Source: Streptomyces sp. NBC_00775
Lineage (GTDB): Bacteria > Actinomycetota > Actinomycetes > Streptomycetales > Streptomycetaceae
Length of the DNA: 64,000 nucleotides
Direction: 5' to 3'
Assembly: GCF_036347135.1 (NCBI RefSeq)
Contig: NZ_CP108938.1
Location: 372,001-436,000 of the forward strand
This document shows, piece after piece, positions 1 to 64,000 of this stretch (within the stretch, counting starts at the first letter, position 1; each line of letters starts with the position of its first letter). Below the pieces are notes generated by a model. It did not search any database. It was given only the letters and a program-made list of their open reading frames with translations, and had not been told where the DNA came from. The translations under genes were made by a program, and so were the position numbers.

Positions 1-2
1 GC

Positions 3-335
3 GATCTCACCTCTCTGGGCCTGGGGACCACCGGCCCTGTCGACATCGCCCCGCTGCGCGCCGTCCCGAACCTGCGCGGCCTGGATCTCTCCCGGGCCGA
101 TGTCCGCGACTTGACCGTCCTCGCCGACCTGCCCGACCTGCGCTACCTGTCCCTCACCGCACGGCAGTGGACCGTCCTGCTGGACGAGGGCAAGGCACCG
201 CCCACCCTCGCTGCCGCCCGCCTGGCCGACGACGACGCCCCGCTCGACGAGGCCCTGGCGTGGTCGGCCCGCCTCGGCCTCGACACCAGCGACGCGCTCC
301 GCACCACCGGCACCCTCGAATCCGACGGCGGGTGA
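3..335 (+). CDS. Leucine-rich-repeat protein, C-terminal part (5' end outside window)
   Basis: The frame is open from the first bases of the window and stops at TGA 333-335. It shows repeated leucine-spaced units (LTSLGLG, LRGLDLS, LRYLSLT) typical of bacterial leucine-rich-repeat proteins, followed by an acidic Ala/Leu-rich tail of about 45 residues. LRR proteins usually serve as protein-binding scaffolds; no partner can be inferred. Only the last ~110 residues are present, so total length and any N-terminal domain are unknown. The truncated hydrolase frame begins 11 bases downstream. Confidence 0.6.
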   Translation, partial: DLTSLGLGTTGPVDIAPLRAVPNLRGLDLSRADVRDLTVLADLPDLRYLSLTARQWTVLLDEGKAPPTLAAARLADDDAPLDEALAWSARLGLDTSDALRTTGTLESDGG

Positions 336-345
336 TTCCCGGCAC

Positions 346-1005
346 GTGATCGGCGTCAACGGCGAGACGAGAATCCCCGAGCGCACCCTGGAGTCCCATC
401 TGCGCTTCGCCACCTTCACGTTCCGCGACATGGTCCACAACCGCCTCGGCGGCCGTAACCCGTTCGGCAATCAGAAGGTGTCGTACGCCGGATCGCACGA
501 CGACGAGGCGCTCAACGCCGGAGTCGAACGGTTCTCCGCCGATCCGACCGCGGTCCGGGACCTGTCCTACGACAGCGACCTCACGGGCAAAGTCGCCCTC
601 CCCGTGCTCACCCTCCACGCGATCGACGACCCGACGGCGTTCGTCGAGCACGAGGCGGCCTACCGTGCCACCCTTCAGGGCGCCCACCGGGACAAGTACC
701 TGGTGCAGACATTCACCGAGGAACACGACCACAGCCAACTGAGCGACTCCGAGTACGCCAACTCCCTCTCCGCCCTGGACACATGGGTCCGCAGCGGAAG
801 GAAGCGGAACCCGCGGTCGATCGCGGCGTCCTGCGCCACGTTCGACCGCGCCTACGGCACAGGATGCTTCTACGATCCGGGCTTCCACCCCTCGCCGTAC
901 GCCTCCCGTGTCGCCGCCCGCCCGGGCGGACTCGACTGGCCGGCCTTGACCACGGCACAGGAGAAGGCCTGGAGCCGCATCGAGGGCGTCGGCATAGCCC
1001 CGTAG
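346..1005 (+). pseudogene. Alpha/beta hydrolase, C-terminal remnant
   Basis: The 219 residues look like the second half of an alpha/beta hydrolase. A PVLTLHAIDDPTAFVEHEA segment would hold the catalytic Asp, and EEHDHSQL the catalytic His. No nucleophile motif G-x-S-x-G is present, so the N-terminal half of the fold is missing. The only start is a GTG at 346 with no convincing ribosome-binding site, 11 bases after the LRR gene stop. A deletion joining the LRR gene to the hydrolase 3' half is the simplest reading. Alternatively it is an independent protein of unknown function. The CFYDPGFHPSPYASRV tail is Cys-containing and suggests a formerly secreted enzyme (inference). Confidence 0.55.
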
Positions 1006-1108
1006 GACACAAGCCGGGCGGACGCGGGGCCGGTCTGTTCCTCCCGAAGCCGGCGGTCACGGGCCTGGGGTGAGCGTGCGATCGGGTGCTCGTGGTGGAG
1101 GCTGAGGG

Positions 1109-1651
1109 TCAGGGGCGGTTCCGGCCCCACGTCTGCAGGGCGTAGGGCCGCCCCTTCTCCTCACCCGTGATCAGCGGCACGTCGAGCAGGTGGAAGCCCG
1201 CCTTGGTGGCCACGGCGACGCTGGCGGCGTTCTCGGCTTCCAGTTCCAGGATCACCTGCCGTGCGCCCAGTTGCTCGAAGGCGTACGCGGCCATCACCCG
1301 CACCGCCCGCGCCGCCAGCCCCTGGCCGCGGTGCGCCGGGCCGACCGCGTAGCCGAGCTCCGTGCCCTCGGGGGCACGCCGCAGCATCACCTCGCCGAGC
1401 GGTGCGCCGCCGTCGACGGTGATGGCGAGCAGGATGGTCGTGCCCTCCGCCCGCAGCTGCCGGTCCCGGTCCAGCCGTGCGCGGGCGGCCGCGTCGTCGA
1501 AGGGGGAGACGATCGGCGTCCAGTACGCGATGTCGGGATGGTCGAACAGCTCCGGCATCGCGGCCAGGTCCGCCTCCGTCCAGTCGCGGAGGACGAGACC
1601 CTCCCCCGAGAGCTCGATCCGCTCGGGAAAGGACGATGTGGTGCTGCTCAT
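1109..1651 (-). CDS. GNAT-family N-acetyltransferase (RimJ/RimL type)
   Basis: A 180-residue protein starting at ATG 1651. It has the GNAT core: an N-terminal L-R-D-W segment, a central strand with ITVDGGAPLGEVMLRR, and the acetyl-CoA pyrophosphate loop AHRGQGLAARAV near residue 133, followed by ASVAVATKAGFH (N/S-x-x-S-x-x-x-x-x-K-x-G-F), the usual RimJ/RimL pattern. It would transfer acetyl from acetyl-CoA to an amine; substrate unknown. Length is normal for the family. It is transcribed alone, convergent with the hydrolase remnant and divergent from the nitronate monooxygenase gene. Confidence 0.88.
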   Translation of the reverse strand: MSSTTSSFPERIELSGEGLVLRDWTEADLAAMPELFDHPDIAYWTPIVSPFDDAAARARLDRDRQLRAEGTTILLAITVDGGAPLGEVMLRRAPEGTELGYAVGPAHRGQGLAARAVRVMAAYAFEQLGARQVILELEAENAASVAVATKAGFHLLDVPLITGEEKGRPYALQTWGRNRP

Positions 1652-1828
1652 GGTGGGGGACCTCCCTGGCCTGTTCGGGACGAGGCAGGATAACCGGGGG
1701 CAGGCAAAGGCTCACCAGTACCTCATTCGGCGGAGAGTCATCCGGCCGCGAAGGTCACGGAGAGTGATCTGTGCGGCGGGCGTACCGGGGGCTGACCTTC
1801 AGTGGTGGCCTGGGACAGGATGAGGGTC

Positions 1829-2791
1829 ATGACGTTGTCGACGGCGTTGACGAAGCTGTTCGGTGTGCGGCATCCGATCGCGCTGGCGCCGATGGGGGGT
1901 TCGGCCGGTGGTGAACTGGCGGCGGCCGTGTCACGCGGCGGGGGGCTCGGGTTGCTGGGCTCCGGGAACGGGGACGCGGACTGGCTGGCCCGAGAGGTGC
2001 CCATCGTGGCGAAGGGCACCACGGGCCCCTGGGGTGTCGGCTTGTGGACCTGGGCGATCGACGTCGGCGCGGTCGAACGGGTACTGGAGCACGGCCCCAG
2101 GGCGGTGATGTTGTCCTTCGGGGACCCGAGCCCTTTCGCCGAGCGCATCCGCCGGGCGGGCGCGGCACTGATCCTTCAGGTCACCGACCTGGAGGAGGCC
2201 AGGCAGGCGGTGGACCTGGGCGCCGACTTCATCGTGGCGCAGGGCACGGAGAGCGGTGGGCACGGCTCCCGGCACGGACGGTCCACCTTGCCGTTCGTGC
2301 CGTTGGTGGTGGACCTGGCGGCACCTGTGCCGGTGCTGGCGGCCGGCGGGATCGCCGACGGCCGCGGTGTGGCCGCGGCCCTGGCCCTGGGTGCGGCGGG
2401 GGCGGTCATCGGCACCCGCTTCCAGGCCACGGCCGAAGCCGTCGTCCACCCGTCGATCACCACCGCGATCGTCGAGGGACGCGGGCAGGACACGGAGCGA
2501 AACCGTGTCCTCGACATCGCCCGCGGCTCCCAGTGGCCCTCGCGGTACACCGCTCGCACCCTGGGCCATCGCTACCTTGACCAATGGCGGGGCCGGGAAG
2601 CGGAACTCGCCGCGGATCCCCAGGCGCAACGGGCCTACCAGGTCGACGTGGCACGGGGCGAGGTTCCCCCGCTGCCCGTATGGGCCGGCGAGGCGGTCGA
2701 CCTCATCACCGACCTCCCCCATGCGGCGGACCTCGTCGCCGCCCTGGCCGCGCAGGCCGAGGACGCCCTGACCCGAGCCGGGAGGCAGTGA
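1829..2791 (+). CDS. Nitronate monooxygenase / NAD(P)H-dependent flavin oxidoreductase
   Basis: A TIM-barrel flavoprotein of about 320 residues. Characteristic segments are IALAPMGG near the N-terminus, the active-site region GTESGGHGSRHGRS (H-rich loop), and the FMN-phosphate region PVLAAGGIADGRGVAAALALGAAGAVIGTRF cut here into its two halves PVLAAGGIADG and GAAGAVIGTRF. The family oxidises alkyl nitronates to carbonyl compounds and nitrite with FMN. ATG 1829 fits the family N-terminus; in-frame ATG 1820 and GTG 1802 lie upstream. The gene ends 85 bp before the IS1182-family element and was formerly convergent with the LysR gene now at 7603-8511. Confidence 0.88.
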   Translation: MTLSTALTKLFGVRHPIALAPMGGSAGGELAAAVSRGGGLGLLGSGNGDADWLAREVPIVAKGTTGPWGVGLWTWAIDVGAVERVLEHGPRAVMLSFGDPSPFAERIRRAGAALILQVTDLEEARQAVDLGADFIVAQGTESGGHGSRHGRSTLPFVPLVVDLAAPVPVLAAGGIADGRGVAAALALGAAGAVIGTRFQATAEAVVHPSITTAIVEGRGQDTERNRVLDIARGSQWPSRYTARTLGHRYLDQWRGREAELAADPQAQRAYQVDVARGEVPPLPVWAGEAVDLITDLPHAADLVAALAAQAEDALTRAGRQ

Positions 2792-2879
2792 CCGAGAGCG
2801 CCCGCCCGGCTGTCCTCCTCGCCGCGGCCCCCGCTTGTCAGCCGTGCACAGCGGAGAACGCCGGCACCTTGCCGGCTAG

Positions 2880-2896
2880 GAGCGTGGGTCAGTAAC
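2880..2896 (+). repeat. IS1182 left inverted repeat, outer part
   Basis: GAGCGTGGGTCAGTAAC. It pairs with the reverse complement of 7586-7602 at 15 of 17 positions. The remaining inner part of the repeat (CGGCAAC) lies 3 kb away at 5912-5918 because another element has inserted after the GTAAC. Confidence 0.9.
2892..2896 (+). repeat. GTAAC target duplication, left copy
   Basis: Five bases GTAAC abut the left end of the nested unit; the second copy is 5907-5911. Confidence 0.85.
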
Positions 2897-2923
2897 TGTG
2901 ACTGAGCACGCTGGTTGGCCACT
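2897..2923 (+). repeat. Left 27-bp inverted repeat of the nested transposon
   Basis: Perfect inverted copy of 5880-5906. Inside it a second inverted repeat, GCCACTGAGCGCC (2918-2930) with GGCGCTCAGTGGC (2946-2958), can form a subterminal hairpin, and GTTGGCCAYT is repeated in direct orientation at 2914-2922 and 2934-2942, possible transposase-binding sites. Confidence 0.9.
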
Positions 2924-3015
2924 GAGCGCCGTAGTTGGCCATTCCGGCGCTCAGTGGCAAAGAGCACCTGAGCCGGGACACGATAGGTGGAACCTGGCCA
3001 GGCATGTTGGAACTA

Positions 3016-3864
3016 CTAGAGACGTGTCGCAGTCCGGACAAGGTCGGCGACTGCTCTGGACCGGCTGTGTGGGGGCCAGGCAATGACGGTGGTAACTGCT
3101 GGCGCGTCCAGCACGGGCACGGCGGCGAGGTCATCGTGCAGCTGGGCTCGGCACGACTCCGGTGCGACCGCGCACGCGCGGCCGAGCGCGACGAGCTGCA
3201 GCAACTGTGCTTGGTCGCGGACTTGTGGGCCGGGGCCGGGCGGGTAGGTGCCGTCGGAGTCGGGCCAGAGTGGCAGGGGCAGGCCAGGCAGGGCGGTGAT
3301 GTCGGCCATGTGCACATGGGCGCGGACGGTGAGCGGGTGCCCGGCCGGCAGGACCACAACCTGGCCCTCCGTGCTGAGTTCTTCGGTGTGGAACCCGGCT
3401 GTCGAGTCGAACGGCCGGTGCAGCAGCGCCACGTCGGCCCGGCCCTCGCGCAGGAGTCGTTGCTGCTCGGCAGGGCCGCACAGGATGACGTCGACGGGGA
3501 CCGCGCCGGGTTCGGCGGCGTACGCGTCGAGCAGTTTGGCCAGCAGTTCTCTGGACGCGCTGGCCTTCGTGACCAGGGCCAGGCCGGGACGGCCGGTCGC
3601 GGAAAGGCCTGCGCGGCGGGTCCGGCGCTCGGCGGCGTCGACCGCGTCGAGGGCCGCCCGGCCCTCGGCCAACAGCACCGAGCCGGCCGCGGTCAGCGTG
3701 ACGGCGCGGCTGGTCCGATCCAGCAGTGCTGCCCCGAGCCGGCGTTCGAGCTGCTGGATCGCCCGTGACAGAGGCGGCTGCGCGATCCCGAGCCGCTGCG
3801 CGGCCCGCCCGAAGTGCAGCTCCTCAGCGACAGCGACGAAATATCGCAGTTCCCGGGTCTCCAT
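3016..3864 (-). CDS. LysR-family transcriptional regulator (transposon cargo)
   Basis: A 282-residue protein from ATG 3864. Residues 1-60 form the LysR winged helix-turn-helix (METRELRYFVAVAEELHFG, then AAQRLGIAQPPLSRAIQQLE), followed by the linker helix and a periplasmic-binding-protein-like effector domain. Length is normal. It is divergent from an SDR gene with 95 bp between, the usual LysR arrangement, so it probably controls that gene and itself. A dyad ATACC-CTGAC-GGTAT (3887-3901) lies between them. The C-terminus is 120 bp from the left end of the nested transposon. Its helix-turn-helix resembles that of the host LysR at 7603-8511. The effector is unknown. Confidence 0.93.
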   Translation of the reverse strand: METRELRYFVAVAEELHFGRAAQRLGIAQPPLSRAIQQLERRLGAALLDRTSRAVTLTAAGSVLLAEGRAALDAVDAAERRTRRAGLSATGRPGLALVTKASASRELLAKLLDAYAAEPGAVPVDVILCGPAEQQRLLREGRADVALLHRPFDSTAGFHTEELSTEGQVVVLPAGHPLTVRAHVHMADITALPGLPLPLWPDSDGTYPPGPGPQVRDQAQLLQLVALGRACAVAPESCRAQLHDDLAAVPVLDAPAVTTVIAWPPHSRSRAVADLVRTATRL

Positions 3865-3886
3865 GCCGCCACGGTACTCCGGATCA

Positions 3887-3901
3887 ATACCCTGACGGTA
3901 T
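3887..3901. promoter_or_regulatory. Probable LysR operator between the LysR and SDR genes
   Basis: ATACC-CTGAC-GGTAT is a perfect 5-bp dyad with a 5-bp centre, resembling the T-N11-A LysR box, placed in the 95-bp divergent spacer. Confidence 0.5.
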
Positions 3902-3959
3902 CGCTGCCTACCCGATCGGTCTTGGACCCCCGCCGGGGTCCGAGAGCAGCATGGTCCCC

Positions 3960-4691
3960 ATGAGCGAACGAACGATTGCGCTGGTCACCGGCGCGAACAA
4001 GGGAATCGGCTACGAGATCGCCATGGGCCTGGGCGCCCTCGGCTGGAGCGTCGGCGTCGGCGCCCGAGACGATCAGCGCCGTGAGGCAGCGGTGGAGCAA
4101 CTGCGCGCGGCCGGCGTCGACGCGTTCGGCGTACCGCTGGACGTGACCGACGACGCGAGCGCCACCGCCGCCGCACAGCTGATCGAGGAACAGGCGGGGC
4201 GCCTCGACGTGCTCGTCAACAACGCCGCCATCACCGGCGGCATGCCACAGGAGCCCACCCGGGTCGATCCCGCCACCATCCGGACGGTCGTGGAGACCAA
4301 CGTGATCGGCGTCATCCGCGTCACCAACGCGATGATGCCGCTGCTGCGCCGCTCTGCCTCACCGCGGATCGTGAACATGTCCAGCAGTGTCGGCTCCCTC
4401 ACCCGGCAGTCAGGAACCGCTGCTGAGCAGATGACGGGTCCGGTGGCCGTGGCGTACGCGCCGTCGAAGACGTTCCTGAACGCCGTCACCCTCCAGTACG
4501 CCCGGGAGCTGCGCGGCACGAACATCCTGATCAATGCCGGCTGCCCCGGCTATGTCGCGACCGACCTCAACGGCTTCCGCGGCGTGCGTACCCCCGAACA
4601 GGGCGCAGCGATCGCCATCAAACTGGCGACCCTGCCGGACGACGGCCCGACCGGCAGGTTCTTCCAAGACGCTGGCGTAGTCCCCTGGTGA
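3960..4691 (+). CDS. Short-chain dehydrogenase/reductase (transposon cargo)
   Basis: A 243-residue classical SDR from ATG 3960; an in-frame ATG lies at 3951. The NAD(P)-binding motif is TGANKGIGYEIA near residue 10, the NNAAITGG structural motif follows at about residue 86, and the catalytic Ser (NMSSSVGSL) and Y-x-x-x-K (VAYAPSKTF) are all present. It is cytosolic and acts on an unknown alcohol or carbonyl. It is divergently paired with the LysR gene. Its 3' end faces the RidA gene across about 210 bp. The GANKGIG motif is of the type found in carbonyl-reductase-like SDRs (family knowledge). Confidence 0.92.
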   Translation: MSERTIALVTGANKGIGYEIAMGLGALGWSVGVGARDDQRREAAVEQLRAAGVDAFGVPLDVTDDASATAAAQLIEEQAGRLDVLVNNAAITGGMPQEPTRVDPATIRTVVETNVIGVIRVTNAMMPLLRRSASPRIVNMSSSVGSLTRQSGTAAEQMTGPVAVAYAPSKTFLNAVTLQYARELRGTNILINAGCPGYVATDLNGFRGVRTPEQGAAIAIKLATLPDDGPTGRFFQDAGVVPW

Positions 4692-4903
4692 TGTGCACGG
4701 CGGTCATCAGCCGCCGGGTGAGGCAGCTTCGCCCGCGCGTCTCGAACCGGTATATCGACGCGGGTTCCAACATGAATGGCAATTCACCGCAGGTTGCAAG
4801 CAGTGTGACTATGTGGTTCCAACAAGCGTGACCTGCGGGGTCCGAATCGCAAGGTCACCACACCCTCATGGTTCCAACTACCGCGTCCCGTCACAGCACC
4901 TGT
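4692..4903. other. Convergent spacer with three GGTTCCAAC copies
   Basis: No coding frame is supported. GGTTCCAAC occurs at 4763, 4815 and 4870 (spacing 52 and 55), and GTGACCT/AGGTCAC forms an inverted repeat at about 4829-4858. Purpose unknown; a terminator or protein-binding region between the convergent SDR and RidA genes is possible. Confidence 0.4.
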
Positions 4904-5311
4904 TCAGTCGAGGACCGCGGTGGCTTCGATCTCGACCAGATGGTCGGGGACGTCCAGTGCCGCAACGCCTATCAGCGTGGTCGGCGGGGCCGGGGTGACC
5001 CCCAGCTTCGCGGCTGCCCGGGAGATCCCTTCCAGGAGCGGGGGCATCTTGTCGGGGGTCCAGTCGACGACGTAGAAGGTCAGCTTCGCCACGTCGTCGA
5101 AGGAGCCACCGACCTCGGCCAGGGCGGTGCCGACGTTGAGATAGCTCTGCTCGACCTGGGCGGCGAGGTCGCCTTCGCCGATCGTGACTCCCTCGGCGTC
5201 CCAGGCGACCTGCCCGGCGATAAAGACCAGCCTCGACCCGGATGCGATCGACACCTGCCGGTAGACGTCGATCTTGGGCAATCCGCTGGGGTTCACAAAG
5301 GTGATGGCCAT
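4904..5311 (-). CDS. RidA (YjgF/YER057c/UK114) family protein (transposon cargo)
   Basis: A 135-residue protein from ATG 5311, preceded by a GAGGAGA ribosome-binding site. The Rid fold is recognisable from FIAGQVAWDAEG, the central QVEQSYLNVGTALAEVGGS helix and the terminal LVEIEATAVL. In archetypal RidA a conserved Arg sits in P-A-R-S/T-x-V before this last strand and binds the imine carboxylate; here the region reads PAPPTTLIGVAALD, so that Arg is absent. It is therefore unlikely to be a classical enamine/imine deaminase and belongs to a divergent Rid subgroup. It is divergent from the HxlR regulator, which probably controls it. Confidence 0.88.
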   Translation of the reverse strand: MAITFVNPSGLPKIDVYRQVSIASGSRLVFIAGQVAWDAEGVTIGEGDLAAQVEQSYLNVGTALAEVGGSFDDVAKLTFYVVDWTPDKMPPLLEGISRAAAKLGVTPAPPTTLIGVAALDVPDHLVEIEATAVLD

Positions 5312-5371
5312 GCTGCCTGTCTCCTCGTCCTGAGCGCCTGTGGGCTCGCGTCCGCGCCGACCGAGACGCTT

Positions 5372-5406
5372 ACTCTCTTGTGGTTACTCAGAAACTGTAA
5401 GAGAGT
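5372..5406. promoter_or_regulatory. Probable HxlR operator between the RidA and HxlR genes
   Basis: ACTCTCTT (5372-5379) and AAGAGAGT (5399-5406) are a perfect 8-bp inverted repeat. Between them a second dyad, TTAC with GTAA, is nested around GGTTACTCAGAAACTGTAA. HxlR proteins bind such dyads; position between the divergent genes supports the role. Confidence 0.5.
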
Positions 5407-5452
5407 GGACGCTGACGTGGAAGAACGCACTTTTCAGTGACTGGAGAACCTT

Positions 5453-5833
5453 ATGGTGACCAAGCAGTTCACAGGCTCGCCCGAGGATGCAGACCTGGCG
5501 CGTGCGGGCTCCTTGGCGCGGGAGATCTTCTCCGACGTCGCCAACAAGTGGGCGTTCCTCATCGTCGAGGGTCTCGGTGATCGCACCCTGCGCTTCAGCG
5601 AGCTGCGGAACGAGATCGAGGGCATCAGCCACAAGATGCTCACCCAGAACCTGCGCATGCTGGAGCGCAACGGCCTGGTCGAGCGCACCGTGCACCCCAC
5701 CGTCCCACCGCGGGTCGAATACACCCTCACCGAGCCGGGTCAAGCCCTGCGCGCAACGGTCGACGGAATGTGCGGCTGGACCCACCAGTACTTCGGTCAC
5801 ATCGAGGCCGCCCGCCGCCGCTTCGACGCCTGA
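5453..5833 (+). CDS. HxlR-family transcriptional regulator (transposon cargo)
   Basis: A 126-residue winged-helix protein from ATG 5453 after a GGAGA site. It has the HxlR core: VANKWAFLIVEGLGDRTLRFSEL cut as VANKWAFLIVEGL and RTLRFSELRNEIEGISHK, then MLTQNLRMLERNGLVERTV and the wing PPRVEYTLTEPGQAL. Members often respond to electrophiles or small metabolites and repress the divergent gene, here ridA-like. It ends 46 bp before the right inverted repeat of the nested transposon. Confidence 0.93.
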   Translation: MVTKQFTGSPEDADLARAGSLAREIFSDVANKWAFLIVEGLGDRTLRFSELRNEIEGISHKMLTQNLRMLERNGLVERTVHPTVPPRVEYTLTEPGQALRATVDGMCGWTHQYFGHIEAARRRFDA

Positions 5834-5879
5834 CAGCTGGCGCACGCGTCGCCGTGGGCCGGCCAGCTGCAATGCTCAG

Positions 5880-5906
5880 AGTGGCCAACCAGCGTGCTCA
5901 GTCACA
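5880..5906 (-). repeat. Right 27-bp inverted repeat of the nested transposon
   Basis: Reverse complement of 2897-2923 without a mismatch. Immediately inside lies a related direct repeat: GGCCAGCTGCAATGCTCAGA (5861-5880) and GGCCAACCAGCGTGCTCAGT (5883-5902), spaced 22 bp, as expected of multiple transposase-binding sites. Confidence 0.9.
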
Positions 5907-5911
5907 GTAAC
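5907..5911 (+). repeat. GTAAC target duplication, right copy
   Basis: Second copy of GTAAC, followed at once by the interrupted inner part of the IS1182 left inverted repeat (CGGCAAC). Confidence 0.85.
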
Positions 5912-5959
5912 CGGCAACCCGCGCGTGTCTGGTGATCACTTGTGCGGGATGATCCCGGT

Positions 5960-7459
5960 ATGCGTGATCAGGAGGGGCTGTTCGAGGTCGAGCCGGCCGA
6001 GGGCAAACAGCCGCCACGTTGTGCGGCGGCGGTGGATAAAACGTTCCGGGCGTTCGACCCGCACCAGATCCTGCTGCTGCCGCCGTCGCTGGATGCCTGG
6101 CTGCCCGAGGATCATCTGGCCCGGTTCGTCGCCGACCTGGTCGACGAGGTGCTCGACCTCTCACCGATCCTCGCGGAGTACACCGAAAAGCGCGGCTTCC
6201 CGCCCTACGACCCGCGGCTGATGCTGCGGCTGCTGATCTACGGCTACACCACCGGGGTCCGCTCCTCCCGGGCGATCGAGCGTCGTTGCGTGGACGATGT
6301 CGCGTTCCGCTTCCTGGCCGCCGACCAGGCTCCGGACTTCCGGTCGATCGCCCGATTCCGCCGCCGCCACCTGGACACCCTCGGCAGCCTGTTCCTCCAG
6401 TCGCTGCACCTCGCGCAGAAGCTCGGCATGGTCAAGATGGGCCGCGTCGCCCTGGACGGCACGAAACTGGAGGCCAACGCCTCCAAACACAAGGCGATGA
6501 GCTACGGCCGCCTGGTCGACAAGGAGGAGCGGATCGAGGCCGAGATTGCCGAACTGGAGGCCAAGGCCGCCGCTCTGCTGGCCGACGCTGAGGCCACCGA
6601 CGCCGCCGAGGACCAGGCCTTCGGCGTCGGCGGCAAAGAGACCGACCTGCCCGCCGAGCTGGGCCGACGCGAGAAGCGCCTCGCCAGGCTGCAGGCCGCC
6701 CGCGCGCAGATCGAGGCCGAGGCCGCTGCGAAGGCACGCCGCCACGCGCAGGAGAAGGAACGCCGCCGCCAGGACCGCACCGGCACCAGCGACGATCAGG
6801 CTGTCACCGACGCGGGCGACAAGGCTGCCGCCAAGGCCCGGCCCAAGCCCAAGGCCCAGGCCAACTTCACCGACCCAGGCTCGCGGATCATGAAGAACAG
6901 CGACGGCGCCTACATCCAGGCCTACAACGCCCAGGCCGTCGTCGACGAGGCCCACCAGGTCATCACCGCCGCCGACGTGACGACCAACGCCTCCGACGCG
7001 CTGAACTACACCAGCATGCTCGACCAGTCCGCCGTCAACACCGGCGCCCACCCCAAGCAAGCCCTGGTCGACGCCGGCTACTGCTCCGAGGCGAACCTCG
7101 AAGCCGCGAAGGAACGCCAACTGGCCTGCGGAACCGACACGTTCATGGCCACCGGCCGCCTCGGCCACGACGAACAGGTCCCGCCCGCACCCCGCGGACG
7201 CATCCCCAAAGACGCAACCTTGAAGGAGCGCATGGCCCGCAAGCTGCGGACCAAGCCCGGCCGGGCCGCCTACCGCCGCCGCAAGGCCATCGTCGAACCC
7301 GTCTTCGGCCAGATCGTGACCTGCCAGAACGGCCGCCAGCTACTCCTGCGCGGCGAGGACAGTGCCCGCAGCGAGTGGCAGCTGCTGGCCGCCTGCCACA
7401 ATTTCCGCAAGATCTTCCGACACGCCGGATCGGCCGGTCTCACCGCGGCAATCGCCTGA
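5960..7459 (+). CDS. IS1182-family DDE transposase
   Basis: About 499 residues from ATG 5960 (in-frame GTG 5942 also possible). The N-terminal half has the IS1182 domain (LPPSLDAWLPEDHLARFVADL, read here as LPPSLDAWLPEDH and LARFVADLVDE; then YDPRLMLRLLIYGY). The catalytic region contains VALDGTKLEANASKH, DPGSRIMKN, ALVDAGYCSEANL and the C-terminal RRKAIVEPVFGQI with the last acidic residue. A long Ala/Glu/Lys-rich coiled coil (residues about 180-280) interrupts the fold, usual for this family. The frame looks intact. Its upstream region is only 48 bp because the nested unit separates it from the outer end of the IS, so its native promoter may be displaced. Confidence 0.93.
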   Translation: MRDQEGLFEVEPAEGKQPPRCAAAVDKTFRAFDPHQILLLPPSLDAWLPEDHLARFVADLVDEVLDLSPILAEYTEKRGFPPYDPRLMLRLLIYGYTTGVRSSRAIERRCVDDVAFRFLAADQAPDFRSIARFRRRHLDTLGSLFLQSLHLAQKLGMVKMGRVALDGTKLEANASKHKAMSYGRLVDKEERIEAEIAELEAKAAALLADAEATDAAEDQAFGVGGKETDLPAELGRREKRLARLQAARAQIEAEAAAKARRHAQEKERRRQDRTGTSDDQAVTDAGDKAAAKARPKPKAQANFTDPGSRIMKNSDGAYIQAYNAQAVVDEAHQVITAADVTTNASDALNYTSMLDQSAVNTGAHPKQALVDAGYCSEANLEAAKERQLACGTDTFMATGRLGHDEQVPPAPRGRIPKDATLKERMARKLRTKPGRAAYRRRKAIVEPVFGQIVTCQNGRQLLLRGEDSARSEWQLLAACHNFRKIFRHAGSAGLTAAIA

Positions 7460-7578
7460 CCGGCCCGGCCGTCAGCCCCTGTCCAGTCGATTCCCGAACC
7501 GGAAGGACCAGCCACCGCCGCCGCGGGACACCGGCCGGGCGACCGCGAGCGATCCCAGCGATCACGACCACCCGGTCA

Positions 7579-7602
7579 GTTGCCCGTTACTGAGACACGC
7601 TC
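7579..7602 (-). repeat. IS1182 right inverted repeat
   Basis: Read on the minus strand it begins GAGCGTGTCTCAGTAAC and continues GGGCAAC. It matches the left end only if the nested unit 2897-5906 and one GTAAC copy are removed. Confidence 0.9.
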
Positions 7603-8511
7603 CTAGGGCCTCTTCGGCGGATCTTGGCTGACCGTCGCCAGAAGGCTTGCGGCCAGGGGGCTTGGGTCGTTCTCGCGCCAGGCGACGGCGACTCGGGTGC
7701 GGGCGGTGCTGGGCTCGATCCCGCGGAAGGCGATGCCCTTGAGGCGGATGCGCCGGATGCTCGCCGGGGCGAGGGAGACGCCCAGGCCGGTTTCCACCAG
7801 GGCGCAGACGGTCTGCCACTCCACGGCATGCTGGGCCACCCGGGGCGTGAAGCCCGACGCGGTGCACAAGCCGACGATCTGGTCGTGCAGCCGCGGGCCG
7901 ACATGACGGGGCAGCAGCACAAAGGGCGAGTCCGCCAACTGCCCTACCCGGATGGTCCGCTGGGCCGCGAGCGGATGCGCGGAGGGCAGCACGGCCACGA
8001 AGGGCTCAGTGAGTACGGTCTTGAAGCCGAGCTGTGTTTCGTCGGCGGGCGGCTCGCGCAGCAGGCCGATGTCGATGGTCTTGTCGTGCAGGGCCGCGAG
8101 TTGCGGTGCGGTGGTCATCTCGTGGATGTCCAGGTGCACGGCGGGGAACCGCTCCCGGAAGGTGCGCAACACGCCGGGCAGGACGGTCAGGGCGAGGGAG
8201 GCGGCGAAGCCGATCCGCAAACGGCCGGCCCGGCCGCTGCCCATGTCCCGGGCCGCGGCGAGGCCGTCCGCGAGGTCGGCGAGGGCTCGCCGGGCCGCGG
8301 GCAGCAGTTCCCGGCCCGCCGGGGTGAGGGTGACGCGTCCCGGTTCGCGATGGAACAGCGGGTGGCCGACCTTGTCCTCCAGGCGGCGGATCTGCTGGCT
8401 CAGGGGCGGTTGTGCGATGCCCAGAAGGGCGGCCGCGTGGCCGAAGTGGAGTTCCTCGGCGAGCACGATGAAGGCGTGCAGCTGCTGCAGGGGAAGTTCG
8501 GGGCGCTCCAT
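7603..8511 (-). CDS. LysR-family transcriptional regulator
   Basis: A 302-residue LysR protein from ATG 8511: helix-turn-helix HAFIVLAEELHFGHAA and LLGIAQPPLSQQIRRLE in residues 10-45, then the effector domain. Its TAG stop (reverse complement of 7603-7605) lies within the CTAG flanking the IS1182 element, so the element inserted exactly at the stop codon and the duplicated CTAG preserved it; the protein appears full length. It is divergent from a RidA-like gene with 72 bp between and probably regulates it. The helix-turn-helix is similar to that of the LysR inside the nested transposon. Confidence 0.93.
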   Translation of the reverse strand: MERPELPLQQLHAFIVLAEELHFGHAAALLGIAQPPLSQQIRRLEDKVGHPLFHREPGRVTLTPAGRELLPAARRALADLADGLAAARDMGSGRAGRLRIGFAASLALTVLPGVLRTFRERFPAVHLDIHEMTTAPQLAALHDKTIDIGLLREPPADETQLGFKTVLTEPFVAVLPSAHPLAAQRTIRVGQLADSPFVLLPRHVGPRLHDQIVGLCTASGFTPRVAQHAVEWQTVCALVETGLGVSLAPASIRRIRLKGIAFRGIEPSTARTRVAVAWRENDPSPLAASLLATVSQDPPKRP

Positions 8512-8583
8512 ACGCCTAGAGATATCAGGTCATGCCTGTTGCGGTATTAGACGTATCCGCGCTGGTTGCTTAGCGTTCCGCGC

Positions 8584-8973
8584 ATGACGGAGCGACGTGC
8601 GATCCTCAGCGGCTCGACGTTCGAGGAGCAGATCGGCTATGCCCGTGCCGTGGTCGACGGCGACTGGGTTCACGTGTCCGGGACGACCGGTTTCGACTAC
8701 GCCACCATGACCATCTCCGACGACGTGGTGGAGCAGACCGCGCAGTGCCTGCGCAATATCGAGGCCGCGCTGGCCGAGGCGAAGTGCGGCTTCGCCGATG
8801 TCGTGCGGGTGCGGTATCTGCTGCCCGACCGCGAGGACTTCGAGCCCTGCTGGCCGGTCCTGCGCCGGTGTTTCGGCGAGGTCCGGCCGGCCGCGACGAT
8901 GCTGATGTGCGAACTTTTCGATCCCCGTATGAAGATCGAGATCGAGGTGTACGCGCGACGGGCCACCGCGTAA
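8584..8973 (+). CDS. RidA-family protein
   Basis: A 129-residue Rid-fold protein from ATG 8584: WVHVSGTTGFDYATM, the QCLRNIEAALAEAKCGFADVV helix (about residues 55-75), and terminal KIEIEVYARR. The Arg of archetypal RidA before the last strand is absent (VRPAATMLMCELFD), as in the non-deaminase Rid subgroups. It is the divergent partner of the LysR gene at 7603-8511. It is not a close duplicate of the RidA-like protein carried by the transposon: the two differ throughout apart from the fold motifs. Confidence 0.88.
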   Translation: MTERRAILSGSTFEEQIGYARAVVDGDWVHVSGTTGFDYATMTISDDVVEQTAQCLRNIEAALAEAKCGFADVVRVRYLLPDREDFEPCWPVLRRCFGEVRPAATMLMCELFDPRMKIEIEVYARRATA

Positions 8974-9093
8974 CAGGCTGCGCGAACGGGCCGGCGGGCG
9001 GGGGTGTCGTGCCCGGGGGCGACTACCTGGTGGAACACCCCGAGTTCATGGCAGCGTGAGCCTCTCCCCGAAACGCCGATGGAGGGATCCGCC

Positions 9094-9771
9094 GTGTCCG
9101 AGCTCGACAGCCAGACCGCCTACTGGGACGCCGCCGCGGCGACGAAGCGGTTCACGCACCCGCTGCACACACCGTGGCTGGACGGCGTGGGCCCAAGCGC
9201 CGCGATCCTCGACTACGGCTGCGGGTACGGACGAACCCTCGAAGAGCTGGAACGGCAGGGCTTCGGCAATCTCTCCGGCGTCGATACATCGTCAGGGATG
9301 ATCACCCGGGCCCGCGGCCTGCACCCCGCGATGCGCTTCGCGGTGCTGGACACCCCGCCGACACTGGCCTGGGCGGACGCGAGCGCCGACATGGTCGTGC
9401 TCTTCGCGGTGCTGACCTGCATCCCCAGCGACGAAGCCCAGCGGCGCCTGATCGGCGAGCTGCACCGCGTACTCAAGCCCGGCGCACTGCTGTACCTCAG
9501 CGACCTGCCGCTTCAAGACGACCGGCGCAACCGCGAGCGCTACGCGCGATTCGCCGAACAGTACGGCACCTACGGGGTGTTCGAGACCAGCGACGGCGCG
9601 GTCTGCCGCCACCACGCGACCGACTGGTTCACCTCCCTGCTCGCCGCATTCGAGACGGTCGACACCCGACGGACCACCGTGAACACCATGAACGGCCATG
9701 AATCGGCGGGGCTGCAGATCCTGGCCCGCAAGGCGGCCTCAAGTCACCAGGCTCCTCCCCGCCGAAAATGA
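9094..9771 (+). CDS. Class I SAM-dependent methyltransferase
   Basis: About 225 residues from GTG 9094, chosen because GGAGGG (9081-9086) lies 7 bases upstream; an in-frame ATG at 9079 is the alternative. Motif I is ILDYGCGYGRTLEELE (residues about 35-50), with the acidic GVDTS at the end of strand 2 and the post-motif MVVLFAVLTCIP region, followed by HRVLKPGALLYLSDL. It would use S-adenosylmethionine on an unknown small molecule. It is followed after 36 bp by a second unrelated methyltransferase gene and may be co-transcribed with it. Confidence 0.88.
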   Translation: MSELDSQTAYWDAAAATKRFTHPLHTPWLDGVGPSAAILDYGCGYGRTLEELERQGFGNLSGVDTSSGMITRARGLHPAMRFAVLDTPPTLAWADASADMVVLFAVLTCIPSDEAQRRLIGELHRVLKPGALLYLSDLPLQDDRRNRERYARFAEQYGTYGVFETSDGAVCRHHATDWFTSLLAAFETVDTRRTTVNTMNGHESAGLQILARKAASSHQAPPRRK

Positions 9772-9807
9772 GATGCGCGCACCGACCGGCGCTGCCAGGC
9801 TGCGCCG

Positions 9808-10545
9808 GTGAATCATGAACAGATGTCCAAGCTCGCTCACGCCGACCACCCGATCAAGTCGCCCGTCGACGACGACTCCGTACGCCGGCTTCTGGAACGC
9901 GGCCTGCCGCCCGGCAGCAAGCGTGTACTCGACCTTGGTTGCGGCAGCGGGGAATGGCTTCTGCGCGCGCTCGCCACAGACCCTCAGCTGTACGCCGAGG
10001 GCGTCGACGTCTCCGAGGGCTCCCTGGCGGACGCACGCCAGGCCGCGATCCGCCTCGGCGTCGAGGAGCGCCTCGTACTCCACCACCAGGAAGCCGAAGG
10101 CTTCACCTCCCCGCACCCGTTCGACCTGGTGCTCAGCGTCGGGGCCACGCACGCCTTCGGCGGCCTGCTGCCCACTCTCGCGGCGGCACGCACTCATCTG
10201 GCACCCGGGGGACGCGTACTGATCGGTGACGGCTTCTGGGACCGCGAGCCCTCCCCCGAAGCCATCGAGATGCTCGGGGACTACTCCGACCTGGCGACCA
10301 CGGTGGACCGTGTCGTCGCCGACGGATGGACTCCTGTCCACGGCCATGTCAGCACCCGCGGCGAGCTGGACGCCTACGAGTGGGCCTGCTGGGGCTCGCT
10401 CGCCTCATGGGCCCTGGATCACCCTGCCGACCCGGACAGCTCTCAGGTACTTGAGGCAGCGACCACCCGGCGCTCGGAATGGCTACGCGTCTACCGCGAC
10501 ACCTGGGGCTTCGTCAGCCTGATCCTGCGTCAAACATCTGACTGA
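9808..10545 (+). CDS. Class I SAM-dependent methyltransferase
   Basis: A 245-residue protein from GTG 9808 (ATG 9823 also in frame). Motif I is VLDLGCGSGEWLLRAL at about residue 40; GVDVSEGSLADARQ is the acidic strand-2 loop; then DLVLSVGATHAFGG and LAPGGRVLIGDGFWDREP. The HAFGG and GDGFW elements are common in actinobacterial methyltransferases of unknown substrate. Two Trp-rich stretches (ALDHPADPDSSQ, WLRVYRDTWGFVSLIL) close the domain. Probably in one unit with the preceding methyltransferase. Confidence 0.88.
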   Translation: MNHEQMSKLAHADHPIKSPVDDDSVRRLLERGLPPGSKRVLDLGCGSGEWLLRALATDPQLYAEGVDVSEGSLADARQAAIRLGVEERLVLHHQEAEGFTSPHPFDLVLSVGATHAFGGLLPTLAAARTHLAPGGRVLIGDGFWDREPSPEAIEMLGDYSDLATTVDRVVADGWTPVHGHVSTRGELDAYEWACWGSLASWALDHPADPDSSQVLEAATTRRSEWLRVYRDTWGFVSLILRQTSD

Positions 10546-10703
10546 CAGGCGAAGTTGCCTTCGCGGTGGTGCGTGGGCGATGTAGTGGGTCGCGTCGGTC
10601 TGCCGGGCGCCGGTGAGACGCGGGGCAGACCCGGGAAGGCCCGCCCGGCGAGCGGAGTGTGGATCCACGCGTCGGGCGGGCCGAGTTCCCGGTGCCGCGT
10701 CGC

Positions 10704-11564
10704 TCAGCCGATGACGCGGTCGGCGTCGGCCGGCGGGCGCGGTGCCGGGTGGCGTCCCGTTCGCTTGGCGGCGAGACCTGCCGCCCAGGACGGTGCGACC
10801 CCGATTTCCAGCGCCCGGGACAGGGCCCGCGAGTGGAGTCGCCCCTCCAGCAGCTGAAGGGTGGCCAGTGCCGCGGCACCAGCACGGCCGCGACGAGCAA
10901 CGGCACCGCGCCGCGCCGCGCGGGAGGACGGCCACGGCGAGCACGAGACACAGCGCGCAGACTCCGACGGCGAAGCCGTAGACGCCGAGCGGCGCGCCGT
11001 CCCGGTGCAAAGGCAGACGCCTGAGGCCGCACACGACGAGCGCGGCGGCCGTGAGCCACCGCGGCCAGTCCGGGAGCGTGGTGGTCCTCGCCGGGTCGCG
11101 CTCATCCCGTTCCCGGGCCTGCCGTGCGGCACGGTCGTGAGGCGTGCTGCGGTCCCGCCCTGCTGCCGGCCGCGGCGTCGGACCGACGGCCTCCCCGGGC
11201 AGCGGCGCCCTGGTGTGCGGGGCCCGATCGGGAGTTCCCGCCCCGGAGTGCCTGTGGCGGCGTGCCGCTCGGACAACTGGCCGATGAGCCGCACGAGTTC
11301 CTCGACGGGCCGGCGTGCGGCGACCGTCCGGACGGCCTCCTCCGCGCAGTGCGATGCGACCGAAGGCTGGTGCAGCAGCGGCATCACCCGGGTGACGTCC
11401 TCGACGGGGCGTGACTCCGCCGCCGAGCGGATCGCCTCGTCCGCGCTGTCGGGGCTGCGGGGCGAACTCGCCAGCCGCACTTCTTCCAGTGGCCGATCAG
11501 CGACGGCTGCGTGCACGAGACTGTGGCACCCCGCCACTCGGACGGGGCATCGGTGTGAAGCCAC
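10704..11564 (-). pseudogene. Putative small membrane protein gene broken by several frameshifts
   Basis: Coding character moves between minus-strand frames. The 5' part holds three repeats of the type R-P-x-E-E-V/L-x-R-L (DRPLEEVRLA, RPVEDVTRVMPLL, RPVEELVRLIGQL). Near 11230 the frame switches to one reading TLPDWPRWLTAAALVVCGL and a hydrophobic segment GFAVGVCALCLVLAVAVLP. A third frame gives PLLVAAVLVP (about 10880-10905), and the original frame returns as ALATLQLLEGRLHSRALSRAL. The whole resembles a Streptomyces protein with helical repeats followed by two or three membrane helices. At least three frameshifts imply a pseudogene, unless they are sequencing errors. Confidence 0.55.
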
Positions 11565-11688
11565 CTCACTCGCTCAGGAGCCCACAGCGAGCGGCGCTCG
11601 GGTCGTGAGCGAACGGCGGGAGGGTGCCGGGCTTCTTGTAGGGCAGAGCACCGGCACCCTCGTGCCTGTCAGTCGACGGCGCCTGCGG

Positions 11689-14229
<2,541 letters not shown>

Positions 14230-14481
14230 GTCGTGGCTCCATGCGGGTGGGGTGAAGAGCAGAGCGAACACAACGCGTTCGGAACAGAGGGGTCAGCTCC
14301 GTTCCCCTTGACGCCTGGGGGTGAACCGGCTTCCCGTGGCGCTTAGTTCACGGTTTGATTTAAGTAATGAGCCATCAAGGGGGCAAGCCCTCTGACGCGA
14401 TTTTCTTCACCTCGTACGCGCTGCGGCGCCGCGCTGATATCGGGATGCGAAGGGGCCCGGGAGAGTGTCACAGTCACTGTC
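14230..14481. other. Divergent intergenic region
   Basis: About 250 bp between the divergent beta-helix gene and a hypothetical gene. An AT-richer stretch TTTGATTTAAGTAATGAGCC (14354-14373) could hold promoter elements, but no clear -35/-10 pair or operator is seen. Confidence 0.3.
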
Positions 14482-14979
14482 GTGACCTTGATGGACGTGC
14501 TCGTCGACTTCGCCCGCACTGGCCGGATCGGGCCCCTGAACTGCGGAATGTCCCTGGCTGAGGCTGAAGACCTCCTCGGCCCGGGCCGCCCGCACCCCGC
14601 CCACATCCTCAAAGGGCCCGACATCGACGGCTACCCGTACTCCTGGAACGGGCTGCGGCTATCGGTCACTCAGCGGGCCGTCAGCGGAATCTGGATCAGC
14701 CTCTGGCCCGGTTCGACCGCCAGCCTTCCGCCGCTCGTCCTGCCCGATTCCGAGTCATGCGACGCCACCGTCCTCCGCGAGGAGCTGATCGCCGCCCTGG
14801 ACGCCGCAGGCTGCCGGCATGCGGTCAACAGCACCCTCACCTTCGGCGAGCAGTCCAGCCTGATCACCCAACCCGCCGACGTCTGCGCGGTCTTCAGCCT
14901 GCCGGGACGGGACAACCACGTGCCGCACCGTGATCGGCACTACCTCGACGTGATGCACAAGCACACGGTTGGTGCATAA
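14482..14979 (+). CDS. Hypothetical protein
   Basis: About 165 residues from GTG 14482, or 162 from ATG 14491; neither start has a clear ribosome-binding site. The sequence is soluble, with a conserved-looking N-terminus GPLNCGMSLAEAEDLLGPGRP and DGYPYSWNGLRLSVTQ, a pattern seen in small Streptomyces proteins of unknown function that often occur near secreted or toxin-related loci. It has no signal peptide and no membrane segment. Codon use matches neighbours. No function can be assigned. Confidence 0.7.
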   Translation: MTLMDVLVDFARTGRIGPLNCGMSLAEAEDLLGPGRPHPAHILKGPDIDGYPYSWNGLRLSVTQRAVSGIWISLWPGSTASLPPLVLPDSESCDATVLREELIAALDAAGCRHAVNSTLTFGEQSSLITQPADVCAVFSLPGRDNHVPHRDRHYLDVMHKHTVGA

Positions 14980-15050
14980 GCTCGGTACGTGGGTCGCCGT
15001 GGGCATGGATGTGCTCCTGTGGTGCACAGGCCGATTCCTTGGGGGTTGCC

Positions 15051-15548
15051 TTGATCGACTCCAGCCGTCGACACCGTCCGTACATCGCGGTGGCCGGGCC
15101 GGGCGAGGCGACCGCCCGGGAGACAGAGCTGGCCCGGCAGGTCGGCGGACTGCTGGCGCAGCGTGGTGCGGTCGTCGTGTGCGGGGGGCTCGGCGGTGTC
15201 ATGGAGGCCTGTGCCGAGGGCGCCGGCGCGGCGGGCGGCACCGTGGTCGGCGTACTGCCCGGCGGAGACCGAACCGCCGCCAACCCGTACCTGACCGTCG
15301 CCCTGGCGACCGGTCTGGGCGAACTGCGCAACGGCGTCCTGGTGAATACCTGCGATGCCCTCATCGCGGTGGGAGGCAGTTGGGGAACGCTCAGTGAGGT
15401 GGCGCTGGCACTGCACGCAGGCAAGCCGGTTGCCGCGCTGCGCAGTTGGACTCCGCCGGCTGAGGCCGCTGCTTCTGGGCAGGCCGGACTGCTGGTCGAG
15501 GTCTCGACGCCCGCCGAGGCCGTCGACAACGTACTGTCGCGTCGTTGA
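15051..15548 (+). CDS. TIGR00725/LOG-like nucleotide-binding protein
   Basis: About 165 residues from TTG 15051, which has a GGGGG run at good spacing; ATG 15009 is an in-frame alternative. A Rossmann-like core is visible: YIAVAGPGEATARE, VVVCGGLGGVMEACAEGA, GTVVGVLPGG and IAVGGSWGTLSEVALAL, the variant of the LOG motif P-G-G-x-G-T-x-x-E found in the molybdenum-cofactor-carrier-like TIGR00725 family. It probably binds a nucleotide or cofactor; enzymatic role unknown. Its stop codon spans the junction of a 20-bp tandem duplication. Confidence 0.8.
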   Translation: MIDSSRRHRPYIAVAGPGEATARETELARQVGGLLAQRGAVVVCGGLGGVMEACAEGAGAAGGTVVGVLPGGDRTAANPYLTVALATGLGELRNGVLVNTCDALIAVGGSWGTLSEVALALHAGKPVAALRSWTPPAEAAASGQAGLLVEVSTPAEAVDNVLSRR

Positions 15549-15567
15549 ACGTACTGTCGCGTCGTTG
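15528..15567 (+). repeat. Tandem 20-bp duplication at a gene end
   Basis: AACGTACTGTCGCGTCGTTG occurs twice in a row. The first copy encodes the last residues of the LOG-like protein and the TGA stop is formed at the junction with the second copy. Confidence 0.95.
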
Positions 15568-15615
15568 ACGGATGGCGACACACGGACCGCGTGAACCACT
15601 TCCAGAAGACGGGGC

Positions 15616-16695
15616 TCAGCAACAGCCGGTCTCGGCGGTGCCCGAGGCAGTGCCCGAGGCGGTGCCTGCGCCGGTGACGGCTTCGAGGCGGCAGAAGCAG
15701 GAGGCCTCGATCGGTACGTCCGCGAGGGCGAGCGCGATCTTCAGCTGTTGGGCCACGATCTGCGCCTCCCCCACCTTGCCCAGACGGACGAGGCACTCAT
15801 GGAAGCCGTGCAGGGCCCAGACGTTGGCGGGGTGTTGCGAGGCCCGGGGCAGGGTGCCGTCGAGTCCCAGGTCGGCCCGGTAGACGGCTTCCGCCTCCGC
15901 TACGCGCCCCTGTTCGAGGAGCAGCGCTCCGTACGCGTGTCGAGTGGGCTGCATCCAGCCCCACGGCTCGTCGTAGGGAAGGCTGTCGTCCAGCGCGATC
16001 GACCGCTCCAGCATGGCGAAGGCGATGTCGTGGTTGCCCTTGCGGTACTCCAGCTCTCCGTCGAGCATCGCCGACGCGATCGCGAGGATGTCGGCGCAGG
16101 TGTTGTTGAACAGCATGCGTGTCTGCGGGACACGGGAAGTCGCCGCACGGAACCTGTCGCGCTCGTCCTCGGCCTCGGCGATCCTGCCGGTGGCCGAGAG
16201 AGCGACGCCGCGGGCGTAATGAAGCATCGCCGTCGTCACGCAGTACAGCCGCGGTTCCGCGGGCATCGGCAGCCGCAGGATGTCGGACCAGCGGCCGAAG
16301 CGGATCAGGACATGGACCCGCATCGCGAGGAAGCCCTCCAGCCAGTCCGCCATGGGCGGACTCTGCACCCGCAGCAGTTCTTCCGGGATGGACGCCTCGA
16401 GTTGCGCGGCAGTATCCAGGGCGGTCGTCGACTGGCCGAGGAACATCGCCCCGTAGATCTTGAAGTGATAGTCGTGCGACCGGTAGAGCGTGTAGAAGTT
16501 CATCGCACCGGCGCGCGCGTGGAACTTCTCGTCGGCGACGATCGCGCGGCTGTTGTCCGCCACCACGCGCCGGTAGTCGCCGCACAGCACGTCCAGATGC
16601 GTGGGCATGTGCTGCAGATGGCCGGCGTCGGGCACCAGGCCGCGCAGCCGGTCCGCGACGGGCAGGGCGGTCTCGGGGGTGGGCGACATCTCCAT
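15616..16695 (-). pseudogene. Tetratricopeptide-repeat protein, C-terminal part, cut by an IS200/IS605 element
   Basis: The recognisable region starts at MEMSPTPETALPVADRLRGL and continues with DAGHLQHMPTHLDVLCGDY, then TPR-like helices (FLAMRVHVLIRFGRW, ARGVALSATGRIAEAEDE, LLLEQGRVAEAEAVYRADLG). Family members are near 550 residues; the N-terminal half is missing. The preceding family residues, HPGVLHLYIHL, are encoded on the minus strand at 18530-18563, on the far side of the IS element, so the insertion lies exactly between the HL and MEMS codons. Beyond 18563 the sequence changes to an unrelated monooxygenase, so the N-terminal half had also been lost. Confidence 0.8.
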
Positions 16696-16716
16696 CCCTT
16701 GTTCTTCGCAGGGAAT

Positions 16717-16734
16717 CCCGGCCTTTAAGCCGGG
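16717..16734. repeat. Left-end hairpin of the IS605-type element
   Basis: CCCGGCCTTTAAGCCGGG folds into a 6-bp (or longer through the central TTTAA) stem, 21 bases from the element's left boundary; such hairpins are recognised by TnpA in this family. Confidence 0.8.
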
Positions 16735-16799
16735 CGGGAATGCGATCCTCGGCCCGGAGGCGCGAAGCGCCGGAGATCTCTGCGCCTGTGTGGTGACGG

Positions 16800-17228
16800 T
16801 CAGGCTGGGCGCTTCTGGCTCTCGATGTACTCCTTGACGATGCTCAGTGGTGCGCCGCCGCAGGACCCCACGAAGTAGGACGGGGACCAGAACACCGAGC
16901 CCGTCCCGGTCCGGTTGATCCGGCCGGTGTACTCCGCCCGCAGGTATCGGGAGCTGACACCTTTGAGGGAGTTGACGAGCTTGGACAGGGCGATTTTCGG
17001 CGGGTAGTGCACGAGCAGGTGGACGTGATCGCCTTCGCCGTTGAACTCCCGCAGCTCCGCGCCGAAGCTCTCGCACACATCGCGCATGATCTCCTCGCAG
17101 CGTGTCAGCATCTCGCCGTTGAAGACTTCACGCCGGTACTTCGTGACGAACACCAAGTGTGCGTGGAGGTTGTAGATGACGTGGTTTCCGCGTCTGATAT
17201 CGGGATCTGGTTCCCATCGTGGTGACAT
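16800..17228 (-). CDS. tnpA: IS200/IS605 transposase TnpA (Y1 HUH nuclease)
   Basis: A 142-residue protein from ATG 17228. The HUH metal-binding motif is GDHVHLLVHYPP near residue 67, and the single catalytic Tyr lies in IVKEYIESQ near the C-terminus. IYNLHAHLVFVTKYRREVF at the N-terminus is the family signature. It catalyses single-strand excision and insertion of the element. It is divergent from tnpB with 50 bp between starts. Length is typical and no frame damage is seen. Confidence 0.95.
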   Translation of the reverse strand: MSPRWEPDPDIRRGNHVIYNLHAHLVFVTKYRREVFNGEMLTRCEEIMRDVCESFGAELREFNGEGDHVHLLVHYPPKIALSKLVNSLKGVSSRYLRAEYTGRINRTGTGSVFWSPSYFVGSCGGAPLSIVKEYIESQKRPA

Positions 17229-17278
17229 ATGCCAAGTGTAGTAGGATCAAGCGATCCCGACCGGAGGGGGTGGGCTGG

Positions 17279-18493
17279 ATGATCCGTGCGTACAAGTTCC
17301 TCCTGCGGCCCACCGTCCGCCAGGAGCAGGCGCTCGTCGAGATGCTGCGGGATCACTGCTTCCTCTACAACGGGGCCTTGCAGGAACGGCGCGACGCCTG
17401 GCGGCACCCGTCGAAGACCAGCGTCACGTACGGCATGCAGTCCGCGCAGCTCAAGGACATCCGGGCATTCGACCCGGAGCGTCAGGGCCGCTGGTCGTTC
17501 TCCTCGCAGCAGGCCACCTTGCGCCGACTGGACAAGGCGATGCAGGCGTTTTTCCGCCGGGTCAAGTCCGGTGACACGCCCGGCTATCCGCGTTTCCGTG
17601 GGGTGACCTGGTTCGACACGGTGGACTTCCCCAAGGACGGGGACGGCTGCCGGTGGGACTCCACCCCGCACGATCCTGTTACCCGCGTCCGCTTCCAGGG
17701 CGTCGGCCACGTCAGGGTCCACCAGCACCGCGCCGTGGCCGGCAGGGTCAAGACCGTGTCGGTCAAGCGTGAGGGCCGTAAGTGGTTCGTCGTGCTGAGC
17801 GCCGAGCAGGACCAGCCCGAACCGCTGCCCGCGACCGGCTCCGTGGCCGGCATCGACCTGGGCATCGCCAACTTCCTCGCCGACTCGAACGGCGAGTTCG
17901 TGCCCAACCCGCGCCACGGCCGCCGTGCAGCCGCGAAGCTCGACGCAGCGCAGCAGGCCCTGTCCCGGTTCCCGCGCCGCAAGGCGAAGGACCGAACCGC
18001 CAACCACCAGCGCGCGGTGGAGAAGGTCGCCCAGCTCCACGGCAAGGTGCATCGCCAGCGGCTTGACCACGCGCACAAGACCGCGCTCGACCTGGTCCGC
18101 GCACACGACTTCATCGCGCACGAGGACCTCAAGATCCGCAACATGAGCAAGGTCCCTGCGCCGAAGCCCGACCCCGACCAGCCGGGCAGCTTCCTGCCCA
18201 ACGGGGCGGCTGCCAAAGCCGGGCTCAACACGTCGATCAACGATGCCGGATGGGGGGTGTTCCTGACGATCCTGCACGCCAAGGCTGAAAGCGCCGGACG
18301 GGAAGTCATCGCCGTGGACCCCCGCAACACCTCCCGCACCTGCCCCGAATGCGGGCACACCGCGAAGGAGAACCGGCCCACACAAGAGAAGTTCCACTGC
18401 GTTGCCTGCGGCCACAACGCGCACGCTGACACGGTGGGCGCTCTCAACGTTCTACGGGCCGGGCTGGTCCGTCGCGACGCCAACCCGGCATAG
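17279..18493 (+). CDS. tnpB: TnpB RNA-guided nuclease of the IS605-type element
   Basis: About 404 residues from ATG 17279, preceded by GGAGGGGG. The RuvC-like active site is complete: GIDLGIANF (Asp), FIAHEDLKIRNM (Glu) and NAHADTVGALNVL (Asp). A four-Cys zinc finger, CPECGH and CVACGH, lies between the last two. TnpB proteins are programmable DNA nucleases guided by an RNA from the element's right end (family knowledge) and help retain the element after excision. All catalytic residues are present, so activity is plausible. Confidence 0.95.
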   Translation: MIRAYKFLLRPTVRQEQALVEMLRDHCFLYNGALQERRDAWRHPSKTSVTYGMQSAQLKDIRAFDPERQGRWSFSSQQATLRRLDKAMQAFFRRVKSGDTPGYPRFRGVTWFDTVDFPKDGDGCRWDSTPHDPVTRVRFQGVGHVRVHQHRAVAGRVKTVSVKREGRKWFVVLSAEQDQPEPLPATGSVAGIDLGIANFLADSNGEFVPNPRHGRRAAAKLDAAQQALSRFPRRKAKDRTANHQRAVEKVAQLHGKVHRQRLDHAHKTALDLVRAHDFIAHEDLKIRNMSKVPAPKPDPDQPGSFLPNGAAAKAGLNTSINDAGWGVFLTILHAKAESAGREVIAVDPRNTSRTCPECGHTAKENRPTQEKFHCVACGHNAHADTVGALNVLRAGLVRRDANPA

Positions 18494-18549
18494 CGAGAAG
18501 CCCCGTCCTTCAGGACGGGGAGGAGTCACGAGGTGGATGTACAGGTGCA
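18380..18549 (+). ncRNA. Predicted omega/reRNA guide at the tnpB 3' end
   Basis: In IS605 elements the guide scaffold comes from the tnpB 3' end and the right-end hairpin, and the guide is the first 16-20 bases outside the element. Here the hairpin is 18501-18520 and the guide would begin at 18530 with GAGGTGGATGTACAGGTG, the TPR gene sequence. The 5' limit is inferred, not seen. Confidence 0.35.
18501..18520. repeat. Right-end hairpin of the IS605-type element
   Basis: CCCCGTCC-TTCA-GGACGGGG is a perfect 8-bp stem with a 4-base loop, 9 bases inside the right boundary. Confidence 0.85.
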
Positions 18550-18904
18550 GGACCCCGGGGTGCTCCTGCTGCTCCTGTACGGCGACGGTTTCGGCGAACT
18601 CCCGCGGACCGCCCGGAAGTTCTCGCAGGGCCACGTCGACACCTACATCATATGTCGCCCCGACGCACCCGCCCTGGCGTCCACCGCGCCGGTGTACCGC
18701 GACGCTCGCGGTGAGTTCGCCCGTCTCTACGATGTGGCGGATCAGCCCACGGCGTTCCTGATCCGTCCCGACGGATATATCGGCGCCCGCCTCTCCCCGC
18801 CGACCGCGTCTCACCTGGCCACTCACCTCGCGCTCAGCTTCGCCGCGGCCGCCGAGGTGCAGGACGCCCCGTCCATCGCCGGTGCGTCCCACCCAGGTCG
18901 GTGA
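18533..18904 (+). pseudogene. FAD-dependent aromatic monooxygenase, C-terminal thioredoxin-like remnant
   Basis: The frame encodes about 115 residues matching the C-terminal thioredoxin-like domain of PHBH/UbiH-type FAD monooxygenases: LLYGDGFGELPRTARKFS, VDTYIICRPDAPA, PVYRDARGEFARLYDV and the terminal TAFLIRPDGYIGARLSP. FAD- and NADPH-binding parts (about 400 residues) are absent. The fragment begins close to the IS605 right end, beside a 30-bp TPR gene remnant on the other strand. It is not expected to be functional. Confidence 0.72.
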
Positions 18905-18917
18905 ACTGCCGCTCGGA

Positions 18918-19370
18918 TCAGCCCATCAGCTGGGCGGCGAGCGTCGCTCCCAGTTCCCAGCACGCCTCGACATCGGTCTTGCCGGGCTCACCCGTCACCG
19001 TCACCGCCTCGGCATCGCGCCGCCAGCCGAGGCCTGTCGTGATCGACTCGATGCCGCGCACCGCCCCCGTGACGTCGTTCCCGCCGTGTACGTAGTAGCC
19101 GAAGGGCCGACCGCGCGTCTCGTCCAGGCAGGGGTAGTAGACCTGGTCGAAGAAGTGCTTGAGGGCGCCTGACATATAGCCGAGGTTCGCCGGTGTGCCG
19201 AGCAGATAGCCATCGGCACCGAGTACGTCCGAGGCGGTGGCCGACAGGGCCGCCCTCCGCACGACCCGGACGTTCTCGATCTCCGGCGCCGTCGCACCGG
19301 AGACGACGGCTTCGAACATCGCCTGGCAGTTGGGCGAGGGCGTGTGATGCACGATCAGCAAAGTGGGCAC
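18918..19370 (-). CDS. Flavodoxin-like / NADPH-dependent FMN reductase family protein
   Basis: A 150-residue protein from ATG 19370. LLIVHHTPSPNCQAMFEAVV is the FMN-phosphate-binding N-terminus of the flavodoxin fold, and DGYLLGTPANLGYMSGALK plus FFDQVYYPC form the isoalloxazine-contacting loops. It has no signal peptide and is cytosolic. It may be a quinone or flavin reductase; the electron donor and acceptor are unknown. It faces the monooxygenase remnant, with 13 bp between the two stops. Confidence 0.85.
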   Translation of the reverse strand: MPTLLIVHHTPSPNCQAMFEAVVSGATAPEIENVRVVRRAALSATASDVLGADGYLLGTPANLGYMSGALKHFFDQVYYPCLDETRGRPFGYYVHGGNDVTGAVRGIESITTGLGWRRDAEAVTVTGEPGKTDVEACWELGATLAAQLMG

Positions 19371-19435
19371 ACCCCGAACCCTGCCGCCACGCCCCTTCGT
19401 ACCGCAAGCGGCGCCGGTTCGCGGCGGCTGCCAGG

Positions 19436-20221
19436 TCAGCCCGCTGTTACGTCGACGTAGTCACCGGCGGCGCTGGTCGCTCCGGTCGTGCCGGTCCCGG
19501 CGAAGCTCCAGCGCCAGTAGCCGTCCACGGAGGCGGTCGCGGTGGTCTTGAGAGCGCCTCCGGCACCGCTGGTGACCGTCTTCACCGTGTTGTACGTAGT
19601 GGTGCCGGCCTTCCGGAACTGCAGCTTCGCCGACTGTCCCACGTAGCCTCCGTAGGTGAGGTTGTCCCAGTTGGCGCGGCTCAGGGTGCCCTTGACGGTG
19701 ATGACCTTGCCCGCGGTCACCGGCTCGGGGGAGGCATCGGCGGTCAGCTTGGCGGCACGCTTCATCAGGAAGGTGCCCGCGCTGTCCTTGTTGATGAAGT
19801 CGAAGTCGTTGGCGTCCACCGAGGTCCAGACGTGCCACGTACCGGCGTTGGCGTTGATGAGGGCCGCGTTGGGGTCGATGGTGATGCTGGCCGTGCAGGT
19901 GGAGTCGGTGACGCTTCCGGGGACAGGGGTGCAGGTCAGCGGAGTGTCGGAGCCGGGCCCCGCGAAGCCGTCAGGATTGTCGAACGAGCCGTGGTAGAGC
20001 CACCCGTAGGCTTCTTTGATCCCCGAGTTGTCCCTGGCGGTAATGCTGAGCGTGATCGTCTTCTTCGTGGTGGCGCCGACCACAACCGACTTGCCGTTGT
20101 TGACGAGGACCTGGACGACCTGGGTGTCCCCTTGGCCGGCGTCGGCGTCGGCGGTGGTCACAGCGAGGGCGGACAGGGCCAGCGCGCCCGACAGGGTGGC
20201 GACGGCAGAACGTATGAACAT
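19436..20221 (-). CDS. Secreted DUF5707-type protein
   Basis: 261 residues from ATG 20221. A signal peptide (residues 1-27, SAVATLSGALALSALAVTTADA) precedes a beta-rich extracellular part. Features include TLSITARDNSGIKEAYGWLYHG, a pair of Cys residues (LTCTPVPGS, STCTASI) that may form a disulfide, an ANAGTWHVWTSVDANDFDF segment, and a C-terminal Ig-like region (VTVKGTLSRANWDN is read here as VITVKGTLSRANWD). This is the layout of Streptomyces DUF5707 proteins, whose function is not established. It is transcribed alone. Confidence 0.78.
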   Translation of the reverse strand: MFIRSAVATLSGALALSALAVTTADADAGQGDTQVVQVLVNNGKSVVVGATTKKTITLSITARDNSGIKEAYGWLYHGSFDNPDGFAGPGSDTPLTCTPVPGSVTDSTCTASITIDPNAALINANAGTWHVWTSVDANDFDFINKDSAGTFLMKRAAKLTADASPEPVTAGKVITVKGTLSRANWDNLTYGGYVGQSAKLQFRKAGTTTYNTVKTVTSGAGGALKTTATASVDGYWRWSFAGTGTTGATSAAGDYVDVTAG

Positions 20222-20451
20222 ATGTCCCCGTAGAGAAGAGTTGTCCGCCCGAAAACAGGGCAGGAGTCGAAACTGAACGAATAGTAGTGATCTGCCGCTC
20301 TCTCAACTGCCATTTCAGTCACTTGGCAGGAACAGGATGGTTGAGCGAGTGCGTCGATCACGGGTGTGAGCAGCCGACTCGGACAGGTTCTGAGCGCGGA
20401 CATGCGATGGTCGTGTACGGAGTACGTGTGCCTCGTAGGTGTACGCCGATG
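20222..20451. other. Intergenic region upstream of the DUF5707 gene
   Basis: About 230 bp containing the DUF5707 promoter region and the 3' flank of the carboxypeptidase gene. No convincing small gene or operator is visible. Confidence 0.3.
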
Positions 20452-21576
20452 TCAGCGATCGGCGCTCGCGCCGGCACCGACACCCGTGGCCGCCATCCGT
20501 CGCCGCTGCTGGAGAGCCGTAAGGCAGAACTGCGCGAGCCCGGCGTCGGTGTCCAGGATGATGCGCTCCATCTCCGGCCACGGCGGGTGGAAGCTCTTGC
20601 CCCACTCGATGGTGAAGGCGAGGATCTTGCCCTTCCGGGGGTCGACGAGGTGACGGGAGTACGCGTAGTCGTCGCTGGTTCCACTGGTCGGGTACAGGTG
20701 GAAGGCGGACATCGGGGTGTAGGCACGGCCGCGTACGCCCCGCAGTCCCGCGCAGAACTGCTCGGCGAGCACGGCGGCGTCGTCGGCGTCGCCCGTCGGG
20801 ATGAACTCCGCGTAGGCCGGGTCGCCGGCCACTCCGCGCGTACCGTCGAAGGCGCGGTTGAGGAAGTTCATGGCCTGGTCGAGGGACTGGTTCTCGTCGT
20901 CGCCCCAGACGAAGAGCATGTCCTCGGAGTAGCTGTGCACGTCGACGAACCAGCGGGTCCGCGGGAATTCGTCCAGCAGCCAGCGGACGTTACGGGTCTC
21001 GGGCTCCGAGAAGGGGCTGGGGCCCTGGTACACCTCGAGATCTCCCGGGTCCGCCGAGACCCGGGGCCCGGCGGTCGGGTCGAAGGCGGTGGCGAAGTCG
21101 AAGAGGAAGTCGAAGTTGCGGTTGATGTCGACGCCGATGCGGGCGGGATCCCCGCCGGAGTTGGCCGGGTTGCGGTTCTTTCGCCACATCGGGTCGACGT
21201 TCTGGCTGTAGTTCCGGCCGTCGGGGTTGACGAGCGGGAAGACGACGAGATCCAGGTCGTCCAGGAGGCTCCGCACCTCGTCGGAGGTGAAGCTCGTACC
21301 GCCATAGACGAGGCCCGTACCGCCGCTGTAGGCCTCCAGCAGGTCGGCGGCGAGGTGGATGAGGACCTCGCAGCTGCCCCATTCGCGGGCGTGCACGCCT
21401 CCTATCAGTACGACGCAGTCGTTGGTGCCGGCGGGGCCCGTGCCGATCCGCAGGGCATGGCCGCTGCGGCCTTCGAACGAGGCGTTGGGCAGGTCGATGA
21501 TGTCGCATGCGGACGGGAACGCGGTGGCCAGGCTGGTCACGGCGGACTCGACCTCAATGGTGTTCAAGTACGTCAT
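20452..21576 (-). CDS. M14-family zinc carboxypeptidase
   Basis: 374 residues from ATG 21576. Zinc ligands are visible: VLIGGVHAREWGS (His and Glu, about residues 62 and 65) and WFVDVHSYSED (His). GVDINRNFDF carries the Asn-Arg substrate-binding pair, and AFTIEWGKSFHPP carries the catalytic Glu. No signal peptide or prodomain is present in this chain. It lies 10 bp downstream of a 105-residue gene that looks like the missing prodomain, so the two are probably one operon. Substrate is a C-terminal residue of a peptide; specificity unknown. Confidence 0.92.
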   Translation of the reverse strand: MTYLNTIEVESAVTSLATAFPSACDIIDLPNASFEGRSGHALRIGTGPAGTNDCVVLIGGVHAREWGSCEVLIHLAADLLEAYSGGTGLVYGGTSFTSDEVRSLLDDLDLVVFPLVNPDGRNYSQNVDPMWRKNRNPANSGGDPARIGVDINRNFDFLFDFATAFDPTAGPRVSADPGDLEVYQGPSPFSEPETRNVRWLLDEFPRTRWFVDVHSYSEDMLFVWGDDENQSLDQAMNFLNRAFDGTRGVAGDPAYAEFIPTGDADDAAVLAEQFCAGLRGVRGRAYTPMSAFHLYPTSGTSDDYAYSRHLVDPRKGKILAFTIEWGKSFHPPWPEMERIILDTDAGLAQFCLTALQQRRRMAATGVGAGASADR

Positions 21577-21586
21577 GGTGTCCCTC

Positions 21587-21904
21587 CTAGGCGTCTTTCA
21601 CCTTGAGGGCGAGCCCGCGCGGAACCGCGTCCTCGGGGGCGAACCGGTCTCCCTCGCCGACCTCGGCCTGGCGGGCACGCCCGGTGGCTGCGGCGTCCTC
21701 GATCGTCGTGACCGACACGCCCTCGCGTTCAAGGGCGGCGGCCTGCTTGGGGGAGACATAGGCCTCGATGCTGAAGCTGCCGTCGTCGCCCTCATGGGCG
21801 CGGCCCCCGACGTCGGGACGGGCCTCGCGCAGGAGAGTGCGCAGGGTTTCGGCGTCCTTGGCTGTGACGCGGACACGGAGAATCTCGTAACGAGTGGTGG
21901 ACAT
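21587..21904 (-). CDS. Small protein resembling a carboxypeptidase prodomain
   Basis: 105 residues from ATG 21904. It has an alternating beta-alpha-beta pattern: YEILRVRVTAKDAETLRTLL, then DGSFSIEAYVSPKQAAALE and REGVSVTTIEDAA. Such patterns occur in activation peptides of M14 carboxypeptidases, which contain V-x-A-x-x-T-x-x-Q/K-x-x-A-L followed by G-x-x-V-x-x-x-E-D. Placement directly upstream of the M14 gene (10 bp) supports a chaperone or inhibitor role, but this is inferred from pattern and position only. It has no export signal. Confidence 0.6.
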   Translation of the reverse strand: MSTTRYEILRVRVTAKDAETLRTLLREARPDVGGRAHEGDDGSFSIEAYVSPKQAAALEREGVSVTTIEDAAATGRARQAEVGEGDRFAPEDAVPRGLALKVKDA

Positions 21905-21997
21905 GGCGGCCTTCTTCCGGGCGCCGAGGGCTCACATCAGCGACGCCGACGACGCCCCTACTGACGTAGAGATATGTCCGATGTGTACCTCGTATCC

Positions 21998-22741
21998 TCA
22001 GGGTGCGCTTCCGCCGTAGAACGAGTCAAGGGGCGCCTCGGGCATCCGGCTCAGCAGGCTGTCGAGGCCTGCCATCAGTTCTTGCTCGTCGTCGTACTCG
22101 GCCAGTCGCGGGACGAGTGCGCGCAGGCGCGGGTACTCGGCGGCGGGCAGCCGGTGCAGGCCCAGGCGCAGCAGGAGGTCCGGCTCATCGGGGTTGTCGA
22201 CCACCTGACGCTTGTCCACCAGGAGACAGCCGAGGTTCCACGCCACGAAGGCGCGGTAGATCGACAGCACGGTGGCGTCGTCGAAGCCGGCCCGGCCCAG
22301 CACGGCGAGGATGTGTTCCGTGAGCTGGAGCAACGGTGCCGGGCGCCGGGCCACCGGCAGGCTGAGCGGGCGGGTGGCCACCACGGGCAGGATCTCGGGG
22401 TGGGCGTGCACCACGAAGGCGAAGGCACGTGCGATCCGGCGCAGTTCGGCGCGCCAGAGCAGACCGGCGGATTCGGCATCCCGGTCGGAGTGGATCTCCC
22501 CGGCCGAGGTGCGCAGCCGTTCGTTGACCTCGGCGAAGAAGGCCTCGACCAGGCCGTCGACCAGTGCCTCCTTGCCGGCGGTGTACCGGTAGATGGCCAT
22601 CGGCTCCACGCCGAGGTCGGTGGCCAGTCGCCGCATGGTCAGCGCCGCGAGCCCGTCCCTGTCGACCAGGGCGACGGCCGCGGCGAGCACCAGCGGGCGG
22701 CTCAGGCGCCCCCGTTTCTCCGGGCTGCCCCGCTCAACCAT
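21998..22741 (-). CDS. TetR-family transcriptional regulator
   Basis: 247 residues from ATG 22741. The DNA-binding domain covers residues 12-60: RLSRPLVLAAAVALVDRDG, then LTMRRLATDLGVEPMAIYRY, the helix-turn-helix. The rest is an all-alpha ligand domain of the TetR_C type (FAFVVHAHPEILPVVATRP). It is divergent from the maleylpyruvate-isomerase-like gene with about 180 bp between. An AT-rich patch GTAAATTTCATCGATAATTG (22770-22789) with a central ATCGAT dyad is a possible operator. Confidence 0.92.
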   Translation of the reverse strand: MVERGSPEKRGRLSRPLVLAAAVALVDRDGLAALTMRRLATDLGVEPMAIYRYTAGKEALVDGLVEAFFAEVNERLRTSAGEIHSDRDAESAGLLWRAELRRIARAFAFVVHAHPEILPVVATRPLSLPVARRPAPLLQLTEHILAVLGRAGFDDATVLSIYRAFVAWNLGCLLVDKRQVVDNPDEPDLLLRLGLHRLPAAEYPRLRALVPRLAEYDDEQELMAGLDSLLSRMPEAPLDSFYGGSAP

Positions 22742-22923
22742 GTCCGTACTCCCGCGTAGGGATACACAGTAAATTTCATCGATAATTGTACTAAATATCC
22801 TGCCTCCGCTCGCCGGACATCCACTGACGCGCGGCTGAGGGTGTCGCCGTGCAGGGTCTTGTCGCTGCCCTCGTTACCTGCTCTTCTGTACGCCGGATGA
22901 TCCGAAAAGAGGATGGGAGCGGC

Positions 22924-23712
22924 GTGGAACCTGTGGCTGGGCGGGTGGCGATACGCGAGACCGCTGAGGACATTGCCGCGCTGTTGCGCGGCGGCGCCGA
23001 CATGGAACGTCGGGTACCCGGGGCGGAGTGGAGCGTCGGGGAGGCGGCGGCGCATCTGGCGCTGGCCAACGAGCTGATGGCCGACATCGCCGCGGGACAC
23101 GCACGCAGCTACGGGGACGGCACGCCGCAGAGCCTCGCCGCCGCCAATGAACAGGCGCTCGCCGAGTTCGCCGAGCGTGGGGCTCAGCCGTTGGCGGCGA
23201 TGATCGTGGCGCAGGCCGATGCTTGCCTGAAGGCGTTGGAGGAAGGTGCCGCGGAGGAAGGTGTTGTCTCTCCGCTGGGCCCGATGAGCCTGGAGGTGCT
23301 GGGCTCGTACCTGCTCACGCACATGCTGGGCCACGGTTACGATCTCGCCCGCGCCCTGGGGCGTACCCACATGATCGACCGTGCCCGGGTGAGGCTGACC
23401 CTGCCGTTCCTGATCACGGTCATGCCGCGGGTGACGAACAGCGCCCGCACCGCCGGGCTGACCGCCTGCTACTCGGTCCGCCTGTGGGGCGGTGGCCAAT
23501 TCGGTGTGACGGTCAGCGATGGCGCGGTGTCCGTCGACTCACGGCCGCCGGCCCGCCCGGACTGCACCATCCTCATCGAGCCGGTCACCTTCCTCCTGAT
23601 GGCCCTCGGCCGCCGCGACCAGTGGAGCGCCATCGCCCAGGGCCGGATCCTCGTCTGGGGGCGCAAGCCCTGGCTCGCTCCCCGCTTCCCGGCTCTCTTC
23701 ACGGCGCCCTGA
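22924..23712 (+). CDS. Maleylpyruvate-isomerase/DinB-like and SCP2-like protein (TIGR03083 type)
   Basis: About 262 residues from GTG 22924, which has GGGAG four bases upstream; ATG 22897 is also in frame. The N-terminal four-helix domain has VPGAEWSVGEAAAHLALANE and YLLTHMLGHGYDLARALG, carrying the His residues expected to bind metal in mycothiol-dependent enzymes. The C-terminal part (DGAVSVDSRPPARPDCTILI, then FLLMALGRRDQW) is SCP2-like. The family transfers or isomerises with mycothiol; the substrate is unknown. It is the divergent partner of the TetR gene, which likely controls it. Confidence 0.82.
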   Translation: MEPVAGRVAIRETAEDIAALLRGGADMERRVPGAEWSVGEAAAHLALANELMADIAAGHARSYGDGTPQSLAAANEQALAEFAERGAQPLAAMIVAQADACLKALEEGAAEEGVVSPLGPMSLEVLGSYLLTHMLGHGYDLARALGRTHMIDRARVRLTLPFLITVMPRVTNSARTAGLTACYSVRLWGGGQFGVTVSDGAVSVDSRPPARPDCTILIEPVTFLLMALGRRDQWSAIAQGRILVWGRKPWLAPRFPALFTAP

Positions 23713-23730
23713 GCGCCCTGAGCGCCCTTG

Positions 23731-25614
23731 CTAGCCGAGCATGCGGTCGAGGTTGAAGGCCGCGCTGATCAGGGCGAGATGGGTGAATGCCTGGGGGAAG
23801 TTTCCGTGCTGTTCGCCGGTGTGGCCGATCTCTTCCGCGTACAGGCCGAGGTGGTTGGCGTAGGTGAGCATCTTCTCGAACGCGAGGCGGGCTTCGTCGA
23901 GTCGGCCCGCGCGGGTCAGTGCCTCGACGTACCAGAAGGAGCAGATCGAGAAGGTGCCTTCTTCGCCTTGGAGGCCGTCGGGGCTGGCTTGCGGGTCATA
24001 GCGGTAGACCAGCGAGTCGGACACCAGGTCCTCGCCCAGCGCGTCCAGCGTGGCGAGCCATTTCGGGTCGGTCGGGGAGATGAACTTCGCCAGCGGCATC
24101 ATCAGCAGTGCTGCGTCGAGGATGTTGCTGTCCTCGTACTGGACGAAGGTGTGCCGCTCGTCGGACCAGCCGTGCCGCATGATCCGGCGGTAGATGGTGT
24201 CCCGGGTTTTCCCCCAGTGCACCATGTCGGCGGGGAGGCCGCGGTGTTGGGCCAGTCGCATCGCGCGTTCGATCGCCACCCAGCACATCAGCCGTGAGTA
24301 GAGGAACGGCTTTCGTCCTCCGCGGGTCTCCCACACTCCCTCGTCGGGCTGGTCCCAGTGGTCGCAGACCCAGTCGACGAGCTCGCTGATGCTGTCCCAG
24401 TGCGCGCTGGAGATGGGTTTGCCCCACTTGTCGTACAGGTAGAGGGAGTCGACGAGCGCCCCGTAGATGTCCAGTTGCAGCTGGCCGACGGCGGCGTTGC
24501 CGACGCGTACGGGTGCCGAGCACCGATAGCCCTCCAGGTGGGGCAGTTCGCGTTCGGGCAGGTCACGACTTCCGTCGATGCCGTACATGATCTGCAGGGG
24601 GCCGCCGGGTTGGGGCGTCCCGGTCGCTGTGAGCCGGACGTGCTCGGACAGGAAGCCCATGAAGGCTTCCGCCTCGTCGGTGAACCCGAGTCTGAGCATC
24701 GCGTACACGCAGAACGCGGCGTCGCGGATCCAGACGTAGCGGTAGTCCCAGTTGCGCTCGCCGCCGATCTGTTCGGGCAGGCTGGTGGTGGGTGCGGCGA
24801 TGATGGCGCCGGTCGGGGCGTAGGTGAGCAGCTTCAGGGTGAGGGCGGAGCGGTGCACCATCTCCCGCCAGCGGCCGCGGTAGCGCGACTGGGACAGCCA
24901 CCGCCGCCAGTAGCGGACGGTCGCGTTGAACTCCCTTTCGGCCTCGGCCACTGCGCAGAAGCGGGGGCCCACATCGCCGCCGACCCGGTCGATGGTGAAG
25001 ACGGCGGACTCGCCCTCGTGCAGCTTGAACAGCGACCACACGTCCTGGCCCGAGACCTCGATGGGCACGGTGGACGTCAGCGCGAGCCGGAGCGAGGACG
25101 ACGTGAAGACCGCCTGGCCGGCTTGTGCGTGCACGGTGTGCGGGGCGGCCCCGTACTCGAAGCGGGGGGCGACGCGCGCGCGGAAGGGCAGCGTTCCGCG
25201 GACGCACACCACGCGGCGGATCAGGCGGTGCCGGTCGGCCTCGCGTGAGTCGTCGACGACTGGCATGAAGTCCTGGATCTCGCCGACTCCGTCGTCCGCG
25301 AAGAAGCGGGTGATCAGCACATTGGTGTCGGGGAAGTAGAACTGCTTCGTGCGTGCCGGGACGTCGGCGGCGAGTTCGAAGGATCCGCCCCGGTCGGCGT
25401 CGAGGATCGAGGCGAAGACGCTGGGTGCGTCGAAGCGTGGGCAGCAGTACCAGTCGATGGTGCCGTTCGTACCGACCAGGGCCGCGCTGCGCAGATCGCC
25501 GATCAGGCCGTGCTCGGCGATGGGCAGGTAGCGGAGTGTGTCGGCGCCCCAGGGCTCGCCAGGTCTGCGGCGCACCCCGTCCCTCGCTCCGGCCTCAGGA
25601 GTCATGTCAGCCAC
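23731..25614 (-). CDS. Glycoside hydrolase family 15 protein (glucoamylase/trehalase-like)
   Basis: About 627 residues. GTG 25614 has AAGGAGGT immediately upstream and is preferred to ATG 25605. The N-terminal supersandwich begins YLPIAEHGLIGDLRSAALVG and DWYCCPRFDAPSVFA. The (alpha/alpha)6 catalytic domain has ERNWDYRYVWIRDAAFCVYA, DEGVWETRGGRKPFLYSRLM and EGTFSICSFWYVEAL, the last two carrying the catalytic Glu residues. Actinobacterial homologues include GH15 trehalases and glucoamylases, so trehalose or maltodextrin is a likely substrate. It is cytoplasmic, lacking a signal peptide. Confidence 0.92.
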   Translation of the reverse strand: MADMTPEAGARDGVRRRPGEPWGADTLRYLPIAEHGLIGDLRSAALVGTNGTIDWYCCPRFDAPSVFASILDADRGGSFELAADVPARTKQFYFPDTNVLITRFFADDGVGEIQDFMPVVDDSREADRHRLIRRVVCVRGTLPFRARVAPRFEYGAAPHTVHAQAGQAVFTSSSLRLALTSTVPIEVSGQDVWSLFKLHEGESAVFTIDRVGGDVGPRFCAVAEAEREFNATVRYWRRWLSQSRYRGRWREMVHRSALTLKLLTYAPTGAIIAAPTTSLPEQIGGERNWDYRYVWIRDAAFCVYAMLRLGFTDEAEAFMGFLSEHVRLTATGTPQPGGPLQIMYGIDGSRDLPERELPHLEGYRCSAPVRVGNAAVGQLQLDIYGALVDSLYLYDKWGKPISSAHWDSISELVDWVCDHWDQPDEGVWETRGGRKPFLYSRLMCWVAIERAMRLAQHRGLPADMVHWGKTRDTIYRRIMRHGWSDERHTFVQYEDSNILDAALLMMPLAKFISPTDPKWLATLDALGEDLVSDSLVYRYDPQASPDGLQGEEGTFSICSFWYVEALTRAGRLDEARLAFEKMLTYANHLGLYAEEIGHTGEQHGNFPQAFTHLALISAAFNLDRMLG

Positions 25615-25775
25615 GTCGACCTCCTTGGGCTGTCGCCCGAGCCGCCCCCTGTTCCACCACTCGACGTTACTCCGTACGAGTGGTGCATCCCCCGACACGG
25701 CCGTAGCGTCAATACAGTGACGATCGGGCGAACGATCGGGCCGATCGGGCGGCGTCGCAACGGCACGGAGCGGAC

Positions 25776-26231
25776 ATGCGCAGACACACGGTAAGAACGA
25801 CGGTGGGACTCTGCGCGGCCGCGTCGCTCGCCGCGGTCATGGGAACGGCCTCCGCCGCCCCTCCCGGCGCGCAGGCCGTGAAACAGCAGCCCGCCGCCTC
25901 CGTGCTCGTCGACTGCTTCTGGCATCCGGACGTACGCCCCACCGACTTCATCCTCGCCTGCGGTGACGGCAACAGCCGCCTCGTCTCGATGCACTGGTCG
26001 CAGTGGCTGCCGGACGCGGCGACCGCCGAGGGCGTCAACGTCGTGAACGACTGCGAGCCCTACTGCGCGGCGGGCAGATTCCACCCGTACCCGGTCACCG
26101 TGCGGCTCGACCACCCGCAGCCCTGGAAGAAGCACCCGGAACTGCAGCACTACACCCGGATGACCCTGGTCTACACCGACGCCAGGCCTGAGGGATACGA
26201 GCAAGTGGTCAGCTATCCCCTGTGGAACTGA
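25776..26231 (+). CDS. Small secreted protein of unknown function
   Basis: 151 residues from ATG 25776. A signal peptide (MRRHTVRTTVGLCAAASLAA, cleavage near ASA-APP) is followed by about 120 residues with conserved-looking VLVDCFWHPDVRPTDFILAC and VVNDCEPYCAAGRF, giving four Cys that could form two disulfides. Proteins of this kind are common in Streptomyces and have no established role. It is divergent from the GH15 gene. Confidence 0.8.
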   Translation: MRRHTVRTTVGLCAAASLAAVMGTASAAPPGAQAVKQQPAASVLVDCFWHPDVRPTDFILACGDGNSRLVSMHWSQWLPDAATAEGVNVVNDCEPYCAAGRFHPYPVTVRLDHPQPWKKHPELQHYTRMTLVYTDARPEGYEQVVSYPLWN

Positions 26232-26303
26232 CTCCGCCGAGGGCCGTCGCGGCGCCTTGTGCCCGTGTCCAGCAGGAACAGTCGCCCGGAGAACAGGCGC
26301 AAA

Positions 26304-27512
26304 ATGGGGTATGTGGATATCCGGCGCGTGTCAGTGGACCGCCTCGTGGAGGAGCCGTCGGGCCGTGGTCTGGTGGCGATCCCGCTCGCGCTGATCGTCG
26401 TGATCACTGTGGTGGACATCCGCTCCCCCAGCGACATCCATCTGGGCCCGTTGCTGGTCATCGCGCCCGCGCTCACCGCTTCTCTCGCCGGGGCGTCGCT
26501 GACCGCTCTGGTCGGGGTACTGGCCGTGACCGCCCAGGTGGTTATCGCGGTGCTCCACGGCGGACTGACCACGGCCAACCACATCGCGCAGATCATCGCC
26601 CTGACCGTGCTCTCCGCACTGGTGGTGTTCGTCTGCCATGTACGGGAGCGGCGCGCTCGGGAGCTGAGCCGGGCCCGGTCGGTGGCCGAGACGGCGCAGC
26701 GGGTTCTGCTGCGGCCTCCACCCCGCCGGATCGGTCCGCTGCGCGTGGCCTGGCTGTATCTGGCCGCCGAGGACGAGACCCACATCGGGGGCGACCTGTT
26801 CGCGGTCGCCCGCGCCGCCCACTCCTCGACCCGGGTGATCATCGGCGATGTCCGGGGCAAGGGCCTGGCCTCCATCGGCGAGGCGTCGGTGGTGCTGGGC
26901 GCGTTCCGTGAGGGCTCCCATCGGTACGCCACCCTGCCGGCGCTCACGGCTGCCCTCGAGGTGAGCGTGTGCCGGGACCTGGACGAGGTGGCCGACACCG
27001 AGCACGATCCCGGCGAACACTTCATCACCGCGCTCGTACTCGACCTCCCCGACCAGGGCCCGCAGGCCGAGATGATCAACTGCGGTCATCCCCCACCCCT
27101 GCTGCTGCACGATCACGAGGTCACGGTCCTGCACGCGCGCCGCCCCGTACCCCCGCTGGGCATGTGCGAGCTGCCCGCCTCCAGCCACCACCCCGACCCG
27201 TTCACCTTCGAAACCGGCGACATCCTGCTGCTCTACACCGATGGCGTCATCGAGGCCCGCTCACCCACGGGCGCCTTCTACCCACTGGCCGAGCGCGTCG
27301 CCTCCTTCCCCTCCTCCCATCCCGACACCCTGCTCCGTCACGTCTACGACGACCTGCTCGCCCACGTCGGCGGCCAACCCGCCGACGACGCCGCGATCCT
27401 GGTCATCGAACGCACCACCTCCCACCACCTCCACCGACCGCACTTCACCCACCCCGTCGACGGCCACCACCGGCTGCGCCCCAGCGGATCGTCCTCACCC
27501 GTGGAACACTGA
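26304..27512 (+). CDS. Membrane-anchored PP2C/SpoIIE-family phosphatase
   Basis: About 402 residues from ATG 26304. Residues 20-115 contain three to four membrane helices (IPLALIVVITVVDI, LGPLLVIAPALTASLAG, ALVGVLAVTAQVVIAVLHGG, LTVLSALVVFVCHV). The cytosolic SpoIIE domain follows, with metal-binding Asp residues in HIGGDLFAVARAA and IIGDVRGKGLASIGEAS, then LLLYTDGVIEARSP and DDAAILVIER. Such proteins dephosphorylate anti-sigma-factor antagonists. It is a second phosphatase near a PAS/GAF/SpoIIE protein 1 kb downstream. Confidence 0.9.
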   Translation: MGYVDIRRVSVDRLVEEPSGRGLVAIPLALIVVITVVDIRSPSDIHLGPLLVIAPALTASLAGASLTALVGVLAVTAQVVIAVLHGGLTTANHIAQIIALTVLSALVVFVCHVRERRARELSRARSVAETAQRVLLRPPPRRIGPLRVAWLYLAAEDETHIGGDLFAVARAAHSSTRVIIGDVRGKGLASIGEASVVLGAFREGSHRYATLPALTAALEVSVCRDLDEVADTEHDPGEHFITALVLDLPDQGPQAEMINCGHPPPLLLHDHEVTVLHARRPVPPLGMCELPASSHHPDPFTFETGDILLLYTDGVIEARSPTGAFYPLAERVASFPSSHPDTLLRHVYDDLLAHVGGQPADDAAILVIERTTSHHLHRPHFTHPVDGHHRLRPSGSSSPVEH

Positions 27513-27519
27513 CCGGCGC

Positions 27520-28284
27520 TCAGGGGGTCGGGATGCCACCCGGCCGGGCCGGACGGCCGAGCCGCACTGGGACACCCGGCGAGTACAGGACGCTCACCGG
27601 CTCGCCGAGGGGCACGGGCACTCCGGCCGCCGCGAGGACGTTCTCCTCGCACGCGACCAGCCGCGCACGGTGCAGCGGCCAGCGCGGATGCTCGTTCGGC
27701 AGATACCCGGTGTCGCCGAAGAAGGTGTTGTGCATGCCCCACCGGGCGGTCAGGAAGTGCTCCAGCTCGGTGGGCTCCACCACCGGTTCGCCCCGCCGCA
27801 CGACGATCCGGCTGTACGCGCCGCGCGGCCCGGGCCAGCGCCGTGAGCTGGTGTAGGTGACGACGTCGTCGTCGGCACGGACGGCCATACGGGACCACAG
27901 GTACGGAAGCCCGAAGACGGCCCGTCCCATCAGTACGGGCACGAGCCGGGCCGCGTCCATCGACCGGAACACCACGCCGCGCCGACCGTGCGCGTCCACC
28001 GAGTACAGGCGTACGTTCGTCTCCGGGAAGGTCCCCAGATACGGCACTCCCGGCGAGCGGAGCCAGCCGACCCGGTGCATCCGGAAGGCGACCAGGCCGA
28101 TATAGGTGACCCCGTCGAGCACGTCCGGGACCGTTCCGCCCGGCAGGAGCCCCGCGACGCTGTCCGGGTCGACAGCCCAGTGGACGAAGGTGAGATCGAG
28201 CCACTGCTGGGTCAGCAAGGGCCGCCTCAGCACCGTGGGCGCGTCCGGGGTGACAGGCTCGGGTATCCGCGGTGGGGTCGACAC
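27520..28284 (-). CDS. YqjF/DUF2071-family protein
   Basis: 254 residues from ATG 28284. It shows the DUF2071 layout: LLTQQWLDLTFVHWAVDPDS near the N-terminus, YIGLVAFRMHRVGW, FPETNVRLYSVDAHGRRGVV with FRSMDAARL, and a late ELEHFLTARWGMHN. The fold is an acetoacetate-decarboxylase-like beta barrel, but the catalytic Lys of that enzyme is not evident. Function unknown. It is convergent with the preceding phosphatase gene (8 bp apart) and divergent from the PAS/GAF phosphatase gene. Confidence 0.85.
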   Translation of the reverse strand: MSTPPRIPEPVTPDAPTVLRRPLLTQQWLDLTFVHWAVDPDSVAGLLPGGTVPDVLDGVTYIGLVAFRMHRVGWLRSPGVPYLGTFPETNVRLYSVDAHGRRGVVFRSMDAARLVPVLMGRAVFGLPYLWSRMAVRADDDVVTYTSSRRWPGPRGAYSRIVVRRGEPVVEPTELEHFLTARWGMHNTFFGDTGYLPNEHPRWPLHRARLVACEENVLAAAGVPVPLGEPVSVLYSPGVPVRLGRPARPGGIPTP

Positions 28285-28496
28285 CGCGTCAGCATCCCAG
28301 ACCGGCGCCCGCCGGCCTCCGTCCGGGCACGAGCCTCAGGGAGGTCTCGGTCGACACCCGTGGCGAGCCCGGAACGGCTCCGTGTCAGCCGAACCGCTCC
28401 GTCCGTGTTGCCCTCCGGCGCGCGCTGTGACGTAATCGGAGGACCCGCAGGGTGGAACTTGGCGGTGCAGGTGCCGCGCCAGAAGGAGCGGCCGGT

Positions 28497-30542
28497 ATGG
28501 ACGGGTATACGACCGGGGACGACGAAGGGGTCGCGGCAGCGCCGGGAGGGCTGCTCGACCTGTTGAAGGTCGCGGCCGTGGTGCTCGACAGCGACGGACA
28601 CATCGTGTTGTGGAGTCCGGAGGCCGAACAGCTGCTCGGATTTCGAGCGGAGGAGGCTCTGGACCACAGGGCCGACGACCTGCTCGTGTCGCCCGACCAC
28701 CGTCAGCAGGCCCACGACCTGTTCGCGCAGGTGCGCTCGGGAGCCCGCTGGGCGGGAGTCTTTCCCCTCCAGCACAAGGACGGCACGGAACGCCCGGTGG
28801 AGTTCCGCACCATGCGGCTGCGGGCCCGGGACGGGCGGGCCCATCTGCTGGGCCTGGCGGCAGACGCCACGACCGTACGCCGGGTGGAGCGGGATCTGGC
28901 CCTGTCCCACAGCCTGTTCCGCCAGACCCCGCTGGGCATCGCGGTCTTCGACAACGATCTGCGGTGGGTGAGCGTCAATCCGGCGCTGGAGCGGATCAAC
29001 GGTCTGCCCGAGGAGGCGGTGCTGGGGCGCCGTGTCGGGGAGGTGCTGCCGCATCTGGACGTGGAGGCCATCGAGTCGCGCATGCGCCTCGTCCTGGCCA
29101 GCGGCAAACCCCTGCTGGACCAGCAGACCGTCGGCCGGACGGCGACCGACACCGAGGAGCATGCGTTCTCGGAGTCGTACCACCGCATCGAGGACGCCGA
29201 CGGCCGGGTGCTCGGGCTGGCGATGGCCGTCATCGACGTCTCCGAGCGGCAGCACGAGGCGGCCGAGGTCTCCGAGGCGCGTGAGCGCCTGTCCGTGATC
29301 GCGGACGCCGGTGTGCGGATCGGCACCACGCTGGATCTTCAGCAGACCGCGCGGGAACTGGCCGACGTGGCGGTACCGCACCTGGCCGACCTGGCGGCCG
29401 TCGACGTACTGGAGGCGGTGGTCGCCCACGGCACCACCGCCTCGATCACCGGTGAGGCTCATGCCGAGTTCAGGGCGCTGGCCGTGGCGGCCGGTTATCT
29501 GACAGACGCCATTCACGCCGCGGACCCGGTCGGCGAACTGGCCACCTACAGCTCGACGCGGATCATCACCCAGTGTGTCCGGGAAGCGAGGCCGATCCTG
29601 GTCGAACAGGTGGACTCGGCCATGATGCGGCGCATCGCCCGGGACTCCCATGCGGCGCAGACCCTGCGGCTGGCAGGCGTCCACTCCTACCTGGCCGTCC
29701 CGCTGATGGCCCGGGGCGAGGTGCTCGGCACGCTCAGTCTCTACCGCACCATCAACTCCCGCTCGTTCGACGAGCAGGACCGCATCCTCGCCTCGGAACT
29801 CGCCGCACGCGCGGCGATCTGCGTCGACAACGCCCGCCTGTACGGACGCGAGCGCACCGCGGCCCTGACCCTCCAGCGCAGCCTGTTGCCCCCTGCCCCC
29901 GTGGAGCACGAGGGCCTCGATCTCGCCGCCCGATACCTTCCGGCCCTGAGCGAGGTCGGCGGGGACTGGTACGACGTGCTGCCCCTGAGCCGGGGACGCA
30001 CCGGTCTGATCGTGGGCGACGTGATGGGCAAGGGTGTCCAAGCCGCCGCGATCATGGGGCAGTTGAGCACCGCCACCCGTGCTCTGGCGCGTCTCGATCC
30101 GCCTCCTGCCGAGCTGTTGGGCCACCTCGACGACATCGCGAGGTCGCTCGGTGACGCGATCGCCACGTGCGTCTACGCCGTGTGCGACCCTCGGCGCGGC
30201 AGCTGCGAGCTGTCCAGCGCCGGTCACCTCCCGCCCGTCATGATCCGCCCCGACGGCCGTGCGGAGCTCCTCGACATCCCCGGCGGTGTGCCCCTCGGTG
30301 TCGGCGGCGTGGACTTCGGGACCATGGAGCAGGAGCTCCCCGCGGGTTCCCTGCTCGCCCTGTACACGGACGGGCTGGTCGAGAGCCGTACCGAGCCCAT
30401 CGACACGGGGCTGGAGACCATGATGCGGCTGCTGCAGAGCACGCACTACTCCCTGGAGAGGACCAGCGACATGCTGCTCAGCGCGCTGCGCCCCGAGCCC
30501 GACGACGACGTCGCCCTCCTGCTGGTGCGCACGCGTACCTGA
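28497..30542 (+). CDS. PAS-PAS-GAF-SpoIIE sensor phosphatase
   Basis: 681 residues from ATG 28497 (AAGGAG eight bases upstream). Two PAS domains (about 20-130, VVLDSDGHIVLWSPEAEQLL; about 140-265, IAVFDNDLRWVSVNPALERI) precede a GAF domain (about 275-440, VPLMARGEVLGTLSLYR) and a SpoIIE/PP2C domain (about 465-681) with GGDWYDVLPL, LIVGDVMGKGVQAAAIM, LALYTDGLVESR and DDDVALLLVRT. This type of cytosolic sensor phosphatase acts on anti-sigma-factor antagonist proteins. No anti-sigma gene is adjacent. Confidence 0.95.
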   Translation: MDGYTTGDDEGVAAAPGGLLDLLKVAAVVLDSDGHIVLWSPEAEQLLGFRAEEALDHRADDLLVSPDHRQQAHDLFAQVRSGARWAGVFPLQHKDGTERPVEFRTMRLRARDGRAHLLGLAADATTVRRVERDLALSHSLFRQTPLGIAVFDNDLRWVSVNPALERINGLPEEAVLGRRVGEVLPHLDVEAIESRMRLVLASGKPLLDQQTVGRTATDTEEHAFSESYHRIEDADGRVLGLAMAVIDVSERQHEAAEVSEARERLSVIADAGVRIGTTLDLQQTARELADVAVPHLADLAAVDVLEAVVAHGTTASITGEAHAEFRALAVAAGYLTDAIHAADPVGELATYSSTRIITQCVREARPILVEQVDSAMMRRIARDSHAAQTLRLAGVHSYLAVPLMARGEVLGTLSLYRTINSRSFDEQDRILASELAARAAICVDNARLYGRERTAALTLQRSLLPPAPVEHEGLDLAARYLPALSEVGGDWYDVLPLSRGRTGLIVGDVMGKGVQAAAIMGQLSTATRALARLDPPPAELLGHLDDIARSLGDAIATCVYAVCDPRRGSCELSSAGHLPPVMIRPDGRAELLDIPGGVPLGVGGVDFGTMEQELPAGSLLALYTDGLVESRTEPIDTGLETMMRLLQSTHYSLERTSDMLLSALRPEPDDDVALLLVRTRT

Positions 30543-30572
30543 GCGGCCACCGGGGCCGGGCGCCGACCGGAC

Positions 30573-31631
30573 CTACTTCTCGCCCGCGGAGCCAGGCGGG
30601 GCGGCCCCCAGCCCTGGTGGCATGTTGTACGGCGTCACCACCTGGATCGCCGACGGGAGGAACGGCCCTTCGTCCGGCAGGGCCTTGTGGGCGCGCATGA
30701 TGGTCTGGCAGGCGCGGCGCATGTCCTGCCGCAGGTCGTGGTGGAGCACCGCGGACAGCCGCCCCTCCCCCAGCAACCGGGTGTTGTCGTGGTCCAGGTC
30801 GTGTGCGACGAAGGCGAAGACCTTCCGGCCCAGCGCGTCGAAGGCGTCGATGGTCGCGGTGTTACCCCCGCCGATGGAGTAGACGGCGTTGATCTCGGGA
30901 TCGCGCTCGAGGGCTTCCAGGACGAGGTCGCGCTGGGTGGCGTCGAGTCCGTCGCTGTCGGTGACCTCGACGAGAGGGCGCGCGGGCCGAGCAGTGCGCA
31001 TGGCACCGCGGAAACCCATTTCGCGTTCCTCCTCTCCGCGGAAGGAGCCCCGGCTGATGGTGACGAGCACATGACCGGGCCGCTCGCCGAGCCACTGCCG
31101 GATCAGGTACGCCGCCGTGGCCCCGGCGGCGCGGTTGTCGATGCCGACGTACGCCGCACGCGGGCTGCTGGGCAGGTCGGTGACGAGGGTGACGACCGGG
31201 ATGCCGGCCGCCGTCAGCCGTCCGACCGCGGCGGTGACCTCGGGGACGTCGGGGGCCTTGAGGATCACTCCCTGCGATCCCCGTTTGGCGATCTTGTCCA
31301 GGTCCTTCACCAGCTCCGGCACGGGGGCCGTCTCGCGGAAATGGAACCGCGAGCGCACGACCGCCGGGTGCAGGGACGGCAGTTCGGCCTCCAGCGCGTC
31401 GCGCACCGCGGACGAGAACCGTCGCGGTGTCTGCATGACGATGTCGATCATGAAGGTACGGCCGCCGATGCGCACCTGGGCGCGCTGCCGGTCCAGGTCC
31501 TTGATCGCCTGGCGCACTTCCAGGACGGTGCTCTCGCGCACACCGCCGCGGCTGTTGAGGACCCGGTCGACCGTCGCCTCGCTCAAGCCGGCCTGACGGG
31601 CGATCTCCCGGATCGTATAGGGGTGTCCCAT
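30573..31631 (-). CDS. LacI-family transcriptional regulator
   Basis: 352 residues from ATG 31631. Residues 4-50 are the LacI helix-turn-helix and hinge (YTIREIARQAGLSEATVDRV, then LNSRGGVRESTV). A periplasmic-binding-like domain follows, with DIVMQTPRRFSSAVR, VILKAPDVPEVT and FVAHDLDHDNTRLL, the pattern of LacI regulators of cyclitol or sugar-acid genes. It is divergent from the dioxygenase/SDR/dehydrogenase operon and most likely represses it in the absence of the inducing carbohydrate. Confidence 0.93.
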   Translation of the reverse strand: MGHPYTIREIARQAGLSEATVDRVLNSRGGVRESTVLEVRQAIKDLDRQRAQVRIGGRTFMIDIVMQTPRRFSSAVRDALEAELPSLHPAVVRSRFHFRETAPVPELVKDLDKIAKRGSQGVILKAPDVPEVTAAVGRLTAAGIPVVTLVTDLPSSPRAAYVGIDNRAAGATAAYLIRQWLGERPGHVLVTISRGSFRGEEEREMGFRGAMRTARPARPLVEVTDSDGLDATQRDLVLEALERDPEINAVYSIGGGNTATIDAFDALGRKVFAFVAHDLDHDNTRLLGEGRLSAVLHHDLRQDMRRACQTIMRAHKALPDEGPFLPSAIQVVTPYNMPPGLGAAPPGSAGEK

Positions 31632-31678
31632 GGCTGTTCCGATGACTTTCCGGTGACTGTTCCCGAAGACCGATGAAG

Positions 31679-31698
31679 ATCAATGATGGCTTTTTGAT
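31679..31698. promoter_or_regulatory. Possible LacI operator
   Basis: ATCAA (31679-31683) and TTGAT (31694-31698) form an inverted repeat in the divergent spacer between the LacI gene and the dioxygenase operon; related GATTGAATGA lies at 31710-31719. Confidence 0.4.
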
Positions 31699-31773
31699 GG
31701 ATCGCTGCGGATTGAATGACGGGGCTGGGTTCATAAGACTGACAGAAGGACAGGCACTTCGAAAGGACCCACC

Positions 31774-32940
31774 ATGGCCCTCACAGCCCGCGGACCGCGG
31801 ACTTGGCTGACGGAGGAGGACTGCCGTCTCGTCGAGCTCCGCTCCCTGGTCGAGCAGGACACCGAGTCCCGCGCATACCCGTTCGCCGAGGCGGTCGAAC
31901 AGGGCGTCCTCGTCTACGACAGCGATCGGCTCCGGGCGGTGGCCGACCGCCGGGCGGTGCGGGCCGAGTTGGTGCACGCCCTGCTGGACGGGCCGGGCAT
32001 CGTGGTCCTCAAGCGCGCTTTCCCGGACCTCGACGTCGTGGACCGGGCCACCGCCGCCTTCAACGCGCTCATCGAGGAGGAACGGGTCTCCGGAGCCGCC
32101 CGGGGCGACCACTTCGCCAAGCCGGGAGCCAACGACCGGGTGTGGAGCGCGCTGGACAAGACGGCCCGCCGCGCCCCGGAGGTCTTCGCCGACTACTACG
32201 CCAACGACATGCTGGCTCTCGTCTCAGAGGCCTGGCTGGGCCCCGGCTACCAGGTCACCTCACAGATCAACGTGGTCAACCCCGGGGGTGCGGCGCAGAG
32301 CGTGCACCGGGACTACCACCTCGGGTTCCTGAGCCAGGAACAGGCGGCCGCGTATCCGGCGCATGTGCACCGGCTCTCGCCCGTACTCACTCTGCAGGGT
32401 GCGGTGGCGCACTGCGACATGCCCGTCGAGTCCGGCCCCACGCTGTATCTGCCGCACTCCCAGAAGTACGAGCCGGGCTATCTCGCCTGGCGGCGCCCGG
32501 AATTCGTCGACTACTTCGAGAGGCACCACATCCAGCTCCCCCTGGACAAGGGCGACGCGGTCTTCTTCAACCCCGCGCTCTTCCACGCGGCCGGCCACAA
32601 CCGCTCGGCCGGCATCAAGCGCATGGCGAACCTGCTGCAGATCTCCTCCGCCTTCGGCCGCGCCATGGAGACGGTCGACCGGGACGCGATGGTCAACGCG
32701 CTCTTCCCGGTGCTGCTGCGCCGCAAGGCCGACGGCGTCGGCGAGGAATGGCTGCGCCGGGTGATCGCCGCGAGCGCCGAGGGCTACCCCTTCCCGACCG
32801 ACCTGGACCTCGATCCGCCCGTCGACGGTCTGGCCCCGCCCTCCCAGGCCGACACGGTGTGGCGGGCGGTGGCAGAGGAGTGGAGCCCGGAGCGGCTGCG
32901 CCAGGAACTGCGGGACGGCGCCCAGCGCCGCCGGCGCTGA
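31774..32940 (+). CDS. Phytanoyl-CoA dioxygenase (PhyH) family 2-oxoglutarate/Fe(II) oxygenase
   Basis: 388 residues from ATG 31774 with AAAGGA upstream. The Fe(II) ligands are visible as H-x-D in AAQSVHRDYHLGF (about residue 183) and a distal His in ALFHAAGHNRSAGIKRMA. The Arg that binds 2-oxoglutarate may be in the latter segment. Length and motifs match PhyH-like enzymes of secondary and sugar metabolism rather than true phytanoyl-CoA hydroxylase. It heads a four-gene operon with an SDR and two Gfo/Idh/MocA dehydrogenases under a LacI regulator, suggesting oxidation of a polyol or cyclitol-like compound (inference). Confidence 0.88.
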   Translation: MALTARGPRTWLTEEDCRLVELRSLVEQDTESRAYPFAEAVEQGVLVYDSDRLRAVADRRAVRAELVHALLDGPGIVVLKRAFPDLDVVDRATAAFNALIEEERVSGAARGDHFAKPGANDRVWSALDKTARRAPEVFADYYANDMLALVSEAWLGPGYQVTSQINVVNPGGAAQSVHRDYHLGFLSQEQAAAYPAHVHRLSPVLTLQGAVAHCDMPVESGPTLYLPHSQKYEPGYLAWRRPEFVDYFERHHIQLPLDKGDAVFFNPALFHAAGHNRSAGIKRMANLLQISSAFGRAMETVDRDAMVNALFPVLLRRKADGVGEEWLRRVIAASAEGYPFPTDLDLDPPVDGLAPPSQADTVWRAVAEEWSPERLRQELRDGAQRRRR

Positions 32941-32959
32941 CAGGGAGGGCATCCCCATC

Positions 32960-33724
32960 ATGAGACCACTGCTTGAGGACAGGGTCGTCCTCGTCAACGG
33001 CGGCAGCCAGGGCGTCGGCGCGGGCATCGTACGGGCAGCCGTACGAGAAGGAGCGCGCGTCGCCTTCACCGGGCGCCGAACCGACGTGGGCGAGCGGCTC
33101 GCGGCGGACACCGGCGCGCTGTTCGTACGAGCCGATCTCAGCGATCCGGCGCAGGCGCGGGGCAGCGTGGAGCAAACCGTGGCCGCCCTTGGGCGGGTCG
33201 ACTGCCTGGTCAACGCGGCCGGGCTGACCTCGCGCGGCTCGCTCCTGGACACCACGCCGGAGCTGTTCGACGCGCACATCGCCATCAACCTGAGGGCCCC
33301 GTTCTTCGCGATGCAGGCGGCCGTGCGGCATCTGCTGGACCGTGAGGCGCCGGGCACCGTCGTCAACATCATCACCTCCTCCGCGCACGGCGGGCAGCCG
33401 TTCCTCGCCCCGTACGTCGCCGCCAAGGCCGGACTTGTGGGGCTGACCCGCAACGCCGCGCACGCGCACCGCTGGGACCGGATCCGGATCAACGGCCTCA
33501 ACATCGGCTGGACGGACACCGAGGGCGAGGAAGCGACTCAGCGCGAGTTCCACGGCGCGGGCGACGACTGGCGGGAGAAGGCCGCGCGGAGTGTCCCGAT
33601 GGGCAAGCTCGGCCAGGTCGACGAGATCGCCGACTTCGTGGTCTTCCTGCTCTCCGACCGCAGTGGTGTGGTCACCGGCTCGGTCATCGACTGGGACCAG
33701 AACGTCTTCGGCGGACTCGACTGA
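32960..33724 (+). CDS. Short-chain dehydrogenase/reductase
   Basis: 254 residues from ATG 32960. The cofactor motif is VLVNGGSQGVGAGIVRAA (a variant of T-G-x-x-x-G-x-G in which the first residues read N-G). CLVNAAGLTSRG matches the N-A-G motif, and the catalytic residues are in IITSSAHGG (Ser) and APYVAAKAGL (Tyr, Lys). The C-terminal MGKLGQVDEIADFVVFLLSD and TGSVIDWDQNV is normal. It is preceded by 19 bp after the dioxygenase stop and is the second gene of the operon. Confidence 0.92.
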   Translation: MRPLLEDRVVLVNGGSQGVGAGIVRAAVREGARVAFTGRRTDVGERLAADTGALFVRADLSDPAQARGSVEQTVAALGRVDCLVNAAGLTSRGSLLDTTPELFDAHIAINLRAPFFAMQAAVRHLLDREAPGTVVNIITSSAHGGQPFLAPYVAAKAGLVGLTRNAAHAHRWDRIRINGLNIGWTDTEGEEATQREFHGAGDDWREKAARSVPMGKLGQVDEIADFVVFLLSDRSGVVTGSVIDWDQNVFGGLD

Positions 33725-33757
33725 TGCCCCCGACCGGGCTTTAAGGAGCGACTTCTC

Positions 33758-34762
33758 ATGCGTATAGGCATCTTGGGACTCGGCCGCATCGGCGCCTTCC
33801 ATGCCGCGACTCTCGCCGGGCTGGAGGCCGTGGACTCCCTGGTGGTCACGGATCCCGTGTCCGCGGCGACCGCGTCCGCCGTGGAACGCTTCGGGGCCAC
33901 CGCGGTCGACTCCCCCGAGGCGGTGCTCGCCGCCGGCGTCGACGGCGTCGTGGTCGCCGCCGCCACCGACGCGCACCCCGCGCTGATCCTCGCCGCGGTG
34001 AGGGCGGGCATCCCGGTGTTCTGCGAGAAGCCGGTGGCCCGGACCGTCGAGGAGAGCCTCGACGTTCTGCGCGCGGTCGAGGGCAGCGGCGTCGAGGTGC
34101 ACATCGGGTACAACCGGCGCTTCGACGCGGGCTGCGTGGCCGCCCGCGAGGCGGTAGTGAGCGGCGAGCTCGGCAAGCTGCACACCGTACGGTCCACCAC
34201 ACTCGACCCGGCGCCGCCGCCCGCCGCCTATGTGGCCGTCTCCGGCGGCATCTTCCGCGACTGCGCCGTGCACGACTTCGACATCGTCCGCTGGGTCACC
34301 GGCCGCGAGGTCACCGAGGTGTACGCGACCGGGGGCAACCGGGGTGCCGAGTACATCGCGGCCGCGGGCGACGTCGACACCGCGTCCACGATCCTCACCC
34401 TCGACGACGGAACCCTCGCCGTGGTGTCCAACTCCCGGCACAACGCCCGCGGTCACGACGTACGCCTGGAGCTGCACGGCATGAAGGACAGCATCGCCGT
34501 CGGCCTGGAGGACCGGCTGCCGCTGCGCTCCGTCGAACCCGGCGCCGTCTTCCCCGCCGGCAGGCCCCACCACTTCTTCATGGACCGCTTCGCGGACGCC
34601 TACCGCGCCGAACTCACCGCCTTCACCGAGGTCGTCGCGGGCCGCGCCACCTCGCCGTGCACGGTCGCCGACGCCGTCGAAGCGAGCTGGATCGCCGAGG
34701 CCTGCACGCTGTCCCTGGCCGAGCACCGTCCCGTACGACTGGAAGAGGTACGCACGATATGA
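33758..34762 (+). CDS. Gfo/Idh/MocA-family oxidoreductase (myo-inositol dehydrogenase-like)
   Basis: 334 residues from ATG 33758. The Rossmann motif RIGILGLGRIGAFHAATL and FCEKPVARTVEESLDVL (the E-K-P motif) are present, followed by HIGYNRRFDAGC and GGIFRDCAVHDFDIVRWVTG with the catalytic H-D-F-D-I segment. This closely follows the layout of inositol 2-dehydrogenases, which oxidise myo-inositol and related cyclitols with NAD. The stop overlaps the next gene's start by four bases (ATGA), indicating coupled translation. Confidence 0.9.
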   Translation: MRIGILGLGRIGAFHAATLAGLEAVDSLVVTDPVSAATASAVERFGATAVDSPEAVLAAGVDGVVVAAATDAHPALILAAVRAGIPVFCEKPVARTVEESLDVLRAVEGSGVEVHIGYNRRFDAGCVAAREAVVSGELGKLHTVRSTTLDPAPPPAAYVAVSGGIFRDCAVHDFDIVRWVTGREVTEVYATGGNRGAEYIAAAGDVDTASTILTLDDGTLAVVSNSRHNARGHDVRLELHGMKDSIAVGLEDRLPLRSVEPGAVFPAGRPHHFFMDRFADAYRAELTAFTEVVAGRATSPCTVADAVEASWIAEACTLSLAEHRPVRLEEVRTI

Positions 34763-35757
34763 CCCCCTTGCGTATCGGCGTCCTGGGCGCGGCCCGCATC
34801 GCCGAACTGTCGATCGTGGGCCCCGCCCGTGCGGGCGGCCACCGTCTCGTCGCGGTGGCCGCCCGCGACCGGGCCCGCGCGGAGGCGTTCGCCGCCACGC
34901 ACGGCGTCGAGCGGGTGGCCGGCTCCTACGCCGAACTGATCGTCGACCCCGAAGTGGAGGTCGTCTACAACCCGCTCGCCAACGGCCTGCACGGGCCGTG
35001 GAACCTGGCCGCCCTCGCGGCGGGCAAGCACGTACTGACCGAGAAACCGTCCGCGAGCAATGCGCGGGAGGCGGCCGAAGTACGCGCCGCCGCCGAGTCG
35101 GGCACGGTCTTCATGGAGGGCTTCCACTACCTCTTCCACCCGGTCACCCTGCGTCTGCACGAGCTCCTGGACTCCGGGGAACTCGGTGAACTGCGGCACG
35201 TGGAAACGGTGGTCGCCATGCCCGCCCCGCAGGACGACGACGTGCGCTGGCAGCTTCCGCTGGCGGGCGGGGCGTTGATGGATCTGGGCTGCTACAGCCT
35301 GCATGCCCAGCGCACCCTCGCCCCCTGGGCCGGCGGTGCGCCTCGACTGGTCGCGGCACGCGGCGGCGAGCGGAAGGGCGCGCCGGGCATCGACGAGTGG
35401 CTGGACGCCGACCTGGAGTTCCCTGGCGGCGCCACCGGTTCCGCGCGCTGCCACATGGCGTACGACACATGGCGGATGAGCTGCCGGGTGGTCGGCACCC
35501 GGGGTGAGGCCACGGCGGTCAACTTCGTGCAGCCGCACCTGGACGACCGTGTCCTGGTCCGCACCGCCGCGGGCGAACGCGTCGAGGAGCTGGGCCGTCG
35601 CTCCTCGTACACGTATCAACTCGACGCTTTCGCCGCCCACCTGCGCCACGGCGCGCCACTGCCGCTCGACGCCGAGGACGCACTGACGACCATGCGTCTC
35701 ATCGACGCGTGTTACGGCGCCGCCGGATTCGCTCCCCGGCCGCGGACGGACATCTGA
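34759..35757 (+). CDS. Gfo/Idh/MocA-family oxidoreductase, second paralogue
   Basis: 332 residues from ATG 34759, overlapping the preceding stop by four bases. It has LRIGVLGAARIAELSIVG as the nucleotide-binding segment and VLTEKPSASNAREAAEVRA as the E-K-P motif. GALMDLGCYSLHAQRTL replaces the catalytic region of the first paralogue. EGFHYLFHPVTLRLHELL is typical of dehydrogenases resembling dihydrodiol dehydrogenase or xylose dehydrogenase. It is the last gene of the operon. The different active-site segment suggests a different substrate or step from the preceding enzyme. Confidence 0.9.
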   Translation: MTPLRIGVLGAARIAELSIVGPARAGGHRLVAVAARDRARAEAFAATHGVERVAGSYAELIVDPEVEVVYNPLANGLHGPWNLAALAAGKHVLTEKPSASNAREAAEVRAAAESGTVFMEGFHYLFHPVTLRLHELLDSGELGELRHVETVVAMPAPQDDDVRWQLPLAGGALMDLGCYSLHAQRTLAPWAGGAPRLVAARGGERKGAPGIDEWLDADLEFPGGATGSARCHMAYDTWRMSCRVVGTRGEATAVNFVQPHLDDRVLVRTAAGERVEELGRRSSYTYQLDAFAAHLRHGAPLPLDAEDALTTMRLIDACYGAAGFAPRPRTDI

Positions 35758-35918
35758 GCCCCGACGGGTGAAACGCGAGCCGCTCGATCGGCTCGACCTC
35801 GACATCGACTTCAACCCTCGAACTCGACCGAGTGCCTTCGGTCTGGATCAAGCGATGGAATGATGTCGCCGCCGGGCAGGTTTGCGTTTCTCCGAAGGAT
35901 GGTGGATGGGTGGGTGTG

Positions 35919-36770
35919 ATGGCCGGCTGGGAGTGGGACGACACTCTGTTCAAGGGAGCGGCCTCCTACTACCGGCGCGGGAGGCTTCCGTACGCCCCCG
36001 GGCTGGCGGACGTACTCGCCGAGGTGCTGCGGCTCGACGGTCAGGGGCGGCTTCTCGATGTGGGATGCGGACCGGGCATCCTTGGGCTGAGTCTGGCGCA
36101 CCTGTTCGGTGAGATCGTCGGTGTGGATCCGGACAGCGGGATGATCGATGAAGCCAGGCGTGGGGCCGCCGAGGCGGGCGTGTCCGGAAAGGCGCGGTGG
36201 GTACGGGTCCGGGCCGAGGAACTGCCCGCGGCCCTGGGGACGTTCGACGTGGCGGTTTTCGCTCAGTCCGTTCACTGGATGGATCGCGACCTGGTGGCGG
36301 GAAGCGTCAGGGACATGCTCCGGCCCGGCGGGGCGCTGGTGCACATCTCGGATCTGAAGACGGAGAACCGGACCGTCGACGATCTCCCGCATCCGGCGGT
36401 GCCCTATGCGGCGATCGACGAGTTGGTCAGGCGATACCTGGGACCGGTCCGTCGAGCCGGTCGCGGGGTGCTACCGCAGGGAACACCCGGCGGTGAGGCC
36501 GCGGTGTTCACCCGAGCGGGATTCTCCGGCCCTCAGCGCCATGTCGTTCCTGGCGGGCAGGCGCTCGAACGCACCTGGGACGACACCGTCGCCTGGGCGT
36601 TCTCGATGTCCTCCTCGGCTCCGCACCTGTTCGGCGCGCGCCGTGCCGACTTCGAGGCAGACCTGCGTCGACTGCTGCGGGAGGCCTCCCCGTCGGGCCG
36701 GTTCTCCGAACGCCAGCCGAGCACCGAGGTCTTCGTCTGGCGAAGGAACCCCGCCGCCACGACGGGATAG
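35919..36770 (+). CDS. Class I SAM-dependent methyltransferase
   Basis: About 283 residues from ATG 35919; GTG 35910 or 35916 are alternatives. LFKGAASYYRRGRLPYAPGL precedes motif I, LLDVGCGPGILGLSLAHL; GVDPDSGMIDEARR is the acidic loop and VAVFAQSVHWMDRD the post-motif. DMLRPGGALVHISDL follows. The FxG-x-A-x-Y-Y-R-R-G-R N-terminus is typical of a Streptomyces methyltransferase subgroup with unknown substrate. It is downstream of the operon by 160 bp and appears independent. Confidence 0.85.
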   Translation: MAGWEWDDTLFKGAASYYRRGRLPYAPGLADVLAEVLRLDGQGRLLDVGCGPGILGLSLAHLFGEIVGVDPDSGMIDEARRGAAEAGVSGKARWVRVRAEELPAALGTFDVAVFAQSVHWMDRDLVAGSVRDMLRPGGALVHISDLKTENRTVDDLPHPAVPYAAIDELVRRYLGPVRRAGRGVLPQGTPGGEAAVFTRAGFSGPQRHVVPGGQALERTWDDTVAWAFSMSSSAPHLFGARRADFEADLRRLLREASPSGRFSERQPSTEVFVWRRNPAATTG

Positions 36771-36800
36771 CGGAGCCGCCTCCTCTGCCAGAATGCCGTC

Positions 36801-37394
36801 ATGACGATGATCTCGGCCGGCGCCGAGCAACTCGCGGCCGCAATCGACGCCCTCGGCCGTGAGAGGTCCACCCTGGTGGCCCTTGACGGTATGGGAGGCT
36901 CCGGCAAATCGACCCTGGCGGCTGCCCTTGCCGAGTTGCGCGGTGCCGTGGTCGTGCACGGCGACGACTTCTACCGTCCCATGGACGCGGAGGAGCGCGC
37001 CCGGCTGAGCCCTGCCCAGGGCTACGACCGCTACTTCGACTGGCAGCGGCTGCGCGAGGAGGTGCTGGTCCCTCTCACCGACGGTCACGATGCCGCTTAC
37101 CGGCGCTACGACTGGGAGACCGGAGCACTGGCGCCGGACGAGATCCACGCCGTCTCCCGTTCCGGCATAGTCGTCGTCGAGGGCGTGTACACCGCCCGGC
37201 CCGAACTCACCGACTACTACGGCCTGGTGGTCTACGTCGACACGCCACCCGAGGAATCCATGCGACGGCTCCGCGAACGCGGCCACGACCACGGCCCGAT
37301 CGACTGGGAGTCCCGCTGGCGCCTGGCCGAAGAGCACTACCTGGCCACGACCCGCCCCCGGGAGCGCGCGCACTTGGTGGTTCCCGGGCACTGA
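36801..37394 (+). CDS. Uridine kinase-like P-loop protein
   Basis: 197 residues from ATG 36801. The Walker A motif is ALDGMGGSGKSTLAAALAEL near residue 28, with VVHGDDFYRPMDAEER as the D-D-F-Y substrate-binding motif of uridine kinase/phosphoribulokinase families, and IVVVEGVYTARPEL as the Walker B-like E-G-V-Y segment. VDTPPEESMRRLRERGHDHG is the lid/Arg region. It probably phosphorylates a nucleoside or related sugar. Length is normal for this short actinobacterial subgroup. Confidence 0.9.
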   Translation: MTMISAGAEQLAAAIDALGRERSTLVALDGMGGSGKSTLAAALAELRGAVVVHGDDFYRPMDAEERARLSPAQGYDRYFDWQRLREEVLVPLTDGHDAAYRRYDWETGALAPDEIHAVSRSGIVVVEGVYTARPELTDYYGLVVYVDTPPEESMRRLRERGHDHGPIDWESRWRLAEEHYLATTRPRERAHLVVPGH

Positions 37395-37450
37395 ACCGCC
37401 TTGTCCTCACACGGAACCGGCGTGTCAGTGGTGCGCTGTACGTTGCTGGC

Positions 37451-38038
37451 ATGGGCATTTACGTAGTCAGTGTCGACGCTGAGGACTGGTTCGGTGAAGG
37501 CGAGGACGGATGGGGAGATGTCGCCTCGGCGCTGAACGTCGAGTTGGGACGGCGTGGTCTGCCGCCGTATGACTCCGTACCTGAAGAGACAGAGTTCGTC
37601 CGAGGTTCCGGACAGGCCTTCGAGGAGAAGCTGATCCCCTCCATGGACGGGTTCGCCGCGCTGTGCCGTGCCCGCCTTTCCCAGGAGGAGACGGAGCTGG
37701 TGTGTGGCTGGACGGTCATGGTGCCGCCGTCCCTGGACGAGGAGATCTGGTTGCCGGTCGAGTCTTCCTATACGGAGTCGACCATGGTCGCTGGCGCGCC
37801 TCAAGTGCTGGCCATCGCGGAGAAGTTGGCGGCTGCCACAGACCTGCCGGCCGAGGTCCCGATGATGTGCGACAACCTCGATCTGACCATGTGGTTCATG
37901 AACGGGGCGGCGAAGGAGCTGGCCGCGGTCCGGCCGGGGGCGTGGAGCGACGACCTGGACACCGCCTTCTATGTCGCCCTGTACCTGCGCGCCGCGCAGC
38001 ACTCCATACGACGCGGCTGCCCCATCGTCTACTCCTAG
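37451..38038 (+). CDS. Hypothetical protein
   Basis: 195 residues from ATG 37451. It is acidic, soluble and has no signal peptide. Segments such as YVVSVDAEDWFGEGEDGWGD, SLDEEIWLPVESSYTES and MCDNLDLTMWFMNGAAKELA look conserved but match no family I recognise. Its position after the kinase-like gene (56 bp) suggests independent transcription. Confidence 0.75.
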   Translation: MGIYVVSVDAEDWFGEGEDGWGDVASALNVELGRRGLPPYDSVPEETEFVRGSGQAFEEKLIPSMDGFAALCRARLSQEETELVCGWTVMVPPSLDEEIWLPVESSYTESTMVAGAPQVLAIAEKLAAATDLPAEVPMMCDNLDLTMWFMNGAAKELAAVRPGAWSDDLDTAFYVALYLRAAQHSIRRGCPIVYS

Positions 38039-38078
38039 TACTCCCAATGCTCCTCATACTCCTGAGCGTTGACGAGCG

Positions 38079-39041
38079 TCATCGGGGGGTCAGCACGATG
38101 CGCTGGCCGGGGGCGGTGGGGGTGTTCCACGCCTGCTCGACCTGGGAGAGGGGGAGGACGAGAGGGTTCACGGCCAGGGTGCCGGAGGTGATCTCCGTGG
38201 CGAGGGAGGGAAGTTCGGCGAGGATTCCGGCGGTGGTGACCGAGCCCTGACCGCTGCCCATGATCTGCAGGTTCGCCGCGCGCAGCAGGGACGAGGGCAG
38301 GGCGATCTCCGCTCCGGCCATGGAGCCGATCTGGATCCAGGCCAGCGGTTTGGCGCGCTCGGGACGGGCGGTGAGCAGGGCGGGCATGGCGTGTTCGGCA
38401 GCCGGGCCCCAGAGGTAGTCGATGACGACGTCCGCGTCGCCGGCGCTCCGGCCGAGGCGGTCGGCGACCTCCTTGGGCTCGCCCAGCAGGGAGACCGTCT
38501 CGTCCGCACCCAGGCCCGGCAGAAGGTCCAGGCGCTCGGCGTCACGGCCGGCGGCCACGACGTGGGCGGCGCCGAGGTGCTTGGCGATCTGGACGGCGAG
38601 CTGTCCGGCGTTGCCGGTCGCACCCAGGACCAGGACACTCGCGCCGGGCGGGAGGGTCACGCGGCGGCGGAGGGCGACCCAGGAGGACATGCCGGGGTTC
38701 ATCGCGGCGGCCACCGTGACCGGGTCGGTGTCCGTCGGCAGGGTGATGGCGCGGCGGCGGTCGACGACGGCCTGCTCGGCCATGGTGCCCAGGGCGGTGT
38801 CGGGGGCGACGAAGTAGAGCAGTTCCCCTTGTTCGCTGCGGCCGACCGCGTCGATGCCCGGGACCAGGGGCAGGACGCCCTCGGAGGTGTAGTGGCTGCC
38901 GTTGGCGCTGGAGCGCACCCTCGGGTGGAGTCCGGCGGCCAGGACGTCCACCAGGACTTCGTGCCCGTCGCGGGGCCGGGGGGTGTCGATGGTGTCGAAG
39001 CGGGGCGGGGCGTCGAAGGAACGGACGACGGCGGCGTACAT
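38079..39041 (-). CDS. Zinc-less MDR-family quinone/alcohol oxidoreductase
   Basis: About 320 residues from ATG 39041, preceded by AGGAGG. The MDR nucleotide-binding region is ASVLVLGATGNAGQLAVQIA, and VVAAGRDAERLDLLPGLGAD follows. PGIDAVGRSEQGELLYFVAP gives the N-terminal GroES-like domain. No Cys/His zinc ligands of alcohol dehydrogenases are evident, so it belongs to the quinone-oxidoreductase branch. It is divergent from a MarR gene with three direct repeats between, a common arrangement for MarR-controlled reductases responding to quinones or aldehydes. Confidence 0.9.
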   Translation of the reverse strand: MYAAVVRSFDAPPRFDTIDTPRPRDGHEVLVDVLAAGLHPRVRSSANGSHYTSEGVLPLVPGIDAVGRSEQGELLYFVAPDTALGTMAEQAVVDRRRAITLPTDTDPVTVAAAMNPGMSSWVALRRRVTLPPGASVLVLGATGNAGQLAVQIAKHLGAAHVVAAGRDAERLDLLPGLGADETVSLLGEPKEVADRLGRSAGDADVVIDYLWGPAAEHAMPALLTARPERAKPLAWIQIGSMAGAEIALPSSLLRAANLQIMGSGQGSVTTAGILAELPSLATEITSGTLAVNPLVLPLSQVEQAWNTPTAPGQRIVLTPR

Positions 39042-39085
39042 GGCTGGCCTCCTGGCATCGGACGGGAACGGACGCGGCACACAGA

Positions 39086-39159
39086 TGGTTTGTGCCGCGT
39101 ACTACTTCGACAGTAGTTTGTGCCGCGTACTAGGTCAAGGTAGTTTGTGTCACGTACCA
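39086..39159. promoter_or_regulatory. Three direct operator-like repeats for the MarR/oxidoreductase pair
   Basis: TGGTTTGTGCCGCGTACTA (39086-39104), TAGTTTGTGCCGCGTACTA (39114-39132) and TAGTTTGTGTCACGTACCA (39141-39159) are spaced 28 and 27 bp in the divergent spacer. The TAGT...ACTA ends make each unit partly palindromic, as expected of MarR sites. Confidence 0.65.
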
Positions 39160-39203
39160 GGACGAGCGGAGAAAGCGGCCCAGGCCGTACGGAGGAAGCC
39201 ACC

Positions 39204-39680
39204 TTGCCCCCCAGTCACCAGCCGGACCCGGCGGACCGCCCGCAGGCCGACGAACCTCACGACCGGCAGGTCGACGAACCGCAGGACACCGTCGACGCCC
39301 TGGTCCAGCTCTCGTTCCTGATCCAGGGCGCCCTGACGCGCATCGCGTCCGAGCACGACCTCTCCCTCATCCAGGTCCGCCTCCTCGGCATCCTGCGCGA
39401 CCGCCGCCCCGGCATGCTCGAACTCGCCCGCCACCTGGGCCTGGACAAGTCCTCCATGACCGGCCTCGTCACCCGCGCCGAGAAACGCGGTCTGGTCCAG
39501 CGCACGCCCTCACCCCACGACGGCCGCGCCGTCCTCGTCGACCTCACCCCACTCGGCCGACAACTCACCGACCAGTGCACCGCCGAAATGGACGAGCAGA
39601 TCGCCGCCCTGACCGCGCCACTGACCACCACCGAACACACCCAGATCCGCGCACTGGCCGCGAAACTCCTGCGGAGGTAG
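39204..39680 (+). CDS. MarR-family transcriptional regulator
   Basis: About 158 residues from TTG 39204, preferred because GGAGGA (39191-39196) is seven bases upstream; an in-frame alternative start is at 39147. The winged helix-turn-helix is in RLLGILRDRRPGMLELARHL, GLDKSSMTGLVTRAEKRGLV and the wing SPHDGRAVLVDLTPLG. It is divergent from the quinone oxidoreductase gene and likely represses it and itself from the three repeats in the spacer. The N-terminal 30 residues are a Asp/Pro-rich tail. Confidence 0.92.
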   Translation: MPPSHQPDPADRPQADEPHDRQVDEPQDTVDALVQLSFLIQGALTRIASEHDLSLIQVRLLGILRDRRPGMLELARHLGLDKSSMTGLVTRAEKRGLVQRTPSPHDGRAVLVDLTPLGRQLTDQCTAEMDEQIAALTAPLTTTEHTQIRALAAKLLRR

Positions 39681-39949
39681 CCGGCCAAGTCACCAGAAGC
39701 CGTTGGGGACATAGCATGCTCGGACGAGGCAGCAACCCCAACCCCGCCTCACGAACAGGCGTGTGACAGACGTTATTTGACAAGCGGAATCCGCCAAGGT
39801 TGTCATGAGCACATGCTGCGACGCCTTGGGACCTGCTGCACTCGTCGAGCCGACGGCTGTGCCCTCGACGCCGGTTGTAGCCCGTCACTGGACGCAGCGT
39901 GCACGAAGACCGCGGGTGCCACCGCCAGGGCAAAGGGCGGGCGGCTGCC
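39681..39949. other. Intergenic region upstream of the LAL regulator
   Basis: About 270 bp. TTGACA at 39777-39782 and TTGTCA at 39802-39807 form an inverted repeat around GGAATCCGCC, and the former is a good -35 sequence; no clear -10 hexamer follows. No small gene is supported. Confidence 0.35.
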
Positions 39950-42862
39950 GTGGAAGTACGGTCATTGACCGGGCGCCGCGAGCTGCTCGACACCGCCCGG
40001 GCCGAGTTGACGGCCCGTTCCGGAGTGCTCTTCCACGGTCCCGCGGGGATCGGCAAGTCCACGCTCGTGGCCGCCCTCACGGCGTCCTTGGCCGCGCATG
40101 ACCGGTCGGCCGGCACGGTGCTGCACTGCTCGCCCGCTCAGGAGGACGCCCGGCTCCCGTTCGCCGGCCTCATCGACCTGTTCGCGCGGGTGCCGGAGAG
40201 CTGCCTGGAGGCCCTGGCGCCCGCGCCCCGGGCGGCGCTGAGGGCAGCCCTGCTGCGTGGCCGTGAACCGGACGCCGACCGGAGCCGTCTCGCGGTGCGC
40301 GTCGCCGTCCTCGAAGTGCTGCGAACTCTCGCCGCCACCGGCCCCGTTCTGCTGGTCATCGACGGTCTCCAGTGGCTCGACGAGCCGAGCGCCGAGGTGC
40401 TCGCCTTCGCCGTACGTCGTGTCGGGGGCCTCGGCATACGGGTGGTGGCCGCCGAGCGGGTGGCCGACGGCGAGCAGCCGGAACGGCTGCGCTGCTGCCC
40501 GCCGGGCACCGTCGAACTTCCCGTGCCGCCGCTGACGGACGGCGAGGTGGCGTACCTCGTACGCACCGACATCGGTGCCGATCTGCCACCGGCGGTGCTG
40601 CGCGCGATCCAGGACGCCGTCGCCGGAAACCCTTGGTACGCACTGGAGTTGGGGCGGGCGGCTCAGCGCGACGGAGCGCCCGTCGGCTTCGGCCGGACGC
40701 TGGCCGTACCCCGAAGGCTGCGTAACCTGCTGCTGGACCAGGTGCGTACGCTGCCGGAGACAGCGCGGCGCACCCTGCTCGTCACGAGCGCCGCCGCCCG
40801 CCCCAGCCTCACTCTGCTGCGTGCCGCCGGGCTCCATGACCCCGCCGCGGATCTCGCGGAGGCCGAACGACTCGGCGTCGCGACGGCCGACGCCGACGGA
40901 ACCATACGTTTCCGGCATCCGCTGCTCCGGGCGGCCGTCTATGCCGACGCCCCGGAGTACAGCCGCCGGCAGGCCCACGCCCTGCTGGCTCGCGCGGTCA
41001 CCGAGCCCGTGGAGCAGGCCCGCCACCTCGCTCTCGCCCACCCGCACGAGGACGAGGCCACCGCCCGCACGCTGATGTCCGCGGCCGAGTCCGCACGCCG
41101 CCGCGGTGCACCCGATGCCGCCTGTGAACTGGCCGGGCTCGCCGCCCGACGCACTCCCGGCGACCGCCCCGCGGAGCGCGCCGACCGGCTGCTGGCCGCG
41201 GCCGAGTACGCGTGCGACGCCGGACAACTGGAAGAGGCGGGGCAGGCGGCCGAGACCGTCCTCGCCGAGTCGGGCTCCGCACGGCAGCGGGTGCGGGCGC
41301 GGCTTGTCCTGCTGCGCAACGCCGGACAGGCACTGGAGGGTACCCATGACCTGATCGGGGAAGGCCTCCGGGACGCCGACGGCGACCCGGAGGCCGAGGC
41401 GTGGCTGCACCACTGGGCAGCGGTACGCGGCCTGCTGTGCGGGGAGTTGGAGGAGGCGTCCCGGCATGCCCGGCGCGCTGCCCGGCAGGCGGCCGTGGCA
41501 GGCGACACGGACACCCGGATCGGGGCACTGGCCACCCTCGCCCGGGTGCGGTCCCTGGCCGGGGAACCGGTCGCCGCCGACGTCGCGCTCGAAGAGGCGC
41601 TCGCCCTGGTCGGCGGCGCCGACGCCGGCCCGGAAAGCTGGGGACTGATCCGGATGCGGGCGATCCTCGCCCTGGACTCCGACAAGGTGACCGAGGCCCG
41701 GGACCAGGTCACCCAACTCCTTGCGCAGATCGGCGAGTTCGCCGGGGTCGAGGAGGTGATGGCGACCTTGGTGGCGCTGACCCGTATTCAGGTGCGCTCC
41801 GGGCATTGCCGGGAGGCGCTGCGCACCGCCGCCCGCTGCTCACGTGCCCTGGCCGAGACCGGCGTACAGGCTGCTCCGGCGCTGTATGCGGCGGCGCTCG
41901 CGGCGACGGCGGGCGGTACAGCAGACGAGGCCCGGCACCTCGCCGAGCAGGCGGTACGGGCCTCGGAGGCTGACGGCGACCGGCTGTTCCTGCTGCGAGC
42001 GCTGGCGGTGCTCGGGCAGGCCGAGCTGCTCGTCGGCGACCCACGGGGGGCAGCGGCCGCGGTCGAGGCGCTGCAACGCGTCAGGGAACTCGGCGAGGCC
42101 ATGTCCGCCGCCGACCCGCCCTTGCTGCACTGGTACAGCGACTTGGCCGAAGCGCTGGTCGTCCTGGGCGAGACGGAGGCGGCCGGGGCCGTGATCCGCG
42201 AGGCCCGCACGCGGGTGTCCGGCGATGCGCCCGGGAGCGTACTGGCAGCTCTGGAGCGGGCGGAGGGGCTGCGTGAGGCGGGGCTCGGCCGGGCGAAGGA
42301 GGGGGCGGTACGGCTGCGTGCCGCCGTGGACCGCCTGCGTCATCTTCCGTTGCCCGTGGAGCTGGTGCGCACCCTGATCGCGCTCGGCACGGTCGAGCGC
42401 CGCTCGCGCCGCAGGAGCGCGGCGCGCGTGGTTCTCGGTGAGGCGCTGGAGACCGCGGCGCGGATCGGCGCCGCTCCGCTGGCGGCGCGGGCCGGGGACG
42501 AGCTGAGGCGACTGGAGGCCGGAGACCGGAGCGTCGAGGCAGGCGCGGGCGGACCCGAACTCACCCCCACGGAGGCCAGGATCGCCGGACTGGTCGGCGG
42601 CGGGGCCACCAACCGGGAAGTCGCCGCTGAGCTGTTCATCAGCGTCAAGACGGTGGAAGGTGCCCTGTCGCGGGTCTACCGCAAGCTCGGGGTCCGCTCG
42701 CGCACCGCGCTCGCCCATGCGATGGCGGTCGCCGTCATCGCATCCGGGGCGGCCGTGGATTCCGGCGATGAGGACCAAGTGAAGTCCCAGACGCAGATAG
42801 TGACGGTGAGTCAGTCCGGCAGCCGTGTCCGGACTCCCCGTGCGCTCGACATCCGCCGTTGA
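39950..42862 (+). CDS. Large ATP-binding LuxR-family regulator (LAL)
   Basis: About 970 residues from GTG 39950 (GTG 39899 also in frame). The N-terminal STAND/AAA domain has the Walker A LFHGPAGIGKSTLVAAL and Walker B LLVIDGLQWLDEPS (residues about 120-135). A long alpha-helical repeat region follows. The C-terminal LuxR helix-turn-helix covers the last 80 residues: LTPTEARIAGLVGGGATNRE, then AAELFISVKTVEGALSRVYR and KLGVRSRTALA. LAL proteins activate pathway genes in response to an ATP-dependent signal. No target gene is identified; the S53 protease gene lies 120 bp downstream in the same direction. Confidence 0.92.
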   Translation: MEVRSLTGRRELLDTARAELTARSGVLFHGPAGIGKSTLVAALTASLAAHDRSAGTVLHCSPAQEDARLPFAGLIDLFARVPESCLEALAPAPRAALRAALLRGREPDADRSRLAVRVAVLEVLRTLAATGPVLLVIDGLQWLDEPSAEVLAFAVRRVGGLGIRVVAAERVADGEQPERLRCCPPGTVELPVPPLTDGEVAYLVRTDIGADLPPAVLRAIQDAVAGNPWYALELGRAAQRDGAPVGFGRTLAVPRRLRNLLLDQVRTLPETARRTLLVTSAAARPSLTLLRAAGLHDPAADLAEAERLGVATADADGTIRFRHPLLRAAVYADAPEYSRRQAHALLARAVTEPVEQARHLALAHPHEDEATARTLMSAAESARRRGAPDAACELAGLAARRTPGDRPAERADRLLAAAEYACDAGQLEEAGQAAETVLAESGSARQRVRARLVLLRNAGQALEGTHDLIGEGLRDADGDPEAEAWLHHWAAVRGLLCGELEEASRHARRAARQAAVAGDTDTRIGALATLARVRSLAGEPVAADVALEEALALVGGADAGPESWGLIRMRAILALDSDKVTEARDQVTQLLAQIGEFAGVEEVMATLVALTRIQVRSGHCREALRTAARCSRALAETGVQAAPALYAAALAATAGGTADEARHLAEQAVRASEADGDRLFLLRALAVLGQAELLVGDPRGAAAAVEALQRVRELGEAMSAADPPLLHWYSDLAEALVVLGETEAAGAVIREARTRVSGDAPGSVLAALERAEGLREAGLGRAKEGAVRLRAAVDRLRHLPLPVELVRTLIALGTVERRSRRRSAARVVLGEALETAARIGAAPLAARAGDELRRLEAGDRSVEAGAGGPELTPTEARIAGLVGGGATNREVAAELFISVKTVEGALSRVYRKLGVRSRTALAHAMAVAVIASGAAVDSGDEDQVKSQTQIVTVSQSGSRVRTPRALDIRR

Positions 42863-42984
42863 CATGACATCTGTAGTTAACACGTAAAGCAAGGGTTCCC
42901 CCGCTTATGCGGGTGGGGCTGATGTTCCTACGTTGAAGCCGTTCCGCTTCCGGGACACCACCCCCCACTCTCCGGAGGACCTCA

Positions 42985-44611
42985 GTGAGTTCACGCCTGA
43001 AACTGGTTGGTCTGGTCGCCGTGCCGGCCCTGCTCGCCGCCGCCGTGCCCGCCGCCTACGCCGTCGGCACCCCTCAGCCGCACTCAACCCGCGCGGCCAT
43101 CACCGGAGATGTCCTGAAGGGTCTGAAGCAGGACGCGACCCGCACCGGCAACGTCGCCACCGGGAAGCGGATATCGGTGGCGATCAGCCTGACCGCCAGA
43201 AACGACAAGGCACTCGACACCTTCGTCGCCAAGGTCAGCAACCCGCGGTCGAGTTCCTACGGCCATTACCTGACGAAGCGGCAGTTCGCGGCCCGCTTCG
43301 GCCGGACCGATGCCGAGATCAAGCAGCTCAAGGACTATCTGCGCGCGCAGGGACTCACCGTCACCGCCGTCCACACGGGGAACCTGCTGGTCGACGCCAG
43401 CGGCACCGCCGCCCAGCTGGAGAAGGCCTTCGGCACCAAGCTGTCGACCTGGAAGGACGCCGCGTCGGGGCGCTCGTTCTACGCCAACGACACCGCGCCG
43501 ACCCTGCCGACCGCCATCGCCTCCCTCGTCAGCGACGTGGCCGGCCTCAACAACCGCGCCCAGCTGCACCACCAGTCGGCCTCCACCGTCGCCCCCCGCA
43601 ACGGCCCGGGCGGCGGCTACACCCCGGCCCAGCTCAAGGGCGGCTACAACGTCTCCGGTACGTACACCGGCAGCGGCCAGAAGATCGCGCTGATCGAGTT
43701 CGACGGCTTCCAGCAGTCCAACATCACCAAGTACGACACCAACTACAGCCTGGGCTCGCCCACTCCGACCGTGCAGAAGGTCGACGGCGGTTCGGGCGCG
43801 CTCGGCGACGGCCAGGTCGAGGTCGAGCTGGACATCGAGGTCCTGCACGCGATCGCCCCCAAGGCGAACGTCACCGTCTTCGAGGGCCCCAACTCCGACG
43901 CGGGTGAGGTCGATACCTACCAGGCCATCGTCGACAGCGGCATCCCGACCACCTCGATCAGCTGGGGCGCCGCCGAGAGCGCGCGCACCACCTCCAACAT
44001 CAACGCCGTGGACGCCGTCTTCAAGGCGGGCGCCGCCCAGGGTCTCGGTTTCTACGCGGCGTCCGGGGACAGCGGCTCCGACGACGCGGGCGACGGCGGC
44101 ACCTCCGTCGACTACCCGGCCAGCGACCCGTACGTCACCGGCGTCGGCGGCAAAGCTGACCGTCACCTCGGCCAACGCCTGGAGCAAGGAGGTGGCCTGG
44201 TCGGGCGGCGGTGGCGGCAAGTCCTCCGTCTTCAAGATCCCCAGCTGGCAGACCGCGGTGCAGAAGAGCGCCGGCGGCGGCTACCGCCAGGTGCCGGACG
44301 TCTCGGCCCACGCCAACCCCAGCCCCGGCGTCTCGATCTACTCGCAGGGCTCCTGGTCCTCGGTAGGCGGCACCAGCGCGGCAGCACCCGAATGGGCCGC
44401 CTTCGCCGCCCTCTACAACCAGCAGGCCGCGGCGGCCGGCGACGCCAACCTCGGCTTCGCCAACCCCGCCCTCTACACGGCGAGCGGCACCGGCTTCCAC
44501 GACATCACCAGCGGCAGCAACGGTGATTACTCCGCCGCCACCGGCTGGGACTTCACCACCGGATGGGGCTCGTACAACGCCGCGACCCTGGCGAGCAAGC
44601 TGCTCGGCTGA
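42985..44611 (+). pseudogene. S53-family (sedolisin/kumamolisin-like) secreted protease, frameshifted
   Basis: GTG 42985 follows GGAGG. Residues 1-28 are a signal peptide, followed by the pro-kumamolisin activation domain (SVAISLTARNDKALDTFVAK, SSSYGHYLTKRQFAARFG). The catalytic Glu/Asp segment EVELDIEVLHAIAP is in this frame. At 44152 one extra base (or a two-base loss from an ACC codon) shifts the frame: GVGGKADRH replaces GVGG-T/S-KLTVTS. The catalytic Ser motif GGTSAAAPEWAAF and the Ca-binding end are therefore in the +2 frame, ending at 44611. Both parts are well preserved, so this is a recent mutation or a sequencing error. Confidence 0.85.
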
Positions 44612-44640
44612 CCCTCAGCGACTGAAGGCCAAGCAATAAG

Positions 44641-44670
44641 GCGCGGGCCGGGATCACTCCCGGCCCGCGC
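44641..44670 (+). terminator. Terminator hairpin after the S53 protease gene
   Basis: GCGCGGGCCGGGA and TCCCGGCCCGCGC form a perfect 13-bp stem with a TCAC loop, 30 bp after the protease stop. No U-run follows, which is usual in high-GC actinobacteria. Confidence 0.8.
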
Positions 44671-44854
44671 TGCGCGTCTGTTCCTGTCCTGCGTCCCGAA
44701 CGCGCCCCGAATCCGTCGCACATGGACGAGCGCCGCGGCGTCTTCCGCTACACCGGCGCCCTCCGTTCGATCACCCTCCCCCGGGCGCCCCGGGCCCCGA
44801 CTCACCCAGGCGGAGTCGCAGGCACTGCGGGAAGCGGCGGCCGCGGTCGAGCAG

Positions 44855-45035
44855 CGACCCGCTGACTCGTCGATGGCCGAGTCCGCCCAGGACGTGTTGT
44901 CGTTGTGGGTGAGGGTCACATAGCGGACGCCGAGTCGGGCGTACGACCGCAGGACGCCCGGGGACTCGGCGAGGCTGTGGCCGCCCTCGATGCCCAGCGG
45001 GGAGGCGATCCGTCCGTCGGCGACCGAGCGCGATC
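44855..45035 (-). pseudogene. M19 membrane dipeptidase fragment
   Basis: About 60 residues, reading [20 protein letters not shown], then [20 protein letters not shown] and [11 protein letters not shown], match the central region of renal-type dipeptidases (G-I-E-G-G-H and T-L-T-H-N/x-x-N). The rest of the ~400-residue enzyme is absent on both sides; the frame closes at TGA upstream and loses identity after the WADSAID segment. Confidence 0.75.
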
Positions 45036-45051
45036 ACCACCTCCGGGGACG

Positions 45052-45867
45052 TCACGTCGGCGATGGCGCCGCGAGCGTCTTGGTGAACGGGGTGACAGGG
45101 CGCTCCAGGCGTTCGCCATCCACCGTGATGTCGACGGCCTCGTTGTAGAACGCCAGGAGGTCTTTGACGGCGCCCACCGCGGGCAGTGGCTCCGGGTAGC
45201 TCCAGACGACGTTCGGCGGGACGCCGGCCTCACCCCGCCACGACCAGTACTCGGCGGTGCCCTTGTAGGGGCACCCGGTGCTGTGGTCGGTGGGTTCGAG
45301 CAGCTCCAGGCGGACGTCCTCGCGCGGGATGTAGTACCGCGTCGGCAGGCCGGTCTCGAAGAGCAGGACCGGGCGGTGGGTGTCGGCGACGAGCGTGCCG
45401 TCGATCTCGACCCGGACGTGGCGGCTGCTGGGGATGGCGTCCACCCGCTTGTGCGGGTCACGGGGGTGGATGAAGATCTCTTCCTCCTCCTCGTACCAGT
45501 GGTCGAGCCCCCTGCCGCTGCGCCGGAACCACTCGAAGGCGATGTGCCCGGCCAGGTCGGCGGCGGGGAACGTCCAGGCCGCGTTCTCCAGCAGCTCGCC
45601 GTCGACTTCGAGGTCGTAGAAGATCTGCGATCCGGTGTGTGTGCCCGACGGGGGGTTCTTGGCCGGGCGGAGCAGGTCCTCGCGGACCTCCTCGCGCGGG
45701 AAGGCGTACAGCGGGACGGGCACTCCGGGTTCCCACACGAGGACGGGATGCCGGCTGTCGACGACGGTGACGTCACCCTTGCGGCCGCGTACCCAGCGTT
45801 CGCCGGGCTCCCACAGGAGGCCTTCAGGGGTGGTCCTGACGGCGCGCGCGGTGGGGAATGTGGTCAT
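45052..45867 (-). CDS. Tandem DUF427 protein
   Basis: About 271 residues from ATG 45867 with AAGGAG eight bases upstream. Two DUF427 units are visible: residues about 30-125 (VVDSRHPVLVWEPGVPVPLY, YAFPREEVREDLL) and about 150-245 (ADTHRPVLLFETGLPTRYYI, PREDVRLELLEPT, CPYKGTAEYWSW). The family forms compact beta barrels of unknown function, sometimes proposed as nucleotidyl or carbohydrate-related. It survives intact in a zone of decayed genes. Confidence 0.88.
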   Translation of the reverse strand: MTTFPTARAVRTTPEGLLWEPGERWVRGRKGDVTVVDSRHPVLVWEPGVPVPLYAFPREEVREDLLRPAKNPPSGTHTGSQIFYDLEVDGELLENAAWTFPAADLAGHIAFEWFRRSGRGLDHWYEEEEEIFIHPRDPHKRVDAIPSSRHVRVEIDGTLVADTHRPVLLFETGLPTRYYIPREDVRLELLEPTDHSTGCPYKGTAEYWSWRGEAGVPPNVVWSYPEPLPAVGAVKDLLAFYNEAVDITVDGERLERPVTPFTKTLAAPSPT

Positions 45868-45889
45868 GACCGGCTCTCCTTCGGCTTGC

Positions 45890-46385
45890 TCACGCGGTGA
45901 CTTCGGCGACGTAGGCACGGTTCTCGCGCCAAGCCGCGACCTGTTCGGGGCGACCGAACACCCGCAGGTACTCGTCGGCGTTGCTGCCGGCCCGTTCCCA
46001 CACTGACACGGGTTCGAAGTCGGAGTCGTCCGGGTCGGCGAACGCCGGCAGCGGTTCGACGACCGTGTCCAGGCTCGGGTGGACGAACACCGCGGAGGAA
46101 CGGCGCGTCACCGACCCGCCGGCCACCACCCGGTGCCGCCCGGGCCGCAGCCGGCCCTCCGTCCAGTTGGTCAGCAGGGTGCCGGGAACACCTGCAGGGC
46201 GCCCGGCCGGATCGGCACGGGGATCCAGGTGCCGTCGGGACGCTGGCCCTGCAGGCTGGCGTACTCGCCCTCCTGGTGGAGCACGGCGATGGCGGAACTG
46301 TCGGCGTGCTCCAGGAGAAGGAGTTTCTCCTCATCCTTCTCCGCGTCGGAAGTGCCGGCGTCGTGGGGCCACTTGGGGCAGTAGG
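45890..46385 (-). pseudogene. Isopenicillin-N-synthase-like 2-oxoglutarate oxygenase, C-terminal remnant with frameshift
   Basis: Two minus-strand frames together give the C-terminal part of an IPNS-like non-haem iron oxygenase: KLLLLEHADSSAIAVLHQEG (H-x-D), GQRPDGTWIPVPIRPGALQV, a frameshift near 46180, then TLLTNWTEGRLRPGRHRVVA (the R-H-R-V segment) and FVHPSLDTVVEPLP. The N-terminal half is missing and is replaced upstream by the ABC ATPase fragment. A nonfunctional remnant. Confidence 0.72.
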
Positions 46386-46966
46386 CCCTTGACGAGGCGC
46401 CAGATCTCCGAGCGCAGCTCGACGTCGACGCCGGCCGTCGGCTCGTCGAGGATGAGCAGACGAGGACGGTGCATGAGCGCCCGCGCGATGACCAGGCGCC
46501 GCTGCATACCACCCGACAGCTCATAGGCGCGCGCGTTCGCCTTCTCGTCGAGGCGCAACACCTCCAGCAGTTCGTCCGCCCGCCGGACGGCCGTCTTGCG
46601 GCCGATGCCGTGGTATCCGGCGTGGTAGATCAGGATCTGCCGGATCGACAGGAACCGGTCGACGTTGATCTCCTGTTCGGCAAGGCCCAGCAACCGTCGG
46701 GCCTCGCGGCTTCGGTGGTCGTGGCCGAAGACGGCGAGCGTGCCCGTCGTGGGACGGACGATGTTGCACACCGAGCCGATCAGCGTGGTCTTGCCGGCAC
46801 CGTTCGGGCCGAGCAGCCCGAAGAAGGCACCGTCGGGGATCTCCAGGTCCAGCCCGGCGACCGCGGTATGGCCGTCCTTGTACGTCTTGCTGAGCCCGTG
46901 GACGAGCAGCGCCGGCGGTGTCCCGCCGGTCCGGGAAAGGGCGGGAGCCGCAAGCGCGTCAGACAT
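46331..46966 (-). pseudogene. ABC-2-type transporter ATPase, C-terminally truncated
   Basis: From ATG 46966, overlapping the preceding LLM gene by eight bases. Walker A (GLLGPNGAGKTTLIGSV), the signature (YELSGGMQRRLVIARAL) and Walker B (LLILDEPTAGVD) are present, but the protein diverges after EIWRLVKGL at about 46385 and ends in 16 unrelated residues. The switch His (T-T-H-Y) and the C-terminal 80-100 residues of drug/polysaccharide-type ABC ATPases are missing. The lost 3' part was deleted in the event that brought in the oxygenase remnant; no permease gene remains. Confidence 0.8.
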
Positions 46967-48287
46967 GGAACTGATTGGTGGGCACCGGCAGCCCGTAGTG
47001 CTCGCGAAGCGTCGTGCCTTCGTACTCCTCGCGGAACAGGCCTTTGCCGCGCAGGATCGGCAGCACCTGCTCGATGAAGGTCTCCAGGCCCGACGGCAGT
47101 GCGGGTGCCATGATGTTGAACCCGTCCGCGGCGCCGCCCTCGAACCACGCGGTGATCGTGTCCGCCACCTGGTCGGGCGTCCCGATGAACTCGAAGTGAC
47201 CGCGTCCGCCTCCGAGTCGGGAGATGATCTGTCGGACTGTCAGCTTCTCGCGTACCGCGAGCTCGATGATCAGGTCGGAGCGGCTCTGCGAGCCTTCGAG
47301 CTTCGGCCGCGCGAGGATGAAGTCCGGCAACGGTTCGTCGAGTTCGAATACCGACGGCTCGGTCTCGAATACGGCGGCCAGCTGGCGCAGCCCGTACTCC
47401 GGGACGCGCAGGTCGTCGAACTGCTTCGCCAGCGCGCGGGCCTCCTCCTCGGTCGACCCGATGTACGGGACGATTCCCGGCAGGACGATCACACCGTCCG
47501 GGTCACGCCCCGCGGCCCGGGTCCGCGCCTTGATGTCGCCGTAGAAGTCGGCCGCGCGCTCGTACGTCCGGTGAGCGGTGAAGATCGCCTCGGCGTGCCG
47601 TGCCGCGAAGTCCTTGCCGTCCTCGGAGGATCCCGCCTGGACGAGCAGCGGATGACCCTGCGGCGGGCGCTCGACGTTGAGCGGGCCTGCCACCGAGAAG
47701 TACCGGCCCCGGTGGGCCGGCTGGTGGATGCGTGCGGGGTCGGCATAGCGGCCCGTGGTCTTGTCCGCGACGATGGCCTCGGACTCCCAGCTGTCCCACA
47801 GTGCCTTGGCGATGTGCAGGAACTCGTCGGCCCGGGCGTAGCGTTCGGCGTGGTCGGGGCGGTTGACGAGGCCGAAGTTGGCCGCCTCGTCGGCCCCTGC
47901 CGAGGTGACGATGTTCCAGCCGGCGCGGCCGCCGCTGACGTGGTCGACCGAGGCGAGCCGACGAGCGAGGTTGTACGGCTCGTTGTACGTCGACGACACG
48001 GTCGCGATGAGGCCGATCCTGCTGGTCGCCTGGGACAGGGCGGTCAGCAGCGTCAGTGGTTCGAGTTGGCCCGGCGGCCGGAACTCGCCGGTGCCGATGA
48101 TCGCCGGTCCGTCGGCGAGGAACAGCGAGTCGAACTTGGCGCTCTCCGCCAGCTGGGCCAGCCCGATCCAGTGCCGCAGGTCGAAGTCGGCCCGTGGATT
48201 GCTGTCCGGGAGCCGCCACGCTGCTTCGTGGTGGCCCGCCTCCATGAGGAAGGCGTTGAGGTGGAGCCGGCGTCTTCTCTCGCTCAC
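46959..48287 (-). CDS. LLM flavin-dependent monooxygenase (NtaA/SnaA/DszA type)
   Basis: About 442 residues from GTG 48287, preceded by AAGGAG seven bases upstream. The TIM-barrel start LNAFLMEAGHHEAAWRLPD, the FMN-binding FLADGPAIIGTGEF, the conserved TYNEPYNLARRLASVDHVSG (S-x-H-x-S-x-G-R-x-G-W-N follows as GGRAGWNIVTS) and the C-terminal EGTTLREHYGLP are all family signatures. Such enzymes need FMNH2 from a separate reductase and cleave C-S or C-N bonds in aliphatic or aromatic sulfur compounds. It is the distal gene of the Ssu-like transporter operon. Confidence 0.92.
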   Translation of the reverse strand: MSERRRRLHLNAFLMEAGHHEAAWRLPDSNPRADFDLRHWIGLAQLAESAKFDSLFLADGPAIIGTGEFRPPGQLEPLTLLTALSQATSRIGLIATVSSTYNEPYNLARRLASVDHVSGGRAGWNIVTSAGADEAANFGLVNRPDHAERYARADEFLHIAKALWDSWESEAIVADKTTGRYADPARIHQPAHRGRYFSVAGPLNVERPPQGHPLLVQAGSSEDGKDFAARHAEAIFTAHRTYERAADFYGDIKARTRAAGRDPDGVIVLPGIVPYIGSTEEEARALAKQFDDLRVPEYGLRQLAAVFETEPSVFELDEPLPDFILARPKLEGSQSRSDLIIELAVREKLTVRQIISRLGGGRGHFEFIGTPDQVADTITAWFEGGAADGFNIMAPALPSGLETFIEQVLPILRGKGLFREEYEGTTLREHYGLPVPTNQFHV

Positions 48288-48344
48288 GAGTGCTCTCCTT
48301 TCCGTGCTGAGTCGCTGAGTCCGTGGTGAGGTGGACGACACGGC

Positions 48345-49409
48345 TCAGCCGACCTTGAGCTTCGAGCTGTCGTAGCCGGCCGGGAGGAGGTTGTCGGTGA
48401 TCGACGAGACGTCGACCTTCTTGGTGATCTGGCCCGCCTCCAGGAAGGCGTCGGCGAGCTTCTGCTCGGCCGCGATGTCCGACTTCTCCACCTGGGTCAC
48501 CCGGGTCTCGAAGGTCTTGAGGGAGGCCTTGGCGTCGGCCAGGGGGATGCCTTCCTCCTTGGAGATCGCCTGCGCGTACTTGTCCTCGTGCTTGATGGCC
48601 CAGGCGAACTCGTGGGCCAGCCGCTTCAGGACGTCCGTGAGGGCGGCCCGCTTCGTCTTGTCGTTCAGCGACTTGTCGGTCGCGACGTAGTAGCTGCTCG
48701 TCTGGTCGATGGGCGGGAGGCCCTTCGCCAGGATCCGCGCACCGTTCTTGACCGCGATCGCCGACTGGGGGTTCCAGATCGACCAGGCGTCCACCTTGCC
48801 GGTGTTGAACGCGGTGGCGCCGGCCGCCGGGTCGAGGAAGACCAGCTTCACGTCCTTGGGGGTGAGGCCGACGCTCTTGAGCGCGTTCAGGGCCAGACCA
48901 TGGGCCGAACTGCCCTGCGGGACAGCGAGCTTCTTGCCCTTGAGGTCCGCGAGCGTCTTCAGCGTCGAGCCCTTCGGCACGATGATGTTCTCGTTCGCCT
49001 GGGTGGGCCTGAGTGAACGGTTGACGGCGACGACCTTGAAGCCGTACTCCTTCGCGGCGCCGGTGATCGGTGGTACGTCGCCGACGCTGCCCAGGTCGAT
49101 GTCACCCGACGCGGCCGCCTGCACCAGCGGGGGGCCGTAGGTGAACCGGGCGAACTTCACCTTGTAGGGCGCGTTGTCGAACACGCCGGTGATCTTCGCC
49201 AGCTCCTGGCTGCCGTCACCGCCGTTGTCACCGATGGTGAAGGTGTACTTCTTCCACTCGGGGTGACTGTCGGCGCTCGATCCACCGGCACTGCTCAGCG
49301 GCGCGGCGGCCTCCGACGTCGACGCGCAGGCGACGAGGGTGCTTCCCAGTGCGAGCAGGCCGACGGCGGCGGCGAGTCGGGACGTTCTTCCGGGCAGGGA
49401 CATGGACAT
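48345..49409 (-). CDS. Lipoprotein substrate-binding protein of a sulfonate-type ABC transporter (SsuA-like)
   Basis: 354 residues from ATG 49409. The lipobox STLVAC places the modified Cys at residue 28. The rest is a type-II periplasmic-binding fold: YTFTIGDNGGDGSQELAKIT, IDLGSVGDVPPITGA, NENIIVPKGSTLKTLADLKG, then KKLAVPQGSSAHGLALNAL. These are typical of SsuA/TauA-type proteins for aliphatic sulfonates and related organosulfur compounds. It is preceded by the ATPase, permease and dioxygenase genes in a single operon. Confidence 0.9.
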   Translation of the reverse strand: MSMSLPGRTSRLAAAVGLLALGSTLVACASTSEAAAPLSSAGGSSADSHPEWKKYTFTIGDNGGDGSQELAKITGVFDNAPYKVKFARFTYGPPLVQAAASGDIDLGSVGDVPPITGAAKEYGFKVVAVNRSLRPTQANENIIVPKGSTLKTLADLKGKKLAVPQGSSAHGLALNALKSVGLTPKDVKLVFLDPAAGATAFNTGKVDAWSIWNPQSAIAVKNGARILAKGLPPIDQTSSYYVATDKSLNDKTKRAALTDVLKRLAHEFAWAIKHEDKYAQAISKEEGIPLADAKASLKTFETRVTQVEKSDIAAEQKLADAFLEAGQITKKVDVSSITDNLLPAGYDSSKLKVG

Positions 49410-49447
49410 GAGTTCTCACGTGCCTTCTGTGCTGTGGGTGGGAGAGA

Positions 49448-50179
49448 TCAGTGCTGGTTGGCGAGACCGAGGTCTCCCAGGAGGGCGGAGCGGAGCTCCT
49501 CACGGGCGAGGCTCGCCTCGCGGCCGGCGGGCGAGAGCCCGACGAGGTGCGACGTGCCGATGCGTCCGTTGCTCATGACGACGATGCGATCCGCCAGCGC
49601 GATCGCCTCGTCGACGTCGTGGGTGACGAGCAGCATGGCCGCGTGGTGTTTGCTCCGCAGAGCCCGCACGAGGTCGTGCATGCGCAGCCGTGTGATCGCG
49701 TCCAGCGCGGCGAACGGCTCGTCGAGCAGCACGAGTTCGGGCTCCGAGACGAGCGCCCGCGCCAACGACACCCGCTGGGCCTCGCCGCCGGAGAGTTCCT
49801 TGGGCCATGCCTTCTCGCGGCCCGCGAGGCCGACCTCGGCGAGCACGTCGAGGGCTCGCTGCTCAGCGTCGGCTCCGTGCAGGCCGAGGGTGACGTTGCG
49901 CAGAACCCGCTGCCACGGCAGCAGACGGTCCGCCTGGAACACGATGGCGCGCTTCGCCGGGACCTCCACCCGCCCTCCGTCGGGACGGTCAAGACCGGCG
50001 AGCAGTCGCAGGAGTGTGCTCTTGCCGCAGCCGGAGGGGCCCAGCAGGACCACCAACTCCTCGTCGGCGATGGTCAGTTCCAGGTGGTCGAGGACGACCC
50101 GGTCACCGAACTGACGGACCACCTTCTCCACGACCGCCCCGGCCTGCCGGCGGGGCCGCGTCTCAACCGTCGTACTCAT
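49448..50179 (-). CDS. ABC transporter ATPase (SsuB-like)
   Basis: 243 residues from ATG 50179, overlapping the permease stop by four bases. Walker A (LLGPSGCGKSTLLRLLAG), Q-loop VFQADRLLPWQRV, signature (LSGGEAQRVSLARALV), Walker B (LVLLDEPFAALD) and the switch His (LLVTHDVDEAIALADR) are complete. It energises import by the permease and binding protein encoded beside it. Length is normal for nitrate/sulfonate/taurine-type ATPases. Confidence 0.95.
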   Translation of the reverse strand: MSTTVETRPRRQAGAVVEKVVRQFGDRVVLDHLELTIADEELVVLLGPSGCGKSTLLRLLAGLDRPDGGRVEVPAKRAIVFQADRLLPWQRVLRNVTLGLHGADAEQRALDVLAEVGLAGREKAWPKELSGGEAQRVSLARALVSEPELVLLDEPFAALDAITRLRMHDLVRALRSKHHAAMLLVTHDVDEAIALADRIVVMSNGRIGTSHLVGLSPAGREASLAREELRSALLGDLGLANQH

Positions 50180-51063
50180 GCCGCCTCATAACTGGGACGC
50201 CACCGCAGCAGCACCCGCTCGAGAACCCGGACGAGCTGGTCGGCGAGCAGACCGAGCAGCGAGTAGATCACCAGCCCCACGAAGACCTGGTTGGTCTGGA
50301 GGTAGGTCTGCCCTTGAGTGATGAGAAAGCCAAGTCCCTTGTCGGCGTTGACCGTCTCGGCGGCGACGAGGCCCAGGACGCTGTACGCGAGGGAGAACCG
50401 GAGGCCGACCAGGAACCCCGGCAGGGCGCCGGGCACCAGCACCCGCGTGACCAGGCGCCAGGTGCCCGCGCCTGTCGTGCGCGCCATCTCGATCAGCCGC
50501 TGGTCGACTCCGCGGATCGCGGCGAACAGGTTGAGATACATCGGGACGCCGGCACCGAACGAGATCAGCAGCACCTTCGTGAGCTCGTCGATGCCGAACC
50601 ACACGATCATCAGTGGCAGCACGGCCAGCAGCGGGATCGTGTTGAAGATCTGCACGACGCCGTTGAACAGATACTCACCGCTGCGCAGCAGCCCGCCGAG
50701 CACCCCGGTGAGGATGCCCACCGTCAGACCGAGCGAGAGACCGATGCCGGCTCGTTGCAGCGAGATGGCCAAGTCCGGTCCGAGTACGCCTTGTTGCCAC
50801 AGGTCGACGGCGGACTTCACGATGGAGGTCGGTGCCGGAGCGTAGGTCTTCGCCAGCACTCCGGCCCTGGCGAGGAGCTCCCAGGCGATGAGGATCACGA
50901 CGGGAGTCGTGTAGATCCCCAGCGGCCAGCGCAGGCGCTCGCGGAGCGTGCTGAACAGCGTCCGTCGGCGGGCGTCGCGCGGCAGGAAGACCTCGCGCCC
51001 CCGCACGCTCGCCGTCTCGGCCGCCGCCCCGACGGCTCGCACCTTGAAGCTGATCTCGGTCAT
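50176..51063 (-). CDS. ABC transporter permease (SsuC-like)
   Basis: 295 residues from ATG 51063. Six membrane helices are expected, including YTTPVVILIAWELLARAGVL, GLSLGLTVGILTGVLGGLL and IFNTIPLLAVLPLMIVWFGI. The EAA-type cytoplasmic loop is at LAAIRGVDQRLIEMARTTGA. It is a BPD_transp_1 permease of the nitrate/sulfonate/taurine family. It overlaps both neighbours by four bases (TauD upstream, ATPase downstream), indicating translational coupling. Confidence 0.93.
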   Translation of the reverse strand: MTEISFKVRAVGAAAETASVRGREVFLPRDARRRTLFSTLRERLRWPLGIYTTPVVILIAWELLARAGVLAKTYAPAPTSIVKSAVDLWQQGVLGPDLAISLQRAGIGLSLGLTVGILTGVLGGLLRSGEYLFNGVVQIFNTIPLLAVLPLMIVWFGIDELTKVLLISFGAGVPMYLNLFAAIRGVDQRLIEMARTTGAGTWRLVTRVLVPGALPGFLVGLRFSLAYSVLGLVAAETVNADKGLGFLITQGQTYLQTNQVFVGLVIYSLLGLLADQLVRVLERVLLRWRPSYEAA

Positions 51064-51956
51064 GCCGCCACCTCCAGCACACTGCTGTAGTGCGAGGCGT
51101 CACCGACGAGTTGCTCGCTGCGACGCCCGTCCACCCCGACCGGAACGTCTCCCGCGACCGTCACCCGGTTGAGGCGACGCGGGTGATCGTCGTAGTTGTC
51201 GACCGCGTAGTGCTGGGTGATCCGGTTGTCGAAGACCAGCAGCTGGCCGGGGGACCAGGTCCAGCGCAGGATGTTCTCCGGACGCGTCACGTACGACTGG
51301 AAGATGCGCAGCAGATCAGCCGACTCGCTGCTCGACAGCCCCACGATCCGCTTGGCGAACCCACCGATGAACAGCCCGCGTTCACCCGTCAGCGGATGCA
51401 CCCGCACCACCGGGTGCTCCGCCTCGTACGGCGTCGACACGAAGGCCCGGTCGTACTCCTCGCGCAGCGCCGTCGTGGCCGAAGTGCGCGCGTAGTCGTA
51501 CTGGTTGGTGTGGACGACGCGCAGCGAGTCCGCGAGAGCGCGGAGCGGCTCGGGCAGGTCGCGGTAGGCCGCGGCCGCGTTCGCGATGAGCGTCTCGCCG
51601 CCGTACGGCGTGGTCACGAGGGACCGGAGCGTCGTGAGCTGCGGCGGGTTGACCACGAAGGTGACATCCGTGTGCCACACGTTCGACTTGGACGACTCAC
51701 TGTCGACGGCGAGTACGTTCGTCGTACCGTCGGCGGCCGGCACGTTCGGGTGGGCGGTCGTGAGCTCGCCGAACCAGCCGGCCACGCGCTCCTGGCCGGC
51801 GTTGTCGAGGCGCACGCGGTCGAACACGATCGCCTTGTGCTCGTTGAGGGCATCGCGGAGCGTCGTGATCGTCGAGGCGTCGGGCGGCGCCGTGAAGTCG
51901 ACGCCCTCGACGACCGCGCCGATGCGGCCCGTGAGTTTGCGGATGGATGGAGACAT
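51060..51956 (-). CDS. TauD/TfdA-family 2-oxoglutarate-dependent dioxygenase
   Basis: 298 residues from ATG 51956. The Fe(II) triad is H-x-D in SSKSNVWHTDVTFVVNPPQL and a distal His in LVFDNRITQHYAVDNYDDH; PRRLNRVTVAG follows with the 2-oxoglutarate-binding Arg. The family oxidises taurine, alkyl sulfates or related compounds, releasing sulfite or sulfate. It is the first gene after a leader peptide and an untranslated region, and its stop overlaps the permease start, so it heads the transporter operon. Confidence 0.93.
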   Translation of the reverse strand: MSPSIRKLTGRIGAVVEGVDFTAPPDASTITTLRDALNEHKAIVFDRVRLDNAGQERVAGWFGELTTAHPNVPAADGTTNVLAVDSESSKSNVWHTDVTFVVNPPQLTTLRSLVTTPYGGETLIANAAAAYRDLPEPLRALADSLRVVHTNQYDYARTSATTALREEYDRAFVSTPYEAEHPVVRVHPLTGERGLFIGGFAKRIVGLSSSESADLLRIFQSYVTRPENILRWTWSPGQLLVFDNRITQHYAVDNYDDHPRRLNRVTVAGDVPVGVDGRRSEQLVGDASHYSSVLEVAA

Positions 51957-51998
51957 GAGGGGATCCCTCTCGAGGATTTGGGCGCGACGAAGTCAGTG

Positions 51999-52028
51999 GT
52001 CGGTCCCGTCACGATGCGAGGGACCGAC
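51999..52028 (-). promoter_or_regulatory. Possible attenuator hairpin before the TauD gene
   Basis: GTCGGTCCC and GGGACCGAC form a perfect 9-bp stem with a 12-base loop, 45 bp before the TauD start codon and 245 bp after the leader peptide stop. No U-run follows. The rest of 51957-52270 shows no gene. Confidence 0.4.
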
Positions 52029-52270
52029 GACTACGCGAGAAGAGCCGGATACAGGGCGAGCCGCGGGGCGGAGGTCGTACGACGGAAAATTCGCCGAGTC
52101 CGCACCGCTACCACAACAGGCCATTGGCTGACGGCACATCGCTTCGCCGGCCTGCGCACTTCTCCCCTGAACAGAGAGGGAAGACGGAGTGAGAAGCCGG
52201 AAGAAGGGAGGCGGTCAGGCGGCGGGTACGACGTTCCGGGCAGGCACCGCCGTGCGGGCCGCTTTCCGGG

Positions 52271-52348
52271 TCAGCGACAACAGAACGCGCTGGAGACGTG
52301 CGCCAGGTCGATGTGGCGCCGTCGAGTCAAATCAACGCGCGGGGTCAT
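52271..52348 (-). CDS. Cysteine-containing leader peptide upstream of the TauD/transporter operon
   Basis: A 25-residue frame from ATG 52348, ending VDLTRRRHIDLAHVSSAFCC-R. It fits the Streptomyces leader pattern R-R-x-x-D-L-x-x-V-x-S-A-x-C, found upstream of sulfur-assimilation genes. The two adjacent Cys codons just before the stop suit ribosome stalling when cysteinyl-tRNA is scarce. Two further peptides of this type lie at 57243-57359 and 58880-58954. Expression is inferred from the family resemblance and position. Confidence 0.8.
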   Translation of the reverse strand: MTPRVDLTRRRHIDLAHVSSAFCCR

Positions 52349-52578
52349 GGAACGGGAGTTCAGCAGACGTCCACCACTTCGGTCAAGAAGTTCCGGAACA
52401 GGTCTTGCATTGCGGACACGTGGAGCTTCTTCGCCCCTGCGGATCCGCCGGAAACCCCTCCCTGATCCCAGAACAACCATGACGTCACCTTCGGCAAGGG
52501 CAGCCCTCACCTCTGCCTGGGCACCCGTCATCCGCAACAGCAACCGGACGGGCGTGGTCTTGCCCCCCACCTCTCCGG

Positions 52579-53697
52579 TCATGCCGGGACGGCTGCCGGT
52601 CCCGTGCCCCGCGCCGAACCAGTGGCTTCGGACCGGCCGTCCGGACTGTCCGCGGAGGCGGTCTCCGCGGCCGGTCGCCAGCCGAGCTCGGGCGCGATCA
52701 AGTGCCGGACATCGTGCAGGATCTGCTCGTAGTCGGCCCGATGGAACTCGTACGGCAACTCCAGGCGCAGCTCCGACACGGCCGAGACCACGGGATCCGC
52801 GGCCAGTTGCTCCAGGATCTGCTCCGCGGTCCCCACCACGTCCGGGGCGAACAGGATCCGCTTGTCGCCCTGCGGTGCCAGGGTGCGCCGGTGCCGGCCG
52901 GCCGCGTAGTCCCGGTAGCGGGCCCGGGTGGTCGCGTCGGCACTGTCGAACGGCACGATCACCCGTCCGAGCGCCACCCGCGCCGGCCGGCCGTCGGAGA
53001 TGGCGCGCCGGTACTCGGAGATCAGGGTGAGCTGGGCCGTGGTGAAGTCGTCGGTGCCTTCGCCGGTGACGATGTTGCCGCTCAGCAGGTTGAGGCCGTG
53101 CTCGGCGGCCCACCGGGTCGAGCGCAGGCGGCTTCCCCCGTACCAAGTGCGGTCCACCAGTCCGGGGTTGTGCGGTTGCAGCCGCGGCCGCTGGGTGTTG
53201 CCCGGCGACTGGATCACCGTGTCCGGTTCCCCGAGATAGTCGCCGCGCAGGTTGTCGATGACGCGGGCGACCCTGCCGTAGGAGAGGTCGAAGCTGCGCC
53301 AGTCACCGTCGTACACGAGATCGCCGAGCAGCTCGGCGTGCGGCATGCCGGTGCTGAACCCGACCTGCAGTCTGCCTCGGGACAGCACGTCGGCCAACGC
53401 CAGGTCCTCGGCCAGCCGGAACGGGCTCTCGTAGCCGATCGGGATGACCGCGGTCCCCAGCTCGACCCGCTCGGTGCGCTGGCCGGCCGCGGCAAGGAAC
53501 ACCGCGGCCGAGCCGACACCGTGTTCGAGATGGCGCTGCCGTATCCAGGCGCCGTCGAAGCCGAGCCGTTCGCCGTACTCGAACAGCTGCAGCGTCTCTT
53601 CCAGACCGGTGTACGGGTCGTCGTCGGCGAAGTTGCCCGGGGTGAGGAAGGCCAATGAGCTGATCGTGGGGGTGCTGCTGTGTGTGGGGATGCTCAT
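52579..53697 (-). CDS. LLM flavin-dependent monooxygenase (luciferase-like)
   Basis: About 372 residues from ATG 53697. LAFLTPGNFADDDPYTGLEE is the barrel start, then LGFDGAWIRQRHLEHGVGSA, VELGTAVIPIGYESPFRLAE and the flavin/phosphate loop RGRLQVGFSTGMPHAELLGD. The C-terminus is an Ala/Ser/Gly-rich tail that may be disordered. It belongs to the bacterial-luciferase-like group related to alkanesulfonate and F420-dependent enzymes. Start and the preceding DUF1684 stop overlap (ATGA), so the two are coupled. Confidence 0.88.
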   Translation of the reverse strand: MSIPTHSSTPTISSLAFLTPGNFADDDPYTGLEETLQLFEYGERLGFDGAWIRQRHLEHGVGSAAVFLAAAGQRTERVELGTAVIPIGYESPFRLAEDLALADVLSRGRLQVGFSTGMPHAELLGDLVYDGDWRSFDLSYGRVARVIDNLRGDYLGEPDTVIQSPGNTQRPRLQPHNPGLVDRTWYGGSRLRSTRWAAEHGLNLLSGNIVTGEGTDDFTTAQLTLISEYRRAISDGRPARVALGRVIVPFDSADATTRARYRDYAAGRHRRTLAPQGDKRILFAPDVVGTAEQILEQLAADPVVSAVSELRLELPYEFHRADYEQILHDVRHLIAPELGWRPAAETASADSPDGRSEATGSARGTGPAAVPA

Positions 53698-54527
53698 GAC
53701 TCGCTCCGCGCGCTCCGCTCGTGGGGGATCTTCTCCCCGGCCTCGATCGACACGGGCAGCCGGTTCTCCGCCGGCGGCAGTGGGCAGGTGGCCAGATCGG
53801 TGTAGGCGCATGGCAGGTTCGCCGCGCGGTTGAAGTCCAGTTCGACGGTGCCGTCCGCGGCCGGTGGAGCCAGCACGAGGACCCGGTTGGCCGCGTAGGT
53901 GGTGACCCCGGAGGTCGCGTCGGTGAACAGCACGTTCAGACTGCCCGGAGCGTGCCCGGGGAACGCGGTGAGTGCCAGCGCCTGCCCCGCCAGCTCGAAC
54001 TCGACCCGGCCCGGCGCGTCGTACACGTGCTCCAGTCCCTCGACTGCGGCGCCCACGGTCGTGGGGCGCGGCTCGGCGAAGGCCACGTAGCGGCCGGTCA
54101 CGGCCCAGCGAGGGTGGGGTGCGTAGGCGGGCGTTCCGGTGAAGGCGGTGCGCAGCGGTGCGTTCGGGTGCCGGGGGCGGACGATGTCGTGCCCGCCGCG
54201 CTTGGCCACCTCGATCACGGCGTCGCCCCAGACCGCGCTGACACTGCCGCGCTCCGGGAGCACCCCGAAGCGGTGCTCACCCTGAACGGGGGTTCCGTCG
54301 ACGACCAGTTCCTCGCCGTCGTCGAGGACTACGGTGATCCCGTCGGCGTCGGCCGACCAGACGCCCGGAGCGTCCGGGAAGCGTTGCGGCTGGTCGCTGA
54401 GCCAGTGCAGGTGGGTGATCGCCAGGAACCCGTGCGGGTCGCCTATGCGTGCTTCCTGCCCGCGATGCCACTCCTGCCAGTCGTGAGTGAAGGCCTGAAG
54501 GTCCGCCTGGGCATCTTGAACGGTCAC
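53694..54527 (-). CDS. DUF1684 protein within the LLM operon
   Basis: 277 residues from GTG 54527, with AAGGAG six bases upstream. The frame is open much further upstream but shows no conserved content there, so the start is confident. FTHDWQEWHRGQEARIGDPH and LAITHLHWLSDQPQRFPDAP open the domain; later LNVLFTDATSGVTTYAANRV and LDFNRAANLPCAYTDLATCP (Y-T/x-D-x-x-T/x-C-P-L-P-P-x-x-N-R-L) are the DUF1684 signature. No enzymatic function is established. Its embedding between LLM genes suggests a role in organosulfur processing. Confidence 0.85.
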   Translation of the reverse strand: MTVQDAQADLQAFTHDWQEWHRGQEARIGDPHGFLAITHLHWLSDQPQRFPDAPGVWSADADGITVVLDDGEELVVDGTPVQGEHRFGVLPERGSVSAVWGDAVIEVAKRGGHDIVRPRHPNAPLRTAFTGTPAYAPHPRWAVTGRYVAFAEPRPTTVGAAVEGLEHVYDAPGRVEFELAGQALALTAFPGHAPGSLNVLFTDATSGVTTYAANRVLVLAPPAADGTVELDFNRAANLPCAYTDLATCPLPPAENRLPVSIEAGEKIPHERSARSES

Positions 54528-54682
54528 GTGTGCTCCTTGTCGTGGGCCGGCGTACGTCCTGATAGCTGCTGGCTGGGATCGCCGCGAGCGGCTCGCGGAT
54601 GTAGGCGTGGCCGGGGTTGGTGAACAGCGAGTGGAACCGGCCCACCCCGAGGGGGTGGGCCAACGTCGCGGAGGAGGCGCGG

Positions 54683-56083
54683 TCAGCCGGCCTGTCGCCG
54701 GTCGGTCGTGGATCGGTGGGTGAGGGGTTCCCGCAGGCCCAGGTGCTCGCGCAGCGTCGTACCCGTGTACTCGGTGCGGTAGACACCGCGTTCCTGCAGT
54801 GCGGGGACGAGCAGGTCGACGATGTCGTCGAGGCCGTCGGGGATCAGATACGGCGTGACGTTGAAGCCGTCGACGGCGCCGTGCCGGACGAAGTGGGCGA
54901 ACTTGTCCGCCAGTCCCGCCGGAGTGCCGACGTGGCCGCGCTGGGGACCGAGCGCGATGACGGTCTCGCGCAGCGACCACCGGTGCGTCTCGGCCTTCTC
55001 CCGCCACTCGGCGACCACCTTGCGCGGGTCGGTGATACGCCGTGCGCCGAAGGAACCGTCGTTCTCGGCGACGACCGGATCCTCCTTGGGCAGCGGCCCG
55101 TCGGCGTCGCGATCGGAGAGGTCCAGGCCCCACAGGAGTCCGGCGATGCCCAACGCGGTTGCCGGGGTGACCTGTTGGAGGCGGATCCAGTGCTTCTTCT
55201 CCAGGGCCTCCTCCTCCGTGGCCCCGATGATGATCTCCGTACCCGGGAGGATCCGCAGGTCGTCGTCGGGCCGGCCGACGGCCCGCAGGCGGTACCGGAG
55301 GTCGTCGGCGAAGGCGAGCGCGTCGTCGAAGTCGCTGCCGTGCGCGGAGAAGATGACGTCGGCGTTGCGGGCGGCGAAGTCCCGGCCGTCGCCGGAGTCC
55401 CCGGCCTGGAAGATCACCGGGTGGCCTTGGACGCTGCGCGGCAGCGTGGGCGCGAGATCGACGTCGAACTGCGGCCCCTTGTGGCGGACTTGGCGTACGG
55501 CGCCGGGTGCCGCCCAGGCTGGGGCGCCCGGGGAGCCGGAGACGGCCCCGTTCTCCCAGCCGTCCCAGATCGCGCGGGCTACGGTGAGGAACTCCTCGGC
55601 ACGCCGGTAGCGGTCGGCGTGGTCGAGGTAACCGCCGCGGCGGAAGTTGGCGCCGGTCCAGGCGTTGTCGGTCGTCACCACGTTCCACCCGGCGCGGCCC
55701 TCGGAGAGCAGGTCGAGACCGGACAGACGGCGGGCGAGGTCGGCGGGTTCGTTGAAGGTGGTGTTGGAGGTGCTGACCAGGCCGATCCGGTCGGTGACGG
55801 CGGCCAGTGCGGCGAGCTGGGTGATGGCGTCCGGCCGTCCGGCGACGTCGAGGTCGTGGATCTGTCCGTCGACCTCGCGCAGCCGCAGCCCCTCCCCCAG
55901 GAAGAACGCGTCGAACAGGCCCCGTTCGGCGGTCTGGGCGACGCGCCGGAAGTTGGCGGGGTCGATCTGGGAGCCGCTGGCCGGGTCGGACCAGATGGTC
56001 CAGTGGTTGACGCCCTGGAAGAAGACGCCGAAGTGGAGCTGGGCGTCCGGGCGGGGGACGTCGAGGGGGTCGGTGCGGGTCAT
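54683..56083 (-). CDS. LLM flavin-dependent monooxygenase (NtaA/SnaA/DszA type)
   Basis: 466 residues from ATG 56083, overlapping the next LLM stop by four bases. LHFGVFFQGVNHWTIWSDPA, FDAFFLGEGLRLREVDGQIH and TTFNEPADLARRLSGLDLLS followed by EGRAGWNVVTTDN are clear family signatures. EYTGTTLREHLGLREPLTH ends the protein. It is a paralogue of the LLM protein at 46959-48287, with an independent operon position. Its usual partner, an FMN reductase, is not encoded nearby. Confidence 0.93.
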   Translation of the reverse strand: MTRTDPLDVPRPDAQLHFGVFFQGVNHWTIWSDPASGSQIDPANFRRVAQTAERGLFDAFFLGEGLRLREVDGQIHDLDVAGRPDAITQLAALAAVTDRIGLVSTSNTTFNEPADLARRLSGLDLLSEGRAGWNVVTTDNAWTGANFRRGGYLDHADRYRRAEEFLTVARAIWDGWENGAVSGSPGAPAWAAPGAVRQVRHKGPQFDVDLAPTLPRSVQGHPVIFQAGDSGDGRDFAARNADVIFSAHGSDFDDALAFADDLRYRLRAVGRPDDDLRILPGTEIIIGATEEEALEKKHWIRLQQVTPATALGIAGLLWGLDLSDRDADGPLPKEDPVVAENDGSFGARRITDPRKVVAEWREKAETHRWSLRETVIALGPQRGHVGTPAGLADKFAHFVRHGAVDGFNVTPYLIPDGLDDIVDLLVPALQERGVYRTEYTGTTLREHLGLREPLTHRSTTDRRQAG

Positions 56084-57189
56084 CGGGTCTCCTCAAGCGC
56101 CTCGAACGCCGCACCGGCGGCGTAGCGGTTGGCGGGCCGCTCAAGGCCCAGGTGGGTGCGCAGGGACGCGCCGGGCAGCGGGCGGACTGCGTGGCGCCGC
56201 TCGAAGAGGTGGGGCAGGACGAGCCGGGACAGCTCGGGCAGGTCCTCGTCGAGCACCAGCGGGTGCAGGCGCACTCCATCCACAACGCCTCTCAACTCCC
56301 CAAGGAGCGCGGCGAGTCCGGCGGCGGAGCCGATGTGGCGCAGCCGTCCGCGGTCGGTCCAGGGTGTGTGCCGTTCGAGGTCGGCGACGCGTTCGTCGGC
56401 CGTGGCGGCCACGGTGTCGAGGGCGACCTCGACCTCGGCGAAGGTACGCGGAGTTCCGGCGGCGGCCGCGGCCGCAGTGACCGCGGCGACGTCGCGGCCC
56501 TCGACGAGGGCGACGTCCAGTTGCTCGGCGGGCACGAGGTCGGGGCGGCCGAGCACGACGAGTTGGCCCTGGGGCGAACGCGGCACGATCGCCGGGCCCT
56601 TCACGGCGTAGGTGTCGCCGGTGAAGTCGACGTAGTGGAGCCGGTCGCGGTCGAGGTAGCGGCTGGTGGCCACGGAGCGGATGACCGCGTCGTCCTCCCA
56701 GGAGTCCCACAGGGCGCGGACGACCTCCACGCCGTCGCGGGACTCGCGTACGCGGGCGGCGGCGCCGTCGACGCGGGGGCGGTCCCAGGCCCGGGCCGCC
56801 TCGGGACGTGCCTCCTCACTCACCGCCCATCCGGCACGCCCGATCGAGATGTGGTCCAGGGACGCCAACTGGCTGGAGATGTGGAACGGTTCGGCATAGG
56901 TGACCGGGACGACCGGCGCGATGCCGATGACGCTCGTCGACGAGGCGAGGAAAGCGGCCCGCTCCACCGCGCCGATGCGGCCGACCACGTCGGGCGTGGC
57001 GCCGGGCGGGAGTGCGCCGTCCTCCAGGGTGAGCAGGGTGAACCCGGCATTCTCCGCGGCGGCGGCGACGCGGGCCACTCGGCGCGGGGTCAGCAGGTGG
57101 TCGGGCGAGTGGGCGGCGCGGCGCCAGGCCGCGGGGTGGGCGCCGTCACCGTCGAGTTCGACGGCGAGCCGCAGGGCGGGGCCGGACAT
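56080..57189 (-). CDS. LLM flavin-dependent oxidoreductase, shorter DszA-like paralogue
   Basis: About 369 residues from ATG 57189 with GGAAGGA upstream. Features include FTLLTLEDGALPPGATPDVV, VTYAEPFHISSQLASLDHIS followed by IGRAGWAVSEEARPE, and the C-terminal LPGASLRTHLGLERPANRYA. It lacks part of the barrel seen in its neighbours (about 100 residues shorter than the 54683 gene) but retains the flavin site. First gene of the LLM/DUF1684 operon; a Cys leader peptide ends 53 bp upstream of its start. Confidence 0.88.
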   Translation of the reverse strand: MSGPALRLAVELDGDGAHPAAWRRAAHSPDHLLTPRRVARVAAAAENAGFTLLTLEDGALPPGATPDVVGRIGAVERAAFLASSTSVIGIAPVVPVTYAEPFHISSQLASLDHISIGRAGWAVSEEARPEAARAWDRPRVDGAAARVRESRDGVEVVRALWDSWEDDAVIRSVATSRYLDRDRLHYVDFTGDTYAVKGPAIVPRSPQGQLVVLGRPDLVPAEQLDVALVEGRDVAAVTAAAAAAGTPRTFAEVEVALDTVAATADERVADLERHTPWTDRGRLRHIGSAAGLAALLGELRGVVDGVRLHPLVLDEDLPELSRLVLPHLFERRHAVRPLPGASLRTHLGLERPANRYAAGAAFEALEETR

Positions 57190-57242
57190 GGGGTTCCTTC
57201 CGAGGGCACAACGAGACGGCCGGCCCGACGGGCCGACAGGGG

Positions 57243-57359
57243 TCAGAGATGTGCGGAAGGACAGACGGCGGAGGCGGTGCGGCAGTAGTCGACGTGCCGC
57301 CGGATGATCAGCCACGTACCCGTGCCGGCACCGTGCGGTGCGGCGCCACGTACGCGCAT
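57243..57359 (-). CDS. Cysteine-containing leader peptide before the LLM operon
   Basis: 38 residues from ATG 57359. The C-terminal part WLIIRRHVDYCRTASAVCPS carries the R-R-H-V-D-x-x-R-x-x-S-A-V-C motif and a second Cys in the middle. It ends 53 bp before the first LLM gene. A hairpin CGGCCC-GTC-GGGCCG lies between them. Same family as the peptides at 52271-52348 and 58880-58954. Confidence 0.78.
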   Translation of the reverse strand: MRVRGAAPHGAGTGTWLIIRRHVDYCRTASAVCPSAHL

Positions 57360-57493
57360 CGGGGCCTCCACCCGTCCGGGACTTATCGCTTCAACCTACG
57401 CCGCCGGCCCTGGAAGATGTCAAGACCATTAGATGTACGCGCATACAGCAGCCGCCACGGCGGGCCCGCCACCCCCGTCGGCAGCGGCCTCGC

Positions 57494-58756
57494 TCACAGC
57501 GTGTCGAACAGGCGTGCCGCATGGTGCAGGGTGTGCGCCGCGACCCGCTTCCCGAGGACGAGGCCGGCCTCGTCGGCCGAGCGGGTGTGGATACCGGAGT
57601 ACACACGGGCATCCAGGTTGTCCTGGGACAGCTGGCTCCAGGCCGTGTAGGTGCGGGTCACTCCGGGAGCGGTGGGGCTGGTGAGATCGAAGGGGGCCGT
57701 ACGAGGCCCGGTGAGCGCCGTGAGGACCGTCTCCGCCGACCCCGCGTACGTGTTGTGGCCGCTGGGGTAGTCCGGGTGCGCCGGCGTGACGTGCAGTGGC
57801 GTCCACTCGGAGTCGGGGTCGATCGTGCCGGTGCGGATCGCGGTGACCGGGCGCCAGCGCAGGTAGGCGTACTTGCTGTCGGAGGTGGCGATCTGCGTGT
57901 CCACCAGGGCGACGTGGAACAGTGCCACCAGGCCGGCCTGACCCGCGGTGGACCGCGATGACCGGGCGAGGGCGACCCGCAGCGGCTCGGTGTAGAGCGT
58001 CAGCGACGAGCCGAACCAGAAGACGGCGGTCTCGGTCTGCCGCTGCGTACGTATGGTGCTGTCCACGGCCCCGTACGCGCGGACCTCGGCCAGGTCGGCA
58101 CGGTAGCGCGCGGAGTCCAGGGCGGGCGGCGCGGGCAGCCGGTACTGGTCGGGGCCGTTCAGCAGGAAGGGCCTGGCGATCCTGTTCCCGTACTGCGCGG
58201 CCGGGGCGTAGGCGGGCGGGGTCGGCTGCCACACGCCGGGCGCCGCCGGCGGCACGGTGAACGCCGCGTTCACCGACGCCGGGTCAAGGCCGTCACCCTC
58301 GCGCGAGGCCCGGACCAGCCGTGCCTGGCGGGCCCCGGCCGCCACGCCCCGCGACTTGGCCGGTCCGTCGGGAACACCGGCCAGCGTCGCAAGCAGCGCG
58401 GCATCCAGTTCCTGGGCGCGGGACGGGACCAGGGCCACCAGGGAGTCGTGCACGGCGGACGCCAGGGCCGCGTCCTGGAAGTCGCTCCGGTCGACGCCGG
58501 GCGGCAGCTCACGGACGGCGCGGGCCGCCGCGAGCCAACTGATGGCCCAGGTCCGGTTGTTGGTGATCTGGGTCGTGGCACCGCCGGCCGCGACGGTCGC
58601 GGCCGTCGTGTCGTACCAGTCGAGCGCGACGGACGGGCGCGGCCGCCGTTCGTCCGCCACGGCGGGCGTGGGGGTCGGGACGGGCACGGAGGCTGCCAGC
58701 AGGGCGGCCGAGCCCAGCGTCACAAGAGCGGAACGGCGGGTTCTGAGCGGGTTCAC
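57494..58756 (-). CDS. Secreted vanadium-dependent haloperoxidase/PAP2-like protein
   Basis: About 420 residues from GTG 58756 with AAGGAG upstream. The N-terminus RTRRSALVTLGSAALLAASV has a twin-Arg-like signal. The vanadate-binding residues appear as KYAYLRWRPVTAIRTG (K/R, R), PDYPSGHNTYAGSAETV (S-G-H) and YSGIHTRSADEAG (R-x-x-x-x-H type His). The family includes haloperoxidases and acid phosphatases, so oxidation or phosphate hydrolysis cannot be decided. It has its own Cys leader peptide, linking it to the sulfur-controlled set. Confidence 0.88.
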   Translation of the reverse strand: MNPLRTRRSALVTLGSAALLAASVPVPTPTPAVADERRPRPSVALDWYDTTAATVAAGGATTQITNNRTWAISWLAAARAVRELPPGVDRSDFQDAALASAVHDSLVALVPSRAQELDAALLATLAGVPDGPAKSRGVAAGARQARLVRASREGDGLDPASVNAAFTVPPAAPGVWQPTPPAYAPAAQYGNRIARPFLLNGPDQYRLPAPPALDSARYRADLAEVRAYGAVDSTIRTQRQTETAVFWFGSSLTLYTEPLRVALARSSRSTAGQAGLVALFHVALVDTQIATSDSKYAYLRWRPVTAIRTGTIDPDSEWTPLHVTPAHPDYPSGHNTYAGSAETVLTALTGPRTAPFDLTSPTAPGVTRTYTAWSQLSQDNLDARVYSGIHTRSADEAGLVLGKRVAAHTLHHAARLFDTL

Positions 58757-58879
58757 GAGTACTCCTTCGTGGACGTGCGGGTGACTGCTGTTTCCGGGCA
58801 CGCACAGGCGCGCACGCACACCAAGGGAACCGATGCGAGCGGCGGGGCGGCGTAGGAGCGGCGGCGGTGTGGTGAGGAG

Positions 58880-58954
58880 TCAGCTACACAGCGCGGTGGC
58901 CACACGCATCAGATCGACGGCGCGCCGCCGAGTGAACCACCGAGAGAACCGCAT
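58880..58954 (-). CDS. Cysteine-containing leader peptide before the haloperoxidase-like gene
   Basis: 24 residues from ATG 58954: RWFTRRRAVDLMRVATALCS at the C-terminus matches the R-R-x-x-D-L-x-R-V-x-x-A-x-C motif exactly. It ends 123 bp before the GTG start of the haloperoxidase-like gene. Confidence 0.8.
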   Translation of the reverse strand: MRFSRWFTRRRAVDLMRVATALCS

Positions 58955-59236
58955 GCCGGTGACGCTATCCACGGCCCAATTCCCGGTCAACGGGCGGCTG
59001 TTGGTCACTCCGCATTGCAACGACGTCTTCGCATCACCGCCATGCGCCCGTCACCCGGACAGGTGGCGCGGACCCGATGGCTGCACGACAGCCCCGGCCG
59101 GCAGAGGCAGGAGGACCGCGTTACCGAACGTCGTGTGGTCGCTTTGCCCAGCTCGGCGTTCTCCATAGGTCTCGTCCCGCCTTCGCGCCCTGATGCCGAC
59201 CGGAAGAGACCTCAACCCGCCCCGGTCCAGGGCGCC
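58955..59236. other. Intergenic region
   Basis: About 280 bp between the haloperoxidase leader peptide and the 3' end of the F420-type LLM gene. It should contain the promoter of the leader/haloperoxidase unit; no further gene is seen. Confidence 0.3.
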
Positions 59237-60154
59237 TCAGCCGTTCGCCAGCTCTCCGAGCAGCTTCCAGGTACGGCGTCGGTCCGCCTCACCACCCAGG
59301 TCCGTCGCGGTGAACACCACCTCCGTCGCCCCGGCCTCGCGGTACCGGCGCACCTCGGCCGCGACGGTCTCCTCGTCGCCGATGACGGCCAGGTCCGCGG
59401 CCCGGGTGCCGCCGGAAAGCCCGATGACCCGCTGGTAGGACGGAAACTGCTCGTAGAACGCGAGGGTCCCGGTCGCGGTCTCCCGTACCGCCTCGACGTC
59501 CGCGGTGACCACGCCGGGCACGAAGGCAACGATCCGGGGCGCCGGCCGGCCCGCCGCCTCGGCCGCCGCGGTGACGGCCGGGACGATGTGCTCGGCGAGG
59601 GCGCGCGGGCCGGCCAGGAGCGGAAGGATGCCGTCCGCGAGTTCACCGGAAGCGCGCAGTGCCTGCGGCGCCATGGCGGCGACCAGCAGCGGCACCGGTG
59701 GTTCGGCGCCCGGCACCGACGCCGGCAGCGGTGTGGTGGCGGTCAGCAGTTCTCCGTGGAAGTCGGCGCTGCCCGTCTCCACGAGTTGGCGCAGGACGGT
59801 GAGGAACTCCCGGAGCCGGGCGATGGGGCGCTCGTACGGAATGCCGAAGCCTGCCTCGGTCAGATGCTTGGTGCCGAGCGCGAGCCCGAGGTGATAGCGG
59901 CCACTGGTGGCGGCCTGGGCCGTCTGGGCCTGGCTGTGGACGACCAGCGGATGGCGGCCGAAGACGGGGATCGCAGCGGTCCCGACATGCAGCCCGGGCA
60001 CCTCGCGGCCGACTATCGCGGCAAGCGAGGGAGAGTCGTACGCGAAGGTCTGCCCGAACCATGCGGAGCGCAGTCCGGCCTCGCGGGCCTCTCGCGCGAG
60101 GTGCACCGTACTGTCGATCCGGTTCTGGAGAGCGAGCGTGACGCCTATGGTCAT
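59237..60154 (-). CDS. LLM-class F420-dependent oxidoreductase (TIGR03564 type)
   Basis: About 305 residues from ATG 60154. TIGVTLALQNRIDSTVHLAR, GLRSAWFGQTFAYDSPSLAA and GTAAIPVFGRHPLVVHSQAQ precede YHLGLALGTKHLTEAGFGIP. These are features of actinobacterial F420-type LLM oxidoreductases rather than the FMN-dependent DszA group. Its own ribosome-binding site is weak. A 16-residue frame with two Cys overlaps its start and may couple its translation. Confidence 0.88.
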   Translation of the reverse strand: MTIGVTLALQNRIDSTVHLAREAREAGLRSAWFGQTFAYDSPSLAAIVGREVPGLHVGTAAIPVFGRHPLVVHSQAQTAQAATSGRYHLGLALGTKHLTEAGFGIPYERPIARLREFLTVLRQLVETGSADFHGELLTATTPLPASVPGAEPPVPLLVAAMAPQALRASGELADGILPLLAGPRALAEHIVPAVTAAAEAAGRPAPRIVAFVPGVVTADVEAVRETATGTLAFYEQFPSYQRVIGLSGGTRAADLAVIGDEETVAAEVRRYREAGATEVVFTATDLGGEADRRRTWKLLGELANG

Positions 60155-60201
60155 ACACCTGGCAACCGGCACCCGCCTGACGGGCATTCCTGCTCGTGCA
60201 T
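60151..60201 (-). CDS. Short upstream frame overlapping the F420-type LLM start
   Basis: ATG 60201 opens 16 codons (MHEQECPSGGCRLPGV) whose TGA overlaps the LLM ATG by ATGA. It has two Cys. Overlap suggests translational coupling, but no ribosome-binding site for it is clear and it does not match the leader motif of the three peptides described above. Confidence 0.4.
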   Translation of the reverse strand: MHEQECPSGGCRLPGV

Positions 60202-60473
60202 GACAAGCTCGTGGCGGCCTCGTGACAGCGCTGAAGGACTCAGCGCGCCCGGCGGGAAGTCGTCACCCGGCTGGTCGCAGGCTGCGCCTCGTCGGCGGCC
60301 TCAACGCATCCCGCAGGACGCCCTGATACCCCAGACTCACCACCACGGACACGGTCTGCGGTGTCGGGCTCATGGCGGAGTAGCGGAACGGCGATTCACC
60401 AAAGGGGAGGCGGTCGGGGCGGGCATACCGCCCCGACCGCCTCCCCTTTTCGACTCTTCGGTTCATCGATCTT
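60202..60473. other. Intergenic region with strong terminator
   Basis: Between the F420-type LLM gene and the beta-propeller gene, both on the minus strand. The terminator 60401-60450 is the only clear feature. Confidence 0.4.
60401..60450. terminator. Bidirectional intrinsic terminator
   Basis: A perfect 22-bp stem (AAAGGGGAGGCGGTCGGGGC-GG with its complement) around GCATA, flanked by AAA and TTTT on either strand. It lies 24 bp after the beta-propeller gene stop. Confidence 0.93.
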
Positions 60474-61997
60474 CTACTTGGCGCTCCGCATCGTGGTGCT
60501 GCTCGCGATACCGAGGAAGGCCCGTACCGGATCCTCCGGATACTTGAAGTCCGCGACGAGCTCCCGCTTCGCGAAGTACACGCGGCCCTGCTCGACGATG
60601 ACGTCCGACTTGTCCGGATCACCGAACTGGCGGTCACTGCTGTCGTCGTCCGGCAGACGGAACAGCAGGAACGGGGTCTCCTTGCCCGTACGCGGATCCA
60701 GGCTGATCACCGCCGAGGGGCCGATGTCGTCGCGAGTCGCCCGGTAGACCAGGAGCTGGTCGCCGCTGGTCCTCAGCGGATAGATCGGCTGATCCTCGCG
60801 CCCGTCGAACTTGCGCAGCGTCTTGCCCGTCGCGACATCGAACCCCACGATCCAGTTCGCCTCCTGTCCGCTCTCGGACCCCACCTTGCTGGCGACGAAG
60901 ATCTCGGTGCGCCCCACGACCATCGCGTCACAGTTCTCCACCACGCCGAAGCGCGACGTGCTGGAGTACCGGACGCCGCACATCGGGTCGTAGCTCTCGC
61001 CGTGCAAGGAGATGGTGGCGCTGTGCTTGCCGTCCGCGTCGAGGGTGATCAAGTCGGTCACCGTGGTGTCCCCGGCCCCGACGGCGAGCACCGGCGGATC
61101 GGACGAGGGGAGATAGACGGTCGTGATGCCCTTGCCGACCTTGTACGTCCACTTGGCCTTGCCCGTACGGGGATCGAGCTTCTGCACCTCGTACGTGACG
61201 TCGGGCATGGATCCGCATCGGACCAGGGCGAGAAGCGCGCGCCCTCCGGCGAACCCGTGGTCCTCGCACTGGGAGACGCCCGTGCTCTTCCAGAGCTGCT
61301 TGCCGTCCTTCATGTCGTACGCCACCGAGCCCTGATCCCATGCCACGGCGACGGTGCCCCGCGTCATGGTCAGGTTCGTGTTCGTCACGAACGCGGAGGC
61401 GGCCTCGGGCATCTTCGACTGCCAGAGCTTCTTGCCGGTGTCGATGTCGAAGAACACCACCTCGTCGCAGACGCCCTCGGTCGGGGACCCCTTGGGCTTG
61501 GGGGGCTGGACGACGACGGCCGTGCGACCGTCCGCGGTCACATGCTTGGTCGTCGCGCAGATATGGCCGCCGAGCTTGAGGGTCCATGCCTTGTCGCCGC
61601 CGTACCGGTCGACCTTGAAGCCCAAGACCTCGTCGGCGATGCCCTTCGCGAAGATCTTGCCGGTTGCCCAGGTGCCCGGCGTATAGCGGGGGTTGACGTC
61701 CGTGGTCTTTTCGAGGTGCTCCACCATCCAGCCGGCGGCCAGTTCGCCCTCGGGCGTGCTCGGGAGCTTCTCGACCGTCTCCCTGATCTCGTCGGGGGCT
61801 TGCGGAGCCGCCGTCGCCTTGCCGCTTGCCGGGGTCTTGTCGCCGGTCTTGTACATCAGGAGCCATCCGCCCGCGCACAGCACCACGACGAGTACGGCGG
61901 CCACGGCGCCGATCAGTCTCGTACGGCGCCGTCTTCGGTCGGTGTCCGCCGCCAATGCGGATTGGGTGTACGGAGAAGGAGGCGGGCCGAAGCTCAC
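60474..61997 (-). CDS. Membrane-anchored PQQ-like beta-propeller protein
   Basis: 507 residues from ATG 61997. One transmembrane helix (LIGAVAAVLVVVLCAGGWLL, about residues 28-47) follows a basic cytoplasmic patch. The extracellular part has repeated W/Y-D-x-x-x-G-K-x-L-W units (FFDIDTGKKLWQSK, DMKDGKQLWKS, DPRTGKAKWTYK, DVATGKTLRKF), the blades of a PQQ-like propeller. Such Streptomyces proteins are probably scaffolds; no catalytic residues for a quinoprotein are seen. Confidence 0.9.
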   Translation of the reverse strand: MSFGPPPSPYTQSALAADTDRRRRRTRLIGAVAAVLVVVLCAGGWLLMYKTGDKTPASGKATAAPQAPDEIRETVEKLPSTPEGELAAGWMVEHLEKTTDVNPRYTPGTWATGKIFAKGIADEVLGFKVDRYGGDKAWTLKLGGHICATTKHVTADGRTAVVVQPPKPKGSPTEGVCDEVVFFDIDTGKKLWQSKMPEAASAFVTNTNLTMTRGTVAVAWDQGSVAYDMKDGKQLWKSTGVSQCEDHGFAGGRALLALVRCGSMPDVTYEVQKLDPRTGKAKWTYKVGKGITTVYLPSSDPPVLAVGAGDTTVTDLITLDADGKHSATISLHGESYDPMCGVRYSSTSRFGVVENCDAMVVGRTEIFVASKVGSESGQEANWIVGFDVATGKTLRKFDGREDQPIYPLRTSGDQLLVYRATRDDIGPSAVISLDPRTGKETPFLLFRLPDDDSSDRQFGDPDKSDVIVEQGRVYFAKRELVADFKYPEDPVRAFLGIASSTTMRSAK

Positions 61998-62374
61998 GCG
62001 CGGGAGTCCTTTCGATGAAGGCAGTTCGGTCTTGGGGGAGCCCCCTACTATGCCCGCTCGTTGATCGTGTACATGCGGGGGGCAACGTCGCTGTCTCGAT
62101 CGCTTCGTTTGTCCGCATTGGTGGTCAATAGTGGGCGCGCGTACGCCACTTCTGGGAGTGCCGTGGACTCAGCCCGGTGAACAGGGCTGTCCAGGAGCGC
62201 TCCGACGCGGCCACTGACAGCACAGCCGGTCCGGGGCCAACGCCTGTCGCCGGATGTGACTGCTGAACTCGTCTCGGAGATCGGCCCGTTGCGCCGTAGC
62301 CCGAGGTTGAGGAACAGGCTGAGAAGCCGCGCACGAACCTCCCTGCACTGGTCACCGCCCGGAACGGGTGCGGG
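61998..62374. other. Intergenic region upstream of the beta-propeller gene
   Basis: 377 bp without a supported gene. GGGGGAGCCCCC at 62034-62045 can form a small hairpin, and the minus strand has a weak TAGTAG-type -10 just beyond it. The rest shows nothing recognisable. Confidence 0.4.
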
Positions 62375-62908
62375 TCATTCGCCGCCGGGAGGGCGCGGAT
62401 GTTCCATGCGGGAGAGCCAGGTCGTGAGCAGTGTTTCGAGCGTCTTGGCCTCGGCGGGGGCCAGCAGGTCCAGCAGGTGGCGTTCGTTGTGCATGTGGTC
62501 GGTGAACGCGCGGTCGATCAGCTCGCGCCCGGGCTCGGTGAGGGCGACGATCCGGCCGCGCTGGTCGTCGTCGGAGCGGCGGCGGGTGACGAGTCCGGCC
62601 CGCTCCAGGCGGTCGATTCTCTTCGACATCGCGCCGGTGGTGACCATGGTGTGCGCGGCGAGCTCGCCCGGTGCCCGTTCGAAGGGCTGACCGGCGCGGC
62701 GGAGGGCGCACAGGACGTCGAACTCCCCCTCACTGAGACCGTAGCGGCCGTATACGAGGCAGAGTTCTTCGGTGAGCTGGTCCGCCAGGCGGTGCAGCCG
62801 GCCGATCACCCCTTGCGGGGTGACGTCGAGGTCGGGCCGTTCGCGGCGCCAGTCGGCCTGGATGCGGGCTACACGGTCCAACGGTTGCCGGTCTTCCATG
62901 GACACCAT
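62375..62908 (-). CDS. MarR-family transcriptional regulator
   Basis: About 177 residues from ATG 62908, which has GGGAAG five bases upstream; ATG 62899 is the alternative. The winged helix is in YGLSEGEFDVLCALRRAGQP, LAAHTMVTTGAMSKRIDRLE and RAGLVTRRRSDDDQRGRIVA. It is divergent from an EamA transporter gene, with palindromes at both start codons and between them, indicating autorepression and repression of the exporter. Confidence 0.92.
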   Translation of the reverse strand: MVSMEDRQPLDRVARIQADWRRERPDLDVTPQGVIGRLHRLADQLTEELCLVYGRYGLSEGEFDVLCALRRAGQPFERAPGELAAHTMVTTGAMSKRIDRLERAGLVTRRRSDDDQRGRIVALTEPGRELIDRAFTDHMHNERHLLDLLAPAEAKTLETLLTTWLSRMEHPRPPGGE

Positions 62909-62949
62909 GATAGCTTCCCAGGAAGCTATATTATCTTCCATGGAAGCTA
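62891..62949. promoter_or_regulatory. MarR operator region covering both start codons
   Basis: TAGCTTCC-CA-GGAAGCTA (62911-62928) is a perfect 8-bp dyad. TCTTCCATGGAAG (62934-62946) contains the EamA ATG, and GTCTTCCATGGAC (62891-62903) contains the ATG at 62899 of the MarR frame. A TATTAT -10 sequence lies between the central dyad and the EamA start. Confidence 0.7.
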
Positions 62950-63872
62950 ATGCACGTGGGGTGGCACTGACCGCGGTCGCACCGGTGGCATGGGGGACCA
63001 ACTATTTCGTCACACACGAGTTCCTCCCCGCCGACCGCCCGCTCTACGGGGCTGCTCTGCGTGCGCTGCCCGCCGGCCTCATCCTGCTGGCCCTGTGCAG
63101 GCAGCGGCCGCGTGGCGCATGGTGGCGGCGATCCGCGGTGCTCGGGCTGCTCAACGTGAGCGTGTTCTTCGTCCTCGTCTACGTCGCTTCCCAGCTGCTG
63201 CCGACGAGCATCGCCTCGACGGTCATGGCGGTGTCTCCGCTGACGATGATGCTCATAGCCTGGCCCCTGGTGTCCGAGCGGCCCCGGACCGCCCACCTGG
63301 CCGGGGCCGCGATCGGGCTCGCCGGGGTGTGTCTCATGCTGCTCACGGGGGTGGAAAGGGTGAGCGTGCCGGGAGTCCTCGCCTCCGCCGCCGCCATGCT
63401 GGTGTCGTCCTTCGGCCACATCCTGGCCAAACGGTGGAGCGCCGACGCCGACGTACTCGCCTCGACCGCCTGGCAGCTCACCGCCGGAGGCCTGTTCCTG
63501 CTCCCCGTCGCCGCAACCGTGGAAGGCCCTCCCCCCGCGCTCTCCACGCCGGCGCTCCTCGCGTTCGGCTACGTCACCTTGGTCGCCACCGCACTGGCCT
63601 TCGCCGCCTGGTTCACCGGACTGCGGCACCTGCCCGCAGGGACCGTCGGCCTGATCGGACTGCTCAACCCCGTCACGGGCGTACTGCTCGGCACTGCGGT
63701 CGCCGCCGAGGTACTGACCATTCAGCAACTGTGCGGACTGGTCCTGGTCCTGGCCGGAGTCGTCCTCGGCCGGCCCAGGCGCGCAGGCCGGCGCGGAAGC
63801 AGTCAGGCACCCGCCCATCCTGTCTCTGACGAGAGTCTCACGCGAGAGCCATCTGCCGGCAATCCCCGATGA
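62940..63872 (+). CDS. EamA/DMT-family transporter
   Basis: About 310 residues from ATG 62940. Ten membrane helices are expected, in two EamA halves (for example GLLNVSVFFVLVYVASQLLP, TSIASTVMAVSPLTMMLIAW; GYVTLVATALAFAAWFTGLR, GTVGLIGLLNPVTGVLLGTA). The family exports amino acids, nucleobases or drugs. There is no ribosome-binding site and a -10-like TATTAT ends seven bases before the ATG, so the transcript may be leaderless. The C-terminus has a polar tail of 35 residues. Confidence 0.92.
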   Translation: MEANARGVALTAVAPVAWGTNYFVTHEFLPADRPLYGAALRALPAGLILLALCRQRPRGAWWRRSAVLGLLNVSVFFVLVYVASQLLPTSIASTVMAVSPLTMMLIAWPLVSERPRTAHLAGAAIGLAGVCLMLLTGVERVSVPGVLASAAAMLVSSFGHILAKRWSADADVLASTAWQLTAGGLFLLPVAATVEGPPPALSTPALLAFGYVTLVATALAFAAWFTGLRHLPAGTVGLIGLLNPVTGVLLGTAVAAEVLTIQQLCGLVLVLAGVVLGRPRRAGRRGSSQAPAHPVSDESLTREPSAGNPR

Positions 63873-63950
63873 GTGCGCGGGGTCCCGGGGATCAGGCACA
63901 AATTCGTGAGAACGAAATACCCAAGGGACCCTAAAGTCATCGGTGACCTT

Positions 63951-63982
63951 CAGCACCTGGAGAGGCACCTAGAGAGGCACCT
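63951..63982 (+). repeat. Short tandem repeat before a gene start
   Basis: GAGAGGCACCT occurs at 63960-63970 and 63972-63982, preceded by a degenerate CAGCACCTG at 63951-63959. Confidence 0.75.
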
Positions 63983-63984
63983 GC

Positions 63985-64000
63985 ATGCATGACGCAGCCG
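63985..64000 (+). CDS. Start of a gene truncated by the window end
   Basis: An ATG at 63985 opens a frame reading M-H-D-A-A that continues beyond the window; a second ATG is at 63989 in another frame. Too short to identify. Confidence 0.3.

What the first reader, a model, noticed from the sequence alone, without database searches (positions are those of the whole stretch)
2897..5906. Passenger-only transposon carrying two divergent regulator/enzyme pairs
Seen directly: perfect 27-bp inverted ends, TGT...ACA termini, a 5-bp GTAAC duplication, and restoration of the IS1182 terminal repeat when the unit is removed. Inside are only LysR/SDR and RidA/HxlR; no transposase. A 3-kb non-autonomous element that moves two self-contained regulatory modules would be an unusual kind of mobile metabolic cassette. 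Its mobilising transposase must lie elsewhere.
Basis: partly seen in the sequence, partly recalled or inferred. Interest (0 to 1): 0.78.

Follow-up and report, generated by a model that had tools for sequence, protein, structure and literature searches.

The report
Nested transposase-less Tn7-like gene cassettes
A Streptomyces genome carries a small gene cassette inserted inside another cassette, which sits inside an ordinary insertion sequence; the cassettes have Tn7-type transposon ends but no transposase of their own, and related cassettes with other cargo genes occur in other Streptomyces.

Summary
But the 3,010-bp unit is two nested insertions: a 1,078-bp RidA/HxlR element (two more copies in this genome) invaded by a 1,927-bp LysR/SDR element with its own GCACC duplication. 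Removing the latter leaves exactly 1,078 bp, matching the other copies without gaps. The ends are Tn7-like. A Streptomyces element, L144 (7.9 kb, GCCAC duplication), encodes TnsA-TnsB-TnsC-TniQ; one of its ends matches the window right end at 38 of 48 bases (best of 12 shuffles 28), its other end no better than chance. The RidA/HxlR element also sits outside IS1182 with other duplications in Streptomyces sp. MMG1533 (TTTGA) and in a genome of another family (CGATG). Of 13 elements with perfect 5-bp duplications, 9 have no tns gene and carry varied cargo (EF-Tu, Barstar, patatin, WD40, RidA/HxlR), 1 keeps a TnsA remnant and 3 have full Tns sets. No cognate Tns set was found in this genome; its three copies all ride in IS1182 units flanked by CTAG. 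Searches found no held paper on transposase-less Tn7-like cassettes. Mobilisation in trans is inferred, not shown.

The parts
2876..2879 (.). CTAG, left flank of the IS1182 unit (repeated at 7603-7606)
2880..2896 (+). outer 17 bp of the IS1182 left inverted repeat, ending in GTAAC (2892-2896)
   Evidence: empty relatives
2897..5906 (.). Outer Tn7-like passenger element: RidA/HxlR element (1,078 bp without its insertion, 3,010 bp with it)
2897..2923 (+). 27-bp terminal inverted repeat, left end; second TTGGCCA repeat at 2935-2941
2964..2968 (.). GCACC, left copy of the inner element's 5-bp target duplication (right copy 4896-4900)
2969..4895 (.). Inner Tn7-like passenger element (LysR/SDR), 1,927 bp, begins TGAGCC and ends GTCACA, subterminal TTGGAAC repeats
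3016..3864 (-). LysR-family regulator, 282 aa
   Evidence: PF00126, PF03466
3963..4691 (+). SDR oxidoreductase, 242 aa
   Evidence: PF00106
4870..4895 (-). right end of the inner element, TGTGACGGGACGCGGTAGTTGGAACC read inward
4904..5311 (-). RidA/L-PSP family enzyme, 135 aa; its stop lies 3 bp from the inner element's right target copy
   Evidence: PF01042
5372..5406 (.). palindrome-like block between RidA and HxlR, candidate HxlR operator (inferred)
   Evidence: alignment of 9 copies; three copies differ in the arms
5453..5833 (+). HxlR-family regulator, 126 aa
   Evidence: PF01638
5880..5906 (-). 27-bp terminal inverted repeat, right end; the terminal 48 bp are 38/48 identical to the TnsA-side end of the TnsABC-TniQ element L144
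5907..5911 (.). GTAAC, right copy of the outer element's target duplication
5942..7459 (+). IS1182 family transposase
7586..7602 (-). IS1182 right inverted repeat, followed by CTAG 7603-7606

Best explanation
The reported unit is a Russian doll. A 1,078-bp passenger-only element (divergent RidA/HxlR genes between Tn7-type ends) inserted 17 bp inside the left repeat of an IS1182 element, duplicating GTAAC. A second passenger-only Tn7-like element (divergent LysR/SDR genes, ends with a different repeat core) later inserted into the window copy, duplicating GCACC. Such elements would be moved in trans by TnsA-TnsB-TnsC-TniQ of related Tn7-like transposons of Streptomyces such as L144. In this genome no cognate Tns set was found, and the interrupted IS1182 now appears to carry the cargo as part of itself (a transporter IS). 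Shown by sequence: nesting, ends, duplications, other copies at other sites, other cargo, and an element with Tns genes and a matching end. Inferred: mobilisation in trans by Tns proteins, movement of the IS1182 unit by its own transposase, and a detoxification role of the cargo.
For: Removing the inner element and one GCACC leaves 1,078 bp with 25 mismatches and no gaps against the other copies, which are identical to each other and carry RidA/HxlR only. The same cargo and ends occur with other duplications: TTTGA and no IS1182 match in Streptomyces sp. MMG1533, and CGATG in G525, a genome of another family (L178). By one nearest-partner rule over the loci scanned, 12 of 20 independent inward-facing end pairs have a perfect 5-bp duplication, where chance gives about 1 in 1,000 each. 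L144 has TnsA (NF033179, 140.3 bits, cutoff 110), TniB and TniQ and a TnsB matching solved TnsB (8rdu, 7svw; 7.2e-8) between ends with GCCAC on both sides; one end matches the window right end 38/48, against at most 28/48 in 12 shuffles. L167, with such ends and a TCGGC duplication, keeps a TnsA remnant. All three IS1182 units of this genome carry the element, each with CTAG on both sides; two are identical over 2,795 bp.
Against: No transposase-bearing element with identical ends was found. L144's better end matches 21/27 of the terminal repeat; its other end matches 19/27 and 26/48, and the window's left 48 bp match L144 at best 27/48, all no better than shuffles. L065 and L147 match 22-23/27 at both ends but have TTGTCAC for TTGGCCA. 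No transposase was found for the inner TTGGAAC ends. The only TnsB found in this genome is 30% identical to that of L144. 8 of 20 nearest-partner pairs lack a perfect duplication, and 12 of 24 genomes looked at show an end without a detected partner. In G040 the passenger is 98.4% identical to the window's but the IS1182 around it only 85%, so passenger and IS did not simply travel together there: either a second insertion at the same place or recombination. Nothing was tested at the bench.
Confidence: 0.85

Rival explanations
1. One 3-kb transposon that moves both regulator/enzyme pairs together.
For: Both pairs lie between the 27-bp ends in the window.
Against: Two copies in the same genome carry RidA/HxlR only; the LysR/SDR part has its own ends and GCACC duplication and its removal restores the length of the other copies; LysR/SDR with a similar right end occurs elsewhere without RidA/HxlR (L172).
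Confidence: 0.04
2. The ends belong to another transposase family with TGT...ACA termini, such as IS481 or IS21, and the likeness to Tn7-like ends is convergence.
For: IS481 and IS21 members have such termini (recalled); one element (L071) holds an IS481 transposase inside the ends and another (L058) an IS5-like one.
Against: The IS481 of L071 has its own inverted repeats at 5840-5875 / 6869-6904. Complete Tns sets lie inside three elements with such ends and perfect duplications (L144, L065, L147).
Confidence: 0.07
3. In this lineage the element does not move by itself; IS1182 transposition, or recombination between IS1182 copies or between passengers, made the copies, and the ends are relics.
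For: All three copies in this genome lie at one IS1182 position; no cognate Tns was found; in G040 the same position of a diverged IS1182 (85%) holds a 98.4% identical passenger, which recombination could explain.
Against: True perhaps of this genome's copies, but not of the element: it lies outside IS1182 with TTTGA in MMG1533 and CGATG in G525, and the GTAAC duplication records at least one insertion into IS1182.
Confidence: 0.1

Closest known systems
Tn7-like transposons of Actinobacteria (TnsABC-TniQ), as surveyed by PMC8649781
   Same: TGT...ACA ends, 5-bp duplications (recalled for Tn7), subterminal repeats; L144, L065 and L147 encode the proteins between such ends
   Different: The window elements encode no Tns protein and carry one regulator/enzyme pair each. 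That survey scanned outward from tnsB (section 6), so it would not see elements without tnsB. Whether L144 falls in its Actinobacteria-dominated second clade was not tested.
Mobile insertion cassette (MIC), as mentioned in ISsaga, PMC3129680
   Same: IS-related object without its own transposase that a cognate transposase elsewhere can activate (passage)
   Different: The cognate machinery here looks like a multi-protein Tn7-like transposon, not a simple IS
Transporter IS (IS with passenger genes), PMC3129680
   Same: IS1182 with passenger genes between one terminal repeat and its transposase, present at three sites
   Different: The passengers were brought in by another transposon, which cuts the left repeat after 17 bp
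Laboratory mini-Tn7
   Same: Tn7 ends with cargo, transposition proteins supplied in trans (recalled)
   Different: Natural, of another Tns lineage, with other end sequences

Membership tests
Tn7-like transposon (by its ends) | TGT...ACA termini with 5-bp target duplication | tested here: met
   outer element GTAAC; inner element GCACC, with one TGA and one TGT terminus; 12 of 20 independent nearest-partner pairs of the outer type
Tn7-like transposon (by its ends) | arrays of ~20-bp repeats at both ends | tested here: met
   by eye, without a statistic: two TTGGCCA-type repeats at the outer left end, one plus a weaker one at the outer right end, TTGGAAC-type repeats at both inner ends
Tn7-like transposon (autonomous) | encodes TnsA, TnsB, TnsC and TniQ | tested here: not met
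   no hit in the window by tblastn with the L144 proteins; so it is a non-autonomous derivative at most
Tn7-like transposon (by its ends) | related element with the same ends and the machinery | tested here: inconclusive
   L144: one end 38/48, the other no better than shuffles; L065 and L147: 22-23/27 at both ends with a different repeat core. Similar, not identical
Tn7-like transposon (by its ends) | TnsB binds and pairs these ends | not testable with these tools
   needs biochemistry
Transporter IS (IS1182) | IS transposase and outer repeats, passenger genes inside, several copies with own target duplications | tested here: met
   three units with CTAG on both sides and different flanks
Transporter IS (IS1182) | moves as a unit | not testable with these tools
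   inferred from two identical 2,795-bp units at different sites
IS481 or IS21 derivative | these ends bound an IS481 or IS21 transposase as its own termini | tested here: not met
   the one IS481 seen has its own repeats; only part of the elements' proteins were scanned

The most novel reading that the evidence does not exclude
Streptomyces hold a pool of interchangeable, transposase-less Tn7-like gene cassettes, each with one or two genes and often its own regulator, that are captured, moved in trans by several Tns lineages with distinct end codes, stacked in tandem or nested, passed to other families and handed on to insertion sequences: a cassette economy comparable in effect to integrons but built on Tn7-like transposition.
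Probability: 0.35. Interest if true: 0.78.

Novelty: new variant of a known kind. Interest (0 to 1): 0.63.

Why it matters
The survey of Tn7-like cargo that I read in part (PMC8649781) starts from the transposase gene, so passenger-only elements are invisible to it. In this sample they are the majority: of 8 pairs with perfect duplications found by the end pattern in other genomes, 7 have no tns gene (though the pattern came from a passenger end, which may bias this). If general, the cargo moved by Tn7-like systems is underestimated, and single housekeeping-type genes such as EF-Tu become mobile. The end sequences give a direct way to find such elements, and the L144 proteins a direct way to test mobilisation.

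Tried and rejected
IS21 family as source of the ends: my first guess from the subterminal repeats; among the proteins scanned none inside these ends was an IS21 transposase. L077 as the autonomous partner: rejected, because close relatives of its tns cluster (92.7-95.1% identical, L083-L085) share homology that begins 82 bp inside the end, so it is a separate Tn7-like element next to or inside one with such ends. The own-genome TnsB (C1:147404-149287) as partner: rejected, 30% to L144 TnsB, and no like end was found near it in the right orientation. IS481 of L071: rejected. An 8-bp duplication for the inner element (AGCACCTG): replaced by the 5-bp GCACC, the other letters matching by chance. 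A common target site for passenger-only elements: flanks of 17 elements were compared; among those without tns genes only the IS1182-borne copies shared flanks clearly; L144 and L167 share 68% over 196 bp close to their left ends, and L065 and L147 share flanks. In one search the right boundary of L073 was set 24 bases short; corrected it still has no perfect duplication (GCGTT / GCG TG read as one word). Papers on transposase-less Tn7-like elements: searches; listings only were seen (one search listed 20 of 92, searches listed 20 of 21), apart from passages of PMC3129680, PMC10293859, PMC10969869 and PMC8649781, and section 6 of the last. A search for HxlR with RidA in Streptomyces gave no paper.
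Full report
Observation. The window holds a perfect 27-bp inverted repeat at 2897-2923 and 5880-5906, with TGT...ACA termini and a GTAAC duplication. Two matches were found at up to three mismatches, none in 100 shuffles. The unit lies 17 bp inside the left repeat of an IS1182 element bounded by CTAG. Two IS1182 relatives on Streptomyces plasmids, about 85% identical, have the uninterrupted repeat with one GTAAC and CTAG on both sides. The cargo genes are LysR, SDR, RidA and HxlR by Pfam.

The unit is two elements. This genome (G000, 11.1 Mb, one contig) has three pairs of the ends: six exact matches, none for the reversed control pattern. The other two pairs bound a 1,078-bp element with RidA/HxlR only; the two are identical and sit in the same IS1182 position with GTAAC. 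The window copy equals this element plus an insertion. Between GCACC (2964-2968) and GCACC (4896-4900) lies a 1,927-bp element that starts TGAGCC and ends GTCACA. Removing it and one GCACC gives 1,078 bp, with 25 mismatches and no gap against L007. The inner element occurs once in full in this genome. A relative in G065 (L172; 90.5% over 1,771 bp and 88.6% over 132 bp) keeps a similar right end but not the left, and RidA/HxlR were not found with it. The right-end pattern of the inner element was found in 5 of 392 genomes of the genus at up to 3 mismatches, own genome included. One further pair of this end type (L170, G094) holds divergent TetR and nitroreductase genes and an IS110-type transposase. 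By my reading it lies inside the end of another Tn7-like element, with TTACT/TTGCT around it, one base different.

Other copies of the outer ends. The 25-bp end at up to 3 mismatches occurs in 26 of 392 genomes of the genus, own genome included, with no control hit. In 394 genomes of the class it occurs in 6; by my count of the rows, 5 of 40 of the same genus and 1 of 354 of other genera, with one control hit. A scan of named species genomes with an exact degenerate pattern gave 9 stretches, 8 in Streptomyces and 1 in an Actinoallomurus MAG; contig lengths shared with G146, G220 and G367 show that the genus is Streptomyces. I fetched larger stretches for 24 of the 25 other genomes; G054, whose match looked poor, was left out. 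In these 24, 8 genomes have an inward-facing pair with a perfect 5-bp duplication (L057, L058, L060, L065, L070, L071, L076, L080), 4 have a pair without one (L068, L069, L073, L077), and 12 show no partner by my criteria.

Pairs by one rule. Taking for each inward end the nearest partner 250-20,000 bp away, at up to 8 mismatches, and counting repeated copies once, 12 of 20 pairs have a perfect 5-bp duplication: the IS1182-borne RidA/HxlR copy, L057, L058, L060, L065, L070, L071, L076, L147, L167, L168 and L178. The misses are L068, L069, L077, two in L144, two in L146 and L152. One of the L144 misses is a false pairing: by my reading a further small element with a NUDIX gene (7332-8118, GACAC on both sides) is nested inside L144. 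The wider L144 pair, 7268-15192, has GCCAC on both sides. That makes 13 elements with perfect duplications.

Cargo of the 13. RidA/HxlR at three independent sites: IS1182 (GTAAC), MMG1533 (L168, TTTGA) and G525 of another family (L178, CGATG; RidA 90% and HxlR 88% identical). EF-Tu alone in L060 and L070 (92% identical protein). Barstar alone in L057; a 203-aa protein without a Pfam match in L076; WD40 with an IS5-like transposase in L058; patatin, a metallo-beta-lactamase-fold protein and an IS481 in L071. L167 has a 456-aa protein without a NCBIfam match at 1e-10 and a TnsA remnant. L144, L065 and L147 have full Tns sets. So 9 of 13 show no tns gene by tblastn with the L144 proteins; two of these 9 (L058, L071) hold another transposase gene.

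The machinery. Its TnsA-side end matches the window right end at 38 of 48 bases, against at most 28 in 12 mononucleotide shuffles of L144. Its other end matches at 26 of 48 and 19 of 27, and the window's left 48 bp find at best 27 of 48 in L144; these are within the shuffles. L065 and L147 match 22-23 of 27 at both ends, but with TTGTCAC in place of TTGGCCA. More distant TnsB relatives (L135, L139) have TGTGACCGAG ends with TTGGCAC or TTGGCGG. So end type may follow the TnsB lineage, on few cases: the strict end pattern was found in only 6 of 30 TnsB loci. L167 looks like a step between full and passenger-only elements.

Movement in this genome. One TnsB-like protein was found, at C1:147404-149287, 30% identical to L144 TnsB, so no cognate machinery is evident. 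IS1182 has three full copies, all with the element, each with CTAG on both sides and different flanks; two units of 2,795 bp are identical. I infer that the interrupted IS1182 moved as a unit. Other Streptomyces share the GTAAC junction: L078 with a full IS1182 (85%) and CTAG on both sides but only one passenger end detected; L166 and L080 with 88 and 42 bp of the IS; L163 with the left repeat only. In L078 the passenger is 98.4% but the IS 85% identical to the window's, so repeated insertion at this place or recombination must be considered.

Cargo function. The RidA-HxlR gap keeps a palindrome-like block across 9 copies, three of which differ in its arms. RidA/HxlR pairs 79-84% identical occur on four Streptomyces plasmids; the matches stop before the element's ends (one of the four was opened), so the module looks like an ordinary gene pair that was captured. 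That HxlR controls RidA, and that the pair handles reactive metabolites, is inference from the families.

Novelty. MICs and transporter ISs are known kinds (PMC3129680, passages). The survey PMC8649781 scanned up to 125 kb either side of tnsB (section 6), and says of its second clade, dominated by Actinobacteria, that none had been characterised experimentally (passage). Searches of the held library showed no account of transposase-less Tn7-like cassettes in the titles and abstracts listed; most subscription journals are missing from it. I rate this a new variant of a known kind.

Noticed in passing
window 7603-8973: A second divergent LysR / RidA-family pair lies directly beyond the right end of the IS1182 unit; it is not part of the unit.
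   Followed up: no
L060 13948-15572 and L070 1899-3549: Passenger-only elements whose single gene is a full EF-Tu (L060 718.9 bits against TIGR00485; L070 protein 92% identical), each with its own 5-bp duplication.
   Followed up: partly
L178 411-1525 (G525, another family): The RidA/HxlR element with CGATG on both sides in a genome outside Streptomyces, suggesting transfer between families.
   Followed up: partly
L078 1696-4443 (G040): A diverged IS1182 (85%) holds a 98.4% identical passenger at the same GTAAC junction; both its repeats read GGGTC like the window's left repeat, while the window's right repeat differs. The window's left repeat may have come from such an IS by recombination.
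   Followed up: partly
L144 7332-8118: A small NUDIX gene element with TTGTCG-type ends and GACAC on both sides, by my reading, nested inside the TnsABC-TniQ element.
   Followed up: partly
L057 15437-16028: A 592-bp passenger-only element with one Barstar-family gene and GCAGC duplication.
   Followed up: no
L060/L061 and L144 15192-15198: Elements abut end to end with the 5-bp target copy between them; in L144 the neighbour is a decayed copy with TnsA fragments.
   Followed up: partly
L145 83-1196 and similar loci L134, L137, L139, L141: A Tns lineage with TTGGCAC-type ends sits just upstream of argC (argC confirmed for L145 only, TIGR01850; the others by likeness of sequence), suggesting a fixed target site.
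   Followed up: partly
L065 and L147: Two related TnsABC-TniQ elements lie beside homologous flanks in two genomes (86% over 405 bp), another likely fixed target; L065 carries type I restriction genes.
   Followed up: no
one search hit list: Several TnsB homologues lie within about 50 kb of the ends of single-contig genomes, possibly near chromosome ends.
   Followed up: no
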